The notes under the pieces: model-generated | What the model was told of the DNA's origin: nothing | What the model saw: only the letters and a program-made list of their open reading frames with translations | Database searches by the model: none | Virus record (IMG/VR): IMGVR_UViG_3300028569_000018 | Location: 38,469-102,468 of that record | Source: a virus | Direction: 5' to 3' (one strand) | Length of the DNA: 64,000 bases | Translations under genes and position numbers: made by a program | Part shown: in pieces, positions 1-64,000 of the stretch | How the letters are laid out: the number at the start of each line of letters is the position of its first letter | Numbering within the stretch: position 1 is the first letter of the stretch

Positions 1-622
1 GTATATCAAACTAATTCAACAAAATTGGGTAGTACCGGGCACCGTTAAGGAATTAGGTATATCGCCAAAAATCAATCACAATACATCATGTACCGTTATT
101 ATAGATGATAAAGATGCCGTAGTAAATTACATATGGGACAATAAAGATTTATTCACCGCAGTCGCATTTATATCTGACTACGGTGATAAGGACTATAATC
201 AAGCACCATTTACTAGTGTATTAGATTTAGATACAATCGTCGCGGAGTATGGTCATGGAGCACTATTCGCATCAGGTCTTATTGTAGACGGCTTACATTA
301 TTTCGACCAGAATTTATGGTTAGCGTGCGATTCAGTTTTAGATAAAACTATCACATTGACGGGTACGAGAGAGCAAGTTCTTCTTAAGAAATATTGGGTA
401 GATAGAGCTAAGAAGTTCGCTAAGAATTATTTCAAGAATGATTTAAAGCGTGCAATATATTGTTTAAAGGATGTCCACTTATATCATAAGTGGGTATCAA
501 TTAATAGACAGTTCCGGGAAGTTAATTTCGAGAAGATTTTAATTGCTCCGACATTTAAAAACATAAGTGATTACGCCGCAATGAGCTGTGCGGGCGGTAG
601 TTGCGAAATAACAAGTATTTAG
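1..622 (+). CDS. nrdJ: Class II (B12-dependent) ribonucleotide reductase, C-terminal part
   Basis: The reading frame is open from the window edge, so the start lies upstream; about 206 residues are visible. Class II reductases make deoxynucleotides from ribonucleotides using adenosylcobalamin. The visible part carries a segment like the conserved VAFxxx..YxQAPF region and ends in MSCAGGSCEITSI, a C-terminal Cys pair like the redox tail of monomeric class II enzymes (compare DCEGGACPIK in the Lactobacillus enzyme). The next gene is a thioredoxin that could re-reduce these cysteines. Class I NrdA is less likely given the tail. The active-site half is outside the window. Confidence 0.72.
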   Translation, partial: YIKLIQQNWVVPGTVKELGISPKINHNTSCTVIIDDKDAVVNYIWDNKDLFTAVAFISDYGDKDYNQAPFTSVLDLDTIVAEYGHGALFASGLIVDGLHYFDQNLWLACDSVLDKTITLTGTREQVLLKKYWVDRAKKFAKNYFKNDLKRAIYCLKDVHLYHKWVSINRQFREVNFEKILIAPTFKNISDYAAMSCAGGSCEITSI

Positions 623-624
623 TT

Positions 625-879
625 ATGAAAAAGGTAATATTGTTCACAGCAACTTGGTGTAAAAACTGCGAACCAGTGAAAGCCATATTAGAAGGACTTA
701 AGTCCGAAATGGATATTGAAAAGATTGACATTGATGAAAATGCTCAATTGGTTCAACGATTTAATATTCGTTCGGTACCGACGGTCGTGTATCTAAATTC
801 ACACGAGGTTGAAACCCAACGTATATTAGGACTTCAACCGAAACAAACATATTTGTCGGCATGGTCCGAAACTAAGTAA
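625..879 (+). CDS. Thioredoxin/glutaredoxin-like redox protein
   Basis: Small 84-residue thioredoxin-fold protein. The active site WCKNC is at residues 11-15 and the cis-proline loop (SVPT) at about residues 50-53, both where a thioredoxin should have them. It starts 2 bases after the reductase stop; an in-frame ATG at 601 lies inside the reductase gene, so 625 is preferred. Its position suggests it is the electron donor for the upstream ribonucleotide reductase. The protein is shorter than cellular thioredoxins (about 105 residues), as is common for phage versions. Confidence 0.85.
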   Translation: MKKVILFTATWCKNCEPVKAILEGLKSEMDIEKIDIDENAQLVQRFNIRSVPTVVYLNSHEVETQRILGLQPKQTYLSAWSETK

Positions 880-881
880 TC

Positions 882-1100
882 ATGCCTAAATTAGATTTAC
901 ATGGTGTCAAGTACTTTGATGTAGAAGACACTATATTAGATTGGATTCATTTCCAAGAACTACCGGCTGAAATTATTACAGGAAACAGTTCTAAAATGAA
1001 AAAACATGTACAAAGAGTTTTAGAAGCGAATAATTATTCTTATACTATAGGGGACACAATTAATCAAGGTTATATAAAAGTTACACATTATGGAAGTTAA
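882..1100 (+). CDS. Small Smr-domain protein
   Basis: 72-residue protein consisting of one minimal Smr domain. LDLHG is at residues 4-8 and a GNSSKMK loop at residues 34-40 corresponds to the conserved TGxG.s region. Smr domains of MutS2 and stand-alone proteins bind or nick nucleic acid. Here it lies between thioredoxin and dUTPase in an overlapping run (11 bases overlap with dut). Its phage role is unknown; nuclease activity is inferred from the family only. Confidence 0.7.
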   Translation: MPKLDLHGVKYFDVEDTILDWIHFQELPAEIITGNSSKMKKHVQRVLEANNYSYTIGDTINQGYIKVTHYGS

Positions 1101-1506
1101 AGTAAAAAAATTAAACAAATCATCCATTATCCCATCATACGCTAAACAAGGTGATGCCGGATTAGATTTAGTAGCGATATCAAAAGTTCAACATGAAAAT
1201 CTGGTAGAATATGGTACTGGGCTAGCAATTGAAATACCTGAAGGGTATGTAGGGTTGATATTCCCGAGAAGTAGCATAAAGAATTATGATTTAAGCTTAA
1301 CAAACTGCGTTGGAGTAGTAGACAGTGGTTATAGGGGAGAAATAAAGGCCTTCTTTAGAACTCACGGAGATACTGCTCATTATAATGTAATGGAAAAAAT
1401 AGCTCAAATTGTTATAGTACCGTATCCACAGATTAAATTGGTCGAAGTAGCTGAACTATCAGAATCTGAACGCGGCGTAGGCGGTTACGGTAGTTCTGGA
1501 AAATAG
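1090..1506 (+). CDS. dut: dUTP diphosphatase (dUTPase)
   Basis: Hydrolyses dUTP to dUMP and PPi, keeping uracil out of phage DNA and feeding thymidylate synthase. All trimeric dUTPase motifs are readable: motif 1 GDAGLDL (residues 21-27), motif 2 PRSS (59-62), motif 3 GVVDSGYRGE (75-84) with the catalytic Asp, and the glycine-rich motif 5 RGVGGYGSSGK at the very end (128-138). Length 138 is normal. The start overlaps the Smr gene. Its substrate pathway links to the thymidylate synthase gene at 26.4 kb. Confidence 0.95.
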   Translation: MEVKVKKLNKSSIIPSYAKQGDAGLDLVAISKVQHENLVEYGTGLAIEIPEGYVGLIFPRSSIKNYDLSLTNCVGVVDSGYRGEIKAFFRTHGDTAHYNVMEKIAQIVIVPYPQIKLVEVAELSESERGVGGYGSSGK

Positions 1507-1507
1507 T

Positions 1508-1518
1508 AATATTTATTA
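1508..1518 (+). promoter_or_regulatory. Putative promoter, ATATTTAT type
   Basis: TAATATTTATT lies 13 bases before ATG 1531, right after the dut stop. The same AT-rich box without an obvious -35 precedes several homing endonuclease genes in this window. Assignment is by repetition only. Confidence 0.4.
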
Positions 1519-1530
1519 CTAAAGAATAAT

Positions 1531-2856
1531 ATGCAAATTGATATCGAAGAAATATTACAGGAATGGGGCTATCGTTGTAGACGTGGATACCCGGTATATG
1601 GTGACAGCCAAGATATGGTTATTCTACGTGAGGTATTAGCCGAAATGAATGTAGATGGTGCATTGGGTGATATCAATACTATTATACCAACACTAATATC
1701 AGAAGCGCCGTCAGCTATCACATTATATCCAAAAAGTTTAGTATCGAAGTTGACTGCTGCGGGTAAATTAGAAAAATTTACCGAATTCGTTAATAGTATA
1801 CCGGGCGGAGATGCTCCGGCAAAGGTATCAGACGGTATTACTAGAATATGTGCCAATAAATCATATGAAGACGTACTTGTTAAGTTATTTAAGGCCGGTA
1901 AATCATTAAAAGACTTGGTAAAAGTTAATCCGAGCGAAGGCGTTCCTGGGTTGTTATTCAATGTACGACCATCAGGTACTGGACCGGGTGAAGTACTTAT
2001 ATCATGGGTAATTGAGAATGCGGCCTTCCAAGGTGGCACTGTATCATATGATATAGATTATGCCGGGGAACATTGGGAAGTAAAATCATTAGTTAAAGCT
2101 TCAGGAGGAAACGGTGCGGAACCGATAGACCCTGCCAATTATGGTAAGATAAGCGGCCAAGCCGGTAAAAAACTTACACAACAACTTCAAGGATTTTTTG
2201 AGCATATAATTGACCCGTATTATGACAATAAGTTACGGGACGGTATAATGGCACTTTCTGAGGACGCTACCGTTAAACATAAATTAGATGCGTTATTGAT
2301 TGCACTAGAAAGTATGCCAAGAACTTCAGCTGATGGTAGTAGATTATTATCGAGTTCAATCGGAGAAATGACATCGGTATTATTTAACAAATTTTACGTA
2401 GGGTTAAATGCTATGCACAAGTCGTTACCAGCATCAGTAAGAAATACTGCTAAGGCATCGAGAATAGCTGTGAAATCTAGCACGACCGACGCACAATTCT
2501 GGATAGACCCGAAAGATGCTGATGATATCACTAAAAATGCTGGAAAGGATAAAGAGGTAGCAATTAAGGTCGGTACTGAAATCACCGACGAGAATAAAGA
2601 AGCGAAAATTTGGTTATCACATTTAATGAATAACCAATTCGTAAGAAACCCAGAATCATTTATTACACAATTACGTGAAATACGTGATGGGTTTGCAGTC
2701 GGAAAGGCTGGTTTGATTTACATTACTAAAGGTAAGTTTAATCTAAGTAATTCCATGGAGGATTTCTTCACTTCCGGAATCACACGTGGTACATATCGAT
2801 TTAGCTTGAAAAATCAAAACAGATACGCAGGATATACATACGCTCAAGAACAATAA
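1531..2856 (+). CDS. Large phage protein with possible PD-(D/E)XK nuclease core
   Basis: 441 residues, not recognised by name. The middle holds a pattern like the PD-(D/E)XK nuclease fold: GPGE at residues 151-154, then Asp174/176 and EVK at residues 183-185 (helix, D, E-x-K order). Around it are a helical N-terminus and a long C-terminal part rich in charged helices. No signal peptide or membrane segment is evident. It has its own AT-rich promoter box and stands apart from the dut operon. A nuclease is a hypothesis; a structural or connector protein cannot be excluded. Confidence 0.45.
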   Translation: MQIDIEEILQEWGYRCRRGYPVYGDSQDMVILREVLAEMNVDGALGDINTIIPTLISEAPSAITLYPKSLVSKLTAAGKLEKFTEFVNSIPGGDAPAKVSDGITRICANKSYEDVLVKLFKAGKSLKDLVKVNPSEGVPGLLFNVRPSGTGPGEVLISWVIENAAFQGGTVSYDIDYAGEHWEVKSLVKASGGNGAEPIDPANYGKISGQAGKKLTQQLQGFFEHIIDPYYDNKLRDGIMALSEDATVKHKLDALLIALESMPRTSADGSRLLSSSIGEMTSVLFNKFYVGLNAMHKSLPASVRNTAKASRIAVKSSTTDAQFWIDPKDADDITKNAGKDKEVAIKVGTEITDENKEAKIWLSHLMNNQFVRNPESFITQLREIRDGFAVGKAGLIYITKGKFNLSNSMEDFFTSGITRGTYRFSLKNQNRYAGYTYAQEQ

Positions 2857-2858
2857 TC

Positions 2859-2888
2859 TTGGTAAGTATCATCTAATTACTTATATTA
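2859..2888 (+). promoter_or_regulatory. Promoter, TTGGTA-N17-TATATT
   Basis: TTGGTA at 2859-2864, 17-base spacer, TATATT at 2882-2887, then 7 bases to ATG 2895. Matches the recurrent promoter of this window; predicts an almost leaderless transcript for the QueD-like gene. Confidence 0.7.
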
Positions 2889-2894
2889 ATCATT

Positions 2895-3371
2895 ATGGGA
2901 CGTTACATTTCTACAAAAATATTCGACAATTATTCAGTATCATTACGCCAATGGAAAGCTCAACACTCGCATTGTCAGCTCAAACATGGCTACTCCATTA
3001 AGTTCAAGGTATGGTTTGCATCAGTAGAATCTGATGAGTCGAAACAACTCGATTCCATGGGTTGGATTTTGGATTATGGCGGATTCAAAACAAAACCGAC
3101 AGGTAACGGTCTTAAGGACTGGATGAATTATATGTTCGACCATACGACCTTAATTGAAAAAGATGACCCGTATTTAGATATATTTCAACAAGAAGAACAA
3201 ATGGGCTTATGCCATTTACGCGTTATGGAGAAAATGGGAGCAGAATCATTAGCTAAATTAGTATTTGATAAATTTAATGATGTGTTATCAAAAACAGATG
3301 CCGGCCGCTGCAAGGTGATTAAGGTAGAATGTTTCGAAAATGACTCAAATTCATCAATTTACGAAGAATAA
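2895..3371 (+). CDS. queD: QueD-like 6-carboxy-5,6,7,8-tetrahydropterin synthase
   Basis: T-fold enzyme that would convert dihydroneopterin triphosphate (FolE product) to 6-carboxytetrahydropterin, the second step to 7-deazaguanines. Visible matches: WKAQH (His24), Cys27 as catalytic thiol followed by KHGY (30-33) in place of the usual LHGH, WILDYG (58-62), FDH (81-83) and the terminal VECFENDSNSSIY (144-156) that replaces VxETxxxxxxY. Odd points: the second His of HGH is Tyr33 and the loop before Cys is short; His26 may supply the third zinc ligand. folE, queE and dpdA are in the same window. Confidence 0.75.
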   Translation: MGRYISTKIFDNYSVSLRQWKAQHSHCQLKHGYSIKFKVWFASVESDESKQLDSMGWILDYGGFKTKPTGNGLKDWMNYMFDHTTLIEKDDPYLDIFQQEEQMGLCHLRVMEKMGAESLAKLVFDKFNDVLSKTDAGRCKVIKVECFENDSNSSIYEE

Positions 3372-3372
3372 T

Positions 3373-3385
3373 CATATTTATTAAT
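3373..3385 (+). promoter_or_regulatory. Putative promoter, ATATTTAT type
   Basis: CATATTTATTAAT directly abuts ATG 3386. If it acts as a -10 box the transcript would start at or inside the start codon. Confidence 0.35.
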
Positions 3386-3925
3386 ATGAAACTTTCGAAA
3401 ATTGTAAATGAGATTCTATTAGTTGAACGGGTATTAACTCTAATCACCCCGGACGATAGAAAAAAGTATTTAGATGTTGTATGGGATATTCTGCAGAAAT
3501 CATACGAGAAAATCGGCGGGTTTAAATCAGTACCGAATAAAGAAGCTCTTATACCAGAAACAAATATTTGGAAGCTAGTACGTAAAGGTAATAAAATTGT
3601 CGCTGTCGGACTATATTCTAGTAAAAGTGGTAGAAAGTGTATAGGCTCAGGTACTGACGGGTCGCCTGAAGGTAAAGCTGCACTGTTACAAATGTGGCTA
3701 GATGATACTAAACAAAATAGGTCGTGGGGAGAAGTATCCGGGGCGGCTGAACATATCAAGTTAAAACAGGGCTATAAAGTTATACCGAATAAGTATGCAT
3801 CTCAGATACTTAACAAAGACATATTGTCATTGAATCCAGACGGTGTACATTACACGAGATATATTGGAGGAGCACCGCATGAAAAACTTCTAACGGGACA
3901 CGTGGAGGGATTAAACTTGGAGTAA
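3386..3925 (+). CDS. Hypothetical phage protein
   Basis: 179 residues, not recognised. It opens with MKLSKIVNEILL, followed by an acidic-basic helical region and a mixed alpha/beta part rich in glycine (GSGTDGSPEGK at about residues 86-96). The general look could fit a small transferase such as GNAT, but I see no acetyl-CoA signature. An AT-rich box (ATATTTATTA) abuts the ATG. The following gene was separated from its promoter by a homing endonuclease element. Confidence 0.6.
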   Translation: MKLSKIVNEILLVERVLTLITPDDRKKYLDVVWDILQKSYEKIGGFKSVPNKEALIPETNIWKLVRKGNKIVAVGLYSSKSGRKCIGSGTDGSPEGKAALLQMWLDDTKQNRSWGEVSGAAEHIKLKQGYKVIPNKYASQILNKDILSLNPDGVHYTRYIGGAPHEKLLTGHVEGLNLE

Positions 3926-3945
3926 TCAAATTAATTTCTTATCTT
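3917..3945 (+). promoter_or_regulatory. Promoter now separated from its gene by a homing element
   Basis: TTGGAG 3917-3922, 17-base spacer, TATCTT 3940-3945, then 6 bases and ATG 3952. This is a perfect copy of the window's main promoter, but the ATG it serves now opens only a 4-codon reading frame. The -35 lies inside the end of the upstream gene. Confidence 0.7.
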
Positions 3946-3951
3946 TATAGT

Positions 3952-3966
3952 ATGAGCAAGATTTAA
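3952..3966 (+). pseudogene. Displaced start of the esterase gene (4-codon remnant)
   Basis: ATG AGC AAG ATT TAA reads MSKI-stop. The intact gene after the homing element begins ATG TAC AAG ATT, reading MYKI. The shared ATGNNCAAGATT suggests that the element entered at the gene's 5' end and a new start was supplied on its far side. The match is short, but a similar remnant occurs at the dpdA insertion. Confidence 0.5.
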
Positions 3967-4060
3967 ACCGAAAGGTTCCCGGGACGGTATTAGTTTGGCG
4001 ACTCACATTTGTTCCGGGTTTTCTTTTTATTTAGATATTTATATGTAGCCAAATTAATAC
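3966..4060 (+). promoter_or_regulatory. HEG 5' RNA element, copy 1 (hairpin, terminator-like stem, long-range pairing)
   Basis: P1: AACC-GAAA-GGTT (3966-3977). P2: CCCGGGAC (3978-3985) with GTTCCGGG (4011-4018), followed by a T-rich run. P3: GTATTAGTTTGGC (3987-3999) in the P2 loop can pair with GCCAAATTAATAC (4048-4060), 13 bp with one G-U, ending 2 bases before ATG 4063. P2 and P3 cross, giving a pseudoknot or two alternative folds. Between them lies GATATTTATATGTA (4034-4047), a possible internal promoter. Similar elements are at 10383 and 28741. Confidence 0.75.
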
Positions 4061-4062
4061 AT

Positions 4063-4896
4063 ATGAATTACCAAAGAATCTATAACCAGATAATAGAACG
4101 TGCCCAATCGGAGGTTAGTGAACGAATATTACATAAAAAGAATGGTGGATATTACGAAGGACATCATATTATTCCGAGATGCATGGGCGGGGAGGGCGAA
4201 TCTTGTAGTTGGCTACGTAAGGGGCAACATTATCGACATCCGAACATAGTAGGTCTAACTGCAAGAGAGCATTTTCTATGTCATTGGTTATTAATTAGAA
4301 TATACACTGATAATCATAGTATAGCATATGCATTCAAAAATATGTGCAAAAACTATAACAAGAGTTACACAGATTTTGTTCCTTCAAGTAGAATGTATGC
4401 CGAAGCCCGCGCACATTTAAGTATGTTAGGGCACTCGCATATGACCAAGTTACGTATGTCTACTAGTAGGAAAAATATGTCTACCGAAAATAAGAGTAAA
4501 ATAGCTCTAGCAGTGAGTTTAGCTCAAAAGGGTATTCCAAAAAGTACTGCGGTTTGTTCATACTGTGATGGTGAATTTGCCGTGAATATTATAGGTCGAT
4601 ATCATATGGATAATTGCAAGCACAAACCGGGTAATGAAGGCGTTATTCGTCATCATTCACCAGAACATCAAAATAATTTATTCGGACCAAAACCGATTGT
4701 TACCTGTCCACATTGTGCCAAGACCGGTGGCGCGAATAATATGTTTCGATATCATTTTGATAAATGTCGAAATAAGCCCGGTAATGAATTATTAACACAT
4801 AAATTAAAACGTATTGAATGTCCACATTGTTTAACATCTATAGGAGTTAATCGTGTATGGAATCATTTTGATAATTGTAAACAAAATAAAAAATAA
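4063..4896 (+). CDS. HNH homing endonuclease with zinc-finger tail (HEG1)
   Basis: Free-standing homing endonuclease, 277 residues from ATG 4063 (MNYQRIY); an earlier in-frame start at 4009 lies inside the RNA element. The HNH motif EGHHIIPRCMGG is near residue 30, followed by NIVGLTAREHFLCH, typical of this phage HNH family. The C-terminal half is an array of three CxxC...HxxxC fingers (CSYC, CPHC, CPHC units ending in HMDNC, HFDKC, HFDNC), two followed by KPGNE linkers. The N-terminus is shared with the HEGs at 10482 and 28840; the finger arrays differ, which fits modular target recognition. The ORF ends 4 bases before the esterase start. Confidence 0.88.
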   Translation: MNYQRIYNQIIERAQSEVSERILHKKNGGYYEGHHIIPRCMGGEGESCSWLRKGQHYRHPNIVGLTAREHFLCHWLLIRIYTDNHSIAYAFKNMCKNYNKSYTDFVPSSRMYAEARAHLSMLGHSHMTKLRMSTSRKNMSTENKSKIALAVSLAQKGIPKSTAVCSYCDGEFAVNIIGRYHMDNCKHKPGNEGVIRHHSPEHQNNLFGPKPIVTCPHCAKTGGANNMFRYHFDKCRNKPGNELLTHKLKRIECPHCLTSIGVNRVWNHFDNCKQNKK

Positions 4897-4900
4897 TAAG

Positions 4901-5491
4901 ATGTACAAGATTGTATATATACATGGGTTTGGGTCGTCGGGTGAATCTGAAAAGGCCCAATTATTACGTAAAGCATTTCCAAATGATAACGTGATATCTC
5001 CTAGTTTTTCAGCAAACCCATTAGTAGCCGTTAGTCAATTACACAAAATTCTATCATCCGGTCCAGTCCCTACTATAGTAATAGGTACATCATTAGGTGG
5101 TTTCTATGCCACATATTTAGCCGTTAGATACGATGTTCCGGCATTTATTATTAACCCTTCATTAGAGCCGCATATTACATTACAATCATACATAGGAAAG
5201 CATAAACGTTACGGTAATAGTACAGACACGGATTATGATTTTCAAGCACCATATATAGACGAGCTTAAAAAGTTGTTTGATAAAATGCATGCATCTGATA
5301 AAGCCGGTAGTAATTTACATTTTTATCTATCTACCGATGATGATGTATTAACATACGAAAAGCTAGATACACTGTTTCCAAATAGACAGCACGTAAAAAC
5401 CTTTAATAATTCCGGGCATAGGTTTTCCAAATTCTCAGAAATATTTCCGGATATTCAGAAAGCGTTAGATAAATTCCCAAAAAAGAAATAA
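4901..5491 (+). CDS. YqiA-like alpha/beta-hydrolase (esterase)
   Basis: 196-residue alpha/beta hydrolase of the YqiA/UPF0227 type. It opens YKIVYIHGFGSS (oxyanion region), has the nucleophile elbow GTSLGG at residues 62-67 (Ser64), an Asp-rich turn STDDD, and a late His in NSGHRF. Such enzymes cleave esters or act on acyl groups; the phage substrate is unknown. ATG 4901 is preferred because the upstream extension is the HEG in another frame. The gene's original promoter appears to be at 3917-3945, on the other side of HEG1. Confidence 0.75.
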   Translation: MYKIVYIHGFGSSGESEKAQLLRKAFPNDNVISPSFSANPLVAVSQLHKILSSGPVPTIVIGTSLGGFYATYLAVRYDVPAFIINPSLEPHITLQSYIGKHKRYGNSTDTDYDFQAPYIDELKKLFDKMHASDKAGSNLHFYLSTDDDVLTYEKLDTLFPNRQHVKTFNNSGHRFSKFSEIFPDIQKALDKFPKKK

Positions 5492-5492
5492 T

Positions 5493-5521
5493 TTGGTAAG
5501 GTAATTAATATTCCTTATATT
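5493..5521 (+). promoter_or_regulatory. Promoter, TTGGTA-N17-TATATT
   Basis: TTGGTA 5493-5498, 17-base spacer, TATATT 5516-5521, followed by a 30-base leader containing AAATAAATAAG before ATG 5552. Confidence 0.65.
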
Positions 5522-5551
5522 TAGATATTGTTAATTTCAAATAAATAAGTT

Positions 5552-5794
5552 ATGAAAACTGTAAAAAAGGGTACTGAATACAAACGCGTATCAGACACCG
5601 AAGCCTACCATCTGGTAGAATTTAAGGGTTGGAACTTTGCTAGTAAAGAAGAATGGAAGAAAAATGTTAGAGACGAAGGTAAGGCCGCCCCAGTAACGGC
5701 GCCTGGTCAGGCTCCTGATAGAAATCCTACAACAGACACTCCGGTACCTGTTAAGGAAAAGAAACCGAAAAAGGATAAAAAAGACAAGAAATAG
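5552..5794 (+). CDS. Small basic-tailed hypothetical protein
   Basis: 80 residues. The first half (KGTEYKRVSDTEAYHLVEFKGWNF) looks like a small folded domain. The second half is a Pro/Ala/Thr linker and a Lys-rich tail ending KEKKPKKDKKDKK. Such tails suggest contact with nucleic acid or acidic protein surfaces. It has its own promoter. No family is recognised. Confidence 0.6.
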   Translation: MKTVKKGTEYKRVSDTEAYHLVEFKGWNFASKEEWKKNVRDEGKAAPVTAPGQAPDRNPTTDTPVPVKEKKPKKDKKDKK

Positions 5795-5799
5795 AGTTA

Positions 5800-5910
5800 A
5801 TGACGACAACGACTCGATTCCTAAAAAATTCTGAAACTAATGAAAAAGTTTCTTATATTGATATAGTAAAAAGTCGTGAACTACAAAAAAGACAATGGAA
5901 AACGGCATAA
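5800..5910 (+). CDS. Possible 36-residue small protein
   Basis: ATG 5800 opens 36 codons (MTTTTRFLKNSETNEKVSY...RQWKTA) and stops at 5910, two bases before the ATG at 5913 that fits the UvdE family. The tight junction and charged composition make it plausible. A promoter-like TTTCTTATATTGATA lies inside it, so the stretch may instead be the uvdE leader. Confidence 0.3.
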   Translation: MTTTTRFLKNSETNEKVSYIDIVKSRELQKRQWKTA

Positions 5911-5912
5911 AG

Positions 5913-6821
5913 ATGACACGATTAGGGTATGCTTGCATTAATCTTTCAATACCATGTTCACCGAGCTTGAATATGCGAAAGAATACGTTTTTATCTAAAG
6001 GAAAAGAATATGCCGGCGCTCTTGCACTAAACAACGTTAAGATGCTTAGCAAAATCTTCCAATGGAATGAGGATAATAATATCAGAGTGTATAGAATGTC
6101 ATCTGACATGATTCCATGGATGTCAGAGTATGAGCTCAACGAGCTTCCACAGTTTAACGAAATATCACCAGTACTATCAAGCGCAGGTGCTCTGGCAAGG
6201 AAATATGGGCACAGATTATCATTTCATCCCGGGCCATTCAACCAATTGGCATCTATGAAAAGTAATGTCGTAACTAGAACTATTAAGGAACTTAACCAGC
6301 ACTCAGAGATAATGGACCTTATGGGGTTTCCTGCCAACCATATGACAAAAATTAACATACACGTAGGTAACGCTGCTGAGGGTAAGGCTGACGCAACCAA
6401 TCGATTCTGTGAAAATTTTAAATTACTAAACGATGGTACGAAAAAACGATTAGTGGTGGAGAATGATGACAAATCGGGCCTATATACTATGCAAGAATTA
6501 TACGAGCTCGTTCACAAGAAAATAGGCGTACCACTAACTTTCGATTACCTCCACCACTATTGTAACCCGGGCACATTAACAGAAAAAGAAGCGCTAACGT
6601 TAGCCGTATCAACCTGGGGAGAAGTTACTCCATGTGCACATTACTCATCATCAAAAAAGCTCTGCGAAGATAACACTGCTAAATTACTTTCTCACGCTGA
6701 TTACGTTTACAATGTAATAGATACATACGGTTTTGACCTTGATATTGTCATCGAAGCTAAAGCTAAGGATTTAGCTACATTGTCATACGTTAAAAAACAT
6801 TCTAGTGTTCTTCTTAATTAA
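5913..6821 (+). CDS. uvdE: UV damage endonuclease UvdE
   Basis: TIM-barrel endonuclease that nicks DNA 5' of UV photoproducts. The family start (K/T)RLGYACIN is MTRLGYACINLSIP at ATG 5913; an in-frame ATG at 5895 adds six residues. Conserved metal-site segments are readable: RMSSDMIPW, LSFHPG, KINIHVG, VVENDD, FDYLHH, and a C-terminal DIVIEAKAKD. Length of about 302 is normal. The phage also encodes a DenV-type glycosylase at 9925, giving two independent routes for pyrimidine-dimer repair. Confidence 0.9.
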   Translation: MTRLGYACINLSIPCSPSLNMRKNTFLSKGKEYAGALALNNVKMLSKIFQWNEDNNIRVYRMSSDMIPWMSEYELNELPQFNEISPVLSSAGALARKYGHRLSFHPGPFNQLASMKSNVVTRTIKELNQHSEIMDLMGFPANHMTKINIHVGNAAEGKADATNRFCENFKLLNDGTKKRLVVENDDKSGLYTMQELYELVHKKIGVPLTFDYLHHYCNPGTLTEKEALTLAVSTWGEVTPCAHYSSSKKLCEDNTAKLLSHADYVYNVIDTYGFDLDIVIEAKAKDLATLSYVKKHSSVLLN

Positions 6822-6878
6822 GAAATGATTTGGAAGTTAAAATAGAATTACTTAAATTAGAGTTAAAATTAGAAGATT

Positions 6879-7760
6879 ATGGAGAATAATACATTGTTAG
6901 TTAGTAGCGCATTCTATTCGGTACAAGGCGAAGGTAAAACCGTCGGCGTTCCTGCATATTTCATAAGATTAGGTTTATGCAATCTATCGTGCGGAATGTC
7001 TAAGAAATTCATGAATCAATTAAAGAAAGATAAGTCTTTAGCTGATGGTGAAATATTCAAAGGTGATTTAGAATTGGAAGGAAAAGCCAGCTGGACCTGT
7101 GATTCTACAAGCCAATGGTTATGGCGAGGTGAAGAAAAATCATTTCAGTATATTATTGACCGTTGGAAAGAGCAAGGTATCTATGAAGATATTAAGTCAG
7201 GTGTAATCCATATTATCTGGACTGGTGGAGAACCAACGCTACCTAGACATCAAGAAGCTATTGTTAATTTTACTAAATATTGGGTGACACAGGACCCAAA
7301 AGTAGAAAATAAATTAAGACAATATAATATAGTTAGTTTCGAGCCATACTATATAAATAGAACTTCCGGTTTCTATGAAATAGAAACAAATGGTACAATC
7401 TATATAGAACAAGAATTGTTCGAATATTTAAACCAAATAAATTGTAGTCCAAAATTATCCGATTCTGGTATGACCGCTAAACAGCGTATTAACCCAGATG
7501 CTATCAAACGTATTATGGACCATAAAAACTATCAATTCAAGTTTGTAATTAGTACAGAAGATGATGTGAAAGAAATGTTTCGTGATTTCATAGAACCATT
7601 TAACATTCCGTTAAAAAATGTGTATTGTATGCCGGGTCTAGATAATAGAGAAGATTTTCACGAAAGAACACGATTCGTATTTGAAATGGCTAAGAAGTAT
7701 AAATTTATTGGTAGTACAAGACTTCACATCAGTTGCTGGGATAAAACCTTAAACGTATGA
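6879..7760 (+). CDS. queE: 7-carboxy-7-deazaguanine synthase QueE (radical SAM)
   Basis: Radical SAM enzyme converting 6-carboxytetrahydropterin to 7-carboxy-7-deazaguanine (CDG). Visible features: FYSVQGEGKTVGVPAYFIRL at the N-terminus, cluster cysteines C34 and C38 (LCNLSC) and C74 (WTCDS), TGGEPTLP, FYEIETNGT, NCSPKLSDSG and VYCMPG. The second and third cluster cysteines, normally two residues apart, are separated by 35 residues, a long cluster-loop insertion known in some QueE subfamilies. Together with FolE and QueD this completes the route to CDG. Its stop overlaps the next ATG (ATGA). Confidence 0.9.
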   Translation: MENNTLLVSSAFYSVQGEGKTVGVPAYFIRLGLCNLSCGMSKKFMNQLKKDKSLADGEIFKGDLELEGKASWTCDSTSQWLWRGEEKSFQYIIDRWKEQGIYEDIKSGVIHIIWTGGEPTLPRHQEAIVNFTKYWVTQDPKVENKLRQYNIVSFEPYYINRTSGFYEIETNGTIYIEQELFEYLNQINCSPKLSDSGMTAKQRINPDAIKRIMDHKNYQFKFVISTEDDVKEMFRDFIEPFNIPLKNVYCMPGLDNREDFHERTRFVFEMAKKYKFIGSTRLHISCWDKTLNV

Positions 7761-7924
7761 TACAGTTTGATAAACTCGGTTATTACTGGATTCTATGGAG
7801 CGACGGTGACGATGGAATCATGTTGTACCAACCGTCAGATAATACTACCGGACTAACTCCGTTAGCGTATTTAGGTGTTGGATTTGATGAATTCACGAAA
7901 ATGTATAAAACTATCGCATCATGA
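7757..7924 (+). CDS. Small hypothetical protein (55 aa)
   Basis: ATG 7757 overlaps the queE stop as ATGA and its own stop overlaps the next start at 7921 the same way, strong evidence for translation-coupled coding. The 55 residues (MIQFDKLGYYWILWSDGDDG...) are aromatic-rich and mixed alpha/beta. No family recognised. Confidence 0.6.
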   Translation: MIQFDKLGYYWILWSDGDDGIMLYQPSDNTTGLTPLAYLGVGFDEFTKMYKTIAS

Positions 7925-8121
7925 ATCACGAACGCGTAGGTCGTTTACGGCAATTACTGGTGGATTATAAAGATATACAACGAACATCTGAACAGCTTGT
8001 CCCATCCAATGCACTAGAAATGCGATTAAAATCGATTATGCAACAAATGGCAAAAGCGAATGTTGAAATTATAAAAATTATTGAAGCGGAATTAACTAAA
8101 GAATTACAAAATGAAAATTAA
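7921..8121 (+). CDS. Small helical hypothetical protein
   Basis: 66 residues, almost wholly helical with heptad-like hydrophobics (VGRLRQLLVDYKDIQRT... IIKIIEAEL), so a coiled coil or helical hairpin is likely. Overlaps both neighbours. Function unknown. Confidence 0.6.
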   Translation: MNHERVGRLRQLLVDYKDIQRTSEQLVPSNALEMRLKSIMQQMAKANVEIIKIIEAELTKELQNEN

Positions 8122-8347
8122 AGTAACACAAGAAAACCATTATGTGGTAGAAACACGTGGCATTAAGAAAGGTGATGTACTTACCGTTAGAAGTTTCGGT
8201 CAAGCAGAGCAAGCAAAACGTGGGAAAGCATATTTAGTCGACGGTAAGACGGCTGGTAGTGCTCCTATTGTGATATATGAAGATGAATGCGAAATAGTCG
8301 CCGAGCGTAGTAAGCGAGCAATTAACAATCCAACAACACCATTCTAA
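8111..8347 (+). CDS. Small beta-rich hypothetical protein
   Basis: 78 residues, beta-rich (KVTQENHYVVETRGIKKGDVLTV), resembling a small SH3-like barrel with a basic loop. The last residues AINNPTTPF lie inside the first copy of a 316-bp tandem duplication, so the same tail recurs at the end of the next ORF. Confidence 0.55.
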   Translation: MKIKVTQENHYVVETRGIKKGDVLTVRSFGQAEQAKRGKAYLVDGKTAGSAPIVIYEDECEIVAERSKRAINNPTTPF

Positions 8348-8946
8348 TATGAAAGCACTATACACAAAATTTTTGAATTTTCTTCGCAACCGGTCAAACC
8401 CGAAAGTATTACGTACCGATTTAGTTACGTATAAATCAATACGTAAACAGGTCGACCTAGTTAATCAGCTGGTAATTAAGCCTGATTTTATGGCGCGCAA
8501 TAACAACCCGTATTTTGATAAAATCAACCTACATGAATATAATTTAGATTTATTGTCTGAGGAAGCGAAGCAAAAGATTGTATATGTTATTCATGAAGAC
8601 AATATTATTAGAGCTAATGAGTTTGAAACTCGAGCAATTAACAATCCAACAACACCATTCTAATATGAAAGCACTATACACAAAATTTTTGAATTTTCTT
8701 CGCAACCGGTCAAACCCGAAAGTATTACGTACCGATTTAGTTACGTATAAATCAATACGTAAACAGGTCGACCTAGTTAATCAGCTGGTAATTAAGCCTG
8801 ATTTTATGGCGCGCAATAACAACCCGTATTTTGATAAAATCAACCTACATGAATATAATTTAGATTTATTGTCTGAGGAAGCGAAGCAAAAGATTGTATA
8901 TGTTATTCATGAAGACAATATTATTAGAGCTAATGAGTTTGAAACT
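8315..8946 (+). repeat. Perfect 316-bp tandem duplication
   Basis: Bases 8315-8630 recur as 8631-8946 without a difference that I can find by reading. Both copies begin with CGAG, and CGAG also follows the second copy at 8947, so a 4-base microhomology bounds the unit. The duplication spans the end of the 8111 gene and most of the next gene. Identity implies a very recent event or an assembly artefact. Confidence 0.9.
8349..8663 (+). CDS. Chimeric first copy of a duplicated gene
   Basis: 104 residues. Residues 1-94 match the N-terminus of the downstream full copy at 8665; the tail RAINNPTTPF comes from the end of the 8111 gene because the duplication junction fuses the two. The native C-terminus (VCVANNGVGYNDVMTLPE) is lost. 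Whether the chimera is functional is unknown. Confidence 0.5.
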   Translation: MKALYTKFLNFLRNRSNPKVLRTDLVTYKSIRKQVDLVNQLVIKPDFMARNNNPYFDKINLHEYNLDLLSEEAKQKIVYVIHEDNIIRANEFETRAINNPTTPF

Positions 8947-9006
8947 CGAGTATGTGTAGCTAATAATGGTGTTGGGTACAATGACGTCATGACACTTCCG
9001 GAATGA
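8665..9006 (+). CDS. Hypothetical protein (full second copy)
   Basis: 113 residues from ATG 8665 (MKALYTKFLNFL). Longer in-frame starts upstream lie inside the duplicated sequence and are artefacts of it. Helical, basic N-terminus, acidic middle. Its stop overlaps the next start (ATGA at 9003). No family recognised. Confidence 0.6.
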   Translation: MKALYTKFLNFLRNRSNPKVLRTDLVTYKSIRKQVDLVNQLVIKPDFMARNNNPYFDKINLHEYNLDLLSEEAKQKIVYVIHEDNIIRANEFETRVCVANNGVGYNDVMTLPE

Positions 9007-9266
9007 AAAAGAAAGCTGCAAAGAAGCGTGCTAAACGCGAGGCAAAAGTTAAGGAGCATCAGTATGAACGCATATGTACAATACAAAAGGTTCAACATCA
9101 ATACGATTGGTGCTTACTAGAAATTCCTTGGATATCTACTAATAAGACACACGCAAAAACCGAATATCTTGGATTAGGTACTATCCATTCAATAGATGGA
9201 GTTAAACGAACCGATAAACGGTTATATCACTTCTTTAAGAAAATCACAAAACGAAAAGTAAAATGA
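9003..9266 (+). CDS. Small basic hypothetical protein
   Basis: 87 residues with a strongly basic N-terminus (MKKKAAKKRAKREAKVK) and a basic C-terminus (FFKKITKRKVK), suggesting nucleic-acid contact. Overlaps both neighbours by ATGA. Function unknown. Confidence 0.6.
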   Translation: MKKKAAKKRAKREAKVKEHQYERICTIQKVQHQYDWCLLEIPWISTNKTHAKTEYLGLGTIHSIDGVKRTDKRLYHFFKKITKRKVK

Positions 9267-9898
9267 GAAGAAAAAGAATAGTGTGTTTCGACTTTGAAAC
9301 AACCGGCTTGGACTTTATTAAAGACCAACCAATTCAATATGCTGCACAATCTGTAGAAGTTGATGGTAGTATGAAATCAATTACGGGCTTCATAAATTAT
9401 GATGGTACATTATCAGAAATCATTAAGAACCTAACCGGTATTGATGATAGCATATTACGTCAGCACGGTGAGCCATACGAAGCCGGTATGGAGAAGCTAC
9501 TTAAATTTATCGGAGTGAATAAAATATGTCCAGATAATGATACAATATTAGTTGGACATAATATGTTAAACTTCGATATTCATTTTCTTGATATGGCGTG
9601 CGGTAAGCTCGGATATGACACGATTAACCCAAGACTCTATTGGGACACTGCGGGGTGCTATAAAGCTCATAAACTAGCGCTAGTAAAGAGCGAGAGTGAA
9701 ACTGTAGCTGAGTTCCATAAACGTGGTTTAGATACATACGCAAAAGGGCTTAAATTTAGGCTACCGGTTGTATGCGAAGCGATGGGTGTTGAATTTAAAG
9801 AAGACCATAGAGCAGATAGTGATACCGCAGCAACTCTTAAAGTATTCCTTAAACAAGCACAACTTTATAACAATCATTTCCACGAATTATTAAATTAA
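9263..9898 (+). CDS. DnaQ-like 3'-5' exonuclease (DEDDh)
   Basis: 211-residue DEDD exonuclease. Exo I is CFDFETTG (Asp10, Glu12), Exo II is GHNMLNFDIHFLD in the middle, and Exo III is HRADSDT near the C-terminus, with the His of the DEDDh subtype. It could process single strands or recombination intermediates, or act as RNase T-like. The polymerase at 18243 has its own proofreading domain, so this is an additional nuclease. Confidence 0.85.
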   Translation: MRRKRIVCFDFETTGLDFIKDQPIQYAAQSVEVDGSMKSITGFINYDGTLSEIIKNLTGIDDSILRQHGEPYEAGMEKLLKFIGVNKICPDNDTILVGHNMLNFDIHFLDMACGKLGYDTINPRLYWDTAGCYKAHKLALVKSESETVAEFHKRGLDTYAKGLKFRLPVVCEAMGVEFKEDHRADSDTAATLKVFLKQAQLYNNHFHELLN

Positions 9899-9913
9899 TT
9901 CAATAATTTTCCT

Positions 9914-9919
9914 TATATT
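9914..9919 (+). promoter_or_regulatory. -10 box TATATT before denV
   Basis: CCTTATATTAAGTT then ATG 9925, five bases after the box. The -35 is weak (TTATTAAATTAATTC region). Confidence 0.5.
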
Positions 9920-9924
9920 AAGTT

Positions 9925-10284
9925 ATGACTCGAATAAATGTAGGCGTACCGCCACGTGAATTGACAGGTAGACATTTAATAGCTGAACATAGAGAAATTA
10001 AAAGAATTCCAAATACCGTACGAAGCGGTAAGGCTGTTATTAAGAATATACCCGAATCGTTTACGTTAGGCCCGGGACACGTTAAATTCTTCTACAATAA
10101 ATTGAAATATCTTAAAAATCGATACGAAGAGATTTACTCTGAATGTAAAGCCCGCGGATATAATGTTACATACTTCGGCGATGCGTGGGATAGTATACCA
10201 GTACATTTAATGAATGACTATACACCTGCAGCACGCGACAGAGACATTATATTACAGCGTATTCATGAAAGATTATCTTCATAG
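9925..10284 (+). CDS. denV: Pyrimidine-dimer DNA glycosylase/AP lyase (T4 endonuclease V type)
   Basis: Aligns with T4 DenV from the first residue: MTRIN (Thr2 becomes the catalytic N-terminal residue after Met removal), LIAEHREIKRI matching LMAEYRELPRV with the catalytic Glu (Glu24 here, Glu23 in T4), then FTLGPGHVKFFYNKL matching FILGAGHVTFFYDKL, and ECKARGYN. 119 residues against 138 in T4; the shortened end lacks the T4 WYKYYGK tail that helps bind the dimer. Cuts the glycosyl bond at UV dimers and nicks the backbone. Confidence 0.9.
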   Translation: MTRINVGVPPRELTGRHLIAEHREIKRIPNTVRSGKAVIKNIPESFTLGPGHVKFFYNKLKYLKNRYEEIYSECKARGYNVTYFGDAWDSIPVHLMNDYTPAARDRDIILQRIHERLSS

Positions 10285-10311
10285 ATATTTTAACGACTCA
10301 ACAATTTTTCT

Positions 10312-10317
10312 TATATT
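10312..10317 (+). promoter_or_regulatory. -10 box TATATT of the displaced dpdA start
   Basis: TTTCTTATATTAATAC precedes ATG 10339 with a leader AAAATAAATAATCTAC. The same leader (AAAATAAATAATCAAC) precedes the sliding clamp gene at 22549. Confidence 0.5.
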
Positions 10318-10338
10318 AATACAAAATAAATAATCTAC

Positions 10339-10371
10339 ATGATTGAATATCCAAAAATGTTGACTCAATGA
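10339..10371 (+). pseudogene. Displaced 5' end of dpdA (10-codon remnant)
   Basis: Reads MIEYPKMLTQ-stop. The intact gene at 11327 begins MTVYPKMQYY. The shared M..YPKM and matching bases (ATGATTGAATATCCAAAAATG against ATGACCGTATACCCTAAAATG) indicate a remnant of the original gene start left upstream of the homing element. Confidence 0.65.
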
Positions 10372-10382
10372 TATTTATACTA

Positions 10383-10479
10383 AACCGAAAGGTTACCTGG
10401 AACGGTATTGGTTTGGCGACTTTATATTAGTTCCAGGTTTTTTATTTTCTAGATATTTATATGTAAGCCAAATCAATAC
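10383..10479 (+). promoter_or_regulatory. HEG 5' RNA element, copy 2
   Basis: P1: AACC-GAAA-GGTT (10383-10394). P2: ACCTGGAAC (10395-10403) with GTTCCAGGT (10430-10438) and a T run. P3: GTATTGGTTTGGC (10405-10417) with GCCAAATCAATAC (10467-10479), ending 2 bases before ATG 10482. Compared with copy 1, P3 changes A-T to G-C at pair 6, and P2 changes several pairs, each time preserving pairing. GATATTTATATGTA (10453-10466) lies between. Confidence 0.78.
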
Positions 10480-10481
10480 AT

Positions 10482-11297
10482 ATGAATTACCAAAGAATCT
10501 ACGATTCGATTATCAATAACGCAAAGTTATTAGAAGAGTCAAGAAAATTACAAAAGAAGCAGAAACTTAATTATTTCGAACGACATCACATTTTACCGAA
10601 ATGTTTGGGTGGTAATAATGATGAAAGTAATCTAGTTTATCTAACGGCAAAAGAGCATTATCTTTGTCATCGATTATTAGTTGAAATATATCCTGAAAAT
10701 AGAAAGTTGAAATATGCTATTTGGTTAATGGTAAGCGGATATAGTATAACCAAACAACGATACATCCCTTGTAGTAGAATATATGAGCAAATTAAACGAT
10801 TACATGCAGATAATGTAGCCGCTCAATTTATTGGTAAGCCCAAATCTATTGAACATCGCAAGAAATTATCTGATAGCAATATCGGCAAAACATTATCGAT
10901 TGAACGTAGATTGAAAATGTCCAATACGCTACGTGGTATGAAGAAGTCCGAGGAGACTAAACGTCGGATGACTAAACCGAAGCCAATTGTTACTTGTCCG
11001 CATTGCGGAGTAACCGGGGGCAAAAATACTATGGTCCAATGGCACTTTGATAACTGTAAATCACTGCCCGGTAATGAACACATACATGATATTAGAACTA
11101 ATACATTACATGAATGCCCGAAATGTGGTATAAAAAGTACAGCATTATCAAATATGGTTCGATATCATTTTGAAAATTGCGGAAAGAAAGTTGATTTACG
11201 AAAATGTCCATATTGTGGAAAAGAAATGGATGCTAGAAATGCTAAGAAGTATCATTTCGATAATTGTAAGTTAAAGAATTTGGTAATTGTAAGATAA
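10482..11297 (+). CDS. HNH homing endonuclease with zinc-finger tail (HEG2)
   Basis: 271 residues. N-terminus MNYQRIYDSIINNAK and HNH motif ERHHILPKCLGGNN, then NLVYLTAKEHYLCH. Middle repeats (SIEHRKKLSD, SEETKRRM) resemble NUMOD-type DNA-binding segments. The tail has three fingers: CPHC...HFDNCK, CPKC...HFENC and CPYC...HFDNCK. The first 80 or so residues are nearly identical to HEG5 at 28840, so the two are recent relatives. It sits at the 5' end of dpdA, whose displaced start remains upstream. Confidence 0.9.
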   Translation: MNYQRIYDSIINNAKLLEESRKLQKKQKLNYFERHHILPKCLGGNNDESNLVYLTAKEHYLCHRLLVEIYPENRKLKYAIWLMVSGYSITKQRYIPCSRIYEQIKRLHADNVAAQFIGKPKSIEHRKKLSDSNIGKTLSIERRLKMSNTLRGMKKSEETKRRMTKPKPIVTCPHCGVTGGKNTMVQWHFDNCKSLPGNEHIHDIRTNTLHECPKCGIKSTALSNMVRYHFENCGKKVDLRKCPYCGKEMDARNAKKYHFDNCKLKNLVIVR

Positions 11298-11326
11298 ATT
11301 GTTATATTAGAAAAATAAATTAAACT

Positions 11327-12565
11327 ATGACCGTATACCCTAAAATGCAATACTATCCGAGCTTTTCGACCGGCGAATTTGCAAACGACTGTAAAGACCC
11401 TAATAAGTTACTAGGAGGTAAACTTACTCCAAGATTCTACTCCAAAGAATTCCCCCAAGAATTTCAGCATCCATACTTCCTATTAACTGCGGGTCACTTA
11501 TATAAGAAAATGGATATCCGCAAAACGATGGGCCTGGAGGATGCTCTAGTAATGGGTGATTCTGGTGGATATCAAATTGCAATGGGTGCAATGAAATGGG
11601 ACATGTCCGTTAGACAGCAAATATTTGAATGGCTAGAAGCTAACTCAGATATTGCTATGAATATAGATATTCCACCCTACGGAGACATGACCGGTAAATT
11701 TGACGAATGTATTGATATCAGTTATGATAACTTTAAGTATTTCGAAAAAAATCAGACAGGCAAAACTAAGTTCCTGAATGTGATTCAAGGTAATAACTTC
11801 CAGCAACGTCTTAAATGGTACGATAAGGTTAAAGACTTTGAATTCAAAGGTTGGTCATGTGGCGGGTGCCGTCTACCATATAGATTAGCGGCTAATATGA
11901 CTGCCCTAATTGAAGGTAAAGAACACTTAAAGGACCGCAACGAATATCTTCACATATTAGGTACGACAAAAATATCAGATTTCTTCTTCTTATCACAATT
12001 ACAGAAATCATTGGTAGAAGTAGGTTCTAAAATGCGAGTTACAACTGATTCAAGCTCACCATCTCGGTCAGTAGCATTCGGATTGTATTATGTCGGTGCA
12101 AACCTTAATCTGGATACGTTTAAATCATTACATATTCCAAAAGCAATTTCTACTAATAAGGCGTTTGTTGCTCCGGATTGTTTACAAACAATCTTACCGC
12201 ATCAACTAGATATGCCAATGCCAGCATCAACAGAATTTGATAAAATTATCAAAGGAATGTATACATATGGTGACTGTGTGAATAATCTTAATGATAGCAC
12301 AATGTTCATGACGTTGCATAATTTTATGCTATATCAGGATGTACAAACTGTAATTGCTGACTTCGTATATCATCATGACTATTTGCTTGAGCAAGTAACA
12401 TCAAAAGATACATTCCACGTAATGCGAATATTAGATGAGATTATTAAGAGTGATAATCCGAGAAAGGTTCTACTGAAAAATGAATCGTATCTAATCGGAT
12501 TGTCGACAGTAATCAATAATTCAACAGTTAAAGATAATAGTATTTCAGAATTTTTCACAGTATAA
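11327..12565 (+). CDS. dpdA: DpdA-like DNA guanine transglycosylase (TGT family)
   Basis: 412-residue homologue of queuine tRNA-ribosyltransferase. Visible: MGDSGGYQIA (residues 76-85, Asp78 as in the TGT DSGGFQ substrate-binding site), MNIDIPPYGD (111-120, Asp114 as probable nucleophile), LNVIQGN, WSCGGCR and HILGTTK. The C-terminal CxCxxCx...H zinc site of tRNA TGTs is not seen, which fits the phage/dpd DNA-modifying branch. It would exchange guanine in DNA for a 7-deazaguanine made by FolE, QueD and QueE. TATATT just after HEG2 (about 11302) gives it a new promoter. Confidence 0.8.
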   Translation: MTVYPKMQYYPSFSTGEFANDCKDPNKLLGGKLTPRFYSKEFPQEFQHPYFLLTAGHLYKKMDIRKTMGLEDALVMGDSGGYQIAMGAMKWDMSVRQQIFEWLEANSDIAMNIDIPPYGDMTGKFDECIDISYDNFKYFEKNQTGKTKFLNVIQGNNFQQRLKWYDKVKDFEFKGWSCGGCRLPYRLAANMTALIEGKEHLKDRNEYLHILGTTKISDFFFLSQLQKSLVEVGSKMRVTTDSSSPSRSVAFGLYYVGANLNLDTFKSLHIPKAISTNKAFVAPDCLQTILPHQLDMPMPASTEFDKIIKGMYTYGDCVNNLNDSTMFMTLHNFMLYQDVQTVIADFVYHHDYLLEQVTSKDTFHVMRILDEIIKSDNPRKVLLKNESYLIGLSTVINNSTVKDNSISEFFTV

Positions 12566-12574
12566 ACATAAAAC

Positions 12575-12877
12575 ATGGACGCAACAAGAATTAAACCACT
12601 CGGAGACAGAGTGTTAGTAAAAGAAAAGAAAGCAGAACAAACCACTGCATCAGGTATTATCATCCCGGATTCTGTAAGAAATGATTTAGCCAAGTATGGT
12701 GAAGTAATTTCGGTAGGCCCGGGAATATTCACGCAGAATGGTGTACTAATTCCTATGACAGTAAAAGTGGGTGATACGGTATTAATGCCCGCCTATGAAA
12801 CAAGCGGTACAACAGTTAAATTCGATGGTGTAGAATATACATTAATTCGTGAAGCTGAGTTATTAATGGTAGCATAA
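12575..12877 (+). CDS. groES: GroES-like co-chaperonin
   Basis: 100 residues, full-length Cpn10: IKPLGDRVLVKEKKAEQTT at the start, mobile loop SGIIIPDS, YGEVISVGPG, VGDTVLMPAY and a C-terminal EYTLIREAELL. It would cap a GroEL ring, host or phage, to help fold phage proteins (T4 gp31 analogue). No GroEL gene is in the window. Placed 9 bases after dpdA, so probably co-transcribed. Confidence 0.93.
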   Translation: MDATRIKPLGDRVLVKEKKAEQTTASGIIIPDSVRNDLAKYGEVISVGPGIFTQNGVLIPMTVKVGDTVLMPAYETSGTTVKFDGVEYTLIREAELLMVA

Positions 12878-12999
12878 TTATTTCTTTGTAAGTATTGGTT
12901 TTGACCAACTTTTACATTATATTCAATTATTATTAACTTATTACTTATTAACTAATGCATAGATTTTGGTGCTGCGAGCATATATTTATTTAAAAAGAT

Positions 13000-13851
13000 A
13001 TGCAGTCAACATTAGTAACATGTGCCATTTGTAATAAACAATACAAATATATAAATAATACACATCTTAAACAACATGGTCTGACTATAAAAGAATACAG
13101 ACTTAAATTCCCCGAGTCAATTATTTGGAGCAATGATTTACGTAAGATGTTAAACACCGCGCACACCGGTAAATCATACGAGGAAATAATGGGAGTGAAT
13201 AAGGCTACACAAATGCGAGAGTTGCGTCGAAAGAGTGCAATAGCACAAATGCTTTCAGCAGACCAAATTGCTATTCGAAAGGAAAAATGTGGCGCAGCAA
13301 TACATTATACCGAACAGCGAAAACATAATATGTCAAAAGGTATAACCGCTGATACTATTTCTCAAAGACGTGCCACTATAGAAAAAATTTATGGTTCGTA
13401 TAATGAATGTATGCGAAGAGCATTTCCGGGCGGTAGAACATCTAAGTCAGCTAAATCATATATTGAAAAGTTTCTTGTAGAGCGGAATATCAATCCAGAG
13501 CGTTGTATGTATGAAGGTGGAGGCGTTACTGGAAAGGAATTCTATCAACAAATCATGTTACATGGTAAGAAGAAATTTGTAATGTATGATTTAGTAGTGT
13601 TTAAGAATTTGGATTTTCACGAAATTGACCTTATATTAGAATTTAATGGCCCATATCACTTTAAATTACTTGACGTAGAACGGACACCCGATTTAAAATC
13701 AGTATACTTTTTAGATAAATGTGAGACCGTTAAATACTCGTACGAAAAAGATATTGCTAAATTAAATCATGCGTTAACATTAACGAACAACGTATACATA
13801 TATTGGCAGAAAGATAAACAATTAATAAAATATGAAGGACTCAACTATTAA
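13000..13851 (+). CDS. Homing endonuclease with zinc finger and Vsr/EDxHD-like domain (HEG3)
   Basis: 283 residues. Residues 1-30 hold a finger CAIC...HLKQH followed by LTIKEYRLKFP, like the MucR/Ros-type fingers of phage HEGs; GKSYEEIMG resembles NUMOD repeats. The C-terminal part (YDLVVFKNLDFHEIDLILEFNGPYHF) matches Vsr/EDxHD or PD-(D/E)XK homing endonucleases such as I-Bth0305I. The last 20 bases overlap the start of folE. Preceded by ATATATTTATTT (about 12982-12993), the AT-rich HEG promoter box. Confidence 0.75.
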   Translation: MQSTLVTCAICNKQYKYINNTHLKQHGLTIKEYRLKFPESIIWSNDLRKMLNTAHTGKSYEEIMGVNKATQMRELRRKSAIAQMLSADQIAIRKEKCGAAIHYTEQRKHNMSKGITADTISQRRATIEKIYGSYNECMRRAFPGGRTSKSAKSYIEKFLVERNINPERCMYEGGGVTGKEFYQQIMLHGKKKFVMYDLVVFKNLDFHEIDLILEFNGPYHFKLLDVERTPDLKSVYFLDKCETVKYSYEKDIAKLNHALTLTNNVYIYWQKDKQLIKYEGLNY

Positions 13852-14440
13852 ACTATCAAGTAAACAAATTATTAAAGCTTCGAAAACTTTCGGTAAATTT
13901 CTAGTAGATTTAGGATTTACTGACTATTTACAGAATCCGCATATGGCTGATACTCCGATGCGAGTAACTAGAGCATATGTTGAAGACTTATTTAAAGGAA
14001 TTTATACAGACCCCCCTAAGATAACAGCTTTCGAAAACACGAACGGGTATGACGGCCTAGTATTTCAGGGCGATATTGAAGTAAAAAGTTGTTGTAGTCA
14101 TCATTTTCTCCCTTTCATTGGTAAAGCTCACGTGTCGTATATACCGGGCAAGGCTGACCAAGTTGTCGGCCTATCTAAGTTAAATAGAATTGTAGAATGG
14201 TTCGCCAGACGTCCACAGGTGCAAGAAAATTTAACAATGCAAATTCATGATTTCATTAATACCGCAATACCCGGTAATAAAGGCGTTGCAGTTGTTATTG
14301 GCGCCAAACATATGTGTGCATCTTGCCGCGGCGTTCGACATGATTCCACAATGATGACAAGCAAGTTATCCGGGGCGTATGAAACTAATGATGCCACTAG
14401 AAATGAATTTTATAAGTTTATCGAAATGTTACACAAATGA
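13832..14440 (+). CDS. folE: GTP cyclohydrolase I
   Basis: 202 residues. Converts GTP to dihydroneopterin triphosphate, the first step to 7-deazaguanines. Zinc and catalytic residues are in place: CCSHHFLPF (residues 87-95), GLSKLNRIVEWFARRPQVQE, and GAKHMCASCRGV (157-168). Overlaps HEG3 at its start by 20 bases and the next gene by ATGA. In this genome the product more likely feeds queD than folate synthesis. Confidence 0.95.
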   Translation: MKDSTIKLSSKQIIKASKTFGKFLVDLGFTDYLQNPHMADTPMRVTRAYVEDLFKGIYTDPPKITAFENTNGYDGLVFQGDIEVKSCCSHHFLPFIGKAHVSYIPGKADQVVGLSKLNRIVEWFARRPQVQENLTMQIHDFINTAIPGNKGVAVVIGAKHMCASCRGVRHDSTMMTSKLSGAYETNDATRNEFYKFIEMLHK

Positions 14441-15375
14441 ACGTATTAGTAGTAGGATTAGGTATTGGTAAGTTATATGTAGAACAAGCCACAAAGTTAG
14501 GATGGTACGTCGACACAGTTGATGTCAACCCAAATGCCGGAGCCACATTTACATCAGTGCCAATGGATATGAAGTATGATTTGGGCATAGTATGTGTTCC
14601 GAATTATTTACATTTAGATATCGCAGCTCAATTAATTGCTATATGTGATAAAGTGCTAGTTGAAAAACCGGGCTTTGCCACTAAGCAAGAGTGGGTAGAA
14701 TTCTCACAGCAGTATCCGAATAGAGTATTTCTAGTTAAGAATAACTGTTTCCGTGATATCTTCTATGGTATGGGTTTGAACTTTGATAAGATTGAATCAA
14801 TACATTTTAATTGGTTAAACAGAAATAGAGTTCCGAAACCGGGTAGTTGGTTTACAACAAAAGAAAAAGCATTTGGTGGTGTATCAAGAGATTTACTACC
14901 ACATTTAATTCAGGCAGCCGTTGCAATGGTTAGATACGATATTGATAATTTAGCATTTGTCGGTGGAGTTAAACAACAGAATTTTGAATTGGCTGATATT
15001 GTGAAAGATAGTGACCGGCCCGGTAATTACGCATATGGTGAGATTGACCCGAATGGTACATATGATGTAGATGACCTAACTCAGGCAGAGTTCCTGTATG
15101 GTGATGTTTCTATCATATGTACCGCGACTTGGAAAAGCAAGAGACGAATTTATGAATCACGATTAGAATGGGTAATACAGTTTAAAGATGGTACCGAAAT
15201 GAAATATAACGCAGGATTGTGTCCTGATTATGCTTACGGTACAATGCTAGAAGCCATTATGCAAGAACAAGCTCCGGCCAATTTAGAAATTCACCGCAAA
15301 ATGGACGAACTCGTTCATGAAGTGATTGACAATTTATTAGAAGTTACAAAAGAATTCAACCCAGTAAAAGTATGA
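14437..15375 (+). CDS. Gfo/Idh/MocA-type NAD(P) oxidoreductase
   Basis: 312 residues. N-terminal Rossmann fold VLVVGLGIGKLY, then VCVPNYLHLDIA and the family signature VEKPGFA; the C-terminal half carries DLLPHLIQ, the usual catalytic-His region. The family oxidises or reduces sugars and cyclitols, often nucleotide-linked. Sits in an ATGA overlap with folE and upstream of an MDR dehydrogenase, so a sugar-modifying role with the glycosyltransferase at 17218 is plausible. Confidence 0.8.
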   Translation: MNVLVVGLGIGKLYVEQATKLGWYVDTVDVNPNAGATFTSVPMDMKYDLGIVCVPNYLHLDIAAQLIAICDKVLVEKPGFATKQEWVEFSQQYPNRVFLVKNNCFRDIFYGMGLNFDKIESIHFNWLNRNRVPKPGSWFTTKEKAFGGVSRDLLPHLIQAAVAMVRYDIDNLAFVGGVKQQNFELADIVKDSDRPGNYAYGEIDPNGTYDVDDLTQAEFLYGDVSIICTATWKSKRRIYESRLEWVIQFKDGTEMKYNAGLCPDYAYGTMLEAIMQEQAPANLEIHRKMDELVHEVIDNLLEVTKEFNPVKV

Positions 15376-15404
15376 AAGTAGAATTATTACATGATATTGT
15401 GTGA
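15372..15404 (+). pseudogene. Short orphan reading frame before HEG4 (possible displaced start)
   Basis: ATG 15372 overlaps the previous stop as ATGA and reads MKVELLHDIV-stop. It occupies the place where the MDR dehydrogenase (now at 16219) would begin without HEG4. Similarity to that gene's N-terminus (YFHTTGKNDII) is weak, so this is tentative. Confidence 0.3.
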
Positions 15405-15443
15405 TTTAGGCCTAACTTGCATATATTTATATAAAAGAATAAA

Positions 15444-16277
15444 ATGGAATCAATTTCATATGTATATGTGTATTTAGACCCTAGTAGCCCCGGTGAATTT
15501 AAGTATATGTCGAAATCTAAAGATATGATTTATGAATTTAATCATAAACCTTTTTATGTGGGCAAAGGAAGAAATTCACGCATGTATGACCATTTAAACA
15601 ACAGTAGTATAATAGAGAATTATGCAAAACATCGAACTATACGGAAATTAGTTAACTTGTTCGGAAAATCCACCGTAAAGTCTTTTGTAATAAAATTTGC
15701 CGATAATTTAAGTAATGAGGCCGCGTTCGCTCTTGAGATTGATATGATTATGAGTATAGGCCGATTAATAGATGGCGGACCGTTGACAAATATTTTAGTG
15801 GATTCAAATCTACCGCCCGATAATACCGGTGTAATTAGGGACACGGCTTATTGTGAGAAAATGTCACGTACTAGACGCGGGGCAAATAACCCTAACGCCC
15901 TACTTACCGACAGCCAAGCAAAAGATATTTTCTTTGACCCGAGAACTATACCGGTTATTGCAAAGGAATATAGTGTCGCGCAGGGCAGAGTTCGTGATAT
16001 AAAATTGGGACTATATTATGCTGATGCTACTGGGTTTAATGAAGGTAAGCTACCGAAACTACCAATAAATAGTAAATATTTAGACCCTAGATATATCACC
16101 TGTGATGAAATACTAGATATTAAAAATTTAATCGAAATCAAAAACTATACATATAAACAAGTGCAGGTTGTACATAATTACAGTCTGGACTTTCTATTAA
16201 AATTAAAAAAATTAAGTTATGCAAACCGAACATACAAAAACAGAGACCGGTATAAATTACTTTCATACAACCGGTAA
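15444..16277 (+). CDS. GIY-YIG homing endonuclease (HEG4)
   Basis: 277 residues. GIY-YIG core: YVYVYLDP near residue 6, then PFYVGKGRNSRMYDHL with the catalytic Arg region, a Glu in ALEIDMI and ...LTNIL. The remainder (NNPNALLTDSQAKDIFF, VIAKEYSVAQGRVRDI) looks like a helix-turn-helix DNA-binding tail. ATATATTTATATAAAAG just upstream is the HEG promoter box. The ORF overlaps the next gene by 59 bases, so insertion was at that gene's 5' end. Confidence 0.85.
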   Translation: MESISYVYVYLDPSSPGEFKYMSKSKDMIYEFNHKPFYVGKGRNSRMYDHLNNSSIIENYAKHRTIRKLVNLFGKSTVKSFVIKFADNLSNEAAFALEIDMIMSIGRLIDGGPLTNILVDSNLPPDNTGVIRDTAYCEKMSRTRRGANNPNALLTDSQAKDIFFDPRTIPVIAKEYSVAQGRVRDIKLGLYYADATGFNEGKLPKLPINSKYLDPRYITCDEILDIKNLIEIKNYTYKQVQVVHNYSLDFLLKLKKLSYANRTYKNRDRYKLLSYNR

Positions 16278-17181
16278 AAATGATATCATTGAATACACCG
16301 ACGTGCAATTGCCCGAAATGCTAGAATCGCAAATCATGGTGAAAACTATTCTATGCGGTATCTGTCGAAGTGACATATTTGCATACGGTGGATTTGAAGC
16401 CCCCATGCCGTTCCTAAGACAGGGTCATGAGGGACTGGGCGAAGTCGTAAAGGTCGGAAGCGAAATAACCGATGTAAAGGTCGGAGACCTAGTAGCTACC
16501 TTCTCAGACCCGGCCTACGCTACATATTATTATGCAGGTAAGGAAGAATACGCAATAGTTCCAGAAGCTACACCAAAATACATATTACAGCCAACGGCGT
16601 GTGCTATTAATATAGCACGTCGAACAACCAGAGCATGTATTTCATTGAATCAAACATATGTACCAAAAATACTATTGATAGGCACCGGCTTTATGAGTTT
16701 GGTTATTGGGCAATATTACAATCACTTCGGTATCAAATTTGATATCGTAGGCAGTGCTAATCCTGATAAATGGGAGAAACTCGGAGCTAAGTTAAAAACT
16801 ATGCAAGAAGTTCTTGATGCGAAAGAACAGTATGATGCCGTTATTGATTTATCTTCTAAAGCAACCAATTGGGATATTATTCCGAAGCTTCTTAAGATAG
16901 AAGGTATAATGTGTTATGCGTCTACACCATACTCACCGGTAACAACCAATTTCTTTGAACAATGCTGGAACTGTTATTCCATTATCATGCCTAGTCCGAG
17001 AAACTCAGATTTCGGTGATGTAATGCGAACTACCGCTAAGCTAATTACATTAGGTGCAATTGACCCGAGCGAGTATTGGACAGCTGGATATAAACGCAAT
17101 GATATCTACTCAGTATATCAAGGATTTCAAGATGGGTCCAATAGAACTCCGGAGTACATTAGGGGATACCTTGAGTTTTAA
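16219..17181 (+). CDS. Zinc-type alcohol dehydrogenase (MDR) homologue
   Basis: 320 residues. IMVKTILCGICRSDIFAYGG matches the catalytic-zinc Cys region and RQGHEGLGEVVKVG the GHE signature; the nucleotide-binding part is ILLIGTGFMSLVIGQYY. The structural-zinc four-Cys lobe is missing, as in several short MDR enzymes. It may oxidise a sugar or cyclitol hydroxyl; partner genes are the Gfo/Idh enzyme upstream and glycosyltransferase downstream. The first 59 bases overlap HEG4, so the N-terminus may have been rebuilt after insertion. Confidence 0.75.
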   Translation: MQTEHTKTETGINYFHTTGKNDIIEYTDVQLPEMLESQIMVKTILCGICRSDIFAYGGFEAPMPFLRQGHEGLGEVVKVGSEITDVKVGDLVATFSDPAYATYYYAGKEEYAIVPEATPKYILQPTACAINIARRTTRACISLNQTYVPKILLIGTGFMSLVIGQYYNHFGIKFDIVGSANPDKWEKLGAKLKTMQEVLDAKEQYDAVIDLSSKATNWDIIPKLLKIEGIMCYASTPYSPVTTNFFEQCWNCYSIIMPSPRNSDFGDVMRTTAKLITLGAIDPSEYWTAGYKRNDIYSVYQGFQDGSNRTPEYIRGYLEF

Positions 17182-17182
17182 A

Positions 17183-17211
17183 TTGGAATTCTAAATAATT
17201 TTACTTATCTT
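17183..17211 (+). promoter_or_regulatory. Promoter, TTGGAA-N17-TATCTT, 6 bases before ATG
   Basis: TTGGAA 17183-17188, 17-base spacer, TATCTT 17206-17211, AATAAC, ATG 17218. Model example of the probable leaderless promoter. Confidence 0.75.
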
Positions 17212-17217
17212 AATAAC

Positions 17218-18243
17218 ATGAAGTCAATATACATTGTCGATTTAGAGAGCATGGAAAGCCGTTATACAGTTGAATGGAAATGGCATTTGCCTGAGTTACT
17301 TAAAGAACATTTATATTCTACAAATAATGATGAATATTATGTAGAAGTTATAGAGGGTGATAATAATATCCCTGAAGCTACTACACCGGGTGCATTTATA
17401 AATTTTGGTGGAACTAATATTTATAAATCATCACAATTAATTAAGATTGCAAAATTATTCTGTGAAGGAAAAATAGTACCCGGTAGTAAATTTCTATACA
17501 CTGATGCGTGGAATCCTACTATATTACAAGTTAAGTACATGAGTGAGCTATTAGGTATTCCTGTTGAACTCCACGGAATATTTCACGCGGGTTCATACGA
17601 CCCTCAAGATTTTTTAGGGAGACTAATTGGTGATAAACCCTGGGTCAGATATACAGAACGTGCTCTAATGTATTCATTAGATTATAGTTGGTTTGCGACT
17701 AAGTTCCATAAAGATATGTTTACTAATGTCTTTAATCCGTATCCAAAACATTTAATGATAGGTGGATTGCCGTTTGAGTATTTAAAGGAGATTATCAAAC
17801 CTGCACCGAAAAGAGATTTGATTTTATTTCCACATAGATTAGCACCCGAAAAACAGTTACCGGTATTCAAAGCTTTAGCTGAAAGAATGCCCCAGTTTGA
17901 ATGGGTAGTATGTCAGGAGAAAAATCTAACAAAAGAAGAGTATCATAAATTACTGGGAGAAGCTAAAATAGTATTCTCAGCAAATCTTCAAGAAACTTTG
18001 GGGATTAGTTGCTATGAAGGCGCGCTCGCTAATGCTATCCCATTAGTTCCGAACAGATTAAGTTACACCGAAATGTATACGGATACATTTAAGTTTAAAT
18101 CGGATAGTTTGGATGATATGGAAGCTAAAATATTGGATGTAATGAATTACTATCCAGATTACGTTGAAGAATTACCAAAACTAATAGATAAGCTGCAAGA
18201 GTTTTTCTGTGCAGATAAAATGCTTGCTAAATTAACTAGTTAA
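17218..18243 (+). CDS. GT-B glycosyltransferase
   Basis: 341 residues. The C-terminal domain shows the GT4-like donor-site pattern NLQETLGISCYEGALANAIP followed by LVP; an earlier LFPHRLAPEKQ resembles the domain-linking R..xEK motif. No membrane segment. Overlaps the polymerase start by 1 base, so it leads the replication operon. Acceptor unknown. Confidence 0.75.
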   Translation: MKSIYIVDLESMESRYTVEWKWHLPELLKEHLYSTNNDEYYVEVIEGDNNIPEATTPGAFINFGGTNIYKSSQLIKIAKLFCEGKIVPGSKFLYTDAWNPTILQVKYMSELLGIPVELHGIFHAGSYDPQDFLGRLIGDKPWVRYTERALMYSLDYSWFATKFHKDMFTNVFNPYPKHLMIGGLPFEYLKEIIKPAPKRDLILFPHRLAPEKQLPVFKALAERMPQFEWVVCQEKNLTKEEYHKLLGEAKIVFSANLQETLGISCYEGALANAIPLVPNRLSYTEMYTDTFKFKSDSLDDMEAKILDVMNYYPDYVEELPKLIDKLQEFFCADKMLAKLTS

Positions 18244-20819
18244 TGTCGTATACAGGTATCTACTATGACCGAAAAACTAATGTAATAAATCTTTGGGACG
18301 ATGAAAAGGGTCACCTTAAACTACCATACAATCGATACGGATATAAAAAATCAGCGAAAGGGAAGTTTACCACACTTGATGGTTGTAAGGTAGAAAAGGT
18401 TAAACAGTGGTCACACGATGACGAATCAAAAGGTTTAATGTATGAATCAGATATTCGTCCGGAAGTTCGTACATTAATTGACCTATACTATGAGAATGAT
18501 GATATAGGCATCAATCACCGGGAAATGTTCCTGGATATTGAGGTGTCATCTAAAGGTGGTCATGCCACGACAAAGAATGTTAAGAATAGCATAACGGCTA
18601 TTTCTTTCTACATGAAAAATCTAGATAAGTATTATGCTCTATTGTTAGACGAAGATACACGATTGGAGGATTCTGTTAATGATAATCTACAGTTACTTCG
18701 TTTTGATGATGAAGAGACATTAATTCAGAGTTTTTTAGCATTATACAGTGAATGCGCACCAACAATTATTACGGGCTGGAATATTAATGGTTATGATATA
18801 CCGTATTTGTATAATCGAATTGAGAAGGTTTTCAATATTGAATATGCTAATATATTAAGCCCGATTGGAATTGTTGAAGTAGATAAGTATGATGGCAAGT
18901 ATAAACTAGCCGGAGTTGCTTGTTTAGATTACCTACAATTATATAAACAGTATACGTATTCAGAAGAACCATCCTACACCCTAGATTCTATTTCTAAAAA
19001 AGAATTAGGTAAAGGTAAAACCGTATATGAAGGTACTTTGGATACCTTATTTGCTACAGATATAAATAAGTTTATTGAATATAACGTTAATGACGTTCAA
19101 TTAGTTTTAGAATTAGATAATAAGCTGAAATTTATTGACCTTGCAAAAGGTGTTGCACATAAGGGTCACGTTCCGTATGAAGATATTTACAAAACTACTC
19201 GATTCTTGGATGGTGCATGTTTAGTGTTCATGAAACGCCTTGGCATTATTGCCCCGAATATTAAACGTTCTAAGAAAGTTGAAGTTGAAGACCAAACCGC
19301 AGGCGGTGGTGATTTTGAAGGCGCGTATGTTAGAGACCCGATTGTGGGTAGATATGAATGGGTATATGACGTGGATATGTCAGCACTATACCCGTCAGTA
19401 ATTATCACGCTCAATATCAGCCCAGAAACCAAAGTTGGTCGAATTACCAATTGGGATGAAGTTCAACCGTATTTTATATCAGGTGGTGAAGATAAAACGA
19501 ACGCAGATAAGCTCATTATAATTAATAACAAGGTTAGTGATATAAAGATATCCGAATTTAGAACTTGGCTGTTAAATGAGTCCTATAGCGTTTCTAGCAT
19601 AGGTGTACTGTATGATAAAGATAAAGCAGGTATAGTTCCGGCAATTCTTAAGACTTGGATGCAAGAACGTGACGATAATAGAGCTTTGGCTAAAAAATAT
19701 GGTCAGGAAGGTGATATGGTTAGACGTAATTTTTATGATGGTCGACAATTGACTCTGAAAATTATCAATAACTCATTATACGGTGCATTAGGTAATGGTG
19801 GGTTTAGATTCTATGATTTGGATAATGCTGAAAGTGTTACAATGTCAGGTCAAAGTATTCTGTTAGACCATGTAGAACCTACCGTTAATAATTGGTACGT
19901 GTCCAATATTGGCCCAGAGTATGCTAAGAATGTAATTTATATTGATACGGATAGTTCATTCGCATCTGCAATGCCTGTTATTAAATCAATGCAGGCCAAA
20001 TTAGGCCGAGAATTGACCTATGATGAAAAAGCGAGTACAACCTTCAAAACGGCAACCGCAGTAGAATCAGCTATCAATAACGGATTCACATCGTATTCTA
20101 CCAAATACTTTAATGCTCCCGAGCATGTATTAGTAATCAAACAGGAGTATGTATCTAGTGCAGCATTCTGGCAAGCTAAGAAGCGATATGCCATGAAAAT
20201 TGTGATGGAGAAAGGTGTATCCATCTCAGATATGTCTAAAGGTAAAAAGGAGTGGAAACTAGATGTTAAAGGAATGGACAGTGTTAGAAGTAACTTCCCG
20301 AAAGCATTCAGAGAATTTTTAGCGAATTTACTAATCGACATTCTAGATGGTACCCCAAAGTCTGTATTAGATGCTAAGATATTAGCCCTTAAGGATAATA
20401 TGATGTCAATGCCAATTCTAGATATTATGTTTCCAACCGGAATGAAAGAGCTGAGTAAGTATGAGTTTGATGAAAAAAATCCATTTCAACGCGGTAAAGG
20501 TACCACGGCGCACGCGAAAGCGGCCTTAAGCTATAACGCGTTGATGCTAAAATACAATATCATTCAAACTCCACACATAATGGACGGTGATAAAATTAAA
20601 TGGGCATGGCTTAAATCAAACCCGTTTAGTTTAGAATCATTAGCCCTTAAAGGTGTAGAAGACCCTAAGGAGATAGTTAATATTGTTGAACAATATATCG
20701 ATAGAGAATCAATATTCGAATCCGCGCTCACTAAAAAATTGCAGGCTTTGTATGATTCACTTGGATTCGGAATGGTTCCCGAAAATAATAACATAGAAGA
20801 ATTCTTTTCTTTTGGATAA
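18243..20819 (+). CDS. Family B DNA polymerase (T4 gp43-like)
   Basis: 858 residues, the replicative polymerase. Exonuclease motifs: FLDIEVSS, ITGWNINGYDIPYLYNR and YNVNDVQLV. Polymerase motifs: A, VDMSALYPSVI; B, LKIINNSLYGALGN; C, YIDTDSS. Proofreading and synthesis sites are therefore both intact. The length and spacing resemble T4 gp43. It ends in EEFFSFG, a probable clamp-binding tail. Clamp and clamp loader genes follow within 5 kb. Confidence 0.96.
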   Translation: MSYTGIYYDRKTNVINLWDDEKGHLKLPYNRYGYKKSAKGKFTTLDGCKVEKVKQWSHDDESKGLMYESDIRPEVRTLIDLYYENDDIGINHREMFLDIEVSSKGGHATTKNVKNSITAISFYMKNLDKYYALLLDEDTRLEDSVNDNLQLLRFDDEETLIQSFLALYSECAPTIITGWNINGYDIPYLYNRIEKVFNIEYANILSPIGIVEVDKYDGKYKLAGVACLDYLQLYKQYTYSEEPSYTLDSISKKELGKGKTVYEGTLDTLFATDINKFIEYNVNDVQLVLELDNKLKFIDLAKGVAHKGHVPYEDIYKTTRFLDGACLVFMKRLGIIAPNIKRSKKVEVEDQTAGGGDFEGAYVRDPIVGRYEWVYDVDMSALYPSVIITLNISPETKVGRITNWDEVQPYFISGGEDKTNADKLIIINNKVSDIKISEFRTWLLNESYSVSSIGVLYDKDKAGIVPAILKTWMQERDDNRALAKKYGQEGDMVRRNFYDGRQLTLKIINNSLYGALGNGGFRFYDLDNAESVTMSGQSILLDHVEPTVNNWYVSNIGPEYAKNVIYIDTDSSFASAMPVIKSMQAKLGRELTYDEKASTTFKTATAVESAINNGFTSYSTKYFNAPEHVLVIKQEYVSSAAFWQAKKRYAMKIVMEKGVSISDMSKGKKEWKLDVKGMDSVRSNFPKAFREFLANLLIDILDGTPKSVLDAKILALKDNMMSMPILDIMFPTGMKELSKYEFDEKNPFQRGKGTTAHAKAALSYNALMLKYNIIQTPHIMDGDKIKWAWLKSNPFSLESLALKGVEDPKEIVNIVEQYIDRESIFESALTKKLQALYDSLGFGMVPENNNIEEFFSFG

Positions 20820-20847
20820 TTATCAATAGCACTAAACCGCTTGAGAT

Positions 20848-21108
20848 GTGTCTGCATGGTATCTTTGGGTGTTACTGAACTATCATTCTGTAGATACTAA
20901 TAAAATAGATTTACATATTAAGAATACTCACGAATTAGTTAAACAACGTAATAATTTAGATTTACGAATACCAATGAATAACAATTACACTTTCGAGGGT
21001 CAAATGTATAATTGGCTAGAAATTCGTGCAGGTGTCAAGTTCGTATTCCATACAAAGTCAGGGATAACAATATCAACTCAGATTAAATTTCCTTCAATTA
21101 TTCAATAA
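20848..21108 (+). CDS. Possible small hypothetical protein (GTG start)
   Basis: Open from GTG 20848 (86 residues). The later part (LHIKNTHELVKQRNNLDLRIPMNNNYTF...) has coding-like composition. No clear promoter and no good ATG near the start; an internal ATG near 20973 would give about 45 residues. No family seen. Confidence 0.35.
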   Translation: MSAWYLWVLLNYHSVDTNKIDLHIKNTHELVKQRNNLDLRIPMNNNYTFEGQMYNWLEIRAGVKFVFHTKSGITISTQIKFPSIIQ

Positions 21109-21127
21109 ATTTCCTTATATTAGTGTT

Positions 21128-21511
21128 ATGAAACAAGAAAAGAAAGTACTTAATATGGTTACTACCGTGGTGGTTAATCTTCAAGTGGAGGGTATACATA
21201 ATTGGGCAGCGGCAAAAGAAGTATTTCCGGAAGTGTGTTTTTTATCCGACCCGCACCGGCATATATTTCATATACAATTAAAGAAGCAGGTAACACATTC
21301 AGACCGCGACGTCGAATTTATTCTGTTCAAGCGCGATGTTCTAGAGTATTTATATAAGCAATACTATTTTGAAACTCACCGAATTCATGATTTTGGTAGT
21401 AAAAGCTGTGAAATGATTGCAGCGGAATTATTGCAATTTTTTGATTGTACCTTTGTATCCGTATTTGAAGATGGTGAAAATGGTGCTGAAGTGTTTGTTC
21501 ATGATATGTAG
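21128..21511 (+). CDS. Small T-fold-like (QueD/PTPS-like) phage protein
   Basis: 127 residues. HRHIFHIQL near residue 43 resembles HGHNYxV, DVEFILFK resembles the V.DF strand, SCEMIAAELLQFF the NPTxExxA helix, and VSVFEDGENGAEV the terminal V.V.ET....A.Y of pterin synthases. I read it as a divergent relative of QueD; it may not be an active synthase. CCTTATATTAGTGTT ends 6 bases before... ATG 21128 follows the TATATT box by six bases. The next gene starts inside its last codons. Confidence 0.55.
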   Translation: MKQEKKVLNMVTTVVVNLQVEGIHNWAAAKEVFPEVCFLSDPHRHIFHIQLKKQVTHSDRDVEFILFKRDVLEYLYKQYYFETHRIHDFGSKSCEMIAAELLQFFDCTFVSVFEDGENGAEVFVHDM

Positions 21512-22505
21512 ACATCCGCAACTATTTATTGTTATTGACCCAATGTGGGCGGGTGTCGGTTGGGAACATGATTTGGAAAAAGTAATCATAGATTATCTAG
21601 CAAATCGGCCGGCAGTTATCCAAACAGTACAAACTGTTATAGGGCAAGATGCTATTAAAGCATTATTTGACAATAATCAAGTTAAAAAGAATGCCGCGTT
21701 TCTATTTACTGAAGCCTCGTCTGATTTAGTGATACTTGTCAATAAGTTTTCAAAGCAATATAAGGTTCCGGTGTATACATTGGGATTCTGGAGACGGGGA
21801 TATTCTGCTGAATACACCCATAACAGTTCGTGGGAACAGCATTGGTGGAAAGAATTCGACCGGGCATGTTTTAAAGGCTTGGAACGTAATATATTTTCAG
21901 ACGAATACTTTAAGCATATATTCACTAAACAAGTAGCAAAGAAGGGCTACCCATATAGTATAATAAAGTTTCCGATACCAGCATCTGTTATTAAGGAGCA
22001 TTTATTATCTATACAACCGGTAGAGTTTAAAACGGATATGATATTGATAGATGGTGTACATTTTAATCCTGAACAGCATAGAATGTTAGCATTACTGATG
22101 TCAGAGATGAAATTCGATAAACCAATATCAATTGTATTTGCTTATGAAAACGGTAGACCTACACGTGAACAATATGTGAAATGGTTAATGAATGCAAAGG
22201 TAGTAATCAACTTCGATGTACAAGGAAAGATTGGTGATGATGTATATGAATATTATGCGGCCAAATGTATTCCGTTGTGTAATGCCCCAGAATTCTATGA
22301 GAATATTGTACCGGAAGAGTGGAGAATAGAAAAAGAATGGTTCGCTGATATCAGAGCATTTATTGACGCTATGCCTATCCTTCGAAATAAGTTGTATGAC
22401 GTACTTATGAATTATGATGAATTACGTCCCAAATTAGACTTTCAAGAAAAGCGGTTAAACACATTATATTTCAACCATGAAATATTTCTTGAAAAATTCT
22501 ATTAA
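21501..22505 (+). CDS. Probable GT-B glycosyltransferase
   Basis: 334 residues from ATG 21501 (MICRHPQLFIVIDPMW), overlapping the previous gene by 11 bases; the longer in-frame start at 21417 lies wholly inside that gene. The C-terminal half has the GT-B acceptor/donor style: NAKVVINFDVQGKIGDDVYEYY then AAKCIPLCNAP. Family assignment is moderate. Sits between polymerase and clamp genes, a second glycosyltransferase within the replication block. Confidence 0.55.
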   Translation: MICRHPQLFIVIDPMWAGVGWEHDLEKVIIDYLANRPAVIQTVQTVIGQDAIKALFDNNQVKKNAAFLFTEASSDLVILVNKFSKQYKVPVYTLGFWRRGYSAEYTHNSSWEQHWWKEFDRACFKGLERNIFSDEYFKHIFTKQVAKKGYPYSIIKFPIPASVIKEHLLSIQPVEFKTDMILIDGVHFNPEQHRMLALLMSEMKFDKPISIVFAYENGRPTREQYVKWLMNAKVVINFDVQGKIGDDVYEYYAAKCIPLCNAPEFYENIVPEEWRIEKEWFADIRAFIDAMPILRNKLYDVLMNYDELRPKLDFQEKRLNTLYFNHEIFLEKFY

Positions 22506-22522
22506 ACATGAATTAAATTAGT

Positions 22523-22528
22523 TATATT
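22523..22528 (+). promoter_or_regulatory. -10 box TATATT before the clamp gene
   Basis: GTTATATTAATCAAAATAAATAATCAACATG; the leader AAAATAAATAATC is shared with the displaced dpdA leader at 10325, which suggests a common 5' leader for a gene class. Confidence 0.5.
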
Positions 22529-22548
22529 AATCAAAATAAATAATCAAC

Positions 22549-23262
22549 ATGAAAAAGTCAAAATTGACAAGTTTTATTGACAAGTATTTTCTAGCAGGAA
22601 ATGCTGAAAGCGTTAAGCTCGTAGTGCAGAATAATAAACTGACTACCAAATTTATAACAGGTGACCAAACCGTTATCGGCGAAGTTGAATTAGCTGATTT
22701 TGTATCGGAAGATGCTGAATTCGGTGTATATACAACCGGTCAGTTAATTAAGATGTTATCGGCATTAGATGATGATATTGATTTGACATTCCATAGAGCA
22801 GACAGTAAAGTTTACTCATTAACGATGGATGACAAAACTACTCACGCGGATTATATGCTATCAGACCTAACAGTAATTCAGCAAGTTCCGGCTATTAAAA
22901 CCTTACCGACATTCGATGTAAAAATTGAATTGACAAAGGATTTCACTAGTAAATTCATTAAAGCAAAGAATGCCTTGCCAGATGCAGATAATTTCGCAGT
23001 GGAATCGGATGGTACCACTACAAACATTATTATCAATCACTCTAATGTGAATGCTAATAAAGTAACGTTCAAAGCAGTTACTGCTAATGCAAGTGCGATG
23101 AGTCCGGTGTGTTTTTCGGCAAAGCTATTTAAGGAGATTCTTGAAGCTAATAAAGATTGTACCGGTTTCTTAGAAATCAGCAGTAAAGGTTTAGGTAGAG
23201 TTACTTTAGCAAATAAAGAATTTTCAACCACGTATTTTCTTGTGAAACTTTCAATCAACTAG
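22549..23262 (+). CDS. Sliding clamp (T4 gp45/PCNA-like)
   Basis: 237 residues with the two-domain clamp layout of gp45: an N-terminal LTSFIDKYFLAGNAESVKL, beta strands TKFITGDQTVIGEVEL, a middle linker and a C-terminal domain ending TTYFLVKLS. Length matches T4 gp45 (228). It tethers the polymerase to DNA and, in T4, also activates late transcription. Own promoter; the next gene starts 2 bases later. Confidence 0.88.
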   Translation: MKKSKLTSFIDKYFLAGNAESVKLVVQNNKLTTKFITGDQTVIGEVELADFVSEDAEFGVYTTGQLIKMLSALDDDIDLTFHRADSKVYSLTMDDKTTHADYMLSDLTVIQQVPAIKTLPTFDVKIELTKDFTSKFIKAKNALPDADNFAVESDGTTTNIIINHSNVNANKVTFKAVTANASAMSPVCFSAKLFKEILEANKDCTGFLEISSKGLGRVTLANKEFSTTYFLVKLSIN

Positions 23263-23263
23263 G

Positions 23264-23830
23264 ATGAATAATTGGTACGTTGGTATTGACCCTGGTAAGA
23301 GTGGTGGTCTAGCAACCATATTTGAAAATGGTGATGTCGAAGTAGAACCATTACCGTTAACTGCTGATAATGAAATTGATGTCGAGCGCTTGGCGGCGAC
23401 ACTACGCGGACTCTTTATACAAATACGTGACTTACGTCCGGCTGAGCCGGGAAAGATATATTGTGTTCTTGAAGACGTGCACTCTATATTCGGAATGTCT
23501 GCCAAGTCCAACTTTCAATTCGGACGCGTTTTAGGTATCTTAGAAGGTGTTCTAGGAGCTGTCGGTATTGACTTTATAAAGATTACACCAAAGGTCTGGC
23601 AGAAAGAAATATGGGCTAATACGACACCGATTTCTGCACTCACCGGGAAGAATCTTAAGAATGGTACGCCACAAGTTAAAATAGATACTAAAGGTACATC
23701 ATTAATGGTAGCGAAAGAATTATTTCCTAATGTGAACTTGTTAGCTACTAAAAGAAGTAAGGTTCCACACGACGGAATTGTGGATGCTCTACTTATTGCT
23801 GAATATTGTAAAAGAAAATTTAAGAAATAA
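23264..23830 (+). CDS. RuvC-like Holliday-junction resolvase
   Basis: 188 residues, RNase H fold. Catalytic acids: YVGIDPGKSGG (first Asp), VLEDVHSIFG (Glu) and KVPHDGIVDALLIAEY (DG..DA). Contains GMSAKSNFQFGRVLGILEG, typical of RuvC-like phage nucleases. It would resolve branched DNA before packaging, replacing T4 endonuclease VII. Start 2 bases after the clamp, end 3 bases before the clamp loader. Confidence 0.88.
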   Translation: MNNWYVGIDPGKSGGLATIFENGDVEVEPLPLTADNEIDVERLAATLRGLFIQIRDLRPAEPGKIYCVLEDVHSIFGMSAKSNFQFGRVLGILEGVLGAVGIDFIKITPKVWQKEIWANTTPISALTGKNLKNGTPQVKIDTKGTSLMVAKELFPNVNLLATKRSKVPHDGIVDALLIAEYCKRKFKK

Positions 23831-23832
23831 TT

Positions 23833-24759
23833 ATGTTTGGAAATGATGAACACACCCTATGGGTGGAAAGGTACCGGCCGACAAAGCTATCAGATTACAT
23901 TGGTAACGATGGAATCAAAGAGAAAGTTGCAATGTATATTCAGAATGACGACGTGCCACACTTATTACTTGCGGGAACTGCTGGTACGGGTAAAACAACG
24001 TTAGCGAAATTAATTGCTGCAAATCTAGATTGCGATTTACTATATATCAACGCGTCCGATGAAAACTCGATTGACGTTATGAGAGATAAAGTTAAATCTT
24101 TCTCGAGCTCAATAGGATTCAGAAAATGGCGATTAGTAATTCTGGATGAAGCAGATTTTGTCACTGTTAATGGTCAAGCCGCGTTACGTAACTTGATGGA
24201 GACATTTAGTAAGAACTGTAGGTTTATTCTAACATGTAATTACATTGAGAAGATTATTGACCCAATTCAAAGTAGATGTCAGACATTTATTGTAACCCCG
24301 CCTAGTAAGCAGGACGTTGCGGTGCACATAGCAAATATTCTACAGAAGGAGAATGTTAAGTTTACACCGCCTGATTTGGTTTCTATTATCAATAATGGAT
24401 ATCCTGATATCAGAAGAATTCTTAATGCGTGTCAGCGTCAAGTTATAGACGGGCAATTAGTAATTGATAAGCAGTCACAGATTGAAAGTGGTTATATGGA
24501 GAAGATTCTTGATATCTTAAAAGATTGTAAGGATAAGAAAAAATCATTTGCTGATATCAGACAAATCTTGGCTGATTCGAAAGTTAGGGACTTTACTCAC
24601 TTATATAAGTTCTTGTATGATAGCTTAGATATATTTGCTGTCGGGCATATTTCTGCAGTTATATTGATAATTGCGGAAGCGCAGTATAAGGACGTAAGTT
24701 GTGTAGACAAAGAAATCAACGTCGCCGCGATGTTTGTACAGTTAATGAGTGAGCTATAA
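23833..24759 (+). CDS. Clamp loader ATPase subunit (T4 gp44/RFC-small-like)
   Basis: 308 residues, AAA+ ATPase. Opens with LWVERYRPTKLSDYIGN (RFC box II), Walker A GTAGTGKTTLAK, Walker B LVILDEADF, sensor 1 FILTCNY and the SRC motif QSRCQTF. Works with the gp62-like subunit at 29785 to open the clamp. Normal length for gp44. Confidence 0.94.
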   Translation: MFGNDEHTLWVERYRPTKLSDYIGNDGIKEKVAMYIQNDDVPHLLLAGTAGTGKTTLAKLIAANLDCDLLYINASDENSIDVMRDKVKSFSSSIGFRKWRLVILDEADFVTVNGQAALRNLMETFSKNCRFILTCNYIEKIIDPIQSRCQTFIVTPPSKQDVAVHIANILQKENVKFTPPDLVSIINNGYPDIRRILNACQRQVIDGQLVIDKQSQIESGYMEKILDILKDCKDKKKSFADIRQILADSKVRDFTHLYKFLYDSLDIFAVGHISAVILIIAEAQYKDVSCVDKEINVAAMFVQLMSEL

Positions 24760-24840
24760 TCAATCTATAGAATTTTGGTTGATTGATAAGATATCTATTA
24801 GATGTACTGTTACCGCGTCGACGTTCTATCTACGATAAAA

Positions 24841-24869
24841 TTGGATAATTGAAATTAATTTCTTATCTT
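24841..24869 (+). promoter_or_regulatory. Promoter, TTGGAT-N17-TATCTT, 6 bases before ATG
   Basis: TTGGAT 24841-24846, 17-base spacer, TATCTT 24864-24869, AATAAT, ATG 24876. Confidence 0.75.
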
Positions 24870-24875
24870 AATAAT

Positions 24876-25130
24876 ATGAAGAAAACTAACGAAGAAATAA
24901 TTGAATCGTTTCGTTCCTACAAACGAACTAATACGGCAGGCTTTACAAATAAAGAACTGGCTATTTTATGTGAACAATCCGGCGTGGATGTAAAGAAATT
25001 AAACGAAGAGATTGGTGTAGTTACTGTTATGCTTATAAATAACGAGTCTGTAATATATGAGTGGGACGTAATGCCCGCATTACAACGTACATTAACAGGA
25101 GAAAAACAGCACCCATTAGCTTGGGACTAA
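24876..25130 (+). CDS. Small hypothetical protein
   Basis: 84 residues from ATG 24876, exactly six bases after the promoter box; an upstream TTG at 24849 lies within the promoter. Helical N-terminus (NEEIIESFRSYKRT) and a possible small helix-turn-helix (FTNKELAILCEQSGVDVKKL). Regulatory function possible but unproven. Confidence 0.6.
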   Translation: MKKTNEEIIESFRSYKRTNTAGFTNKELAILCEQSGVDVKKLNEEIGVVTVMLINNESVIYEWDVMPALQRTLTGEKQHPLAWD

Positions 25131-25134
25131 CATT

Positions 25135-25479
25135 ATGATAAAAAACTCAACATTACATATAGGCGGAAATTCTGTTAAGGAATTCATTGGTAAGTTTATA
25201 TCGGCAGTCGGTACCGCAATGGTTACATATGGTGATAAGCTCGATAAAAATAGTCAACCGATATTAGTAACAAACCCGGCAGCGAAGCTATACAACCCAT
25301 TTACCCTGATAATTACATTCACAGTCGGGGCGACGGACAAATATCAATTGATTCTACAAGGTGATTATAAGGATATGTATAAAGAAATCGCCAGGCCGGA
25401 GTGTGAAATTGATTTAGATGATAATGAATTATTCATGATTATCAATCAGCATCAAAAAGAATGGTTTAAAAAAGACTAA
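25135..25479 (+). CDS. Hypothetical protein
   Basis: 114 residues, beta-rich first half (HIGGNSVKEFIGKFISAVGTAM) and acidic helical C-terminus. Not recognised. Part of a five-gene run of small proteins with 1-5 base gaps leading to thyA. Confidence 0.6.
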   Translation: MIKNSTLHIGGNSVKEFIGKFISAVGTAMVTYGDKLDKNSQPILVTNPAAKLYNPFTLIITFTVGATDKYQLILQGDYKDMYKEIARPECEIDLDDNELFMIINQHQKEWFKKD

Positions 25480-25481
25480 AC

Positions 25482-25727
25482 ATGAAATTTCTAACATTAA
25501 TAATATTACAAGATATCATGTATAAATTATTCAAAGCGTTTCTGGTTTTCGCAGGTATAGTATTCTTGTATATATGGGCGGTACAAATATCATTAGCCTT
25601 TAAGACCGAATCGGACTATAGGTCACAGAATGTCGCCATTCAGAGAGAACGTGATTCGTTGCAGGTAGAATCTCTACGATTGCAGCTTAAGTTACAGACG
25701 TTTATAGACTCGGTAAAAATACAGTAG
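25482..25727 (+). CDS. Small membrane protein with coiled-coil tail
   Basis: 81 residues. One hydrophobic segment (AFLVFAGIVFLYIWAVQI, about residues 19-36) followed by a heptad-rich helix (RERDSLQVESLRLQLKLQTF). Topology like an inner-membrane anchored coiled coil; a spanin-like or superinfection role is possible. The start could also be the ATG at 25518. Confidence 0.55.
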   Translation: MKFLTLIILQDIMYKLFKAFLVFAGIVFLYIWAVQISLAFKTESDYRSQNVAIQRERDSLQVESLRLQLKLQTFIDSVKIQ

Positions 25728-25728
25728 T

Positions 25729-26034
25729 ATGCAACAAGATGACGTAATACAAAAATTACAGGACGCACATCAGAAATATGTTGATTGGTGGTTGCCTATC
25801 GATGTAGCAGGTGGTTCTTTCATGGCACCGATGTCACTTCACCGATTTTGCGAAACACTACTAACATACGACGGTGGGTGGGGCGGTACTGATGGTGAAC
25901 AAATCGAGAATTGGTGGGATGCTTGGATGGATGAACATGATATTAATAGTAAAACACGAATGAAGATACAGATTCTAAAATTGGTGATAGCACATTACAC
26001 CGATGTAATAGATTTAAACAAGTCATATGAATAA
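25729..26034 (+). CDS. Hypothetical protein, Trp-rich
   Basis: 101 residues with many tryptophans and acidic residues (WWLPIDVAGG, GGWGGTDGEQIENWWDAWMDEH). Looks like a compact soluble protein. Its stop overlaps the next small gene by 8 bases. Not recognised. Confidence 0.6.
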   Translation: MQQDDVIQKLQDAHQKYVDWWLPIDVAGGSFMAPMSLHRFCETLLTYDGGWGGTDGEQIENWWDAWMDEHDINSKTRMKIQILKLVIAHYTDVIDLNKSYE

Positions 26035-26167
26035 AGAACAAGCAAAAGACGCACTAATTAAACTTCTAATGAATCAAGTCGAAGACTTAACCATGATGTC
26101 TAAGATTGAATTGGGTGATGATGTAATTGCTGAAATTACACGACTTAAACGCATTATCAATGAATAA
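26027..26167 (+). CDS. Small helical protein (46 aa)
   Basis: ATG 26027 (MNKEQAKDALIKLL) runs 46 codons to 26167, overlapping the genes on both sides by 8 bases. Wholly helical, charged. The next gene also begins MNKEQ, from a shared ATGAATAAAGAACAA sequence, hinting at a small duplication of the start region. Confidence 0.5.
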   Translation: MNKEQAKDALIKLLMNQVEDLTMMSKIELGDDVIAEITRLKRIINE

Positions 26168-26375
26168 AGAACAATACGCTGTGTTTGAAAAAGAACCAGC
26201 ACATGGAAGCGAAGTAAACGGTGTTATACTAGCCCCATTCTACACCAAAGAAGAAGCCGAACAAGCAAGACAAAAATACGGATATGGTAACGAAAATTAT
26301 TACGTAGATAAAATGAAATTTGATGAAGTCCCTAGAAAAAGTAACAACTCGTACGATGACAAATACACTAGATAA
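26160..26375 (+). CDS. Small hypothetical protein
   Basis: 71 residues from ATG 26160 (MNKEQYAVFEKEP). Contains APFYTKEEAEQARQKYG, a pattern seen in small phage proteins that cap longer fields of unknown function. Overlaps thyA by 20 bases at its end. Confidence 0.5.
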   Translation: MNKEQYAVFEKEPAHGSEVNGVILAPFYTKEEAEQARQKYGYGNENYYVDKMKFDEVPRKSNNSYDDKYTR

Positions 26376-27630
26376 ACAATACACAGACCTCCTCCAAGAC
26401 ATACTTGATAATGGAGTAAAAAAAGAAACGAGGAATGGTAAAACATTAAGTGTATTTGGCAGAAACATTAGATATAAATTTAAAGATGGTAAATTTCCTT
26501 TACTTACAACAAAAAGGATTCCTTTTAAAACTATTGTAACTGAGTTATTATGGTTTCTAAGAGGTGATACAAACATCAAATACCTTGTTGACAACAATTG
26601 TCATATCTGGGATGGCGATGCTTATAAGGCCTCCCAGACTCGTAATGGTAAATGTTATTGTGGTCATACATCGACTTGCGATTGTGGAGATATCTCGCAG
26701 AGTGAGTTTATTGAGCGAATCAAAAATGATGATGAGTTTGCTAAGACGTGTGGTGAATTAGGGCCAATTTACGGACGTCAATGGAGAAATTGGAATACAA
26801 ATGCAATAAGTAGAAGAAGTTCTGGTACTATAAATGAAGATGGTATTGTAGAGAATATGATTTTTATTGAAGATTCACCAATACATATAGACCAAATCGC
26901 AAACCTGATCAACGAACTTAAAACAAATCCAGACTCAAGACGATTAATGGTTAATGCTTGGAATGTAGGTGAATTAGATCAAATGGTTCTTCCACCTTGT
27001 CATTATGGATTTCAAGTTTATACAAGAGAGTTGAGTTTGGAAGAAAGGGAAAATTTGATGGATAAAATATATGGTTTAACAAAAGAAACCCGAATAGTAC
27101 CTTGGAATATATTAGATATTAATAAAGCCAACATTCCAACAAGAACGTTCTCATTAATGTGGAACCAACGTTCAGTAGACACATTCTTAGGTTTACCATT
27201 CAACATTGCTTCTTATGGTTTACTACTTGAAATAATTGCTAAAGCAGTTAATATGGTTCCTGATGAATTAATAGGAAACTTAGGTGATGTACACCTTTAC
27301 AGTAACCATGTTGAACAAGCAAAAAAACAAATTGGTAGAGAGTTTACAGAAGAAGAAATACAAGAACACTTAATGCAATCAGGTATGGATGCTTTGATGG
27401 AGAAACCAAGAATGGAATATATTTCCAAGCTACCAAAACGAACAAGAGAACCATTCCCATTACCAACATTAAACATTAATACAGAATTCTGGCTCACCAA
27501 GACAGGTGAGTGTGGTGTTGGTGATTTGACTGATAATATCGATGCATTGATTAATGGGATGCAAGTCGAAGATTTCCAAATAGAAAATTATCAATCGCAC
27601 GGGACAATTAAAGCACCGTTATCAAATTAA
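26356..27630 (+). CDS. thyA: Thymidylate synthase (ThyA type)
   Basis: 424 residues from ATG 26356. Methylates dUMP to dTMP with methylene-tetrahydrofolate. Signature regions: LDNGVKKETRNGKTLSVFG, FPLLTTKRIPF, LWFLRGDTNIKYL, ELGPIYGRQWRNW, catalytic LPPCHYGFQVY, NQRSVDTFLGLPFN and LGDVHLYSNH. Two insertions lengthen it relative to bacterial ThyA (264 residues): a Cys-rich CYCGHTSTCDCG loop and a segment before WNQRS. Codon choice here is more AT-rich than in flanking genes, so it may be a later acquisition together with the next gene. Confidence 0.95.
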   Translation: MTNTLDKQYTDLLQDILDNGVKKETRNGKTLSVFGRNIRYKFKDGKFPLLTTKRIPFKTIVTELLWFLRGDTNIKYLVDNNCHIWDGDAYKASQTRNGKCYCGHTSTCDCGDISQSEFIERIKNDDEFAKTCGELGPIYGRQWRNWNTNAISRRSSGTINEDGIVENMIFIEDSPIHIDQIANLINELKTNPDSRRLMVNAWNVGELDQMVLPPCHYGFQVYTRELSLEERENLMDKIYGLTKETRIVPWNILDINKANIPTRTFSLMWNQRSVDTFLGLPFNIASYGLLLEIIAKAVNMVPDELIGNLGDVHLYSNHVEQAKKQIGREFTEEEIQEHLMQSGMDALMEKPRMEYISKLPKRTREPFPLPTLNINTEFWLTKTGECGVGDLTDNIDALINGMQVEDFQIENYQSHGTIKAPLSN

Positions 27631-27636
27631 TTAGTG

Positions 27637-27996
27637 ATGGAAATAAAAAAAGTAGATTACGAATTAGTAAAACAAACTTTTAAAGACCTAAAACCGGACC
27701 TATTAGATGAACACGCTACTTATTACGGTTGTTTAATTAAAGATGAGTTAGCAGGAATAGTTTCATATGTTGAACATGAATCTGTTATTTATTTATGTCA
27801 TGCATATGTTAAAGAAGACTATAGAAATAGAGGCATATATAAAATGCTTTGGAATTACAGAGACTCAAAGATACGAGAGTCTGAAAAGGTAGTTTATTCC
27901 CATTGTAATGTCAATAGTCTAAAATATTTTATAAACAATGGATATGAAATAGAAAAAGCATTATTTAAAGTTATAAAAATAGATAAACAGTTATGA
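27637..27996 (+). CDS. GNAT-family acetyltransferase
   Basis: 119 residues from ATG 27637 (a GTG at 27634 is in frame). The GNAT core is readable: IYLCHAYVKEDYRNRGIYKML carries the R-x-R-G acetyl-CoA loop, and NSLKYFINNGYEIEKALFKV the C-terminal N..A..f....GF-like helix. Substrate unknown. Composition is AT-rich like thyA. Confidence 0.75.
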   Translation: MEIKKVDYELVKQTFKDLKPDLLDEHATYYGCLIKDELAGIVSYVEHESVIYLCHAYVKEDYRNRGIYKMLWNYRDSKIRESEKVVYSHCNVNSLKYFINNGYEIEKALFKVIKIDKQL

Positions 27997-28415
27997 AATT
28001 ACAAGAATTAAAAGAATGGATAGAATCATTACCGGTTGAATTTCTTGAATACCCAGTTGTATTTGGTGAATCTATAGATATCGACACGGAATCATGTTAT
28101 CGAAGGGACTCTGCTATAGAATTGCTATACATCGATGAGGCTGTAGATTGTAAAAGAGCAGTGTTGGGTGTCGACCTAACACCGCCCGGCGCTATACCAT
28201 CTCTTGTGGCGGCTACGCAGGAGTTAATTGATAAAACTCTTGAACTTCTCGAACCTACAGTATGCACCAAAACAACCGTACAATTCCGTTTTCCAAATGA
28301 GACAGAGTATAATGAGCTAAAATGTTTTGATTTTGCTGACTTTGTAGAAGATACAGTATTCGAAAATGAGATATCGGGTATGTATACAGGTTCATTCATC
28401 ATTATTAAGAAATAA
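27993..28415 (+). CDS. Hypothetical protein
   Basis: 140 residues, starting in an ATGA overlap with the acetyltransferase. N-terminus MKLQELKEWIESLPVEFLEYPVVFGE resembles small phage proteins with a leading helix then a beta sheet. Not recognised. Confidence 0.6.
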   Translation: MKLQELKEWIESLPVEFLEYPVVFGESIDIDTESCYRRDSAIELLYIDEAVDCKRAVLGVDLTPPGAIPSLVAATQELIDKTLELLEPTVCTKTTVQFRFPNETEYNELKCFDFADFVEDTVFENEISGMYTGSFIIIKK

Positions 28416-28418
28416 CAT

Positions 28419-28443
28419 ATCGCTGACCTTCTTAGGCAGCGAT
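28419..28443 (+). terminator. Hairpin after gene, possible terminator
   Basis: ATCGCTG (28419-28425) pairs with CAGCGAT (28437-28443), 7 bp, 11-base loop. No T run follows, so termination is uncertain. Confidence 0.4.
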
Positions 28444-28450
28444 TAAGAGC

Positions 28451-28479
28451 TTGGTTTCTTCAAGTAATAATCTTATATT
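28451..28479 (+). promoter_or_regulatory. Promoter, TTGGTT-N17-TATATT
   Basis: TTGGTT 28451-28456, 17-base spacer, TATATT 28474-28479, 22-base leader to ATG 28502. Confidence 0.65.
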
Positions 28480-28501
28480 AAATACATAATAAAGCAGTTA
28501 T

Positions 28502-28726
28502 ATGATAATACCATCAATAGGCGGTACACCGCCCGAACCAAAGCAAATTGATTTCTCCAAAACGACCGATATTCTATGCGAATGCGGAAACGATGTATTC
28601 ATGCCGATGATGAAGTTTAAGAACTTATCAGCAATTGCAAGTCCTAACGGTAAAGCAGGTATAATTCCTTGTGAATGCTACGTTTGTACAAAATGTGGTA
28701 ACATACCTCCGGAATTAGATATATAA
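28502..28726 (+). CDS. Small zinc-ribbon protein
   Basis: 74 residues with two knuckles, CECG near residue 26 and CYVCTKCG near residue 60, forming a probable zinc ribbon. N-terminus is a Pro-rich leader (IIPSIGGTPPEPKQ). Nucleic-acid binding or structural role is possible. Followed directly by the HEG5 RNA element. Confidence 0.65.
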   Translation: MIIPSIGGTPPEPKQIDFSKTTDILCECGNDVFMPMMKFKNLSAIASPNGKAGIIPCECYVCTKCGNIPPELDI

Positions 28727-28740
28727 CAATATTTATATTA

Positions 28741-28837
28741 AACCGAAGGGTTACCCGGGTTGTGTTAGTTTCGCAACTACAATGCACCCGGGTTTTTTGA
28801 TACAGTTTTTGATATTTATATGTAGCGAAACTAACAC
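28741..28837 (+). promoter_or_regulatory. HEG 5' RNA element, copy 3
   Basis: P1: AACC-GAAG-GGTT (28741-28752). P2: ACCCGGGT (28753-28760) with ACCCGGGT (28786-28793), then six T. P3: GTGTTAGTTTCGC (28762-28774) with GCGAAACTAACAC (28825-28837), 13 perfect pairs ending 2 bases before ATG 28840. Relative to copy 1, P3 pairs 3, 7 and 11 all differ while pairing is kept. GATATTTATATGTA lies at 28811-28824. Confidence 0.8.
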
Positions 28838-28839
28838 AT

Positions 28840-29781
28840 ATGAATTACCAAAGAATCTACGATTCAATTATCAATAATGCAAAGTTATTAGAAGAATCAA
28901 GAAAATTACAAAAGAAACAAAAGCTAAATTATTTCGAACGACATCATATTCTACCAAAATGTTTGGGTGGAAATAATGATAAAAGTAATCTAGTTTATTT
29001 GACTGCGAAGGAACATTACTTGTGCCATCGACTACTTGTCGAAATTTATCCCGAAAATAGAAAGTTGAAATATGCTATTTGGGCCATGATGCGTACAAAT
29101 ACCGAACAACGTAGATACACTCCATCATGTAGAATATATGCTATCATCAGAGAAGAATGGCTTACGGCTTTTATTTTAGATAGAAATACCGTTGAATCCA
29201 AAAAGAAAATATCAGCAGTACATAAAGGGAAAGTCGTATCAGAATCCACCCGAGATAAAATACGTGCAGCCCGTAAATTGCAGATACATTATCCCAAAAC
29301 ATTAGAACAAATTACTAAAACTATTAACACCAAGCGTAGATTGGGCAAGCTGGGGCATTCGGGTGAAACTAAAAGACGTATATCAGCGGCGAAGCTAGGT
29401 GGTAAATATCCGCCCATGACTGCGGAACATAAACGAAAAATACAAACTGCTCTGAAAGGTAAGTTACGCAGTAAGAGTATATGTCCGCATTGTACTAGAT
29501 TAGTATCAACGAATAATCAGTATCATTTTGACCGCTGCAAACGCAAACCCGGGAATGAACATATTATATTTATACGGTGTAGGTCTAAAAAAGAGTGTCC
29601 GTTTTGTAAGTTGATTGTAGATACTGGTAACCGTGTACATTTTGATAATTGTAAGCTTAAGCCGGGGTATGTATATGTTAAACGTCCGGCGATTAAAGTG
29701 ACATGTACATGGTGTAACAAAATTGTCGCAAAAGGTAATAGATATCATTTTGCAAATTGTAAAAAAAATCTTATATTATAG
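28840..29781 (+). CDS. HNH homing endonuclease with zinc-finger tail (HEG5)
   Basis: 313 residues. MNYQRIYDSIINNAK and ERHHILPKCLGGNN as in HEG2. The middle has several NUMOD3-like repeats (ESKKKISAVHKGK, GETKRRISAAKLG, AEHKRKIQTALKGK). Three fingers follow: CPHC...HFDRCK, CPFC...HFDNCK and CTWC...HFANCK. The final codons (LIL-stop) are made by a TTATATTATAG promoter-like sequence belonging to the next gene, so HEG and promoter are fused. Confidence 0.9.
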   Translation: MNYQRIYDSIINNAKLLEESRKLQKKQKLNYFERHHILPKCLGGNNDKSNLVYLTAKEHYLCHRLLVEIYPENRKLKYAIWAMMRTNTEQRRYTPSCRIYAIIREEWLTAFILDRNTVESKKKISAVHKGKVVSESTRDKIRAARKLQIHYPKTLEQITKTINTKRRLGKLGHSGETKRRISAAKLGGKYPPMTAEHKRKIQTALKGKLRSKSICPHCTRLVSTNNQYHFDRCKRKPGNEHIIFIRCRSKKECPFCKLIVDTGNRVHFDNCKLKPGYVYVKRPAIKVTCTWCNKIVAKGNRYHFANCKKNLIL

Positions 29782-29784
29782 ATA

Positions 29785-30258
29785 ATGGCAACAAGAAAAA
29801 AGGTTAATCCGGACTTACCCAAAGTAATGTCCCTATTTGACCACCTAAGTAATCTTAAAGGTAAGAAAACTCCATGGGCTAAATTATCAGAATCTGACCG
29901 TAAGAGTTTCAGCTCGTATATGGTCAATAGATTTCTGAGTATGAATACTGACTATATTGACCTAGTTAACCAATTGCAAAAATACACAATCGGGTTTCTA
30001 GATAATCAGACGGTGTATCAATTATATTGTGATATCTTACCGGTTGATAGGTCGTTTTCTAAATACATAAAAGGTAGTAAGGAAGATAAATATGAGCCAG
30101 AACTTGTAGAACTGGTAAAAAGGAATTATCTTTCCAGTAAAGATGAAGCCGAAGAATATATCGACTTATTAATTCAAACGAACCATAAAGATGAACTCAT
30201 TAAGATTCTTAAGAAATTTGGAAAGTCTGATAAGGAAATTAAAAAACTTATTCCATAA
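29785..30258 (+). CDS. Clamp loader small subunit (T4 gp62-like)
   Basis: 157 residues matching the phage clamp-loader A subunit: SLFDHLSNLKGKKTPWAKL, SSYMVNRFLSMNTDYIDLVN, VYQLYCDILP and FSKYIKG. It completes the loader with the gp44-like ATPase at 23833, although 5 kb and an HEG separate them. TATATT lies about 10 bases before the ATG. Confidence 0.85.
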   Translation: MATRKKVNPDLPKVMSLFDHLSNLKGKKTPWAKLSESDRKSFSSYMVNRFLSMNTDYIDLVNQLQKYTIGFLDNQTVYQLYCDILPVDRSFSKYIKGSKEDKYEPELVELVKRNYLSSKDEAEEYIDLLIQTNHKDELIKILKKFGKSDKEIKKLIP

Positions 30259-30261
30259 AAA

Positions 30262-30678
30262 ATGAAAACATTTGTAGTAGGAGATATACATGGTGCACAT
30301 AAAGCACTTGTTCAATGTCTGGAACGTTCCGGCTTTGATAATGAAACCGACACGTTAATATCATTAGGTGATATTGCGGATGGTTGGTCGGAGGTATACG
30401 AATGCGTTGAAGAATTGCTGAAAATCAAGAATCTAATTGCTATAAAAGGTAATCACGATGATTGGGCATTAGAGATGATGCAATTAGGTAGACATCCATC
30501 GCTAGAACAAGGTGGAAAAGCTACTAGAGATTCATATGAAAAACATTGGCGTGAAGGTGGACAATACCACCCAGAATCCCATTTGAATTTCTTTAAGTAC
30601 CAGCATCTTTATTATATTGATGCCGCGAACCGATTATATGTACATGGTGGATTCAATAGGCATTTCTCATTACGATAA
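30262..30678 (+). CDS. Calcineurin-like phosphatase, C-terminally truncated
   Basis: 138 residues. Metal motifs VGDIHG, LGDIADGW, KGNHDDW and VHGGFNR are present, as in PrpA/PrpB and lambda-type Ser/Thr phosphatases. It stops right after HGGFNRH, whereas the family normally runs about 80 residues further to include the last metal-binding His. The 60 bases after the stop show no continuation that I can find in other frames. Probably a decayed or shortened gene. Confidence 0.65.
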   Translation: MKTFVVGDIHGAHKALVQCLERSGFDNETDTLISLGDIADGWSEVYECVEELLKIKNLIAIKGNHDDWALEMMQLGRHPSLEQGGKATRDSYEKHWREGGQYHPESHLNFFKYQHLYYIDAANRLYVHGGFNRHFSLR

Positions 30679-30739
30679 CAACATTAGTGTACGTAGCAAA
30701 ACATGAATATCACATTAATAAATTAAAACAATAACAGTT

Positions 30740-30964
30740 ATGACAAAGCAACCAATGCACGTAACCGAAGGCAATTTCGGTGGTAAAATCGCAAACTTCA
30801 GCAATGCCGAGGAACGCGTTCAAGAACAGAAACACTTGAAGGCATATCTGGCCGGGTATGAGTACTACAGAAATGGGTATAAGATGGTAGGCAATGAAAA
30901 CCACAAAATCAAGGTAACAAACTGGTTACCGGTTTCTAGATTAGAAGTAGAAAATACTAAGTAA
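30740..30964 (+). CDS. Small hypothetical protein
   Basis: 74 residues, charged, with a probable central helix (EERVQEQKHLKAYLAGYEYYRNGY). Sits 1 base before the dNMP kinase start. Not recognised. Confidence 0.55.
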   Translation: MTKQPMHVTEGNFGGKIANFSNAEERVQEQKHLKAYLAGYEYYRNGYKMVGNENHKIKVTNWLPVSRLEVENTK

Positions 30965-30965
30965 T

Positions 30966-31685
30966 ATGCTGATAGGAATTAATGGAAAAATAGGAAGTGG
31001 CAAGGACACCGTAGGAAGTATGATTCAGTACTTAACTTCTGAATGTTCAAATCCTAATGGTAAATATTTCCGAACATATCAACAATTCGTAGAGAACGGT
31101 AACCCGGGTAATAACGATTTTCAACACTGGTATGAGTCGGATTGGGAAATCAAGAAATTCGCTGAGAAGCTAAAACAAGTAGCGAGTTTACTGACGGGCA
31201 TCCCACGATATAAGTTCGAAGACCAGGAATTCAAGAAGACCTACTTAGGACCTGATTGGAATATTTACTTTCCTAATGAAGATAGACCAGAACAAATGTC
31301 TGTAAGAACTATGTTGCAGAAACTAGGTACCGAAGCACTTCGAGACGGTCTTCATACTAATACATGGGTAAATGCCTTATTCAGCGAATATACATGCTTA
31401 GATGACACTAATAGAGCGTCTATGGGCAATGTTATTGATTATAGCGATTGTGAGTTTCCTAAATGGATAATCACCGATATGAGATTCCCTAATGAATTAC
31501 AATCGGTAATTGACCGCGGCGGTATTACTATCAGAGTGACGAGACCGGGAACGGGTGTCGGTAACCATCCATCAGAGACTGCATTAGATGCGTATACTAT
31601 GAATTACGAGATTGTCAATGATGGTACATTAGATGATTTGCTAAATAAAGTACGAGCTATACTAGGTAACTTGAATATTATTTAA
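30966..31685 (+). CDS. Deoxynucleoside monophosphate kinase (T4 gp1-like)
   Basis: 239 residues. P-loop GKIGSGKDTVG at residues 7-17, a lid-like SVRTMLQKLGTEALRDGLHTN region and WIITDMRFPNE, both typical of phage dNMP kinases. Phosphorylates dNMPs for DNA synthesis; modified-base phages often need their own enzyme. Length matches T4 gp1 (241). Confidence 0.88.
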   Translation: MLIGINGKIGSGKDTVGSMIQYLTSECSNPNGKYFRTYQQFVENGNPGNNDFQHWYESDWEIKKFAEKLKQVASLLTGIPRYKFEDQEFKKTYLGPDWNIYFPNEDRPEQMSVRTMLQKLGTEALRDGLHTNTWVNALFSEYTCLDDTNRASMGNVIDYSDCEFPKWIITDMRFPNELQSVIDRGGITIRVTRPGTGVGNHPSETALDAYTMNYEIVNDGTLDDLLNKVRAILGNLNII

Positions 31686-31696
31686 TATATTTAAGA

Positions 31697-32659
31697 ATGT
31701 CTAAAAAGAACTTAGCAGACTTAGGGGTCTTACTGCGGGCAACAATTCCCGATAGAAAACCGACTGATGCTACAATATCATACAGCCAATTTTCAATGTA
31801 TCAACAATGTCAGCATCATTGGAAGCTACAGTATATTGATAAGATACGAATAGGCGGTCCGAACATGTCTCTAGTCTTCGGAACGGCTTTCCACGAAACA
31901 CTACAAGTTTATCTATATACTCTTTATCATAAGTCGGCTAAAGAAGCTGACCAAATGAATCTCCCGGAGCTATTACAACAGCGAATGGCTGAGACATACG
32001 AGATAGAAGTCCACGCAAATAATAACGGTGAACACTTTTCCACTCCGCAAGAAATGGGTGAGTTCTATGAAGACGGTATAGAAATATTAACATTCATTCG
32101 TAAGCATAGAGCTGATTACTTTAAGGTAATGGGCTGGGAATTACTTGGTGTCGAAATGCCAATATACATTCAAGCAATTGAGAGTAATCCGAATGTTATA
32201 ATGAATGGATTTATTGACCTAGTGCTTCGTGATACTGTGAATGACGAGATTTGGATATTTGATATTAAGACATCTCGTATGGGATGGAATAAGTATCAGA
32301 AGGCTGATAAGGGGAAGACCGCACAGCTGGTGCTATACAAAGAATATTTCGCAAAGCAATATGGTTATAACATTGATAAAATCAATGTGAAGTACTTTAT
32401 CGTAAAGCGAAAGACTCTTGCTGAAAGCATGTATCCACAAAAGAGAGTGCAAGAATTCGAACCATCATCAGGTAAAGTAACTAGAAAGCAATTAGCCGTA
32501 CAATTTGAGAAGTTCATTACGGAATGTTTTAATCCGGACGGTACTAAGAATACTAATAAGAAGTATGTTGCATTTACTAATAATGCAAAAAATTGTAAAT
32601 GGTGCCCATTTGCAACCAAGTATGACCTTTGCCCGAAAGAAAATAGAATAAATAAGTAA
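31697..32659 (+). CDS. RecB/Cas4-like PD-(D/E)XK exonuclease
   Basis: 320 residues. ISYSQFSMYQQCQHHWKLQY at the N-terminus, FGTAFHETLQ, NGFIDLVLRD and the catalytic IFDIKTS, then QLVLYKEYF. A C-terminal CKWCPF...CP with the N-terminal Cys of QQCQ could bind an Fe-S cluster, as in Cas4 and AddB. It would trim DNA ends in recombination or degrade host DNA. Confidence 0.85.
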   Translation: MSKKNLADLGVLLRATIPDRKPTDATISYSQFSMYQQCQHHWKLQYIDKIRIGGPNMSLVFGTAFHETLQVYLYTLYHKSAKEADQMNLPELLQQRMAETYEIEVHANNNGEHFSTPQEMGEFYEDGIEILTFIRKHRADYFKVMGWELLGVEMPIYIQAIESNPNVIMNGFIDLVLRDTVNDEIWIFDIKTSRMGWNKYQKADKGKTAQLVLYKEYFAKQYGYNIDKINVKYFIVKRKTLAESMYPQKRVQEFEPSSGKVTRKQLAVQFEKFITECFNPDGTKNTNKKYVAFTNNAKNCKWCPFATKYDLCPKENRINK

Positions 32660-32660
32660 T

Positions 32661-33158
32661 ATGGTTCAGGAAATTCCATTTAATAAACTCTTTAATGTAT
32701 ATGCCTGTAAAGGTATGCTTGAAGCTAGGCGCTCACAGAAATCTGACATTACTAAAGTAGCAATCATAGGTAGTAGAAACTATCAAAGCACCACTAAGAT
32801 TCGGGATATGATATTCATGCTCAAGCAGAAATTTTCTGGTAAGGTTGAAATTATATCAGGGGGAGCGGCCAATGGTGCTGATAGATATGCTAGAAAATAT
32901 GCATTAGAATTAGGCGTTGATTATGTAGAATTTAATCCGGCACACACTGTTAGGAATTTATATTCAGCAATGCCTGACGGGTATTATGGGCAGGAGTTTC
33001 ACGTGTCACAATTATTTCACAGAAATGAATTGATTGCCATATATTGTGACCAAATGATAGCATTCAGAAGTGTAGGTAAATCGAATGGTACCGACCATGC
33101 CGTTAAAATGTCAGAAAAATATGGTAAACCGTTTGTAATCATAGGAGATAAGGTATAA
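32661..33158 (+). CDS. SLOG-domain (YspA/DUF2493-like) protein
   Basis: 165 residues. KVAIIGSRNYQS at the start of a Rossmann-like fold, SGGAANGADRYARKYA (the GGxxGAD signature) and a late IAFRSVGKSNGTDHAVKMSE. SLOG proteins bind nucleotide-derived ligands or act on nucleotide bases; the phage role is unknown. One-base junction with the next gene. Confidence 0.75.
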   Translation: MVQEIPFNKLFNVYACKGMLEARRSQKSDITKVAIIGSRNYQSTTKIRDMIFMLKQKFSGKVEIISGGAANGADRYARKYALELGVDYVEFNPAHTVRNLYSAMPDGYYGQEFHVSQLFHRNELIAIYCDQMIAFRSVGKSNGTDHAVKMSEKYGKPFVIIGDKV

Positions 33159-33445
33159 TGGAAATAAATAAAACAATACACTCAGAGCTAGCTAAATTAT
33201 TCTGGACGCCTGATTCTAGAATGCTATACCAGGATTATGTAAAGATGACTGATAATGATTTAGTTCGCTATGACCCACATTATCAGGATTGGTATAAGGA
33301 CATGGTAGAAAATGATGGCGACGCTAGATATTACGATGTATTTTATATTGGTGATAAACATGAACCTAAAATATTATGGAAAGGTCACATAAATAGTGTA
33401 GACCAATTTAAAAGAGTTTGTGAACAAATTAAAGAATTACAATAA
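33158..33445 (+). CDS. Small hypothetical protein
   Basis: 95 residues, acidic, Tyr/Asp-rich (YDPHYQDWYKDMVENDGDARYYD). One-base overlaps with both neighbours. Not recognised. Confidence 0.6.
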   Translation: MEINKTIHSELAKLFWTPDSRMLYQDYVKMTDNDLVRYDPHYQDWYKDMVENDGDARYYDVFYIGDKHEPKILWKGHINSVDQFKRVCEQIKELQ

Positions 33446-33636
33446 TGAAAGCATTTCTAATCTACGCACTTAAATGGCAGCTCGGTATAGTTGTTGCCGT
33501 ACCGTCAATGTATTTCTTTCATGATTATCTTGGTTGGAATAATATCTACACCACAATTGCTTTCCAATGCATTGGCGCCTTGGTTTTTTGGAACGTGGAT
33601 AAATGGATATTCACGAAGATAAATACAGCACAATAA
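33445..33636 (+). CDS. Small two-helix membrane protein
   Basis: 63 residues with two hydrophobic stretches (LGIVVAVPSMYFF and TIAFQCIGALVFWNV). Likely inner membrane. Resembles short DUF2061-type proteins in layout, not assigned. Confidence 0.6.
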   Translation: MKAFLIYALKWQLGIVVAVPSMYFFHDYLGWNNIYTTIAFQCIGALVFWNVDKWIFTKINTAQ

Positions 33637-33637
33637 A

Positions 33638-33665
33638 TTGGTATCTAAAATACTTTTCTTATATT
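33638..33665 (+). promoter_or_regulatory. Promoter of the glycosyltransferase cluster
   Basis: TTGGTA 33638-33643, 16-base spacer, TATATT 33660-33665, 23-base leader to ATG 33689. Confidence 0.65.
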
Positions 33666-33688
33666 TATATTAAATAAAGTTACGAACA

Positions 33689-35074
33689 ATGCAAACAAAG
33701 AAAAAGAAAATTCTCTTGCTCTCCGACGACCTTCGTCTTAATTCGGGGATAGGAGTAGTATCCCGAGAATTAGTATTAGGTACATGTCACAAATTTGATT
33801 GGGTACAACTAGGTGCCGCGATTAAGCATCCTGAATCAGGTAATGCGGTCGATCTAAGTGAATCAATCCGAAAAGATTTCAATATCCCAGACGCATCAGT
33901 CAAAATATATCCATCCGACGGATATGGTAATTTAGATGTAATCAGAAATCTTATTAATATAGAACAACCTGATTGTATCTTGCACTTCACCGACCCGAGA
34001 TTCTGGACATGGTTATATGCTGGTGAACATGAATTGCGTCAATCATTACCCTTAGTATATTTGAACATTTGGGACAATTGGCCCGCACCGATGTGGAATA
34101 AACCATATTACATGTCCTGTGATATGCTGATGGGTATTTCTAAACAAACTGTAGCAATGAATAAAGCCGTCCTTAAGGGTGAGGGATACATGGATTGGCA
34201 ATTGCCGTACTTACCACACGGTATTAATGATAAAGTATATTTTCCGATACGTCAGGAAGATACTGAAGCATATGCTGAAATGCAAGCTCACCGGACAAAG
34301 ATGGGGATTGCGGAAGATGACTTCGTAGTATTTTATAATGCTAGAAATATTAGACGTAAACATACTTCTGATGTTCTATTAGCATTTAAGGAGTTCGTTA
34401 ATGTATTGCCAAAAGAAAAAGCGAATAAATGTGTGTTACTAATGCATACACAACCGCTTGATGAAAATGGTACTGACTTATACGCTACACAAGCCGCATT
34501 ACTTCCAGAATGTAGAATCATATATTCTAGTACCCAGGTACATCCTAAGGTATTAAATTATGCATACAACATTGCAGATGTAACTATTAACCTAGCCTCT
34601 AATGAGGGGTTCGGTTTAGGTACGGCCGAATCAGTGATGGCCGGTACACCAATTATCGTAAATGTAACCGGTGGATTGCAAGACCAATGTGGATTTAAGA
34701 AACATGATGGTTCATTTCTAACGGTAGATGATTACTCAGAAGAGTGGGGTAGTAATAATGATGCGAAGTATAAAGAATGCGGTGATTGGGCCTTCCCAGT
34801 ATTTCCCGCAGTTCAAACTATGCAAGGTTCTATACCAACACCATACATATGGGACGATATAGCTTCATATAAAGATGCAGCTGCAAGGTTACTTGAAGTG
34901 TATGAGTTGGGATATGAAGAACGAAAAGGTCGTGGATTAGCCGGTCGCGAACATTTCCTTAAGGATGAAACAATGCTAAGTGCTGTCAATATGAGTAACG
35001 CATTTATCAAGTATATTGATACAGCATTAGAGCAATGGACACCAAGAGAAAGATTTACATTAGAATTAGTATAA
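33689..35074 (+). CDS. GT4-like glycosyltransferase
   Basis: 461 residues, GT-B fold. ILLLSDDLRLNSGIGVVSRE at the N-terminus has the glycine-rich acceptor loop (GIG), YLPHGIND precedes the linker, and NLASNEGFGLGTAESVMAG then TPIIV is the E-x7-E donor site. First gene of the large glycan cluster, 7 bases before the next transferase. Confidence 0.88.
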   Translation: MQTKKKKILLLSDDLRLNSGIGVVSRELVLGTCHKFDWVQLGAAIKHPESGNAVDLSESIRKDFNIPDASVKIYPSDGYGNLDVIRNLINIEQPDCILHFTDPRFWTWLYAGEHELRQSLPLVYLNIWDNWPAPMWNKPYYMSCDMLMGISKQTVAMNKAVLKGEGYMDWQLPYLPHGINDKVYFPIRQEDTEAYAEMQAHRTKMGIAEDDFVVFYNARNIRRKHTSDVLLAFKEFVNVLPKEKANKCVLLMHTQPLDENGTDLYATQAALLPECRIIYSSTQVHPKVLNYAYNIADVTINLASNEGFGLGTAESVMAGTPIIVNVTGGLQDQCGFKKHDGSFLTVDDYSEEWGSNNDAKYKECGDWAFPVFPAVQTMQGSIPTPYIWDDIASYKDAAARLLEVYELGYEERKGRGLAGREHFLKDETMLSAVNMSNAFIKYIDTALEQWTPRERFTLELV

Positions 35075-35081
35075 TAAAGTT

Positions 35082-36416
35082 ATGGAAAATAAAGACAAAC
35101 AACTATTAGTGATGGTTTCTCCCATTGCAGCTGTCTCAGGATACGGTTCACGTTCTAGAGATTTAGCCCGCGCGATTCTGGCACTGGATAAATATAATGT
35201 ACAATTTATAAGCACCCGATGGGGTGGTACACCACTCAATGCATTGGTATCAGGTCAGGATGATGATATCATATCTAGATTAGTGGCTAATGTAACTACA
35301 CAGCCGGATATTTTTATTCAGGTATCAGTACCTAATGAATTCCAGGCAATTGGTAAATTTAATATCGGTGTAACAGCTGGTATCGAAACCACAATGTGCG
35401 CAGCCCCTTGGCTAGAAGGTCTGAATAAAATGGACCTGAATATAGTTCCGAGTCAACACTCGAAGCATGTATTCGAGATTAGTAAGTATGATAAAGTGAA
35501 TAATAACACCAAACAAAAGGAAGGTGAATTAGCTCTTATCAAACCCATTGAAGTTCTATTCGAGGGTGTGAATCTCAATGTATACAAAAAGACTGATGAG
35601 CTTAATAAGAGTATCTTAGAGCAAATGTCAGCCGTTAAGGAGCAGTTTGCATTTCTCTTCACGGGGCATTATATGGTAGGTGATATGGGTGAAGATAGAA
35701 AGAATGTCGGTATGATGATTAAGTGCTTTTTAGAGGCATTTAAGAATGTAACCGTAGCCCCGGCATTAGTATTAAAAGTTAGCGGCGGAACATTCTCTCA
35801 TATTGATAGATTAGAATTACTACGTAAGATTAACATGATTAAGAAATCTGTCAAAGCTACGCGACTTCCGAATGTGTATCTATTACATGGTGATTTAACT
35901 GAGTCAGAAATGAACTCATTAAACATGCATCCGAAGATTAAAGCCCATGTCACATTAACTAAGGGTGAAGGTTATGGTAGGCCGTTAGCAGAGTTTGCTA
36001 TGACAGGAAAACCAATTGTAGCGACTAATTGGTCAGGACATATTGATTTCCTGAATAAGGATTATGTTACATTGATTCCAGGTAAGTTAACGCCTGTACA
36101 TAAGAGTGCGCAATGGGATAATGTTATCATCAAAGATTCGCAGTGGTTTACAGCTGACTATGGAGTATTTGTTGCGACTCTCCGGGACATGTATAAGAAT
36201 TATGACAGCTACTTAGAAAAGTCTAGAAAAATGACCAAGTATATGAAGGATAACTTCTCTTGGGACATCATGAAAGATAAACTAGGTGAAATTCTCGGTA
36301 AGATTCCGGCGTTTCCTAAAGCAGCTCAACAAATACAATTACCACAATTGAAACGTGTCGGTGATATTCCGAAGATTAATTTACCAAAACTTAAAAAAGT
36401 AGAAAGTGCGGCTTAG
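35082..36416 (+). CDS. GT4-like glycosyltransferase
   Basis: 444 residues, GT-B fold. N-terminal SGYGSRSRDLARAIL is the acceptor loop; GEGYGRPLAEFAMTGKPIV is the donor site. A C-terminal repeat-like tail (LPQLKRVGDIPKINLPKLKKV) may be a protein-contact segment. Overlaps the next gene by 11 bases. Confidence 0.88.
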   Translation: MENKDKQLLVMVSPIAAVSGYGSRSRDLARAILALDKYNVQFISTRWGGTPLNALVSGQDDDIISRLVANVTTQPDIFIQVSVPNEFQAIGKFNIGVTAGIETTMCAAPWLEGLNKMDLNIVPSQHSKHVFEISKYDKVNNNTKQKEGELALIKPIEVLFEGVNLNVYKKTDELNKSILEQMSAVKEQFAFLFTGHYMVGDMGEDRKNVGMMIKCFLEAFKNVTVAPALVLKVSGGTFSHIDRLELLRKINMIKKSVKATRLPNVYLLHGDLTESEMNSLNMHPKIKAHVTLTKGEGYGRPLAEFAMTGKPIVATNWSGHIDFLNKDYVTLIPGKLTPVHKSAQWDNVIIKDSQWFTADYGVFVATLRDMYKNYDSYLEKSRKMTKYMKDNFSWDIMKDKLGEILGKIPAFPKAAQQIQLPQLKRVGDIPKINLPKLKKVESAA

Positions 36417-36924
36417 TTACTCTATACTAACTCACAATGAGGGTGAGTCAATTGAAACTCTATTGAGTTTCTTAGTGGAGTTTAAAGATTCTGAGGATGA
36501 AATTGTCGTTGTAGATGATTACTCAGATGATGAATTAACTTTACAAATACTTAAGGATTATCAAAGTAATAAACACATTAAGTTATTTCATCGCGCACTT
36601 AATAAAGATTTCGCTTCGCAAAAGAACTTCTTAATGAGCAAATGCACGGGCGACTATATTTTTAATATAGATGCAGATGAGCAAGTATCGCCAGAATTTA
36701 TCATTAACTTAAAAGATATTTTAGAACTAAATCCTGATATTGAGCTATACGCAGTGCCACGAATAAATATTGTTACTGGTATAAATGACGGACATATTAA
36801 AAAATGGGGATGGCATGTAACTTCTAATGAACGGTATATACAAACGGTAGAATTTGATTTAGATAATCCAATTGATTTAGCTCAATTTAACATGTTAACG
36901 AGTAATAATTTAATAATTAATTAA
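36406..36924 (+). CDS. GT2 glycosyltransferase, N-terminal fragment (split by HEG6)
   Basis: 172 residues with the GT-A core: LSYSILTHNEGESIETLL, VVVDDYSDDELT and the metal site NIDADEQ. It breaks off after KWGWHVTSNE, where the family continues into an NFPDYQYR segment; about 30 unrelated codons then run to a stop, ending LIIN. The missing part is at 37632. The pieces could complement as two polypeptides, or the gene may be dead. Confidence 0.75.
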   Translation: MRLSYSILTHNEGESIETLLSFLVEFKDSEDEIVVVDDYSDDELTLQILKDYQSNKHIKLFHRALNKDFASQKNFLMSKCTGDYIFNIDADEQVSPEFIINLKDILELNPDIELYAVPRINIVTGINDGHIKKWGWHVTSNERYIQTVEFDLDNPIDLAQFNMLTSNNLIIN

Positions 36925-36975
36925 TAGCAACGGTCAGAGTCTATATTGAATTTATATTTCTATATTTATACATGT

Positions 36976-37635
36976 ATGGAGATTGTATATTCTAGAAAAT
37001 GCCCTAAATGTGATTCAACTATTTCGTATAAGGGCGGAAAACATGGCAAGTATGCATGCAGAAATGCAGCCGCGGCAGGTAAATTATGTAAAAAATGCAT
37101 GATGCTCGGGAAGTCTCATAAAGAACGATGGGGCACGCAATATGATGTAATAACAGCTAAACGAAATATAAGTTTACAAAATACCCCACATTGGTGGCAA
37201 GATAAAATAGTAGATGCCCGACATAAAAACGGAACATATGTTATTAGCGAACGACATAAAGATATCTTAAGAATTGTATCAAAATTTTGTAGCAGGGGAG
37301 CAGAACATATTCATATTAAGAAAATTCTTATTGAACAAAATATTACATGGGATGAATATAAATCAGCGTCGTCCGAATATATGAATTATTGTAGAGATGT
37401 TGCATATTGGACAAATAGGAGCGGATATACATTATTAGAACATCATGATAAACGTGGTAAAGCGGGAACATTGGGAGCATATCAACTAGACCATATTATA
37501 GAGAAGTCTGTGGGGTTTATCAATAATATTCCCGCGGAAGTAATTGGCCATATATCAAATCTTCAGTACATACCATGGGAAGAAAATCTAAAAAAACGAA
37601 GATACCCCGGAGGTATGAAAAATAAGAAACTATGA
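36976..37635 (+). CDS. HNH homing endonuclease (HEG6) inside a glycosyltransferase gene
   Basis: 219 residues from ATG 36976. Zinc ribbon CPKC...C...CKKC at residues 8-43, and an HNH core QLDHIIEKSVGF...NIPAEVIGHISNLQYIPWEENLKKR. Not related to the MNYQRIY family. TATATTTATA (about 36961-36970) just upstream is the HEG promoter box. The stop overlaps the ATG of the C-terminal glycosyltransferase fragment. Confidence 0.8.
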   Translation: MEIVYSRKCPKCDSTISYKGGKHGKYACRNAAAAGKLCKKCMMLGKSHKERWGTQYDVITAKRNISLQNTPHWWQDKIVDARHKNGTYVISERHKDILRIVSKFCSRGAEHIHIKKILIEQNITWDEYKSASSEYMNYCRDVAYWTNRSGYTLLEHHDKRGKAGTLGAYQLDHIIEKSVGFINNIPAEVIGHISNLQYIPWEENLKKRRYPGGMKNKKL

Positions 37636-37859
37636 GAAAAACTGTAACCTTTTACACGCCAATTATTAACTTTCCGGACTATCAATATCGTTTAATGAAA
37701 CGATTACCGGATATTAAATGGGCCGGGCATGTACATGAAAGGCCGAGTAGTAATTCTAGAAAACTCAGTGTCGGTGTGATACCAGATGAATTTGCATTAG
37801 AACATCATAAATCTATCTCGAGGCAAGAACAACAAAATAATTTTTACGATAGTATATGA
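37632..37859 (+). CDS. GT2 glycosyltransferase, C-terminal fragment
   Basis: 75 residues. After MRKTVTFYTP it reads IINFPDYQYRLMKRLPDIKW then AGHVHE, the C-terminal module of the GT2 family whose N-terminal part is at 36406. The N-fragment ends LIIN and this one has PIINF, so a few codons are duplicated at the two edges of HEG6. The stop overlaps the next ATG. Confidence 0.7.
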   Translation: MRKTVTFYTPIINFPDYQYRLMKRLPDIKWAGHVHERPSSNSRKLSVGVIPDEFALEHHKSISRQEQQNNFYDSI

Positions 37860-38536
37860 AACCGGAAGAACAACAAATTCGAGAATATAACCTTTACATG
37901 ACAGCATTTAAAGGGTTTGATATAAATCGTATAGATATTATAAATCATCTTATAACTAAGTTTGGTTATACTGACTACTTAGAAATAGGTGTTCACGGTG
38001 GTCACTGTATTCGTAACATTTACGCGTTACGAAAGGATGGTGTCGACCCTGGGGCAGAAACTAGAATACCGCCAGAAGTTAATTATCCAATGACATCCGA
38101 CGCCTTCTTCGAACAAATATCTGCTGATAAAAAGTATGATATCATCTTTATCGATGGATTACATCATGATACTCAGGTGTATAAAGATATTAAGAATGCA
38201 ATGCTACACCTTAACGAAGGCGGAACAATTGTATGTCATGATATGAGCCCGAACTGGGAGATTAATCAACGTAAGAGACCTGTTCCGGGCGTTGGGGCAT
38301 GGAATGGCGATTGTTGGAAAGCATGGGTGAAACTTAGAACTGAATTAACTGACTGGTCTATGGAAGTGGTTAATACTGACCACGGGGTTGGTATCATTAG
38401 AGCTGGTCACAATAAACCGCTACCATTTTATGGTGATGCGTTTAATCTAGATTTTGATTATTTAGATGATAACCGAAAGGAGGCATTAAATCTAATATCA
38501 GTAGAAGACTTCTTCAACAAATACAGCAATGATTAA
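37856..38536 (+). CDS. SAM-dependent methyltransferase
   Basis: 226 residues, class I methyltransferase of the Methyltransf_24 kind: YLEIGVHGGHCIRNI (SAM loop), YDIIFIDGLHH (motif with the DG..H pair) and GGTIVCHDMSP. Likely O-methylates a sugar or the end of a glycan chain, since it is embedded among glycosyltransferases. Confidence 0.82.
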   Translation: MKPEEQQIREYNLYMTAFKGFDINRIDIINHLITKFGYTDYLEIGVHGGHCIRNIYALRKDGVDPGAETRIPPEVNYPMTSDAFFEQISADKKYDIIFIDGLHHDTQVYKDIKNAMLHLNEGGTIVCHDMSPNWEINQRKRPVPGVGAWNGDCWKAWVKLRTELTDWSMEVVNTDHGVGIIRAGHNKPLPFYGDAFNLDFDYLDDNRKEALNLISVEDFFNKYSND

Positions 38537-39569
38537 AATTAAGCTTTATGAGTTAGATAAGCATCGGAACGAATGTACGTTCCGGCCTTACTTATACGCC
38601 GCAGAGTCCTTACGGGAAGTTGGTATTGAATTCACAGAAGGGGATTCATATGATTATGCATGGGTCGCTCAAGCGTCTTTCATGAATAAGAAAGTATCAT
38701 TAGAACAATCAGTAGATGATGGTTTAGAATTTCTATCCAAAATTACTGGCGATTATATGTTAATCGATGGACAGGATTCAACATCGTTAATGGGTTCATA
38801 TGAAGTATTTACCCAATCTGATGCATTACTACTGTTGAAAAATAGTTTACTTAGGGACCGGACACTTTATAAGACCGGATGGAACCTAGGAAGAAATTAT
38901 TGGGGCATAGGCGATTACAAATTACCAGACTTCGATAAATATTCAGACCAAATAGTGCTGTCAGGTACTAACTGGTTACTTACACATTGGGCTGGTACTA
39001 ATGGAACGCCGTGGTCTGAGATTAAACGTCATAGACCGTATGATGTTTCTGCTATGTTTCAATATCCTAGTTTATCTGAGTCATATGAGCACGGTCAACT
39101 ACAGAATGTATTCTATGATAACTTTAGAAAGCCTAGCATTGATATCATAAATCAATTACCGTATAAAGTAGCTAAACTCGAAGCGGGTGTTAGAGTTTCA
39201 CAACAGGAATATTACAATAGAATGTATAATTCAAAAATAATATTTGCTCCGTATGGGTATGGTGAAATGGCTCCACGTGATTTGGAAGCAGCTTATTTCG
39301 GAGCAGTACTGATTAAGCCTGATATGAGTCATATTCAGACATTACCAGATATATTTACCGATGAAACATATGTCGCGTGTAAACACGATTTCAGCGACCT
39401 GCGAGAAAAAATAGATATGATTCTTGGTGATTACGATAAGTATACTTATATTGTGGAAAGAGCTAGGCAACGTATTCATACAGCAATGGACCCGGACATG
39501 GTGGCTTGGACTATTTATAAGTTATTTAAACAATTACCGAATGTTACCGAAGTTAGCACTAATAGTTGA
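38529..39569 (+). CDS. Glycosyltransferase (exostosin/CgeB-like C-terminus)
   Basis: 346 residues. The C-terminal motif YNSKIIFAPYGYGEMAPRD then LEAAYFGAVLIKP is the donor-site signature of exostosin/CgeB-like transferases. Soluble. Overlaps the previous gene by 8 bases and the next by 29. Confidence 0.75.
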   Translation: MIKIKLYELDKHRNECTFRPYLYAAESLREVGIEFTEGDSYDYAWVAQASFMNKKVSLEQSVDDGLEFLSKITGDYMLIDGQDSTSLMGSYEVFTQSDALLLLKNSLLRDRTLYKTGWNLGRNYWGIGDYKLPDFDKYSDQIVLSGTNWLLTHWAGTNGTPWSEIKRHRPYDVSAMFQYPSLSESYEHGQLQNVFYDNFRKPSIDIINQLPYKVAKLEAGVRVSQQEYYNRMYNSKIIFAPYGYGEMAPRDLEAAYFGAVLIKPDMSHIQTLPDIFTDETYVACKHDFSDLREKIDMILGDYDKYTYIVERARQRIHTAMDPDMVAWTIYKLFKQLPNVTEVSTNS

Positions 39570-40479
39570 TAAGGCAAAACGAGAATCATACGAGATTCAT
39601 GATGATAAAAGTTATCTATTAGGAACTAATACCCCATATTCATTCCAGCATTCAATCGGTAATGAGTGTCACATAGGTTTCTGGTCATACCCTAAGTTAT
39701 TCGGTGATGGATACTTTATTAAGGTAGATGAAAGGCCGCTTCCGGCTCTAGAATTAGATGTTATTATACTTGCCCTAGAAAGTGAGAAGTGGAAAGAGTA
39801 TCTAGCTAAGGTGCGTAAGGCATATCCTAATGCTAAGATAGTCGGTACAATTAAAGAGCTTTCTAGTTATAAGTATGAATTTTTAGAAAGCTGTGATTAC
39901 ATCGGGTTACAATATTCTAACGTGGCGAATATCCTCGGTTCAGGAACGAGAGACCGAAACAATCTATTCTGGTTACCGCAGCCTGTTGATATTGAATTTT
40001 TACGAAGCCGTTACATAACTGATAGCAAGGAAGTAAAACTCTTTTGTTACGAACACCACGCATCAAGCAGACGAGGCAGAACGTCAGAGTTCTGCAGATA
40101 CATGGCTGAGAAACACCATATGCAGGTTACGACTGCAACCACAACCGGAGATAATCAAACTCAATGGGCCAGCTTTATAGATACATGGAAGGATTGTTTA
40201 TTTCACGTGAACCTAGACCCTGAGTATCAGTTCGGACAACAAGCAACACAATGTGCAGCATTGCAGACAATCAATATCGGTGGACTGAATGATTCACACT
40301 TTAAGTTATTTCCGAAGACTGCGACTAACGATTTCGATATTTTAGAAACAGAATTAATTAGACTTGCCACAGATGCTTCATACACGGCGGAGACAATGCA
40401 ATATGCGTATGACCGAGTAAACAAGTTATATTCTATACCGGCCGTTGCACAAACATTACTTAAAAATATTACGGGATGA
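39541..40479 (+). CDS. Probable glycosyltransferase
   Basis: 312 residues from ATG 39541; the longer in-frame ORF from 39424 lies within the previous gene. GT-B-like features: LFWLPQPVDIEFL, KLFCYEHHASSRRGRT and HVNLDPEYQFGQQATQCAAL with TINIGG. Family uncertain but neighbours and layout agree. Confidence 0.65.
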   Translation: MLPKLALIVDKAKRESYEIHDDKSYLLGTNTPYSFQHSIGNECHIGFWSYPKLFGDGYFIKVDERPLPALELDVIILALESEKWKEYLAKVRKAYPNAKIVGTIKELSSYKYEFLESCDYIGLQYSNVANILGSGTRDRNNLFWLPQPVDIEFLRSRYITDSKEVKLFCYEHHASSRRGRTSEFCRYMAEKHHMQVTTATTTGDNQTQWASFIDTWKDCLFHVNLDPEYQFGQQATQCAALQTINIGGLNDSHFKLFPKTATNDFDILETELIRLATDASYTAETMQYAYDRVNKLYSIPAVAQTLLKNITG

Positions 40480-40751
40480 AAATAGGATTTATAGTCACCG
40501 CACATTACTCAAATGAATATAGACCGAATGGTGATAAATTCTTAGGTAATTTTATTACATCATTACGTGAAAGTATGGAGTGTCCATACTCGCTGTACAT
40601 AATCGATAATGGGTCGTCAAACATGCTTACAATAGATGACACATCTATTACTACGACAATACGGATAACCGACCAGACTCAGGAAGGTATCACAGGAGCA
40701 TGGAATACCGGTCTGGTGGACTTCTCTAATCAAGTAACTTTGGTTGATTAG
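40476..40751 (+). pseudogene. GT2 glycosyltransferase, truncated N-terminal piece
   Basis: 91 residues: IGFIVTAHYSNEYRP, YIIDNGSSN and GITGAWNTGL are the first three GT2 blocks; the DxD and acceptor parts are absent. The reading frame ends inside the promoter of the next gene (the -35 TTGGTT is the last codons), so the C-terminus was probably replaced when the downstream sugar-gene module arrived. Confidence 0.65.
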
Positions 40752-40768
40752 TATATTTTTCTTATATT
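40740..40768 (+). promoter_or_regulatory. Promoter, TTGGTT-N17-TATATT, 6 bases before ATG
   Basis: TTGGTT 40740-40745, 17-base spacer, TATATT 40763-40768, ACAGTT, ATG 40775. Confidence 0.75.
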
Positions 40769-40774
40769 ACAGTT

Positions 40775-41953
40775 ATGAATAGAATAGAATTTTTAGATTT
40801 AGGCAAGCAGCCAATCGCTAATAGGTTTGTATACGCTAATGAAGTTGGTGATGAATATTTTTATCATCTACGAGTTGGTATGGACTCTGATACTAAGTTA
40901 ATCACTCATATGGAATATGTAGATTCGCCAATGATGTTTAACGAAAATTATGCATACAGGGGGTCGATGTCCAGAACGATGGTTAATCATTTTGCTGATT
41001 TTAGTAATACTATTAAAGCCGCTATATCGCCGAAAAATGTGTTAGAAATAGGGAGTAACGACGGCGTATTTTTAAAAAATTGGTCGAGCGGAACTACATA
41101 CGCCGTCGAGCCGTGTAGTAATTTTGCTAAAGAAACAAATGATTTAGGATATAAGACCTACCATAGTTTCTGGAACGTAGCCCTATCAGAGCAAATCAAA
41201 AAGGAGCATGGTACCATGGATATGGTGTTCGCCGCTAATTGTATGTGTCACATTCCTAATTTGGATGATGCCTTTGAGGCGGTATACAATATATTAAGCC
41301 CTGGTGGTCGGTTTATATTTGAAGACCCGTCGCTTGCTCAAATGCTTAATAGTAATTCATATGACCAGATATATGATGAACATCCACATATCTTTTCAGT
41401 AATCGCGTTGAATAATATATTAGCCCGGCATAAAATGCAAATTGTTAGAGTAGATAACATATCAGTACACGGTGGTTCGAATAGAATATACGCGGCTAGA
41501 ATAGAAGATAATGTAAAAGTTGAATCAAGTGTTCAAGATAACATTACATTTGAAACTATTATGGGGTGTGATAGTTTGATAGAATTAGGACAATTTGCCA
41601 GACGCGTTTTACAATCTAGTAACGATTTATATGCGTTGTTAGCTAAATGTAAAAATGCTGGTAAGAAAGTTATTAGCTATGGCGCCACATCAAAATCAAC
41701 TACCGTATTCAATTATAGTGGTATTGACCCGGAATTAATATCATATGTTATAGATATAACACCAGAAAAGATTGGTAAGTTAACTCCGGGCAGTCATATA
41801 CCTATTGTAAATGAACCGCGAATACCTAATGATGTGGATTATGCATTTTTAGGTGCATGGAATTTTGCCGCGGAAATATCAAAAAAAGAGTCGGAATTTA
41901 TACAGCGCGGAGGAAAATTTATCACCCATGTACCAATTGTAAAATTTATATAA
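40775..41953 (+). CDS. Sugar C-methyltransferase (NovU/TylC3 type)
   Basis: 392 residues. EFLDLGKQPIANRF is the end of the usual N-terminal zinc domain (its first CxxC is missing), NVLEIGSNDGVFLKNW the SAM loop, ANCMCHIPNLDD motif post II, and the C-terminal Methyltransf_14 domain has YGATSKSTT and LGAWNFAAEI. The family C-methylates NDP-hexoses to give branched sugars. First gene of the nucleotide-sugar subcluster. Confidence 0.88.
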   Translation: MNRIEFLDLGKQPIANRFVYANEVGDEYFYHLRVGMDSDTKLITHMEYVDSPMMFNENYAYRGSMSRTMVNHFADFSNTIKAAISPKNVLEIGSNDGVFLKNWSSGTTYAVEPCSNFAKETNDLGYKTYHSFWNVALSEQIKKEHGTMDMVFAANCMCHIPNLDDAFEAVYNILSPGGRFIFEDPSLAQMLNSNSYDQIYDEHPHIFSVIALNNILARHKMQIVRVDNISVHGGSNRIYAARIEDNVKVESSVQDNITFETIMGCDSLIELGQFARRVLQSSNDLYALLAKCKNAGKKVISYGATSKSTTVFNYSGIDPELISYVIDITPEKIGKLTPGSHIPIVNEPRIPNDVDYAFLGAWNFAAEISKKESEFIQRGGKFITHVPIVKFI

Positions 41954-41954
41954 T

Positions 41955-42338
41955 ATGAAATTTAATGAAGATGACCGGGCGCAACGATTATTAAATGTAT
42001 TTCCGGTAATAAACGGACAACTTAATATATCATATGTTAATTCTACAGAACATATTGTAGCTTGGCATAGACATCGAATACAAACAGATTATTGGATATG
42101 TTTAAAGGGAGCGTTTAAAGTAGGAATTGCAGATGAATTAGGCAATGTTACCTGGGAATATCTATCTGATAAAAATTTTAGAGTGTTAGAAATAACTCCT
42201 GGCTTCTATCATGGATATAAAGCATTAGAACCGAATTCAATTTTAATGTATTATTTAACTGAGAAATATAATCCTGATGATGAATTTCGCGCCGAAGTCG
42301 GTTCTTTCGGGGAAAAATGGAATACCGAAAACAAATGA
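41955..42338 (+). CDS. RmlC-like dTDP-sugar epimerase (cupin)
   Basis: 127 residues, short for RmlC (about 180). VAWHRHRIQTDYWICLKG matches the active-site region H..Q.d..., and ITPGFYHGYKAL matches iP.GfaHGf. It ends YNPDDEFRAEVGSFGEKW, comparable to the RmlC C-terminus. Likely C-3 and/or C-5 epimerase of a 4-keto-6-deoxy sugar. Overlaps the next cupin. Confidence 0.75.
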   Translation: MKFNEDDRAQRLLNVFPVINGQLNISYVNSTEHIVAWHRHRIQTDYWICLKGAFKVGIADELGNVTWEYLSDKNFRVLEITPGFYHGYKALEPNSILMYYLTEKYNPDDEFRAEVGSFGEKWNTENK

Positions 42339-42751
42339 CAACGATTGATGATGTATTATTATTTAGGGCGAAACAAATAATTGAGCCAAATGGTATTTTA
42401 ATGCCAATTGAATTTGATTCTACTTTGCAATTTAAACCTAAACGAACTTTTTTTGTATATAATGTACCTGATTTAAATATACGAGGTAAACATGCGCATT
42501 ATAAAACAAAACAAATATTAACATGTTTGGCAGGTAAAATTACTGCAATCGTAAAAGATAGTAAAAGGGAAATGCAATATGAATTATTACCGGGAGATTC
42601 AATATATATACCAAATTTAATTTGGGATGAACAGATATATCATTCACCAGATACAGTTCTATTTTCTTTATGTAGTACATATTATAACATTAATGATTAT
42701 ATAACTGATTTCAATGCATTTACTGAAATAAAACGTAAAACTTTAATTTAA
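42335..42751 (+). CDS. WxcM/FdtA-like sugar ketoisomerase (cupin)
   Basis: 138 residues from ATG 42335 (ATGA overlap; ATG 42317 is in frame). RGKHAHYKTKQILTCLAG is the signature of FdtA/QdtA 3,4-ketoisomerases acting on dTDP-4-keto-6-deoxyhexose, and GDSIYIPNLIWDEQI the second cupin motif. Its product is the substrate for a sugar 3-aminotransferase, which is encoded at 44113. Confidence 0.85.
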   Translation: MTTIDDVLLFRAKQIIEPNGILMPIEFDSTLQFKPKRTFFVYNVPDLNIRGKHAHYKTKQILTCLAGKITAIVKDSKREMQYELLPGDSIYIPNLIWDEQIYHSPDTVLFSLCSTYYNINDYITDFNAFTEIKRKTLI

Positions 42752-42758
42752 AAATATT

Positions 42759-43409
42759 ATGAACGAATGTAAAATCCAGCATCTATCGATAGATAATTTT
42801 ATTCCGTCTGATGCATTAGTACGTGCCGCTGCAAATAGTTTTCAATCTGATATGGATTGGGTTAAGTATGATGCAAGTAACAACCAAATACAATATTGTT
42901 CCAAACTTGGTAGAGAAAATTTACCAACGGCTGCAGAACTTTGTTTAAATTATATAGCAACTAATTTCGATCCAAATAAAGCATTTAACGGATTGACGAC
43001 AAACGCATTTCCAGATTTAACTCATTATGGCGGCGGTATGATGTTAACTCCTAATTCAAATAACGAAGGAGGGTTTTTAGGAATGCATATAGATGCGGAA
43101 GTACATGGTCTACATGGTGATTGGAAACGAGAGTATAGTGCTATACTTTGTTTATCTGAAGAGTTCGATGAATCTTTTGATCTTAGGTTACATGATGGCG
43201 TAAATCACACACGCGTGCCTTATAAGTTTAATAGATTAAATGTTTTTAAGTGTAGTGAATATTCATGGCACGGATTTCCAGAAATAACGAAAGGAATGGA
43301 CCGAAAAACTTTAGGTGTTATGTTTTGGTCTAAAATGACGGAAGAAGATAAAAAGAAAGATAAAATAAAAGCTAAATTTAATAATAACTTGCAGTTTAAT
43401 ATTATTTAA
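42759..43409 (+). CDS. 2OG-Fe(II) oxygenase (prolyl hydroxylase-like)
   Basis: 216 residues. Iron site: GMHIDAEVHG (H-x-D) and YSWHGFPEI (distal His), with RKTLGVMFW carrying the 2-oxoglutarate Arg. Double-stranded beta-helix part includes YSAILCLSEEFDES. It could hydroxylate a sugar or an amino-acid side chain that then serves as glycan acceptor. Directly adjacent to the sugar genes (gap 7 and 0 bases). Confidence 0.8.
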   Translation: MNECKIQHLSIDNFIPSDALVRAAANSFQSDMDWVKYDASNNQIQYCSKLGRENLPTAAELCLNYIATNFDPNKAFNGLTTNAFPDLTHYGGGMMLTPNSNNEGGFLGMHIDAEVHGLHGDWKREYSAILCLSEEFDESFDLRLHDGVNHTRVPYKFNRLNVFKCSEYSWHGFPEITKGMDRKTLGVMFWSKMTEEDKKKDKIKAKFNNNLQFNII

Positions 43410-44129
43410 ATGAAAATTCTTATCTCAGGTGGTAATGGTAGATTTGCAAAGGAATTAATTAAACATAATACTGAACATATATTAATACCATTATCTAAAA
43501 ATGAAATGGATATTATGAATTTAATATCTATTGATAATGCTATAAAAAAATACAACCCGGATGTTTTTATTCATGCAGCTGCATTATCTCGACCGATGAA
43601 TTTACATGATTCAAACCCGGTAACCGGTATCCAATTAAACATAATAGGAACATCGAATTGTATAATATCATGTATACAAAATAACGTTAAATTTGTTTAT
43701 ATATCAACGGATTTTGTATATCCAGGCGTCGATGGAAATTATAAAGAAACCGATGGGGTATATCCTGTGAATAAATATGCCTGGTCGAAGTTAGGTGGCG
43801 AATGTGCTAGTATGATGTATGATAATTCATTAATATTACGAATGGCAATGTTAGAATATCCGTTTACGCATACTAAAGCATTTATTGATTCATTTAAAAG
43901 TTGTATATGGCAGCATGATGCCGCTAAGCTATTATATAAATTACTCGCACATGATGTTAAAGGTATTTATAATGTAGGCCTAAAAAGAAATAGTATTTAT
44001 AATTTTGTAAATCAAGAAAATATTAATATATTAGAAGAATATAAGAATGCTGCCGCCGGTGATATACCCGGTGATACCAGCATGAATACTGATAAACTAA
44101 ATAAAATGATAGATGATACAATTATTTAA
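43410..44129 (+). CDS. RmlD-like NDP-sugar 4-ketoreductase (SDR)
   Basis: 239 residues. GGNGRFAKELI is the NAD(P) loop, DVFIHAAALSRP, YISTDFVYPG and YAWSKLGGE give the Ser/Thr-Tyr-Lys catalytic set (YxxxK). Slightly shorter than RmlD (about 290). It would reduce the 4-keto group to finish the sugar. Overlaps the aminotransferase by 17 bases. Confidence 0.85.
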   Translation: MKILISGGNGRFAKELIKHNTEHILIPLSKNEMDIMNLISIDNAIKKYNPDVFIHAAALSRPMNLHDSNPVTGIQLNIIGTSNCIISCIQNNVKFVYISTDFVYPGVDGNYKETDGVYPVNKYAWSKLGGECASMMYDNSLILRMAMLEYPFTHTKAFIDSFKSCIWQHDAAKLLYKLLAHDVKGIYNVGLKRNSIYNFVNQENINILEEYKNAAAGDIPGDTSMNTDKLNKMIDDTII

Positions 44130-45045
44130 CATACCGAACTATACTATTGATACCAGTCAATATTCTCACTTCTTACATGGTAAGAATGTGACTGAATTTG
44201 AAAATAGATTCGCTGAATATGTAGGAGCTAAGTATGCATGTGCAGTAAATAGTGCTACGAATGCAATATTTTTAATATTTTTAGGTAAGAAAACGGTAGT
44301 GGACGTACCAGCAATGATTCCCCCGGTAGTACTTAATGCATTGATAACATCGGGAAACAGAATACGATTTACGGATAACATCGGTTGGATAGGTGATTCA
44401 TATTTGTTACATGATTTTGGTGGATATAACGTTATAGATTCGGCCCAGAAGGTAGCTAAAAATCAATTTGATACAGAAGCCCGACCTGATGACTTAATGT
44501 TTTTTAGTTTCTACCCGACAAAACCAGTAGGTAGTTGCGACGGTGGTATGATAGTTAGTAATGATAAGGATAAGATTGATTATTTACGTACATTATCATT
44601 TAACGGAATGTCATATTCTGAAAATAATTGGGATAGAAAAATAGCATTGCCCGGTTATAAATTCTATATGAATAGTATACAGGCTGATATAGCTGAGCGT
44701 AATTTATCAAAATTAGAAGCTAAGAAGAGTAAATTACAGCTTATACGTGAATACTATAATGATAAATTTGAACTTAATAATACGAGCGACCATTTATACA
44801 CGGTAACTACTAAACTACAAAATACGGAGTTCATAGCAAAAGCTAAAGAATTAGATATATCGTGCGGTATTCATTACCCATCGCAAGCAATTAATCCGGT
44901 GTACACACCATATGTAGCCGCGGCCACTGATTGTTCAAAATCTAATTTTACTGCGGAGCGAATTGTATCAATACCATTTCATGAAAATCTAGATTTTGCT
45001 GATGTCAGAAAAGTCGTTGATGCGGTAAATAATATGTCAATATGA
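44113..45045 (+). CDS. DegT/DnrJ/EryC1 sugar aminotransferase
   Basis: 310 residues, PLP-dependent. Start region YSHFLHGKNVTEFENRFAEY, CAVNSATNAIFL and the PLP-lysine block FFSFYPTKPVGSCDGGM are all readable. The fold is slightly short compared with 370-residue relatives, partly from a reduced middle. With the FdtA-like isomerase it points to a 3-amino-3,6-dideoxyhexose. Confidence 0.85.
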   Translation: MIQLFNIPNYTIDTSQYSHFLHGKNVTEFENRFAEYVGAKYACAVNSATNAIFLIFLGKKTVVDVPAMIPPVVLNALITSGNRIRFTDNIGWIGDSYLLHDFGGYNVIDSAQKVAKNQFDTEARPDDLMFFSFYPTKPVGSCDGGMIVSNDKDKIDYLRTLSFNGMSYSENNWDRKIALPGYKFYMNSIQADIAERNLSKLEAKKSKLQLIREYYNDKFELNNTSDHLYTVTTKLQNTEFIAKAKELDISCGIHYPSQAINPVYTPYVAAATDCSKSNFTAERIVSIPFHENLDFADVRKVVDAVNNMSI

Positions 45046-45082
45046 TTAATTTTACACGTCAACTTAAAATTTTTACTGCGGT

Positions 45083-45772
45083 ATGAGAAGCTATAAAGAG
45101 TCTATGCTAAAAAAACATCGAGGTACCACACAAAAGTCGGAAATTTATTATGATGCGTATTCACACATGTTTTCTAGATTCAATATCTTAGATAAACTAA
45201 CGATATTAGAAATAGGAGTCCGAGATGGTGGTGGTTTGTATACATTAAAAGAACATTTTCCTAATGCTATAATAGTTGGATTAGATATCGATACGGGGTG
45301 TAAACAATGGGAAGATATAAGTAAAAATATACACGTACGTATAGGCGACCAGTCCGTTCAAAGTACATTACAGGATATAATTAATGAATTTACTAGGTTT
45401 GATATTATCATCGATGATGGGAGTCACGTATGTGCACATCAAATTAAAAGTTTTGAATTTTTATTCACAAATTTGAATCCGGCCGGTACTTATGTTATTG
45501 AAGACCTACATACTTCTTACTGGAAAGGTTTTAACGATGATAATATTTTATCAATTGATTATTTTAAAGAATTATGCACAATACCCACCGCGCGCTGGGC
45601 ACGTAATACTAATAGAACATCGGTGCCCGCGATGTTATCATTAAATAATATTGAAAGTAAAATAGAGTCGATACATTTTTATGATTCTATTTGTTTTATA
45701 AATAAAATTAAACATGATATAGATTTAAGTATGTTGATATCTAATTACAAACAATATTTCATTACCCAATAA
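45083..45772 (+). CDS. O-methyltransferase (TylF/CmcI-like)
   Basis: 229 residues. ILEIGVRDGGGLYTL is the SAM loop, DIIIDDGSHVCAHQI the metal/DDGSH catalytic region and GTYVIEDLHTSYW the following strand, as in macrocin O-methyltransferase and relatives. Probably methylates a sugar hydroxyl. Confidence 0.85.
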   Translation: MRSYKESMLKKHRGTTQKSEIYYDAYSHMFSRFNILDKLTILEIGVRDGGGLYTLKEHFPNAIIVGLDIDTGCKQWEDISKNIHVRIGDQSVQSTLQDIINEFTRFDIIIDDGSHVCAHQIKSFEFLFTNLNPAGTYVIEDLHTSYWKGFNDDNILSIDYFKELCTIPTARWARNTNRTSVPAMLSLNNIESKIESIHFYDSICFINKIKHDIDLSMLISNYKQYFITQ

Positions 45773-45775
45773 CCT

Positions 45776-46624
45776 ATGAAGAAATTAGCTATCGTAGCAA
45801 TTGGTTGGCACTATCCATCCGCGTTCTATGAAGTAATGGCACAACAGGAACTGCCTGCGGGTTGGGGGTATGAGCTGTTCGTTATCGGACATAGAGACCC
45901 GAAGTATGCAATTGGAGAGAAGCGTATCGCACCATCTGATGATTTACTAAATTATCTAGATTATAAACTATATGAAAAACCGGTTACACTCGAATTTCTA
46001 GAAGCTTTGCACTGGACATATGTATCAGGAGTCAGCGGCTGCGAATGGCAAGGGGCAAATTTATGGCTAGAAAAATATAATCATACGGAATATGATACGA
46101 TTGTATTCTGTGGCGACGATGCGTTAGTGATATCAAATAATCTATGTGCTGATGTATTGAATGGTAAATGTACTTTGTACAATAACATAAAGCGAGGTGA
46201 TAAATGGGTCGTAGGAATTACGGAAGATACTAATGATTGGCTAGTCGTGTCAAATGCGAGACAGCCCCGCGGGCTTTGTATTAGGGGTTCGTTTGAGTTT
46301 TTCAAGAGTGAATTGATTACCGCCATAGGTGGTAAATTCGATTTATCGACAGTTACATTAGATAGACGTACCGAGACATCGACTCCGACTGACTACAATA
46401 CATTAGTTAATTGGAATAACCATCTCGGACCGTTTATTCAAAAAATGATTGAGTTGGGGTTGTATGACAAAATAAGGTTCTTATCAGATAACTATAGAGC
46501 TAGTGATTACATAGTTGAATGTGAGCGCGGTTTGTTATCTAATATGCGAACATTGGCATCGGATTACATAGATAAAATTAATGAATTACATAATTTAGGC
46601 AAATTTAATCGATTTATATCATGA
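45776..46624 (+). CDS. Probable GT-A glycosyltransferase
   Basis: 282 residues. DTIVFCGDDALVI holds a D-D metal site and LVVSNARQPRGLCIRGSFEF a possible acceptor loop. Family not pinned down. Overlaps the next gene by ATGA. Confidence 0.6.
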   Translation: MKKLAIVAIGWHYPSAFYEVMAQQELPAGWGYELFVIGHRDPKYAIGEKRIAPSDDLLNYLDYKLYEKPVTLEFLEALHWTYVSGVSGCEWQGANLWLEKYNHTEYDTIVFCGDDALVISNNLCADVLNGKCTLYNNIKRGDKWVVGITEDTNDWLVVSNARQPRGLCIRGSFEFFKSELITAIGGKFDLSTVTLDRRTETSTPTDYNTLVNWNNHLGPFIQKMIELGLYDKIRFLSDNYRASDYIVECERGLLSNMRTLASDYIDKINELHNLGKFNRFIS

Positions 46625-47367
46625 AGAACATAGTATTTATTCCGGCGGTTGTTATACCAGGTATGGAAACCCGGTCGGCCTCCTATGAATGGGGTATAAA
46701 GAGTTGGAAAGTTTGGTGTGACAAAAATGATTGTGAGCTATTTATACTCTCTGAATTGCTGTGTCCGGTTGAAACGATGAAAATAACGTGGCAACGATAT
46801 TATGTATTCGATTTGCTAGAAGCTTCAGGCATAGACTATGCGCAGGTACTGATGGTAGATGCTGATACAGTAATTCATCCGGACTGTCCTAATTTCTTTA
46901 ATTTAACTGATAATAAATTTACGGGGGTTGCGGTCGATGGTAGCTATGATTGGTTATTTCGTAGTATGGAAAATTATTCTAAACATTTATTTAATGATAA
47001 ATGGTTTAACTTCTGGGAGTATTATCAGGGCGGGTTTCAAATAGTAAACGTCGCACATAAACCATTCTATAAGAGCATACTTAATTTTTATATAGAGAAT
47101 AAACCGTTAATCGACCAATTACAAACATTTCATGTAGGGACCGACCAACCGGTTGTAAATTTTTTACTTCGTGAACATAACATAGATTTAAAGTTATTAG
47201 ATTGGACGTTCAGTATGTCAGATATTGCCAATAAGGAACTTTTAGATGATGAATTAACTTTTACATCCATACCCGGAGTATATCAATTTAATGCTATACC
47301 GAATAACGTAAATAACATGTTGACCCATAAATTTATGGAGGCGGCATACAAAAAATTGTATTTATGA
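46621..47367 (+). CDS. GT-A glycosyltransferase, paralogue 1
   Basis: 248 residues. VLMVDADTVIHPDCPNFF carries the DxD metal site; YYQGGFQIVNVAH and GTDQPVVNFLL are GT8/GT34-like blocks. The next gene has the same layout (KINWQRW, DQPVLNYFL), so the two are tandem paralogues. Confidence 0.75.
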   Translation: MKNIVFIPAVVIPGMETRSASYEWGIKSWKVWCDKNDCELFILSELLCPVETMKITWQRYYVFDLLEASGIDYAQVLMVDADTVIHPDCPNFFNLTDNKFTGVAVDGSYDWLFRSMENYSKHLFNDKWFNFWEYYQGGFQIVNVAHKPFYKSILNFYIENKPLIDQLQTFHVGTDQPVVNFLLREHNIDLKLLDWTFSMSDIANKELLDDELTFTSIPGVYQFNAIPNNVNNMLTHKFMEAAYKKLYL

Positions 47368-48167
47368 ACATAGTGTTTTGGATAGGTGTTAAATCACCTA
47401 ATATCGATATGGTTAACGCCCGTGGATATGGTGATTATTCATGGATGGAATACTCTAGAAAAACTTGGGAATATTGGTGCGGTAAAAATAATTGCCTATT
47501 CGTTCCATACGAGCAGACGTCTGATGAAAATCATTCTAAGATAAAGATTAATTGGCAACGGTGGTTTGATGTATTTGATTATATAAAATCTAAAGGTATT
47601 ACCGATTATGACCAGATATTATTGGTTGATGCCAGTATAATGGTAAAATGGGACGCACCTAATATGTTCGATATATCAGAGCATAAATTTTGTGCGCTGA
47701 CAGGTACTGAGAATTTAGCGTGGACGATGAAGAGTAAGGACGGGTATCTAGATTTATTCCCGAATACGCGATTCAGGGTCATCGACTACTTCGCATCAGG
47801 TTTTTGTATCTTTAATAAAGACCATGAACCGTTTTTAAAGAAATTCAAAGATTTCTACTATAACAATATTGATGCTATACTAGATAAGGAGGACGTGACA
47901 ATTAAGCGCGGGCGTGACCAACCGGTATTAAATTATTTTCTTCGAAGTGAACATGTTGAATTCAAGATGTTACCAATTGTATACGGTGTAAATCACATGT
48001 ATAGGCGACAGGTTTTAGGTCATAATTGGCAATTGAATATCGACACTACACCGTTTTTTATAAAGTACTTTTACACGTGGATTTATAGCGGGTGGAGTGA
48101 CAGAGGTAACACTAGAACACAATTAATGAAGCAGACTTGGGATGCCGTAAAACATAACTACATATGA
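47364..48167 (+). CDS. GT-A glycosyltransferase, paralogue 2
   Basis: 267 residues. Matches its upstream neighbour in SRKTWEYWCGKNNC, NWQRWFDVFD and RDQPVLNYFLR, but the metal site reads LLVDASIM (D-A-S in place of D-A-D). The loss of the second Asp suggests altered metal use or lower activity. ATGA overlaps on both sides. Confidence 0.7.
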   Translation: MNIVFWIGVKSPNIDMVNARGYGDYSWMEYSRKTWEYWCGKNNCLFVPYEQTSDENHSKIKINWQRWFDVFDYIKSKGITDYDQILLVDASIMVKWDAPNMFDISEHKFCALTGTENLAWTMKSKDGYLDLFPNTRFRVIDYFASGFCIFNKDHEPFLKKFKDFYYNNIDAILDKEDVTIKRGRDQPVLNYFLRSEHVEFKMLPIVYGVNHMYRRQVLGHNWQLNIDTTPFFIKYFYTWIYSGWSDRGNTRTQLMKQTWDAVKHNYI

Positions 48168-49120
48168 AAACTAAATTTGCAATAGGATGTCTGATTCAAT
48201 GGTATGAAGTAGAAATTGTACATGAGTACATATCAACACTGTACGCAGCAATCAAAAAATACGGTTCATCCGACGTACATATTGATATCGTAGTAAACAC
48301 AGGTCAAACTCTAGAACATTGTAGTACTGACTTGCCGAGTATAATCGAAAAGATTAATAGAGCAATTCATCAGAGCCTTAACTTGAGCCCCCACCTACGC
48401 GTTAGATGGCTTAGTGATTCTGAGTATACGATTGCGTTGTATCGACGAGAGTTTAACAATGAATGGTGCGATAAGGCAGACGTGCTGGTATGGGGAGAGA
48501 CCGATATGCTGGTTCCGAAGGATATGTTTGTACTTTTGGATTCGCTTCACGTATCACAATCAAGTACACACCCGAAATATATAGCTACATTTGGTATATG
48601 TAAAATGTGGGATACCTCGTGGAAGCCATTAGAACACGTTGAGTTCACTGACAAACCGTTTATTGAAAATGATTATGTTAATTGGTGGTCGTTAAAGTAT
48701 ACGATGTCAGCCGAGGAGATGCATAAATTTAATGATGCTGTAGAAATACCTGAGGTGCGAATCCTGCCGAAGCATAAGTTTAATGGGTGCGGGCTAGTTA
48801 TATCATCAGAAGTCATTAAAGCAGGAGTTAATATTCCACAATCAGTCTTTTTTGTGCACGAAGATACGTCGCTATTGATAATGTTAGATAAGATTCTAGG
48901 TAATATACCGCAATATCACATTAGCAATATACTTTTAGTACATAACCGTAATCATCCTAAGAAGCGAATGTATGTAAAAGATGAGAGCGGTGATACACTT
49001 AATGAAAAGCGTAGAAGTAATGATTGGTATAAATTAGCTAATCAATATTCAGAACAGAATTGCTATAATCTATTTAATACTAATTACAAATCTAAAACCT
49101 GGAAAGACGTATGGAAATAG
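48164..49120 (+). CDS. Probable GT-A glycosyltransferase
   Basis: 318 residues. VLVWGETDMLVPKDMF has an E-x-D metal site and FFVHEDTSLLIMLDK a later acidic pair. N-terminus FAIGCLIQWYEVEIVHEYI. Family uncertain; placement supports the call. Confidence 0.6.
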   Translation: MKTKFAIGCLIQWYEVEIVHEYISTLYAAIKKYGSSDVHIDIVVNTGQTLEHCSTDLPSIIEKINRAIHQSLNLSPHLRVRWLSDSEYTIALYRREFNNEWCDKADVLVWGETDMLVPKDMFVLLDSLHVSQSSTHPKYIATFGICKMWDTSWKPLEHVEFTDKPFIENDYVNWWSLKYTMSAEEMHKFNDAVEIPEVRILPKHKFNGCGLVISSEVIKAGVNIPQSVFFVHEDTSLLIMLDKILGNIPQYHISNILLVHNRNHPKKRMYVKDESGDTLNEKRRSNDWYKLANQYSEQNCYNLFNTNYKSKTWKDVWK

Positions 49121-50022
49121 CTTTTTTTACTGAGATGCTTTTTGACAGAAAGATTTCTAGAAACGACCCAAATTTACGGACAGAGTTCGCGTGGATGGTT
49201 GCATTAGATGCACATCATTATAATTTATCAACGTGTCCGGAGAAGGAATATGATTTGGGTATTCTTATTTTACCAAAGAAATTATCTACGTTTGATTTCG
49301 CGATATTTAGACAATACTGCAACTGTAAGAAAATAGCAGTGATGCAGGAAGGTCCGAATTGGTACTGGCAGGATTATGATTTAGCTAAACAAATTTGGTA
49401 TTTCAATACACTATCAGAGTCGGATATTCTTTTTGTACATAACGAATCAGATAAACAATACTATAAAGGTCTCACATCGCACGGAGACGTTCGAGTGCTA
49501 CCATCATTAATGATTGAAGAATCAATTGGCCCGTTAACTGACGAACATAGAAGTGGTGTGATGATAGGTGGTAATTTCTGTTCGTGGTATGGTGGATTCG
49601 ATAGTTTTATTGTCGCACAGGAATTTAAAGAAGCGATATCAGCGCCATCAATGGGAAGAAGAGTCGAAGGTGAAGAACAATTAATTCAACACTTACCATA
49701 TCTAACTTGGAAAGATTGGATGCACCAATTGAATAAAGTAAAGTATGGTATACATCTAATGCGAACACATGCCGCGGGAACGTTTGCGTTGAATTGTGCA
49801 TATTTAGGAATTCCGTGCATAGGTTATCGCGGCTTGGATACACAGCAAATATTGCACCCAGACCTAACAGTCGAAGTAGGTGATTTAGTGTCTGCGAGAA
49901 AATTAGCTCAGAAGCTTATGACAGATGAAGAATTTTACTTATATTGTAGTATAGGAGCTAAAGAACGATATCAATCCAATTATACAGAAGAAGAATTTAA
50001 AAAGAAGTTTTATGCAAATTAG
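49111..50022 (+). CDS. GT-B glycosyltransferase
   Basis: 303 residues. HLMRTHAAGTFALNCAYLG then IPCIGYRG is the donor-site block of GT-B enzymes; SDILFVHNESD marks the domain hinge. Overlaps both neighbours by 10-11 bases. Confidence 0.7.
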   Translation: MEIAFFTEMLFDRKISRNDPNLRTEFAWMVALDAHHYNLSTCPEKEYDLGILILPKKLSTFDFAIFRQYCNCKKIAVMQEGPNWYWQDYDLAKQIWYFNTLSESDILFVHNESDKQYYKGLTSHGDVRVLPSLMIEESIGPLTDEHRSGVMIGGNFCSWYGGFDSFIVAQEFKEAISAPSMGRRVEGEEQLIQHLPYLTWKDWMHQLNKVKYGIHLMRTHAAGTFALNCAYLGIPCIGYRGLDTQQILHPDLTVEVGDLVSARKLAQKLMTDEEFYLYCSIGAKERYQSNYTEEEFKKKFYAN

Positions 50023-51232
50023 TTTTATCATTCCGACCAGGAACAACCTAAAGTATCTCAGATGGGCATATAATGCTATTAGAGATAATCAAGGCGAACA
50101 TATAGTAGAACTTTGTGTAGCAGATGATGCATCCACAGACGGTACATGGGAATGGTGTCAGGATAGAATGGTTAATGATACTCATTTCAAAGCAATAAGA
50201 AATGAAGGGCCTGAAAGATTAGGTCATACAATATTATATGACAAGCTCGTTAACGAAGTAGCTACGAATGATATCTGCATGATATATCACGCGGATATGT
50301 ACCTATGTCCCGGTGCACTAGATGACATAGAAAAATATGTTGATAAGAAAACGATTGTATCACTAACTAGAATTGAACCGCCACTTCACCCCGATGGACC
50401 TGAGAAAGTATTAGCTGATTGGGGCGTAGAACCTGAACAATTCAATGAGAGAGCATTCTTACAATGGTTCACTTCACCAGAAGCGGATGGTTATAAACCA
50501 AAACATAAATGGCCGACAGCCGGGATATTCGCTCCATGGGCATTTTATAAAAGTGATTTCCAGGAGATAGGTGGTCATGACCCGTTGTATGCCCCGCAAT
50601 CAAAAGAAGATTCTGATATCTTCAACAGGTTTATGCTTAATGGTGTGAACTTTGTACAAACTTGGCAGGGTTGTGTGTATCATATGACTTGCCGCGGTAG
50701 TAGATTTAACCCTACGCTGACTACACCAGGTACGAATAGTAAGGAATGGGAAGAACAAAATCAAAAAAGTACTAAGAACTTTATTCGTAAGTGGGGCAGC
50801 TTTGTAAAGCATGATGCTATGATGCAACCTATTGTACCGCATAAGTATAATATTGCGTTTGTAGTAAATAATTCTGACATTCAATCACTTCAAGTATTGG
50901 AACCATGGTGCGATAGATTGTATTTAGACAATGATATGGATTCTGATGTCATTCATTATATAGAATCTGAACAGCATAATACTAAGTTTGATTTGACAAA
51001 GCGTATATTCATGCAGAGAAATAATGAACCATATGCTGAGAATGATATCGTGGTAGAATTTGATTTACGGAAATTTAGTCAATTATCATTTAATACAATA
51101 CAGGAATTACCGGTGCTTCTAGCACAAATACCAGAACCGGGAGTATATGAACTTGACATATTTAAGATTACAGTAAATCTAATAGAGCCATTAGAGAATA
51201 CATTAATCAAAATACAAACACAATACAACTAA
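50012..51232 (+). CDS. GT2 glycosyltransferase with C-terminal extension
   Basis: 406 residues. ISFIIPTRNNLKYLRWAYN, VADDASTDGTWEW and IYHADMYLCPGALDDIE (DxD-like HAD) form the GT2 domain, with KEDSDIFNRF as the later ED motif. About 120 residues after it form an extra beta-rich domain. Last of the cluster's transferases; one-base overlap with the next gene. Confidence 0.88.
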   Translation: MQISFIIPTRNNLKYLRWAYNAIRDNQGEHIVELCVADDASTDGTWEWCQDRMVNDTHFKAIRNEGPERLGHTILYDKLVNEVATNDICMIYHADMYLCPGALDDIEKYVDKKTIVSLTRIEPPLHPDGPEKVLADWGVEPEQFNERAFLQWFTSPEADGYKPKHKWPTAGIFAPWAFYKSDFQEIGGHDPLYAPQSKEDSDIFNRFMLNGVNFVQTWQGCVYHMTCRGSRFNPTLTTPGTNSKEWEEQNQKSTKNFIRKWGSFVKHDAMMQPIVPHKYNIAFVVNNSDIQSLQVLEPWCDRLYLDNDMDSDVIHYIESEQHNTKFDLTKRIFMQRNNEPYAENDIVVEFDLRKFSQLSFNTIQELPVLLAQIPEPGVYELDIFKITVNLIEPLENTLIKIQTQYN

Positions 51233-51471
51233 TGAAATATTACATAACTCTTCCGGGCGACAAACCTAGTGCAATCGCATCAACTAATAATATCTTGGGC
51301 GAAACTAGCTTTGACAATTTCTGGGGAGAAAATGGTTTCCGGGCATTACGTAATATAATTAGTAAATACCCGGAAGTACTTGAAGATATTAAGATATTCG
51401 ATGATTTTAAGAAACAGTATTCTGTTGAAGAATTCTTGGATACTATTAAAGGAAAGAAATTAATATACTAG
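51232..51471 (+). CDS. Small hypothetical protein
   Basis: 79 residues, beginning MKYYITLPGDKPSAIASTNN, helical C-terminus. Resembles small phage proteins that follow glycosyltransferases; function unknown. Confidence 0.6.
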   Translation: MKYYITLPGDKPSAIASTNNILGETSFDNFWGENGFRALRNIISKYPEVLEDIKIFDDFKKQYSVEEFLDTIKGKKLIY

Positions 51472-51475
51472 ATTA

Positions 51476-51835
51476 ATGCTAAACTTGTATGAATGGACAT
51501 GTAGAGAGTATGATGATTGTGTAACTACTCCTGACGATGCTAAACGAATGTTGTTCACGTGTCTAGAATTAACTAAACATGATGGTGATTGTACCAATCA
51601 AAACTATACATGTTCATTATGCTTAGTCGATTGTATATTGAATGAGTATTATACGTATATGCGAGTTTTTATTGCTCTTAAGGAAATTCAACCAGATTTG
51701 GTTGAGCTACACTTAGATAGTAACAATCATGCATGGGTAGTGTTTGAAAATGGTGAAGAAATGACGACGTCTGAATTCATTGCTAACTCGCCGACCAAAC
51801 TACTATTGAAGAAATATGAAACTAACAAATTTTAA
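51476..51835 (+). CDS. Cys-rich hypothetical protein
   Basis: 119 residues with a Cys cluster (CLELTKHDGDC, CSLCLVDC) that could bind zinc, then a helix-sheet part (LKEIQPDLVELHLDSNNHAW). Not recognised. Confidence 0.6.
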   Translation: MLNLYEWTCREYDDCVTTPDDAKRMLFTCLELTKHDGDCTNQNYTCSLCLVDCILNEYYTYMRVFIALKEIQPDLVELHLDSNNHAWVVFENGEEMTTSEFIANSPTKLLLKKYETNKF

Positions 51836-51844
51836 TTCGAACAA

Positions 51845-51925
51845 ATGTATACAAGCACCGCAACCATAGAAACTAGCTCTATCACATTCTTAGACCATCA
51901 AATTCTTATTTGTTATGGAGTCTAA
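51845..51925 (+). CDS. Possible 26-residue ORF
   Basis: ATG 51845 reads MYTSTATIETSSITFLDHQI... to a stop at 51925, overlapping the next gene by 11 bases. The spacing fits, but there is no other support. Confidence 0.25.
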   Translation: MYTSTATIETSSITFLDHQILICYGV

Positions 51926-52139
51926 TATAAGTGGTAGTAACTTCTTTAACGACACTGTAGCGGACGTATATGAAGCTTTACAGAAAAGCCCAATATATTG
52001 GCCAGGTGAAATGTCATACATACATCGAATCGCCCTTGTGGAGCGAATGACCCAGTATTTTGAAGAGACCGGGCAGTTTGAGAAGTGCCAATATCTAAAG
52101 AAAGTACTTGAAGTACTACATACAGAACCAAAAAAATGA
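51915..52139 (+). CDS. Small hypothetical protein
   Basis: 74 residues. GEMSYIHRIALVERMTQYFEET and CQYLKKVLEVLH suggest a two-helix bundle. Not recognised. TTCTTATTTGTT just upstream may serve as promoter. Confidence 0.6.
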   Translation: MESNISGSNFFNDTVADVYEALQKSPIYWPGEMSYIHRIALVERMTQYFEETGQFEKCQYLKKVLEVLHTEPKK

Positions 52140-52181
52140 TATTTATTATCGAAGATTTTTATTAACCAAAACAAAACAGTC

Positions 52182-52373
52182 ATGGAAGAAGTACAAGAAT
52201 TATTCGCAACAATGCAAGCCAATTGGACAGCATTTGAAACAGAGCACGCAGCATTCTCAGTTAAAGGGAACAAAGCCGCTGGCGCAAGAGCACGTAAAGC
52301 TATACAAGCATTGAAAGCTAGTGTAACTAAGTACAAGCAGGCTTCGGTAGCATCTACCAAGAAACCGGTGTAG
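52182..52373 (+). CDS. Histone H1-like (Hc1-type) DNA-binding protein
   Basis: 63 residues. The pattern MEEVQELFATMQANW...GNKAAGARARKAIQALKASVTKY matches the short Hc1-like nucleoid proteins common in Bacteroidota, where GNKAAGxRxRK is the hallmark. It probably coats DNA or contributes to condensation. TGATATTTATTATCG (about 52138) is a likely promoter. A strong terminator follows the gene. Confidence 0.75.
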   Translation: MEEVQELFATMQANWTAFETEHAAFSVKGNKAAGARARKAIQALKASVTKYKQASVASTKKPV

Positions 52374-52394
52374 TCAAACCAAAAGATGGAAGAT

Positions 52395-52436
52395 GTGTTC
52401 GGGGTTGCGAAAGCGGTTCCGAACACTTTCATTTTT
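52395..52436 (+). terminator. Rho-independent terminator
   Basis: GTGTTCGG (52395-52402) pairs with CCGAACAC (52419-52426) around an inner GCGAAAGC-type turn, followed by TTTCATTTTT. Confidence 0.85.
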
Positions 52437-52484
52437 AAAATATGGTTATGACATTGTTAATTAAAACAAACAGTTAAATGGACG

Positions 52485-52730
52485 GTGATAGTTGTAAAGA
52501 AATTCAATCAATTCTTAATGTGGCTAAGAACGCCCGTAAACACGATGCAAGCATACTTAATGCTGGCGATGTTTTTCAACCCCTTTGGTTTCGACGCTAT
52601 CTTCGCTATGATGATAAAGCTGACAGGCTCATATTGGACAGGGGATATCGCTATGTATTTATTATCAGCATTATTTTTTACATTATTCTTATTACGACGT
52701 CGTAAGCATAAACAACAAAATTCTGACTAG
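52485..52730 (+). CDS. Small membrane protein (GTG or internal ATG start)
   Basis: 81 residues from GTG 52485, or 70 from ATG 52518 (MWLRTPVNTMQ). Contains AMFFNPFGFDAIFAMMIKLTG and a clear membrane helix (IAMYLLSALFFTLFLL) followed by RRRKHKQ, a positive-inside end. A second overlapping frame from ATG 52478 (75 codons) is less protein-like. Possible holin-class or superinfection protein. Confidence 0.5.
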   Translation: MIVVKKFNQFLMWLRTPVNTMQAYLMLAMFFNPFGFDAIFAMMIKLTGSYWTGDIAMYLLSALFFTLFLLRRRKHKQQNSD

Positions 52731-52754
52731 TTGTGGTTATTTCTTCTTTCGCAC

Positions 52755-52765
52755 TATATTTATAG
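52755..52765 (+). promoter_or_regulatory. Promoter -10, TATATTTATAG
   Basis: TATATTTATAG with a TTGTGG-like -35 about 18 bases upstream; 17-base leader to ATG 52783. The same TATATTTATAG precedes the spanin-like gene (54702). Confidence 0.5.
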
Positions 52766-52782
52766 AAAAGATATAAAATCTA

Positions 52783-52938
52783 ATGGCAAAGAAAGGCAAA
52801 TCAGACGGTGGAAGTGCACGGGGTTCATACCAAAACAAACCTACAAAGAAACGTCCGGGCATTCATTCTAAGAAACGTACATCGAAAATAAAAACGTCTA
52901 AACATTATGTGAAGGCTTCACGTGGTCAAGGTAAATAA
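52783..52938 (+). CDS. Small, very basic phage protein (51 aa)
   Basis: 51 residues, about a third Lys/Arg: MAKKGKSDGGSARG, KKRPGIHSKKRTSKIKTSKHY and a final RGQGK. The RPGxHxKxxxSKxKxSKxYxKxxRGQG pattern is widespread in phages of Bacteroidota and others, function unknown. Probably nucleic-acid binding. Five bases before the next gene. Confidence 0.7.
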   Translation: MAKKGKSDGGSARGSYQNKPTKKRPGIHSKKRTSKIKTSKHYVKASRGQGK

Positions 52939-52943
52939 CTAAT

Positions 52944-53315
52944 ATGAATCCAATATCAATCTATCTTAATAAAGTACATAAGTTTTTTGCAACAGATTTC
53001 ATGGAATTCGTTGCGGGATATAAAAAATCATATCCTAAAATTAAAGTGTTACAATCTAAGGATGATAAAATGTATTACGGATTCTTTCCAGGAGAAACTA
53101 CTGGTGAATTCAAATACGACAAAGATGATGGAGTTCTATACACTGACCTATCGCAAACACAAGTATATCAATTTGTTCGTAAGGGTGCACCAAAGAAAGC
53201 CCCTAAAGAAATAAAACTTACACCGGGTGAAAATCCTAACTCACAGTTCAAATCGCAGGACGATAAATGGAAAAAGGACCTTTACCCAGAAGGACCTAAT
53301 TGGACAGGTGACTAA
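52944..53315 (+). CDS. Hypothetical protein
   Basis: 123 residues. N-terminus SIYLNKVHKFFATDFMEFVAGYK, a beta hairpin YYGFFPGETTGEFKYDKDDG and an unstructured charged end. Not recognised. Confidence 0.6.
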   Translation: MNPISIYLNKVHKFFATDFMEFVAGYKKSYPKIKVLQSKDDKMYYGFFPGETTGEFKYDKDDGVLYTDLSQTQVYQFVRKGAPKKAPKEIKLTPGENPNSQFKSQDDKWKKDLYPEGPNWTGD

Positions 53316-53321
53316 TTAAAT

Positions 53322-53350
53322 TTGGTAAATTCAATCTTAATCGCTATATT
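53322..53350 (+). promoter_or_regulatory. Promoter, TTGGTA-N17-TATATT, 6 bases before ATG
   Basis: TTGGTA 53322-53327, 17-base spacer, TATATT 53345-53350, TAATAT, ATG 53357. Confidence 0.72.
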
Positions 53351-53356
53351 TAATAT

Positions 53357-53794
53357 ATGGCTGATAATTTATTAGTTCGACGTTTTAAGAATACCGGAAC
53401 GGTACCTAGTACTGTCGACTTCTGGGTATATGACCTAGACTATTCACATAACAGTCCGGTTGCGGTGTACATTGACGTACTCGAAAAAGTTACTACCGAT
53501 TCAGTATTAGCGACGTATAGGAAAGAGAGCCGTGGCGTTAAACACAAGAAGGACGTTCCCGCACCAATTGCTCAGGCGGTACATAAAGTTACTACCAAGG
53601 CTATACGTGATAAGTCGCCCAAACCGACTAAAAAGGTTGAGAAGAAAAAGGTACAAAAAAAGCCAGCAAAACTTATCAAGAAGAGTTCAACCAAAATTCT
53701 TAAGAAGAAACCGGTGGAAAAAAAGAAAGATAAGCCAATCAAATCAACTAAGAAAAACATTAATAAAGTATTTAACCAATTTTTCGGTGATTAA
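53357..53794 (+). CDS. Hypothetical protein with long Lys/Pro-rich tail
   Basis: 145 residues. A small beta domain (FWVYDLDYSHNSPVAVYIDVLEKV) is followed by about 70 residues of KPTKKVEKKKVQKKPAK-type sequence, histone-tail-like, and a final FNQFFGD. Likely binds nucleic acid. Low-complexity DNA gives false ORFs in other frames. Confidence 0.6.
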   Translation: MADNLLVRRFKNTGTVPSTVDFWVYDLDYSHNSPVAVYIDVLEKVTTDSVLATYRKESRGVKHKKDVPAPIAQAVHKVTTKAIRDKSPKPTKKVEKKKVQKKPAKLIKKSSTKILKKKPVEKKKDKPIKSTKKNINKVFNQFFGD

Positions 53795-53818
53795 TCTAAC
53801 ACTAATAGCAATACTAAT

Positions 53819-54199
53819 ATGCAAGGAAAACCTGAAATTACTCACAAGGGCTGTACGCTCATGGATATTCGATTTAAAAAAGACACGTACATAGCAACAT
53901 TTGGTTGCGGAGTACTAAAATTCGACCACATATACATTCCCGTATTCAAAATGGAATCAGTTGTTAAGGAATATTTCTTACAGTCGGTTGAAAACGTTGG
54001 TCGCGATAAATTAATGAATGTCGTATATGACCTTAACCTAACAAAGGGCGGTTACTCAAACGAGTCCCGTAATGAATTTGTCAAGGCAGTAGCCGATAGA
54101 TTCTATCTGAACTATATAACTATCTCAGGTGCACTCGATTGTTCTCCGGTAGAAACAAATGGTACTGGTACTAAGATAAACAAAGTATTGCACGGGTAA
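53819..54199 (+). CDS. Hypothetical protein
   Basis: 126 residues, mixed alpha/beta: ITHKGCTLMDIRFKKDTYIATF and helical VVKEYFLQSVENVGRDKLMN. Not recognised. Stop is 3 bases before the promoter of the next gene. Confidence 0.6.
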   Translation: MQGKPEITHKGCTLMDIRFKKDTYIATFGCGVLKFDHIYIPVFKMESVVKEYFLQSVENVGRDKLMNVVYDLNLTKGGYSNESRNEFVKAVADRFYLNYITISGALDCSPVETNGTGTKINKVLHG

Positions 54200-54201
54200 T
54201 C

Positions 54202-54230
54202 TTGGATACTTCAAGATTTTACCTTATATT
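54202..54230 (+). promoter_or_regulatory. Promoter, TTGGAT-N17-TATATT
   Basis: TTGGAT 54202-54207, 17-base spacer, TATATT 54225-54230; 31-base AT-rich leader to ATG 54262. Confidence 0.7.
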
Positions 54231-54261
54231 TTTATTATTATTTAACAAAACCAATTTAGTT

Positions 54262-54582
54262 ATGTCCACGAATGTGAAGACTTCTAATGCGTTCTTTGCA
54301 GCAACGCAGCTCGAAACCGAGCGAAAAATACTGCGTAATCGCCTTTATAGTACGTTTCAAGGTCTAACCGACTATCTGAAAGCTACTTACGGTGAAAATT
54401 TTGAATACGTAAGACGTCGTACTTATGTAGGACCACGTGTAGCAAACACAAAATTTTGTGGAGCTAACTGGGGCAACGATGCCACCCAGGTATTAAACTG
54501 CATCAATACCCGTTACAAAGGTGTGTTGACAGCGAAAGTTACCGGTCCAAACGAGGATTCGATTACAGTATTCATGAACTAA
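54262..54582 (+). CDS. Hypothetical protein
   Basis: 106 residues from ATG 54262 (MSTNVKTSN); the earlier in-frame ATG 54202 overlaps the promoter. Helical start (ETERKILRNRLYSTFQGLTDYLK) and beta-rich end. Not recognised. Followed by a strong terminator. Confidence 0.65.
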   Translation: MSTNVKTSNAFFAATQLETERKILRNRLYSTFQGLTDYLKATYGENFEYVRRRTYVGPRVANTKFCGANWGNDATQVLNCINTRYKGVLTAKVTGPNEDSITVFMN

Positions 54583-54638
54583 TCCATTAACGGATTATCT
54601 ACGGTAGAGCAATACTCTACTCACACGGGCTATTTTTA

Positions 54639-54680
54639 GGGCTACATTTTCGAAAGATTATGTAGCCCTTTTTCATTTTT
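54639..54680 (+). terminator. Rho-independent terminator
   Basis: GGGCTACAT (54639-54647) pairs with ATGTAGCCC (54660-54668), 9 perfect pairs, 12-base loop, then TTTTTCATTTTT. Confidence 0.9.
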
Positions 54681-54712
54681 GGTAGTATAAATATGTATTC
54701 TTATATTTATAG
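54679..54712 (+). promoter_or_regulatory. Promoter, TTGGTA-N17-TATATTTATAG
   Basis: TTGGTA 54679-54684 overlaps the terminator T run; 17-base spacer; TATATT 54702-54707 within TATATTTATAG; 11 bases to ATG 54724. Confidence 0.7.
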
Positions 54713-54723
54713 TAAAGCGGTTT

Positions 54724-55140
54724 ATGAAAAATATTCTAACTAAGTTCTGGGAATTTATTAAGTTACATAAGAAATATGTGTTCTTAATACTACTAACAAT
54801 TATTATAGTATGTGCGGGTATCATTCTATTTGCACCTGCGAAGTCCATGTTTGACGATTTATTAGGACGAAAGGAAATTAAACGTTTAAAAAAAGAAAAG
54901 AGTGAATTGCTTATTATAAGTCAGCAACGATTAGACAGTGCCATATATTATAAGTCCGTAGCTGATTCATATACGAAAAATATTGATAGTTCAAAAACCG
55001 TAACCATTTACATTAAACAAAAGACAGATGAAGAAGTTAATAACATTAGGTTTGCTCCTGTTGATAGCAACATTATCAAGTACACTACCGACCTTGAACA
55101 GTATCTCAGCACAAGGACGCTCGGAACTAACCCCGAATGA
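54724..55140 (+). CDS. Membrane-anchored coiled-coil protein (i-spanin candidate)
   Basis: 138 residues. A short cytoplasmic basic start, one membrane helix (VFLILLTIIIVCAGIILFA, about residues 19-37) and a long helical, charged outside part (KEIKRLKKEKSELLIISQQRL). This N-in topology is that of inner-membrane spanins. The next gene starts inside it in another frame, an arrangement typical of Rz/Rz1 pairs. Spanin function is inferred. Confidence 0.55.
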   Translation: MKNILTKFWEFIKLHKKYVFLILLTIIIVCAGIILFAPAKSMFDDLLGRKEIKRLKKEKSELLIISQQRLDSAIYYKSVADSYTKNIDSSKTVTIYIKQKTDEEVNNIRFAPVDSNIIKYTTDLEQYLSTRTLGTNPE

Positions 55141-55486
55141 TACTCTTAAAGTAACCGTTCGGTATCGTTATATTGTAGCAACTCGTATGCTATATAGAGA
55201 CTATTGTGGAAAAGCCAAAGAAGCTAATCAACAACTATACACCATACAACAACAGGACCTTAAGATTAAGGCGCTTAATAAATCATACACTGAATGCTTC
55301 GCAGCCGATAGTGCAAGACGCCAGGCCGGTGTACGAGATTCAATTCTATTGAAGAATAATGAACGACAAATAGTTGACCTACGGTTAACTAATATGCAGA
55401 ATAAAATTGGTAAGATAGCATCGTCTGTATTTGTACCGGTAGCGGCAGTCGTAGGATTCTTAGCGGGTTGGTATTTACATAAGTAA
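55028..55486 (+). CDS. Exported protein with C-terminal membrane helix (partner of the spanin candidate)
   Basis: 152 residues, overlapping the upstream gene by 113 bases in another frame. N-terminal signal peptide MKKLITLGLLLLIATLSST with a likely cut near SAQG, then a coiled-coil-like stretch (QQLYTIQQQDLKIKALNK) and a C-terminal hydrophobic helix (VFVPVAAVVGFLAGWYL). No lipobox Cys is seen, so it is not a classical o-spanin. It may form a two-gene envelope-disrupting unit. Confidence 0.55.
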   Translation: MKKLITLGLLLLIATLSSTLPTLNSISAQGRSELTPNDTLKVTVRYRYIVATRMLYRDYCGKAKEANQQLYTIQQQDLKIKALNKSYTECFAADSARRQAGVRDSILLKNNERQIVDLRLTNMQNKIGKIASSVFVPVAAVVGFLAGWYLHK

Positions 55487-55501
55487 TTTAAAATCAAGTG
55501 T

Positions 55502-56245
55502 ATGAAAGTAAAAATAGCGTGGTCGGAATCAAAAGCTTTACAATTTTTAAATTGGTACATAGCTTCATTTTCTAATCTCAAACACCTACACGAGATTGAT
55601 GATAAGTTCCTTCTGTACTTATGGCAAGAGTCACTTAAAGATAACAAAATATGCTATTTCTTCCTTACAGAGCTTTACAAGGCCGATGCAAATAACATTA
55701 AATTCATTATCAAATCAACCAAACAAATTGTATTATCTGAAAATGTTAAATGTGTCGGATACTTTGACTCGGCCGTGTCGCCGGCAGTATTAGCTAGTAC
55801 AGTTGGTTATGGCGACGAGTCACATTGGCTAAGTATTCTAGTGCATGAAACGTGTCATATGGACCAATTTCTAGAAGACCCGATTTTATGGAAAGAATAC
55901 GATAGATGTATCGATATAGACGATTGGTTATCCGGTAAGCGTGAATCTAAATTTGATGTTGAACACGCTATTGATAAGACACAGAAATTAGAGCTTGACT
56001 GTGAACGCCGCGCGGTGAGAAAACTTAAGAAGTTTAACCTACCGATTGATACTGATGAATATATTCAGAAGGCCAACTCATATGTATTCTTTCATCAATA
56101 TCTTAAGACATCGAGAATATGGCCGGTGCCGGGTAAGCTATACAATAAACGCCTATACTCAAAGCTACCTACCACATTTCTAAACGATGATGCTTATACA
56201 ACACTGCCTGATGAATTTAGGACGTTGTTCGATAAATACTTATAA
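55502..56245 (+). CDS. Zinc metalloprotease-like protein (HExxH)
   Basis: 247 residues. LSILVHETCHMDQFLE at residues 110-125 has a HExxH site (His115, Glu116, His119), and ELDCERRAV about 50 residues later could give the third ligand. No signal peptide, so it acts in the cytoplasm or on virion parts. Close relatives seem confined to phages. Substrate unknown; the last base overlaps the next ATG. Confidence 0.65.
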   Translation: MKVKIAWSESKALQFLNWYIASFSNLKHLHEIDDKFLLYLWQESLKDNKICYFFLTELYKADANNIKFIIKSTKQIVLSENVKCVGYFDSAVSPAVLASTVGYGDESHWLSILVHETCHMDQFLEDPILWKEYDRCIDIDDWLSGKRESKFDVEHAIDKTQKLELDCERRAVRKLKKFNLPIDTDEYIQKANSYVFFHQYLKTSRIWPVPGKLYNKRLYSKLPTTFLNDDAYTTLPDEFRTLFDKYL

Positions 56246-56598
56246 TGTTTGTAATACAAGAATATAGACTTAATACTGTTACGACAGGTGTAACACATTT
56301 GTCGCCATCATTCGGTACATTCGATGTGTATGTTCTATTGGAAGAAGATAACTTAGAAAAATGGGTGTCAATACCACACGAGCTATTCTTTGAATACATT
56401 AAAGTTAGTAATAGTTCATTACATTCGTATGTAGAGTCAAACAACTTCGATACTTGGGAATTAGCTATTGATAATTTAGATGGTCTAGGTTATGATTTTG
56501 GGGAAGCACTCCTTAAGTATATAGAAGTATCATATAGCAAATTTGTATTCAGGTCTATGACCGATTATGACCCCGACTTTGAAGTAACATGTTATTAA
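56245..56598 (+). CDS. Hypothetical protein
   Basis: 117 residues, beta-rich first half (FVIQEYRLNTVTTGVTHLSP) and acidic helices after it. One-base overlap with the metalloprotease gene. Not recognised. Confidence 0.6.
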   Translation: MFVIQEYRLNTVTTGVTHLSPSFGTFDVYVLLEEDNLEKWVSIPHELFFEYIKVSNSSLHSYVESNNFDTWELAIDNLDGLGYDFGEALLKYIEVSYSKFVFRSMTDYDPDFEVTCY

Positions 56599-56605
56599 AT
56601 TTACT

Positions 56606-57181
56606 ATGGCCATTAAAGGACAACCACCATTAAACCTTTCAGAATCACAGATAAAATATGCACTGGAGAATACTAATTCTATTCGACAGGCCGCGGCATG
56701 GTTACACGTTAATTACTTGACGTTTAAAAAGTATGCCAGGTTATATATTGACCCGGCTACAGGTAAGAGTCTATTCGCCTTGCACCTGAGTGAGAAAGCT
56801 AAGAAAGCATGGGAAACTAGATTGAATCCACAGCTTAAAGACCCGACGTCGAAAGTTCGACCGATGACAATGTGGAAAAAAGCTACCCTTGAAGATATCT
56901 TCGCGGGCAAGCATCCAAATTATAGTCGTAAGATTCTAGTTACTCGAATGATTCATGAAGGACTGATAGCTGAATGCTGTTCACATTGTGGATATAACAC
57001 CAGAAGAGAAGTCGACTTTAAAATGCCATTAAAATTGTGGTTCTACAACCACGACCCAAAAGATTTATCACAAGATAACATTAGATTGTTATGCTTCAAT
57101 TGCTATTACCTTATAGCAAATCCAAACTATGCACATATCAGTGAATTGGAAGGTGATAAAATGCCAAAAGCGGGATTCTAG
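56606..57181 (+). CDS. HTH protein with degenerate HNH/zinc-knuckle domain
   Basis: 191 residues. N-terminal helix-turn-helix (SESQIKYALENTNSIRQAAA then WLHVNYLTFKKYAR). C-terminal CSHCGYNT...LKLWFYNHDPKDLSQDNIRLL then CFNCYY follows the HNH pattern C..C...P.. H.(G)D..dN..eNLrlLC.NCH, but His residues at the active site are lost or replaced. It may be a DNA-binding regulator derived from an HNH nuclease. It lies immediately 5' of DNA ligase. Confidence 0.6.
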   Translation: MAIKGQPPLNLSESQIKYALENTNSIRQAAAWLHVNYLTFKKYARLYIDPATGKSLFALHLSEKAKKAWETRLNPQLKDPTSKVRPMTMWKKATLEDIFAGKHPNYSRKILVTRMIHEGLIAECCSHCGYNTRREVDFKMPLKLWFYNHDPKDLSQDNIRLLCFNCYYLIANPNYAHISELEGDKMPKAGF

Positions 57182-57187
57182 ACTCGT

Positions 57188-57216
57188 TTGGTTATATCAA
57201 CAAATTATCTTATCTT
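57188..57216 (+). promoter_or_regulatory. DNA ligase promoter, TTGGTT-N17-TATCTT, 6 bases before ATG
   Basis: TTGGTT 57188-57193, 17-base spacer, TATCTT 57211-57216, AATAAT, ATG 57223. A near-identical 45-base copy lies at about 61910-61953. Confidence 0.78.
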
Positions 57217-57222
57217 AATAAT

Positions 57223-58605
57223 ATGGAAATAAGGGATATATTATTGGAGATTGCTAATGAGTCATCTACCAAACGAAAGATGGAAATTCTTTCTAAATAC
57301 AAAGCAAACCAAACGCTTAAGGATGTATTATATCACGCGAAATCCAAACGGGTCAAATTCTATCTAAAACAGATACCACCGTATTCATCCGCTAATCAAC
57401 CCACAATCGATTTACGAACCGCACTTATAGAACTGAAATATCTTACGTCACGCGAATTTACTGGCGATGAAGCTAGTATGCACTTGGCTGATAACATTCT
57501 GTATCCATTAAGCCCGGACGATGCGTATGTGATTGAGCGTATTATTGACAAAGACTTAAAAATTGGAATGGGCACATCTAATATCAATAAGGTGTTTCCT
57601 AAACTAATCGAAGAGACACCTTATATGGGTGCTAAAGCATATGACCCTGAGTTGGTTAAGCTGTTATTCGATAAGAAAAATGGCGGTGTAGTTAGTCAGG
57701 TTAAAATGGACGGACGCTACTGTAACGCTATTATAGAAGGAGGAACGATTGAATTAGAATCGCGTAATGGTGAGAAAACTCCACTCGAAGGTCTGTTATT
57801 TCTGGAAGAATTAACTGGCTTTCCCGACTGTGTTCTAAACGGTGAATTGACAATTGACAACGTTCCCAGATTTATTAGTAATGGAATTGTAGCATCATTA
57901 GTCAGCATTGGTAAGAAAAAAGTTGAAGGGCTTAATGTTTCAGCAGAAATAGCAAAGTTCGATAGAAAGCAACCGATGTCGTATCAAGAAGCAATGAAAG
58001 CCGTTAGGTTTACCGTGTGGGATACTATTTCAATTGATGAGTACTTCGCAATGTATAGTCCGACAACGTATGACGTTCGATTAGCAAATGCCATCAAGTT
58101 ATGTTTAGGGTGTACAATGGTATCTCCTATAGAAACTAAAATAGTTCACAGTGTTGCGGAAGCAATGGCCGATTTTGAGAAAGGATTGCTTAATGGTGAA
58201 GAAGGTAGAATTCTTAAAACACTTAATGGTGTATGGAAGGATGGTAAACCTAAAAACCAAGTGAAACTGAAAAAGGATATGACAATCGATTTAAAGATTG
58301 TAGGATTCAATTATGGTACGGGTAAGAATTCTGAATGGATTTCTTCATTACAAACTATGAGCTCTGACGGTATTTTAAGAACCGAACCGGGCGGTATTGA
58401 TGAAGACATGATGGAGTATATCACAGCTAACCAGGGTAAGTTACTTGGTACAATTGTAGAAGTTCGATGCTCAGGTGTTTGTCAGGATTCAAAAGGTGAA
58501 TGGTCAACTATGCACCCTAGGTTTGAGAAATTACGTGATGATAAAGATACTGCTAATTCATTGCAGGAATGTATTGATATTGATAAAGCAACCACTTATT
58601 TATGA
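57223..58605 (+). CDS. ATP-dependent DNA ligase (T4 gp30-like)
   Basis: 460 residues. Adenylation site KMDG at residues 161-164 (Lys161), ELESRNGEKTP (motif Ia region), NGELTID (motif III), GEEGRILK (motif IV) and NQVKLKK (motif V). A helical N-terminal domain precedes it and an OB fold follows, as in T4 ligase. Seals nicks during replication and repair. Confidence 0.95.
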   Translation: MEIRDILLEIANESSTKRKMEILSKYKANQTLKDVLYHAKSKRVKFYLKQIPPYSSANQPTIDLRTALIELKYLTSREFTGDEASMHLADNILYPLSPDDAYVIERIIDKDLKIGMGTSNINKVFPKLIEETPYMGAKAYDPELVKLLFDKKNGGVVSQVKMDGRYCNAIIEGGTIELESRNGEKTPLEGLLFLEELTGFPDCVLNGELTIDNVPRFISNGIVASLVSIGKKKVEGLNVSAEIAKFDRKQPMSYQEAMKAVRFTVWDTISIDEYFAMYSPTTYDVRLANAIKLCLGCTMVSPIETKIVHSVAEAMADFEKGLLNGEEGRILKTLNGVWKDGKPKNQVKLKKDMTIDLKIVGFNYGTGKNSEWISSLQTMSSDGILRTEPGGIDEDMMEYITANQGKLLGTIVEVRCSGVCQDSKGEWSTMHPRFEKLRDDKDTANSLQECIDIDKATTYL

Positions 58606-58817
58606 AAAGAATAAAAGAATTTGATATTGTACAACTCAGGAAAAAGTATAAGGCAATTAACAATTGGTTTGAAGACCAAGTGAGTAATGGTGAGATACGA
58701 AATGATACTGGAGTACAGTATACTGTTGACGACGATGACGACGAAGAAATGGATAAGGCTCTAATTAAATTAGGAGCTAAGTCCGGCGAGACGGTTCTTC
58801 TTTGGGTGTCTTGGTAA
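58602..58817 (+). CDS. Small acidic hypothetical protein
   Basis: 71 residues with an acidic patch (VDDDDDEEMD). ATGA overlap with the ligase stop, so co-translated. Not recognised. Confidence 0.6.
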   Translation: MKRIKEFDIVQLRKKYKAINNWFEDQVSNGEIRNDTGVQYTVDDDDDEEMDKALIKLGAKSGETVLLWVSW

Positions 58818-58831
58818 ATGTAAATAATCGT

Positions 58832-59272
58832 ATGAAAAATAAAAACAATTTATATATGCCAACAGGATACACAGCTGATATATCAGCTGAGCCATTAGTT
58901 ATCGTACCACATACCCAGGAATTCGAGAATGTCCCGAACGCTAGAATCAGCTACTGCTATCTTCATGGTAAACTAGAAAACGATGCTAGATATGATTGCT
59001 TTGGATTCGGCGGGACATTTTCCGGGCGTATTTTGGAAGACACATTTTCCGGGCGTATTTTGGAAGACGATTCCCGGGACAGTTACATACGCCCGGAAGT
59101 ACTAAGTGATGGAATATACCCAGCAGTATTTAATAACAAACCTTGTACATTCTATTATTGGAATTCGCAGGATACATACGGTAGACATCGTGGCCTAGTA
59201 GTATATAATGACGATACCGAAGCTGTTGAATATGCGCGCGATAAATTTATAAACAAAGAATCACATTTGTAA
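58832..59272 (+). CDS. Hypothetical protein with internal 9-residue tandem repeat
   Basis: 146 residues from ATG 58832 (a TTG start at 58802 is less likely). Contains TFSGRILED twice in tandem, from a perfect 27-bp DNA repeat. The remainder is beta-rich with YYWNSQDTYGRHRG. Not recognised. Confidence 0.6.
   Translation: MKNKNNLYMPTGYTADISAEPLVIVPHTQEFENVPNARISYCYLHGKLENDARYDCFGFGGTFSGRILEDTFSGRILEDDSRDSYIRPEVLSDGIYPAVFNNKPCTFYYWNSQDTYGRHRGLVVYNDDTEAVEYARDKFINKESHL
59015..59068 (+). repeat. Perfect 27-bp tandem repeat inside a gene
   Basis: Bases 59015-59041 recur at 59042-59068. The unit is in frame and adds nine residues, so the gene stays open; a recent slippage event. Confidence 0.9.
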
Positions 59273-59284
59273 TACCTTTTGAAC

Positions 59285-59294
59285 ATATTTATAG
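59285..59294 (+). promoter_or_regulatory. Putative promoter, ATATTTATAG
   Basis: GAACATATTTATAGT 14 bases before ATG 59308 of the holin candidate. Confidence 0.45.
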
Positions 59295-59307
59295 TAAATC
59301 TATTTAT

Positions 59308-59595
59308 ATGCGAAAGGTACTTTCATGGCTTAACGGTCTTTTATTAGACGAACGATATACGCCATCAGCAAAACGATTTACGGGCATTGTATGTGCATTA
59401 ACACTGTGTGGTGTCCTGATATATAGTGTATTTACTAAACCACCAGCCGTTCTAGATAGCACTCTAATAAGCACTATAGGGCTTCTAGCATTTGGCTGTT
59501 TAGGACTGTCGTCAGTTGATAAATTCACAGCCGGGAAATCAGAAGTAGCGAAAGCGATGGCCGGAATAATTACTCCGGAAGAAGAGCCAAAATAA
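59308..59595 (+). CDS. Two-helix membrane protein (holin candidate)
   Basis: 95 residues. Two hydrophobic helices (FTGIVCALTLCGVLIYSVF and ISTIGLLAFGCLGLSSV, about residues 24-42 and 54-70), a short basic N-terminus and a polar C-terminus. Size and layout suit a class II holin. No endolysin is recognised next to it. Function inferred. Confidence 0.55.
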   Translation: MRKVLSWLNGLLLDERYTPSAKRFTGIVCALTLCGVLIYSVFTKPPAVLDSTLISTIGLLAFGCLGLSSVDKFTAGKSEVAKAMAGIITPEEEPK

Positions 59596-59615
59596 CTAAA
59601 AGTTAAAATCATATT

Positions 59616-60446
59616 ATGAAGATAGAAGCAGTCACTGTATGTGTGAATTACTCGGACTTTCTTGAACATTCCATACGATACAATAAAGAACTATTCGATA
59701 AATGGGTGGTAGTAACCGATAACAAGGACACAAAAACGAAGGAACTTTGTGACCGCACCGGAGTGATGTGTGTCCAGACCGACGAATTTTACCGCGACGG
59801 TTCTACCTTTGCAAAATACCGTGGCATTAATGAAGGTCTTAAGCATCTGGATAAGGATGGTTGGATTGTGTTTATGGATGGAGATATTCTATTATCACCA
59901 TTAACTCGTAGAGTATTCGAAAGAAAGGAGTTACAAAAACATAAAATGTATGGCATTGATAGGTTGAACTGCAAAGGGTATGAACGATTCGTACAATTTG
60001 AGCAGAGTAACCCGGTGATTATTGATAATTGGTTACTACATGGTGCTGGTTTAGAGTTCGGAGCAAGAATTGTTCATATATATGGTGATGAATCTGAGAA
60101 TGGTAGATTTACCGGTTGGAAACCGCTAGGATTCTTTCAGATGATTCATTCAAGTAAACTAGTAGACTACCCGGACCATTCACCTAATGCATCACGTGGT
60201 GATTTAGAATTTACTAAGCTATGGCGCATGGAAGACCGGGAACTCATTCCGGAGATAATCGGCGTACACATTTATACAGAAGATTATAAGGGGCAGAATT
60301 GGGGCAGTCGCCAATCTAAACCATTTACATACGAAACACCGCAACCGTATCTCAAACGGTTATATGATAAAACAGGCATACGGTTAAATAGATACAAATA
60401 TTGGCTTCATATGTTTATTATTCACGTCATTCGTACGCTGAGATAA
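59616..60446 (+). CDS. GT-A glycosyltransferase
   Basis: 276 residues. IEAVTVCVNYSDFLEHSIRY at the N-terminus, VVVTDNKDTKT and GWIVFMDGDILLSP with the DGD metal site. GYERFVQF and TGWKPLGFFQM are probable acceptor blocks. It stands apart from the main glycan cluster and has no obvious own promoter. Confidence 0.8.
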   Translation: MKIEAVTVCVNYSDFLEHSIRYNKELFDKWVVVTDNKDTKTKELCDRTGVMCVQTDEFYRDGSTFAKYRGINEGLKHLDKDGWIVFMDGDILLSPLTRRVFERKELQKHKMYGIDRLNCKGYERFVQFEQSNPVIIDNWLLHGAGLEFGARIVHIYGDESENGRFTGWKPLGFFQMIHSSKLVDYPDHSPNASRGDLEFTKLWRMEDRELIPEIIGVHIYTEDYKGQNWGSRQSKPFTYETPQPYLKRLYDKTGIRLNRYKYWLHMFIIHVIRTLR

Positions 60447-60462
60447 CAATCCACTACATCAT

Positions 60463-60491
60463 TTGGTAATGTCAACTGTATTTCTTATCTT
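60463..60491 (+). promoter_or_regulatory. Promoter, TTGGTA-N17-TATCTT, 6 bases before ATG
   Basis: TTGGTA 60463-60468, 17-base spacer, TATCTT 60486-60491, AAGAAT, ATG 60498. Confidence 0.78.
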
Positions 60492-60497
60492 AAGAAT

Positions 60498-61175
60498 ATG
60501 AAGACATGGATAATAAGTGACACACACGCACAACATTGGTCATTAAGTTTGCCAAAAGAACCAATAGAAACTGTAATACATGCTGGAGATTCTACAAATT
60601 ACAGAGATTTATTTAATAATCAACCAGAATTTGAAAAATTTATAGAATGGTTTGGTGGGTTATCTATTAAGAATAAAGTATTAATAGCAGGTAATCATGA
60701 TACATGGGCTTTAAAAAAGTATAATGTAGATAGAATTAAAGAATTAGGAATTCATTATTTAGAACATGAATATGTGGAATTAGAAGGAAGACTCATATTT
60801 GGAAGTCCTTACACCCCTACATTTGGTCAATGGCATTTTATGAAAGATAGAAGTAAACTATCACAATATTGGGAAGCTTTAACAGATAAAATTGATGTTT
60901 TAGTAACACATGGAGCACCTAAAGGAATATTAGACCTATCCCATAATAGAGAACATAATCTTGAATATTGTGGAGATGGGGCATTAACTAAAGCTGTATT
61001 TAAATTTCAGCCTAAATTTCATGTATTTGGACATATTCATGATTCAGATGGCTGTTTTAATTCAGGGATTACTAAATTATCAGGGAGAGAAACAACATTT
61101 ATTAATGCTTCTTGTGTAACAGATGGTAAATTTAATCAAGGTTGTAGTAGTCATGGTCAAATAATAGAAATTTAA
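60498..61175 (+). CDS. Calcineurin-like metallophosphoesterase
   Basis: 225 residues. Metal motifs: ISDTHAQHW, HAGDSTN, IAGNHDTW, VTHGAPKG and FGHIHDSDG, a complete set. The phosphodiester substrate is unknown. Codon choice differs from the neighbours: every Arg codon I read is AGA, Pro is CCA or CCT, and G/C-ending codons are rare, which suggests recent transfer from an AT-rich source while the promoter is of the phage type. Confidence 0.88.
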   Translation: MKTWIISDTHAQHWSLSLPKEPIETVIHAGDSTNYRDLFNNQPEFEKFIEWFGGLSIKNKVLIAGNHDTWALKKYNVDRIKELGIHYLEHEYVELEGRLIFGSPYTPTFGQWHFMKDRSKLSQYWEALTDKIDVLVTHGAPKGILDLSHNREHNLEYCGDGALTKAVFKFQPKFHVFGHIHDSDGCFNSGITKLSGRETTFINASCVTDGKFNQGCSSHGQIIEI

Positions 61176-61182
61176 TTAAACA

Positions 61183-61263
61183 ATGGTATGGTTTGATATA
61201 GGCAACGCGGAGCGTGTAGTATATATACAAAAAGCAATAGAAGAAGTAAGGGCATTAATATAG
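61183..61263 (+). CDS. Possible 26-residue ORF
   Basis: MVWFDIGNAERVVYIQKAIEEV... from ATG 61183 to TAG 61263, 7 bases after the phosphoesterase and 4 before the next ORF. Spacing is the only support. Confidence 0.3.
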   Translation: MVWFDIGNAERVVYIQKAIEEVRALI

Positions 61264-61267
61264 TATT

Positions 61268-61603
61268 ATGGTAAATAAATACGATACCGAGTTTGTCCGA
61301 AGGCAGCTGTATGATATACACTTCAAATTAAACGGTTCATCATATGAAGAGTCGTCCGGGGCATTAAATATGATGATAAAAGAATTGAATGAACAGTCTA
61401 TAGCAATAGATAAGTTTAAAGAAGAGTATAAGAAGAATCATAAGATGTGTCCAAAGTGTAATACATTACAGCATAGTACAACATTAGTAGCATACGTACT
61501 AGATATGGATAAGAAGGAAGAGTATAAGAACCTGAATAAGTGTGTATGCACTAACTGTGGTAATATACATACGACACATGACAGAGTAGCAGAATTGCAA
61601 TAA
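61268..61603 (+). CDS. Small zinc-ribbon protein
   Basis: 111 residues. Helical N-terminus (FVRRQLYDIHFKLNGSSYEE) and a C-terminal ribbon MCPKCNTLQ...CVCTNCGNIHTTHD. Nucleic-acid binding possible. Last clear gene before a 1-kb gap. Confidence 0.6.
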   Translation: MVNKYDTEFVRRQLYDIHFKLNGSSYEESSGALNMMIKELNEQSIAIDKFKEEYKKNHKMCPKCNTLQHSTTLVAYVLDMDKKEEYKNLNKCVCTNCGNIHTTHDRVAELQ

Positions 61604-61827
61604 ATAATATATTATATCACATTAAATAATATAGTGTGATTCTACCTAAGACAACCATATAGGTATTTGTTTACAGAAGAGATAATCTTATACCCAATAT
61701 TGGAAGATGGGTGTATAATGCTTTCTAAAGAGCAATACCTAATTAGCTTAAGATTAAAAGGAATATAATACCGGAGCCTAAAAGAATGGTAATGTATGTA
61801 TACGCCCCATACCGAAGAAATATGAAG

Positions 61828-61857
61828 AAGTATCGCCAAGTATCACCAAGTATCACC
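61828..61857 (+). repeat. Three 10-bp direct repeats
   Basis: AAGTATCGCC, AAGTATCACC, AAGTATCACC in a row, one helical turn apart, iteron-like in spacing. They lie inside a 25-codon open frame (ATG 61786 to TGA 61863) of doubtful value. Confidence 0.7.
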
Positions 61858-61909
61858 AGCTGACTGTCTGCATGTCTCACCCGCTCATAACTTTATTCTC
61901 TGCAGGTTT

Positions 61910-61953
61910 TAGACTCGTTTGGTAATATCAACAAATTATCGTATCTTAATAAT
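61910..61953 (+). repeat. Duplicate of the DNA ligase promoter
   Basis: About 45 bases match the region before the ligase gene (57179-57222) with two differences. TTGGTA 61919-61924 and TATCTT 61942-61947 keep the 17-base spacing. The codon six bases after the box is ATA where the ligase copy has ATG. Confidence 0.85.
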
Positions 61954-61974
61954 ATAAAAGAAAAATAGAAATAT

Positions 61975-62100
61975 TTGTTTAAGAATCAAGGTTCTGATAA
62001 TACTTATTGGCATGTTAATGTCGTAATCAATAATACAGTGTATCGTATATTGCATACTTTTGATTATACCGGCTTTGTAGGTGCACATTATAATAAGTAA
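61975..62100 (+). pseudogene. Decayed short gene behind the duplicate promoter
   Basis: The expected start is ATA (61954), followed in frame by K-E-K and a TAG, then an open frame reading KYLFKNQGSDNTYWHVNVVI...GFVGAHYNK to a stop at 62100. The sequence looks protein-like. A TTG at 61975 could still start 41 codons. Best read as a gene that lost its ATG and gained a stop. Confidence 0.45.
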
Positions 62101-62165
62101 TGAGCTAGACCCGGATGGTAATTGGTGTGATAAAACATGCCAGAGTTTCCGGAATAAAGTTCAGC

Positions 62166-62261
62166 ACTTCCTAGTACGGAAGTTATAAAATAAGCACTTA
62201 TAAGGAAGTATTGCCCGGAATTAGTTTTGGGCAATACACCCATGTTTCGGCAATAAACATG
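62166..62261 (+). ncRNA. Run of three hairpins
   Basis: ACTTCC/GGAAGT (62166-62183, loop 6), GTATTGCCC/GGGCAATAC (62208-62237, 9 perfect pairs, loop 12) and CATGTTT/AAACATG (62241-62261, 7 pairs, loop 7). GAGTTTCCGG flanks the group on both sides (62143-62152 and 62265-62274). Candidate structured RNA; no known family recognised. Confidence 0.5.
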
Positions 62262-62321
62262 CTCGAGTTTCCGGTTTGCTTCATTTTGAATATTTTGAGA
62301 AAAAAACTAGCTCAAAGGCTC

Positions 62322-62440
62322 GCGCTACCAAGAGCCGCAGGAATTTTTAGCACGATACTCTAAGTGTCGCCCGTGGGTAAAAAAAGTCGACCTGCTAGAA
62401 ATATCAAAAGAGCTATAATCTTGGCCACTCTTGGTAGCGC
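62322..62440 (+). ncRNA. 13-bp long-range stem with internal structure
   Basis: GCGCTACCAAGAG (62322-62334) is perfectly complementary to CTCTTGGTAGCGC (62428-62440). Inside, GCAGG/CCTGC, CGATAC/GTGTCG and CCC/GGG pairs are possible, and TAGCTC (about 62309) with GAGCTA (about 62410) would form a crossing pair. Such closing by a 13-bp stem suggests one folded domain, RNA or origin DNA. Confidence 0.6.
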
Positions 62441-62472
62441 TAAGTATTGCACTACCCGGGTTTGGTAAAATA

Positions 62473-62508
62473 TTGATAATCAAGGGGGTATAACTAATTG
62501 ATAATCAA
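62473..62508 (+). promoter_or_regulatory. Two TTGATAATCAA palindromes
   Basis: TTGATAATCAA at 62473-62483 and 62498-62508, 25 bases apart, 33 bases before the -35 of the next promoter. Further copies (TTGATTATCAA 63220-63230, TTGATAATCAA 63871-63881) precede the next two promoters. Operator sites for a shared regulator are likely. Confidence 0.6.
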
Positions 62509-62540
62509 GGGCGTTATTTTCTAGATTTCTTACATATTCC

Positions 62541-62569
62541 TTGGTCAATCGGGCACGAATCCTTATCTT
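62541..62569 (+). promoter_or_regulatory. Promoter, TTGGTC-N17-TATCTT
   Basis: TTGGTC 62541-62546, 17-base spacer, TATCTT 62564-62569, AATAAT, ATG 62576. That ATG opens a 9-codon leader (MRNKPYNIC) whose stop overlaps the start of the gene at 62599. Confidence 0.75.
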
Positions 62570-62575
62570 AATAAT

Positions 62576-62605
62576 ATGAGAAATAAACCATACAATATAT
62601 GTTAA
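62576..62605 (+). CDS. Nine-codon leader ORF
   Basis: ATGAGAAATAAACC... ends at TAA 62603-62605, overlapping ATG 62599 in another frame. The same AATAATATGAGAAA start block occurs at 63282-63293. Coupled translation or attenuation is possible. Confidence 0.4.
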   Translation: MRNKPYNIC

Positions 62606-63219
62606 GTAAAAAGAGCAAAGCTCAGCTTGAGCAAGTTAAGAAGTATATTCTGGATAATCACGTAACCAGCTTTCAAACCCGCACGGCGCTAGACCGATTG
62701 ATTGAGAGAATTAAGTTTCCGCGTGTTCGTAAGCTGGAAGAGATGTACGGGACTATAAACCGAACATATTATAAGAATCAGCAATATGACCCGATTCGTA
62801 ACGAGTTGGTTGATAGTGGATTCTTGAGTATGAAGCGTGTTGGTAACCGATGTGAGTTTACTGTTATAGGTGGGAAAGAGCGTGAAGCGTTTAATAAATT
62901 TATGGGGTTTCCGGTTGAGGCGTTTACAAATCTCGCAAATATCGTGTCGAGATTACCGATGCTACCCACCAAAGATACTAGTATGCAATTTGCAGAACCG
63001 GCTAAACCTAATGGTGGTGATTCACCGGACTATGATTACTTATTACAGAAAGTAGCGTCTCTGAGATGTAGTAATACCGCGTTACAGAAAGAAAACGAGA
63101 GACTTCAAGCTGCTGCGGCCGACCCTTCTGTGTTACCGTTTGTACTAGCAATTACTGGAGTATCAATATTAGCGATTACCGCCATAATAGTCATTGGGTT
63201 AATGGCCTCGCATAACTAA
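62599..63219 (+). CDS. Membrane-anchored hypothetical protein
   Basis: 206 residues. N-terminal part is helical and basic with a winged-helix feel (LDRLIERIKFPRVRKLEEMY, then IRNELVDSGFLSMKRVGNRC). A coiled coil (CSNTALQKENERLQAA) leads to a C-terminal membrane helix (FVLAITGVSILAITAIIVIG). Tail-anchored topology. Function unknown. Confidence 0.65.
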   Translation: MLSKKSKAQLEQVKKYILDNHVTSFQTRTALDRLIERIKFPRVRKLEEMYGTINRTYYKNQQYDPIRNELVDSGFLSMKRVGNRCEFTVIGGKEREAFNKFMGFPVEAFTNLANIVSRLPMLPTKDTSMQFAEPAKPNGGDSPDYDYLLQKVASLRCSNTALQKENERLQAAAADPSVLPFVLAITGVSILAITAIIVIGLMASHN

Positions 63220-63252
63220 TTGATTATCAAAGGGATAAAATTTCATATGTCC

Positions 63253-63281
63253 TTGTTCGTTTGAACTATAATCCTTATCTT
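63253..63281 (+). promoter_or_regulatory. Promoter, TTGTTC-N17-TATCTT
   Basis: TTGTTC 63253-63258, 17-base spacer, TATCTT 63276-63281, AATAAT, ATG 63288. ATG 63288 opens a 27-codon frame (MRKIDVKRMWNSPSM...) that overlaps the gene at 63314. Confidence 0.72.
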
Positions 63282-63313
63282 AATAATATGAGAAAAATAG
63301 ATGTAAAAAGAAT

Positions 63314-63586
63314 GTGGAATTCGCCCTCGATGAACAATATATTCCCGGGTATATTATGGTTACCGACCTAATAGAATTCCTTAAAGAGAATGACCATTAT
63401 CAGGCTTTGACTATGTTTGAAGATGATGTGAACGTTCGATGGGTGCTACCGATAGCGATGCCCGGACCGGGTTCGCCTGTATGTGTTCCTTTGGCATATG
63501 TACAATCACTGTTTATTATAGAGATACACGGTGCTTATGAAGCCTTTGAATTATTAATATCTAAATATACAATATATGGCAAGTAA
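63314..63586 (+). CDS. Hypothetical protein (GTG start)
   Basis: 90 residues from GTG 63314. EQYIPGYIMVTDLIEFLKEN and MFEDDVNVRWVLPIAMPGPG suggest a small alpha/beta fold. An in-frame ATG lies 15 codons in (IMVTDL), which could be the true start. Overlaps the next gene by 11 bases. Confidence 0.55.
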   Translation: MEFALDEQYIPGYIMVTDLIEFLKENDHYQALTMFEDDVNVRWVLPIAMPGPGSPVCVPLAYVQSLFIIEIHGAYEAFELLISKYTIYGK

Positions 63587-63866
63587 ACTATTGAAAATCA
63601 CTCGAAAAGAGTATAAAGAGCTTTTGCCCGTGATGATTAAAATCAGGGAACGTTTTGTTAAGGCTACAGGTTGTGATTACTGTAAGGTATTCACCCACCG
63701 AAACTGTGATGGTGGTAGAACAAAGCTATGGTTGCATCGCGGTAAGCAAACGTGTAAATTGCCCGCTACGGTAACTGTTGGGAAGTATGTATACTCAGTA
63801 GAGAAATATACCATGGGTGGTATGTATGGACACGATATTGCAATTCTTTTTAAAAGAATCGCATAA
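63576..63866 (+). CDS. Hypothetical protein
   Basis: 96 residues, basic. Helical start (LLKITRKEYKELLPVMIKIR), then CDYCKVFTHRNC which might bind metal, and a beta-rich end. Not recognised. Confidence 0.6.
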   Translation: MASKLLKITRKEYKELLPVMIKIRERFVKATGCDYCKVFTHRNCDGGRTKLWLHRGKQTCKLPATVTVGKYVYSVEKYTMGGMYGHDIAILFKRIA

Positions 63867-63870
63867 CTGC

Positions 63871-63943
63871 TTGATAATCAATACCGTTCATTTGGAAGAA
63901 AGTTTGCGAATTCCTTGTATATATGAGCGTCTTATCTTATCTT
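63871..63943 (+). promoter_or_regulatory. Operator palindrome plus promoter for the next gene
   Basis: TTGATAATCAA 63871-63881, then TTGTAT 63915-63920, 17-base spacer and TATCTT 63938-63943. The leader contains GGTTA/TAACC, a 5-bp hairpin, before ATG 63992. Confidence 0.6.
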
Positions 63944-63991
63944 TAAGTATAAGGGTTAGATATTTAACCAAAACATAAAAATTAATAAAAA

Positions 63992-64000
63992 ATGGCAAAA
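63992..64000 (+). CDS. Start of a gene cut by the window end
   Basis: ATG GCA AAA (MAK) after AAATTAATAAAAA. Only three codons are visible, so no product can be given. Confidence 0.4.

Follow-up and report, generated by a model that had tools for sequence, protein, structure and literature searches.

Our analysis suggests that a T4-like virus uses promoters of the form TTGG-N19-TAT(C/A)TT, read with the sigma factor of its host, whose transcription start (+1) would fall on the A of the AUG, giving leaderless mRNAs. We assign this reading a probability of about 0.82; it is a well-supported prediction from sequence, and it concerns a known kind of gene start that is unusually frequent in these phages. 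The window analysed, 64,000 nucleotides long, comprises bases 38469–102468 of a 102,468-base virus record (G000). The initial annotation had proposed leaderless messages from recurring boxes at a fixed distance ahead of ATG codons, and this proposal is supported by the published geometry of +1, by a bimodal distribution of distances, by conservation in spite of diverged spacers, and by the open reading frames (ORFs) that follow.

The window encodes a T4-type PolB DNA polymerase and an ATP-dependent DNA ligase, together with clamp-loader and queuosine-pathway genes, and nearly all G000 genes lie on the + strand. Its closest named relatives are distant at the protein level (PolB is 39% identical to that of Mel-JY01), and no close relatives were found with the PolB protein alone as query; relatives were recovered with a two-sequence alignment of the G000 and Mel-JY01 PolB proteins. 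One related fragment, G001, has the same promoter as G000. Since the two have almost no proteins in common, we considered that G001 might be an unrelated phage, and rejected this: its baseplate gene is close to those of Mel-JY01 and Flavobacterium phage immuto, and because this gene matches T4-like relatives including Mel-JY01, G001 probably comes from a related T4-like genome, as a part complementary to G000. For G000 itself we infer a Bacteroidota host, because Shine-Dalgarno-like cores fall below the shuffle level (0.7% of genes versus 2.8% in shuffles) and its genes overall show an excess of A at positions −11 to −13, an A-rich signal likewise reported for Flavobacterium. The lack of Shine-Dalgarno sequences had also been taken to agree with leaderless messages; the lack stands, but it lends no support to that reading, because it is equally true of leadered genes throughout the phylum. 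Mel-JY01 (PP395634.1) was rejected as a Bacteroidota phage, with Shine-Dalgarno-like cores in 32% of its genes; a Microcystis is recorded as its host, its annotation includes a ribosomal protein S21, and other relatives are without such a Shine-Dalgarno level.

The promoter-ATG pattern is real, directional and rigid. TTGG-N19-TAT[AC]TT matches 20 times on the + strand and never on the − strand of the 102-kb record (18 and 0 in the window), as compared with a mean of 0.67 and a maximum of 3 in dinucleotide shuffles. With an ATG exactly 6 nt further on, 8 matches were observed (shuffle mean 0.05, maximum 1), and for 8 of 20 promoters to share one ATG offset has P of about 7.5e-9, or 4.5e-7 after correction for 60 offsets. 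Box gaps of 17, 18, 20 or 21 nt yield almost no + strand matches, making the 19-nt gap strict. The boxes are AT-rich and the genome has about 36% GC, which might favour chance or base composition as the source of the pattern; the strand ratio and the shuffles refute this, and its probability is negligible.

In seven genes of the window, all on the + strand, a predicted leaderless promoter runs directly into the AUG of a real gene. These are gene 17218 (341 aa, unknown; promoter 17183–17220, with TTGG at 17183–17186, TATCTT at 17206–17211 and ATG at 17218), gene 24876 (84 aa; 24841–24878, with TATCTT at 24864–24869, AATAAT and ATG at 24876), a methyltransferase gene at 40775 (40740–40777, TATATT at 40763–40768), gene 53357 (145 aa; 53322–53359, TATATT at 53345–53350), the ATP-dependent DNA ligase gene at 57223 (57188–57225, TATCTT at 57211–57216), a metallophosphoesterase gene at 60498 (60463–60500, TATCTT at 60486–60491) and, near-leaderless at 7 nt, a QueD-like gene at 2895 (2859–2897, TATATT at 2882–2887). 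The intergenic gap before five of the seven is 23–41 nt; at gene 17218 the gap is the promoter itself, as only 36 nt separate the upstream stop from the ATG. Six have no in-frame upstream start and 24876 has only a TTG, while at gene 53357 an in-frame stop lies 6 nt upstream and an alternative upstream start is absent.

All ten sites named in the initial annotation exist, nine with the ATG 6 nt after TAT[AC]TT and 2895 with 7 nt, but not all have the TTGG box or begin a gene. The promoter at 63253–63371 (+ strand) has TTGT as its −33 box, and its ATG at 63288 opens a 27-codon ORF overlapping ORF 63314/63356 in a different frame. The + strand promoter at 62541–62605 precedes a predicted leaderless ORF of 9 codons (62576–62605); the overlap of that ORF's TAA with the start of gene 62599 (ATGTTAA) suggests translational coupling. 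The ATG at 3952 opens just 4 codons. A duplicate of the ligase promoter cassette lies at 61919–61956 on the + strand, with ATA replacing ATG and no long ORF after it; behind this copy, about 600 nt (window 61900–62540) are without a clear gene and may be a decayed gene or an untranslated RNA.

Among G000 promoters, the leaderless share is 8 of 15. At most sites of the TATCTT subclass, AATAAT or a close variant of it separates the box from the ATG. The TATATT subclass is mixed: the ATGs of 40775 and 53357 lie at 6 nt, those of 2895 and of a gene outside the window (L010:13883, promoter at L010:13847) at 7 nt, and the remainder at 16–31 nt. About half of these same promoters, mostly TATATT, are thus ordinary leadered ones, and leaderless messages are predicted by only the other half or so. 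Four of them serve as leadered internal controls on the + strand, each with TATATT, at 5493–5554 (ATG 30 nt away), 11280–11329 (18 nt), 28451–28504 (22 nt) and 54679–54726 (16 nt).

The same division appears across related phages. We collected promoters from G000, G001, three related fragments, immuto and the loci of DNA-ligase, PolB and 17218 orthologs, counting those with the correct 19-nt gap ahead of an ORF of at least 40 codons (n = 137). Distances from box to ATG were bimodal, with 41 at 5–7 nt, 5 at 8–13 nt and 72 at 14–27 nt, while seven wrong gaps pooled gave 11 at 5–7 nt and 21 at 8–13 nt, as chance predicts. After grouping by protein similarity, 31 families were leaderless, 39 leadered and 5 between. 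Such a near-empty zone would arise if genes could do without a leader altogether but otherwise required some minimum length, and it suggests that the shortest usable leader is about 8 nt. Of 49 ATGs at 5–7 nt, 41 start an ORF of 40 codons or more (13 of 15 in G000 and G001), compared with 6 of the 15 at 8–13 nt. A promoter matrix trained only on the leadered promoters of immuto recovered the G000 sites at distances of 6 nt (six times) and 7 nt, then none until 16 nt, and up to 35 nt. The immuto genome (MW353175.1) by itself holds 42 similar promoters (GTTGC..TATATTTAGGTATCAATA), in several of which the spacer contains a hairpin.

One mark of leaderless genes of the TA-like signal class is a −10 box ending 5–7 nt before the start codon, and the predicted leaderless genes of G000 have it. 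In the study of Zheng 2011 (PMC3160421), such genes carry a TA-like −10 signal about 10–12 bp before the start, and the same logic, that a −10 box directly before the start codon implies no 5' UTR, would apply here; the present sites differ in having both boxes at fixed spacing, in being of Bacteroidota type and in preceding phage genes. In F. johnsoniae the −7 box reads T-12 A-11 T-8 T-7 T-6 G-5, with 4–5 nt from TAnnTTTG to the start (PMC6847099). Published Flavobacterium +1 positions lie 6–7 nt after TAnnTT, which would place +1 on the A of these ATGs, with TTGG at −35 to −32 and TAT[AC]TT at −12 to −7.

The claim that the boxes fit the Bacteroidota elements holds in part. Like the primary-sigma promoter of this phylum (−33 TTTG, −7 TAnnTTTG), they have TAnnTT at −12 to −7 and a TTTG-like box near −33 at fixed spacing (TTGG, often TTTGG, N19); unlike it, the TATCTT subclass of G000 and G001 mostly has AA in place of T-6 and G-5, so that the full TAnnTTTG is not matched, and the −33 box is stronger than that of the hosts. 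T-6 and G-5, completing TAnnTTTG, are present in many related phage loci. We therefore class the G000 boxes as a variant of the Bacteroidota −33/−7 promoter, not a strict member. Nor do they resemble the T4 late promoter (TATAAATA, which has no upstream box), since the G000 sites do have one.

Orthologs retain the distance in some lineages and change it in others. The 17218 ortholog in another related fragment (G002; 66% amino acid identity) reads TTTG-18-TTATCTT-TAAGTT-ATG and keeps 6 nt, and the L010:13883 ortholog keeps 7 nt; homologs of 17218 that are more remote are internal to operons and lack this promoter. One gene family (MKEKIKEIL...) keeps 5–7 nt in seven phage loci at 67–100% identity although the spacers have diverged, and four independently annotated immuto genes start 5–6 nt after a box. 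The ligase is leaderless only in G000: relatives with a recognisable promoter have a TTTGGT..TACCTTTG-like form 16–25 nt from the ATG. A relative of the phosphoesterase 60498 in L271 is leadered (17 nt), further families hold both states, and the QueD 2895 ortholog in G002 (82% amino acid identity), with a −10-like box about 19 nt from the ATG, appears leadered.

To compare these phages with host bacteria we used the −7 box alone, because a scan with the strict TTTGGT pattern found zero host matches and was dropped. In a Flavobacterium genome sample 7 of 56 sites lay at 5–7 nt and 0 at 8–13 nt, and in a Polaribacter sample 3 of 53 lay at 5–7 nt; the two peaks seen in the phages thus recur in hosts. 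The leaderless share was 37/148 (25%) in related phage loci versus 10/109 (about 9%) in the two hosts (P = 0.001); in G000 and G001 together it was 13/24, by a stricter motif than the host figure. Enrichment in the phages over hosts is real in direction, its size being approximate because of this stricter motif and because the phage loci are not fully independent. Our host scan is close to the published range of 3.7–13%: leaderless mRNAs make up 5.5% in F. psychrophilum (PMC9723704), 3.7% of B. thetaiotaomicron leaders are under 10 nt (PMC7366714), and leaders exceed 10 nt in 87% of cases in F. johnsoniae (PMC6847099). The phage genes thus share the promoter geometry of this Bacteroidota minority, including the host peak at about 6 nt, and differ in the higher share.

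A classic leaderless message of a phage is that of lambda cI; lambda is also mentioned in PMC3160421. Like the cI message, those predicted here would start at the AUG; unlike it, they would belong not to one repressor but to many genes with a range of functions (ligase, methyltransferase, QueD, phosphoesterase). No paper on leaderless genes in Bacteroidota phages was found in the literature library that was searched.

The sequences show the motif with its strand bias and spacing, the bimodality, the conservation and the switching. As to the actual +1, the use of the host sigma factor and the mode of ribosomal initiation, we propose that host RNA polymerase with the Bacteroidota primary sigma reads a phage-optimised TTGG-N19-TAT(C/A)TT through the boxes at −35 to −32 and −12 to −7. 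With the start codon placed 6–7 nt past the −7 box, at +1, the message would begin on the A of the AUG and would be translated by ribosomes that recognise a 5'-terminal AUG. Genes would shift between this state and a leader of at least about 8 nt, seldom resting between, presumably because very short leaders initiate poorly.

The messages might instead be leadered, starting further upstream by read-through or from other promoters, with AATAAT as a translation signal of the Kozak kind. In F. johnsoniae an A at −3 and at −6 favours translation, and AATAAT provides both; the dense packing of genes in one direction makes read-through likely. Such an account, which we consider quite improbable, leaves unexplained the exact 19-nt gap between TTGG and TATCTT, the exact 6 nt to the ATG and the near-empty zone at 8–13 nt; moreover, the general A-rich signal at −11 to −13 is replaced by the −10 box in these very genes. 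Read-through from upstream genes could still add leadered versions of the same messages, which counts against the leaderless reading. So does the observation, at the ATA copy and at three of the ten listed ATGs, that ATG-like promoter sequence can occur with no gene behind it. Taken further, the ATG would be conserved, initially transcribed promoter sequence (AATAATAT plus G) copied along with the boxes, the real starts lying downstream, as the short frames at 3952, 62576 and 63288 and the ATA or ATT copies in G000 and G001 would suggest. This is highly improbable in view of the excess of long ORFs at 5–7 nt and the lack of any other in-frame upstream start in six of the seven clear genes, and relatives without AATAAT show the same distance.

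A further alternative concerns the polymerase only and leaves the start at the ATG: TATCTT-AATAAT could form a middle class whose reading depends on an activator or sigma factor of the phage. Remodelling of the host polymerase is known from T4-like phages, and this possibility draws on the missing host G-5, the unusually strong −33 box and the nearly fixed sequence from box to start; the absence from the TATCTT subclass of T-6 and G-5, nearly invariant in F. johnsoniae, is also a point against the main reading. Ligase orthologs, on the other hand, keep the TTTGGT..TC element with a canonical TACCTTTG box, and neither sigma70 region 4 nor an Rpb1-type RNA polymerase was found in G000, whose record is a fragment, or in the complete immuto genome, by a search that T4 gp55-like factors would escape. 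We consider a phage factor somewhat unlikely and favour reading by the host sigma.

In G000 and G001 the sequence from box to start is nearly fixed (AATAAT), so that promoter and start codon would make up a single unit of about 38 bp, small enough to fit between neighbouring genes; gaps of 23–41 nt are about the size of the promoter, making compaction a plausible cause. A more speculative proposal, unlikely as a whole, is that the unit TTTGGT..CTTATCTTAATAATATG is a mobile transcription-and-translation start that carries its own start codon and is copied from gene to gene and from phage to phage, leaderless initiation having been selected because it allows expression with minimal gaps or favours phage over leadered host messages. 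Published descriptions treat leaderless messages as rare in this phylum. Should a large number of phage genes be leaderless, their start sites could be read off from promoter position alone, and gene callers could be corrected from the DNA sequence. Bacteroidota, which lack Shine-Dalgarno initiation, would then gain a natural system of matched leadered and leaderless orthologs of one and the same gene.

The 4-codon frame at 3952 may mark an interrupted gene. A promoter of the same family (3917–3963, + strand) precedes ATGAGCAAGATT-TAA, and gene 4901 (4901–5491), with a Pfam match to UPF0227, begins ATGTACAAGATTGTA. Between them lies ORF 4063–4896, whose motif EGHHIIPRCMGG was read as HNH-like; a Pfam search of this ORF gave no match. 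AAGATT is present at both joints of this ORF. Position 3952 is probably the original leaderless start of the UPF0227 gene, split after codon 4 by an HNH-like endonuclease cassette. The relatives available yielded no UPF0227 gene, hence the empty (uninterrupted) site was not seen, and an Rfam search of the window and near 3952 returned no match. ORFs related to 4063–4896, preceded by a comparable stretch of sequence, were noted at 28840 and in the related G002 and G003.

A terminator hairpin was rejected as a general part of the promoter, being present at only 4 of 20 G000 sites. Hairpins, some with T-runs, overlap the −33 box at window 40740, L010:13847, window 12895 and G001 L148:9448, so that an upstream terminator and the next promoter share sequence; at 40740 an 8-bp hairpin with a T-rich tail is the probable terminator of the upstream gene. 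A second promoter-like box, NATATTTAT, has a strand bias of 38:8 in G000 and 20:0 in G001 and stands before many structural genes, in L009 and L010 as well as at scattered window positions (e.g. 33660, 36961); it is a candidate late promoter distinct from the T4 TATAAATA. The full motif had no match in the genome contigs searched, and exact CTTATCTTAATAATATG and TTGG-N18-TTATCTTAATA in viral contigs gave, beyond G001, matches rejected as chance or as terminator/late-promoter look-alikes from other phages. In the viral contigs L030, L036, L066 and others, which belong to other phages, a recurrent GCTTGGC..GCCAAGC-T(n)ATCTTAATATTTAT lies some 40 nt upstream of a gene encoding about 245 aa, and this unit is a terminator followed by a likely late promoter.
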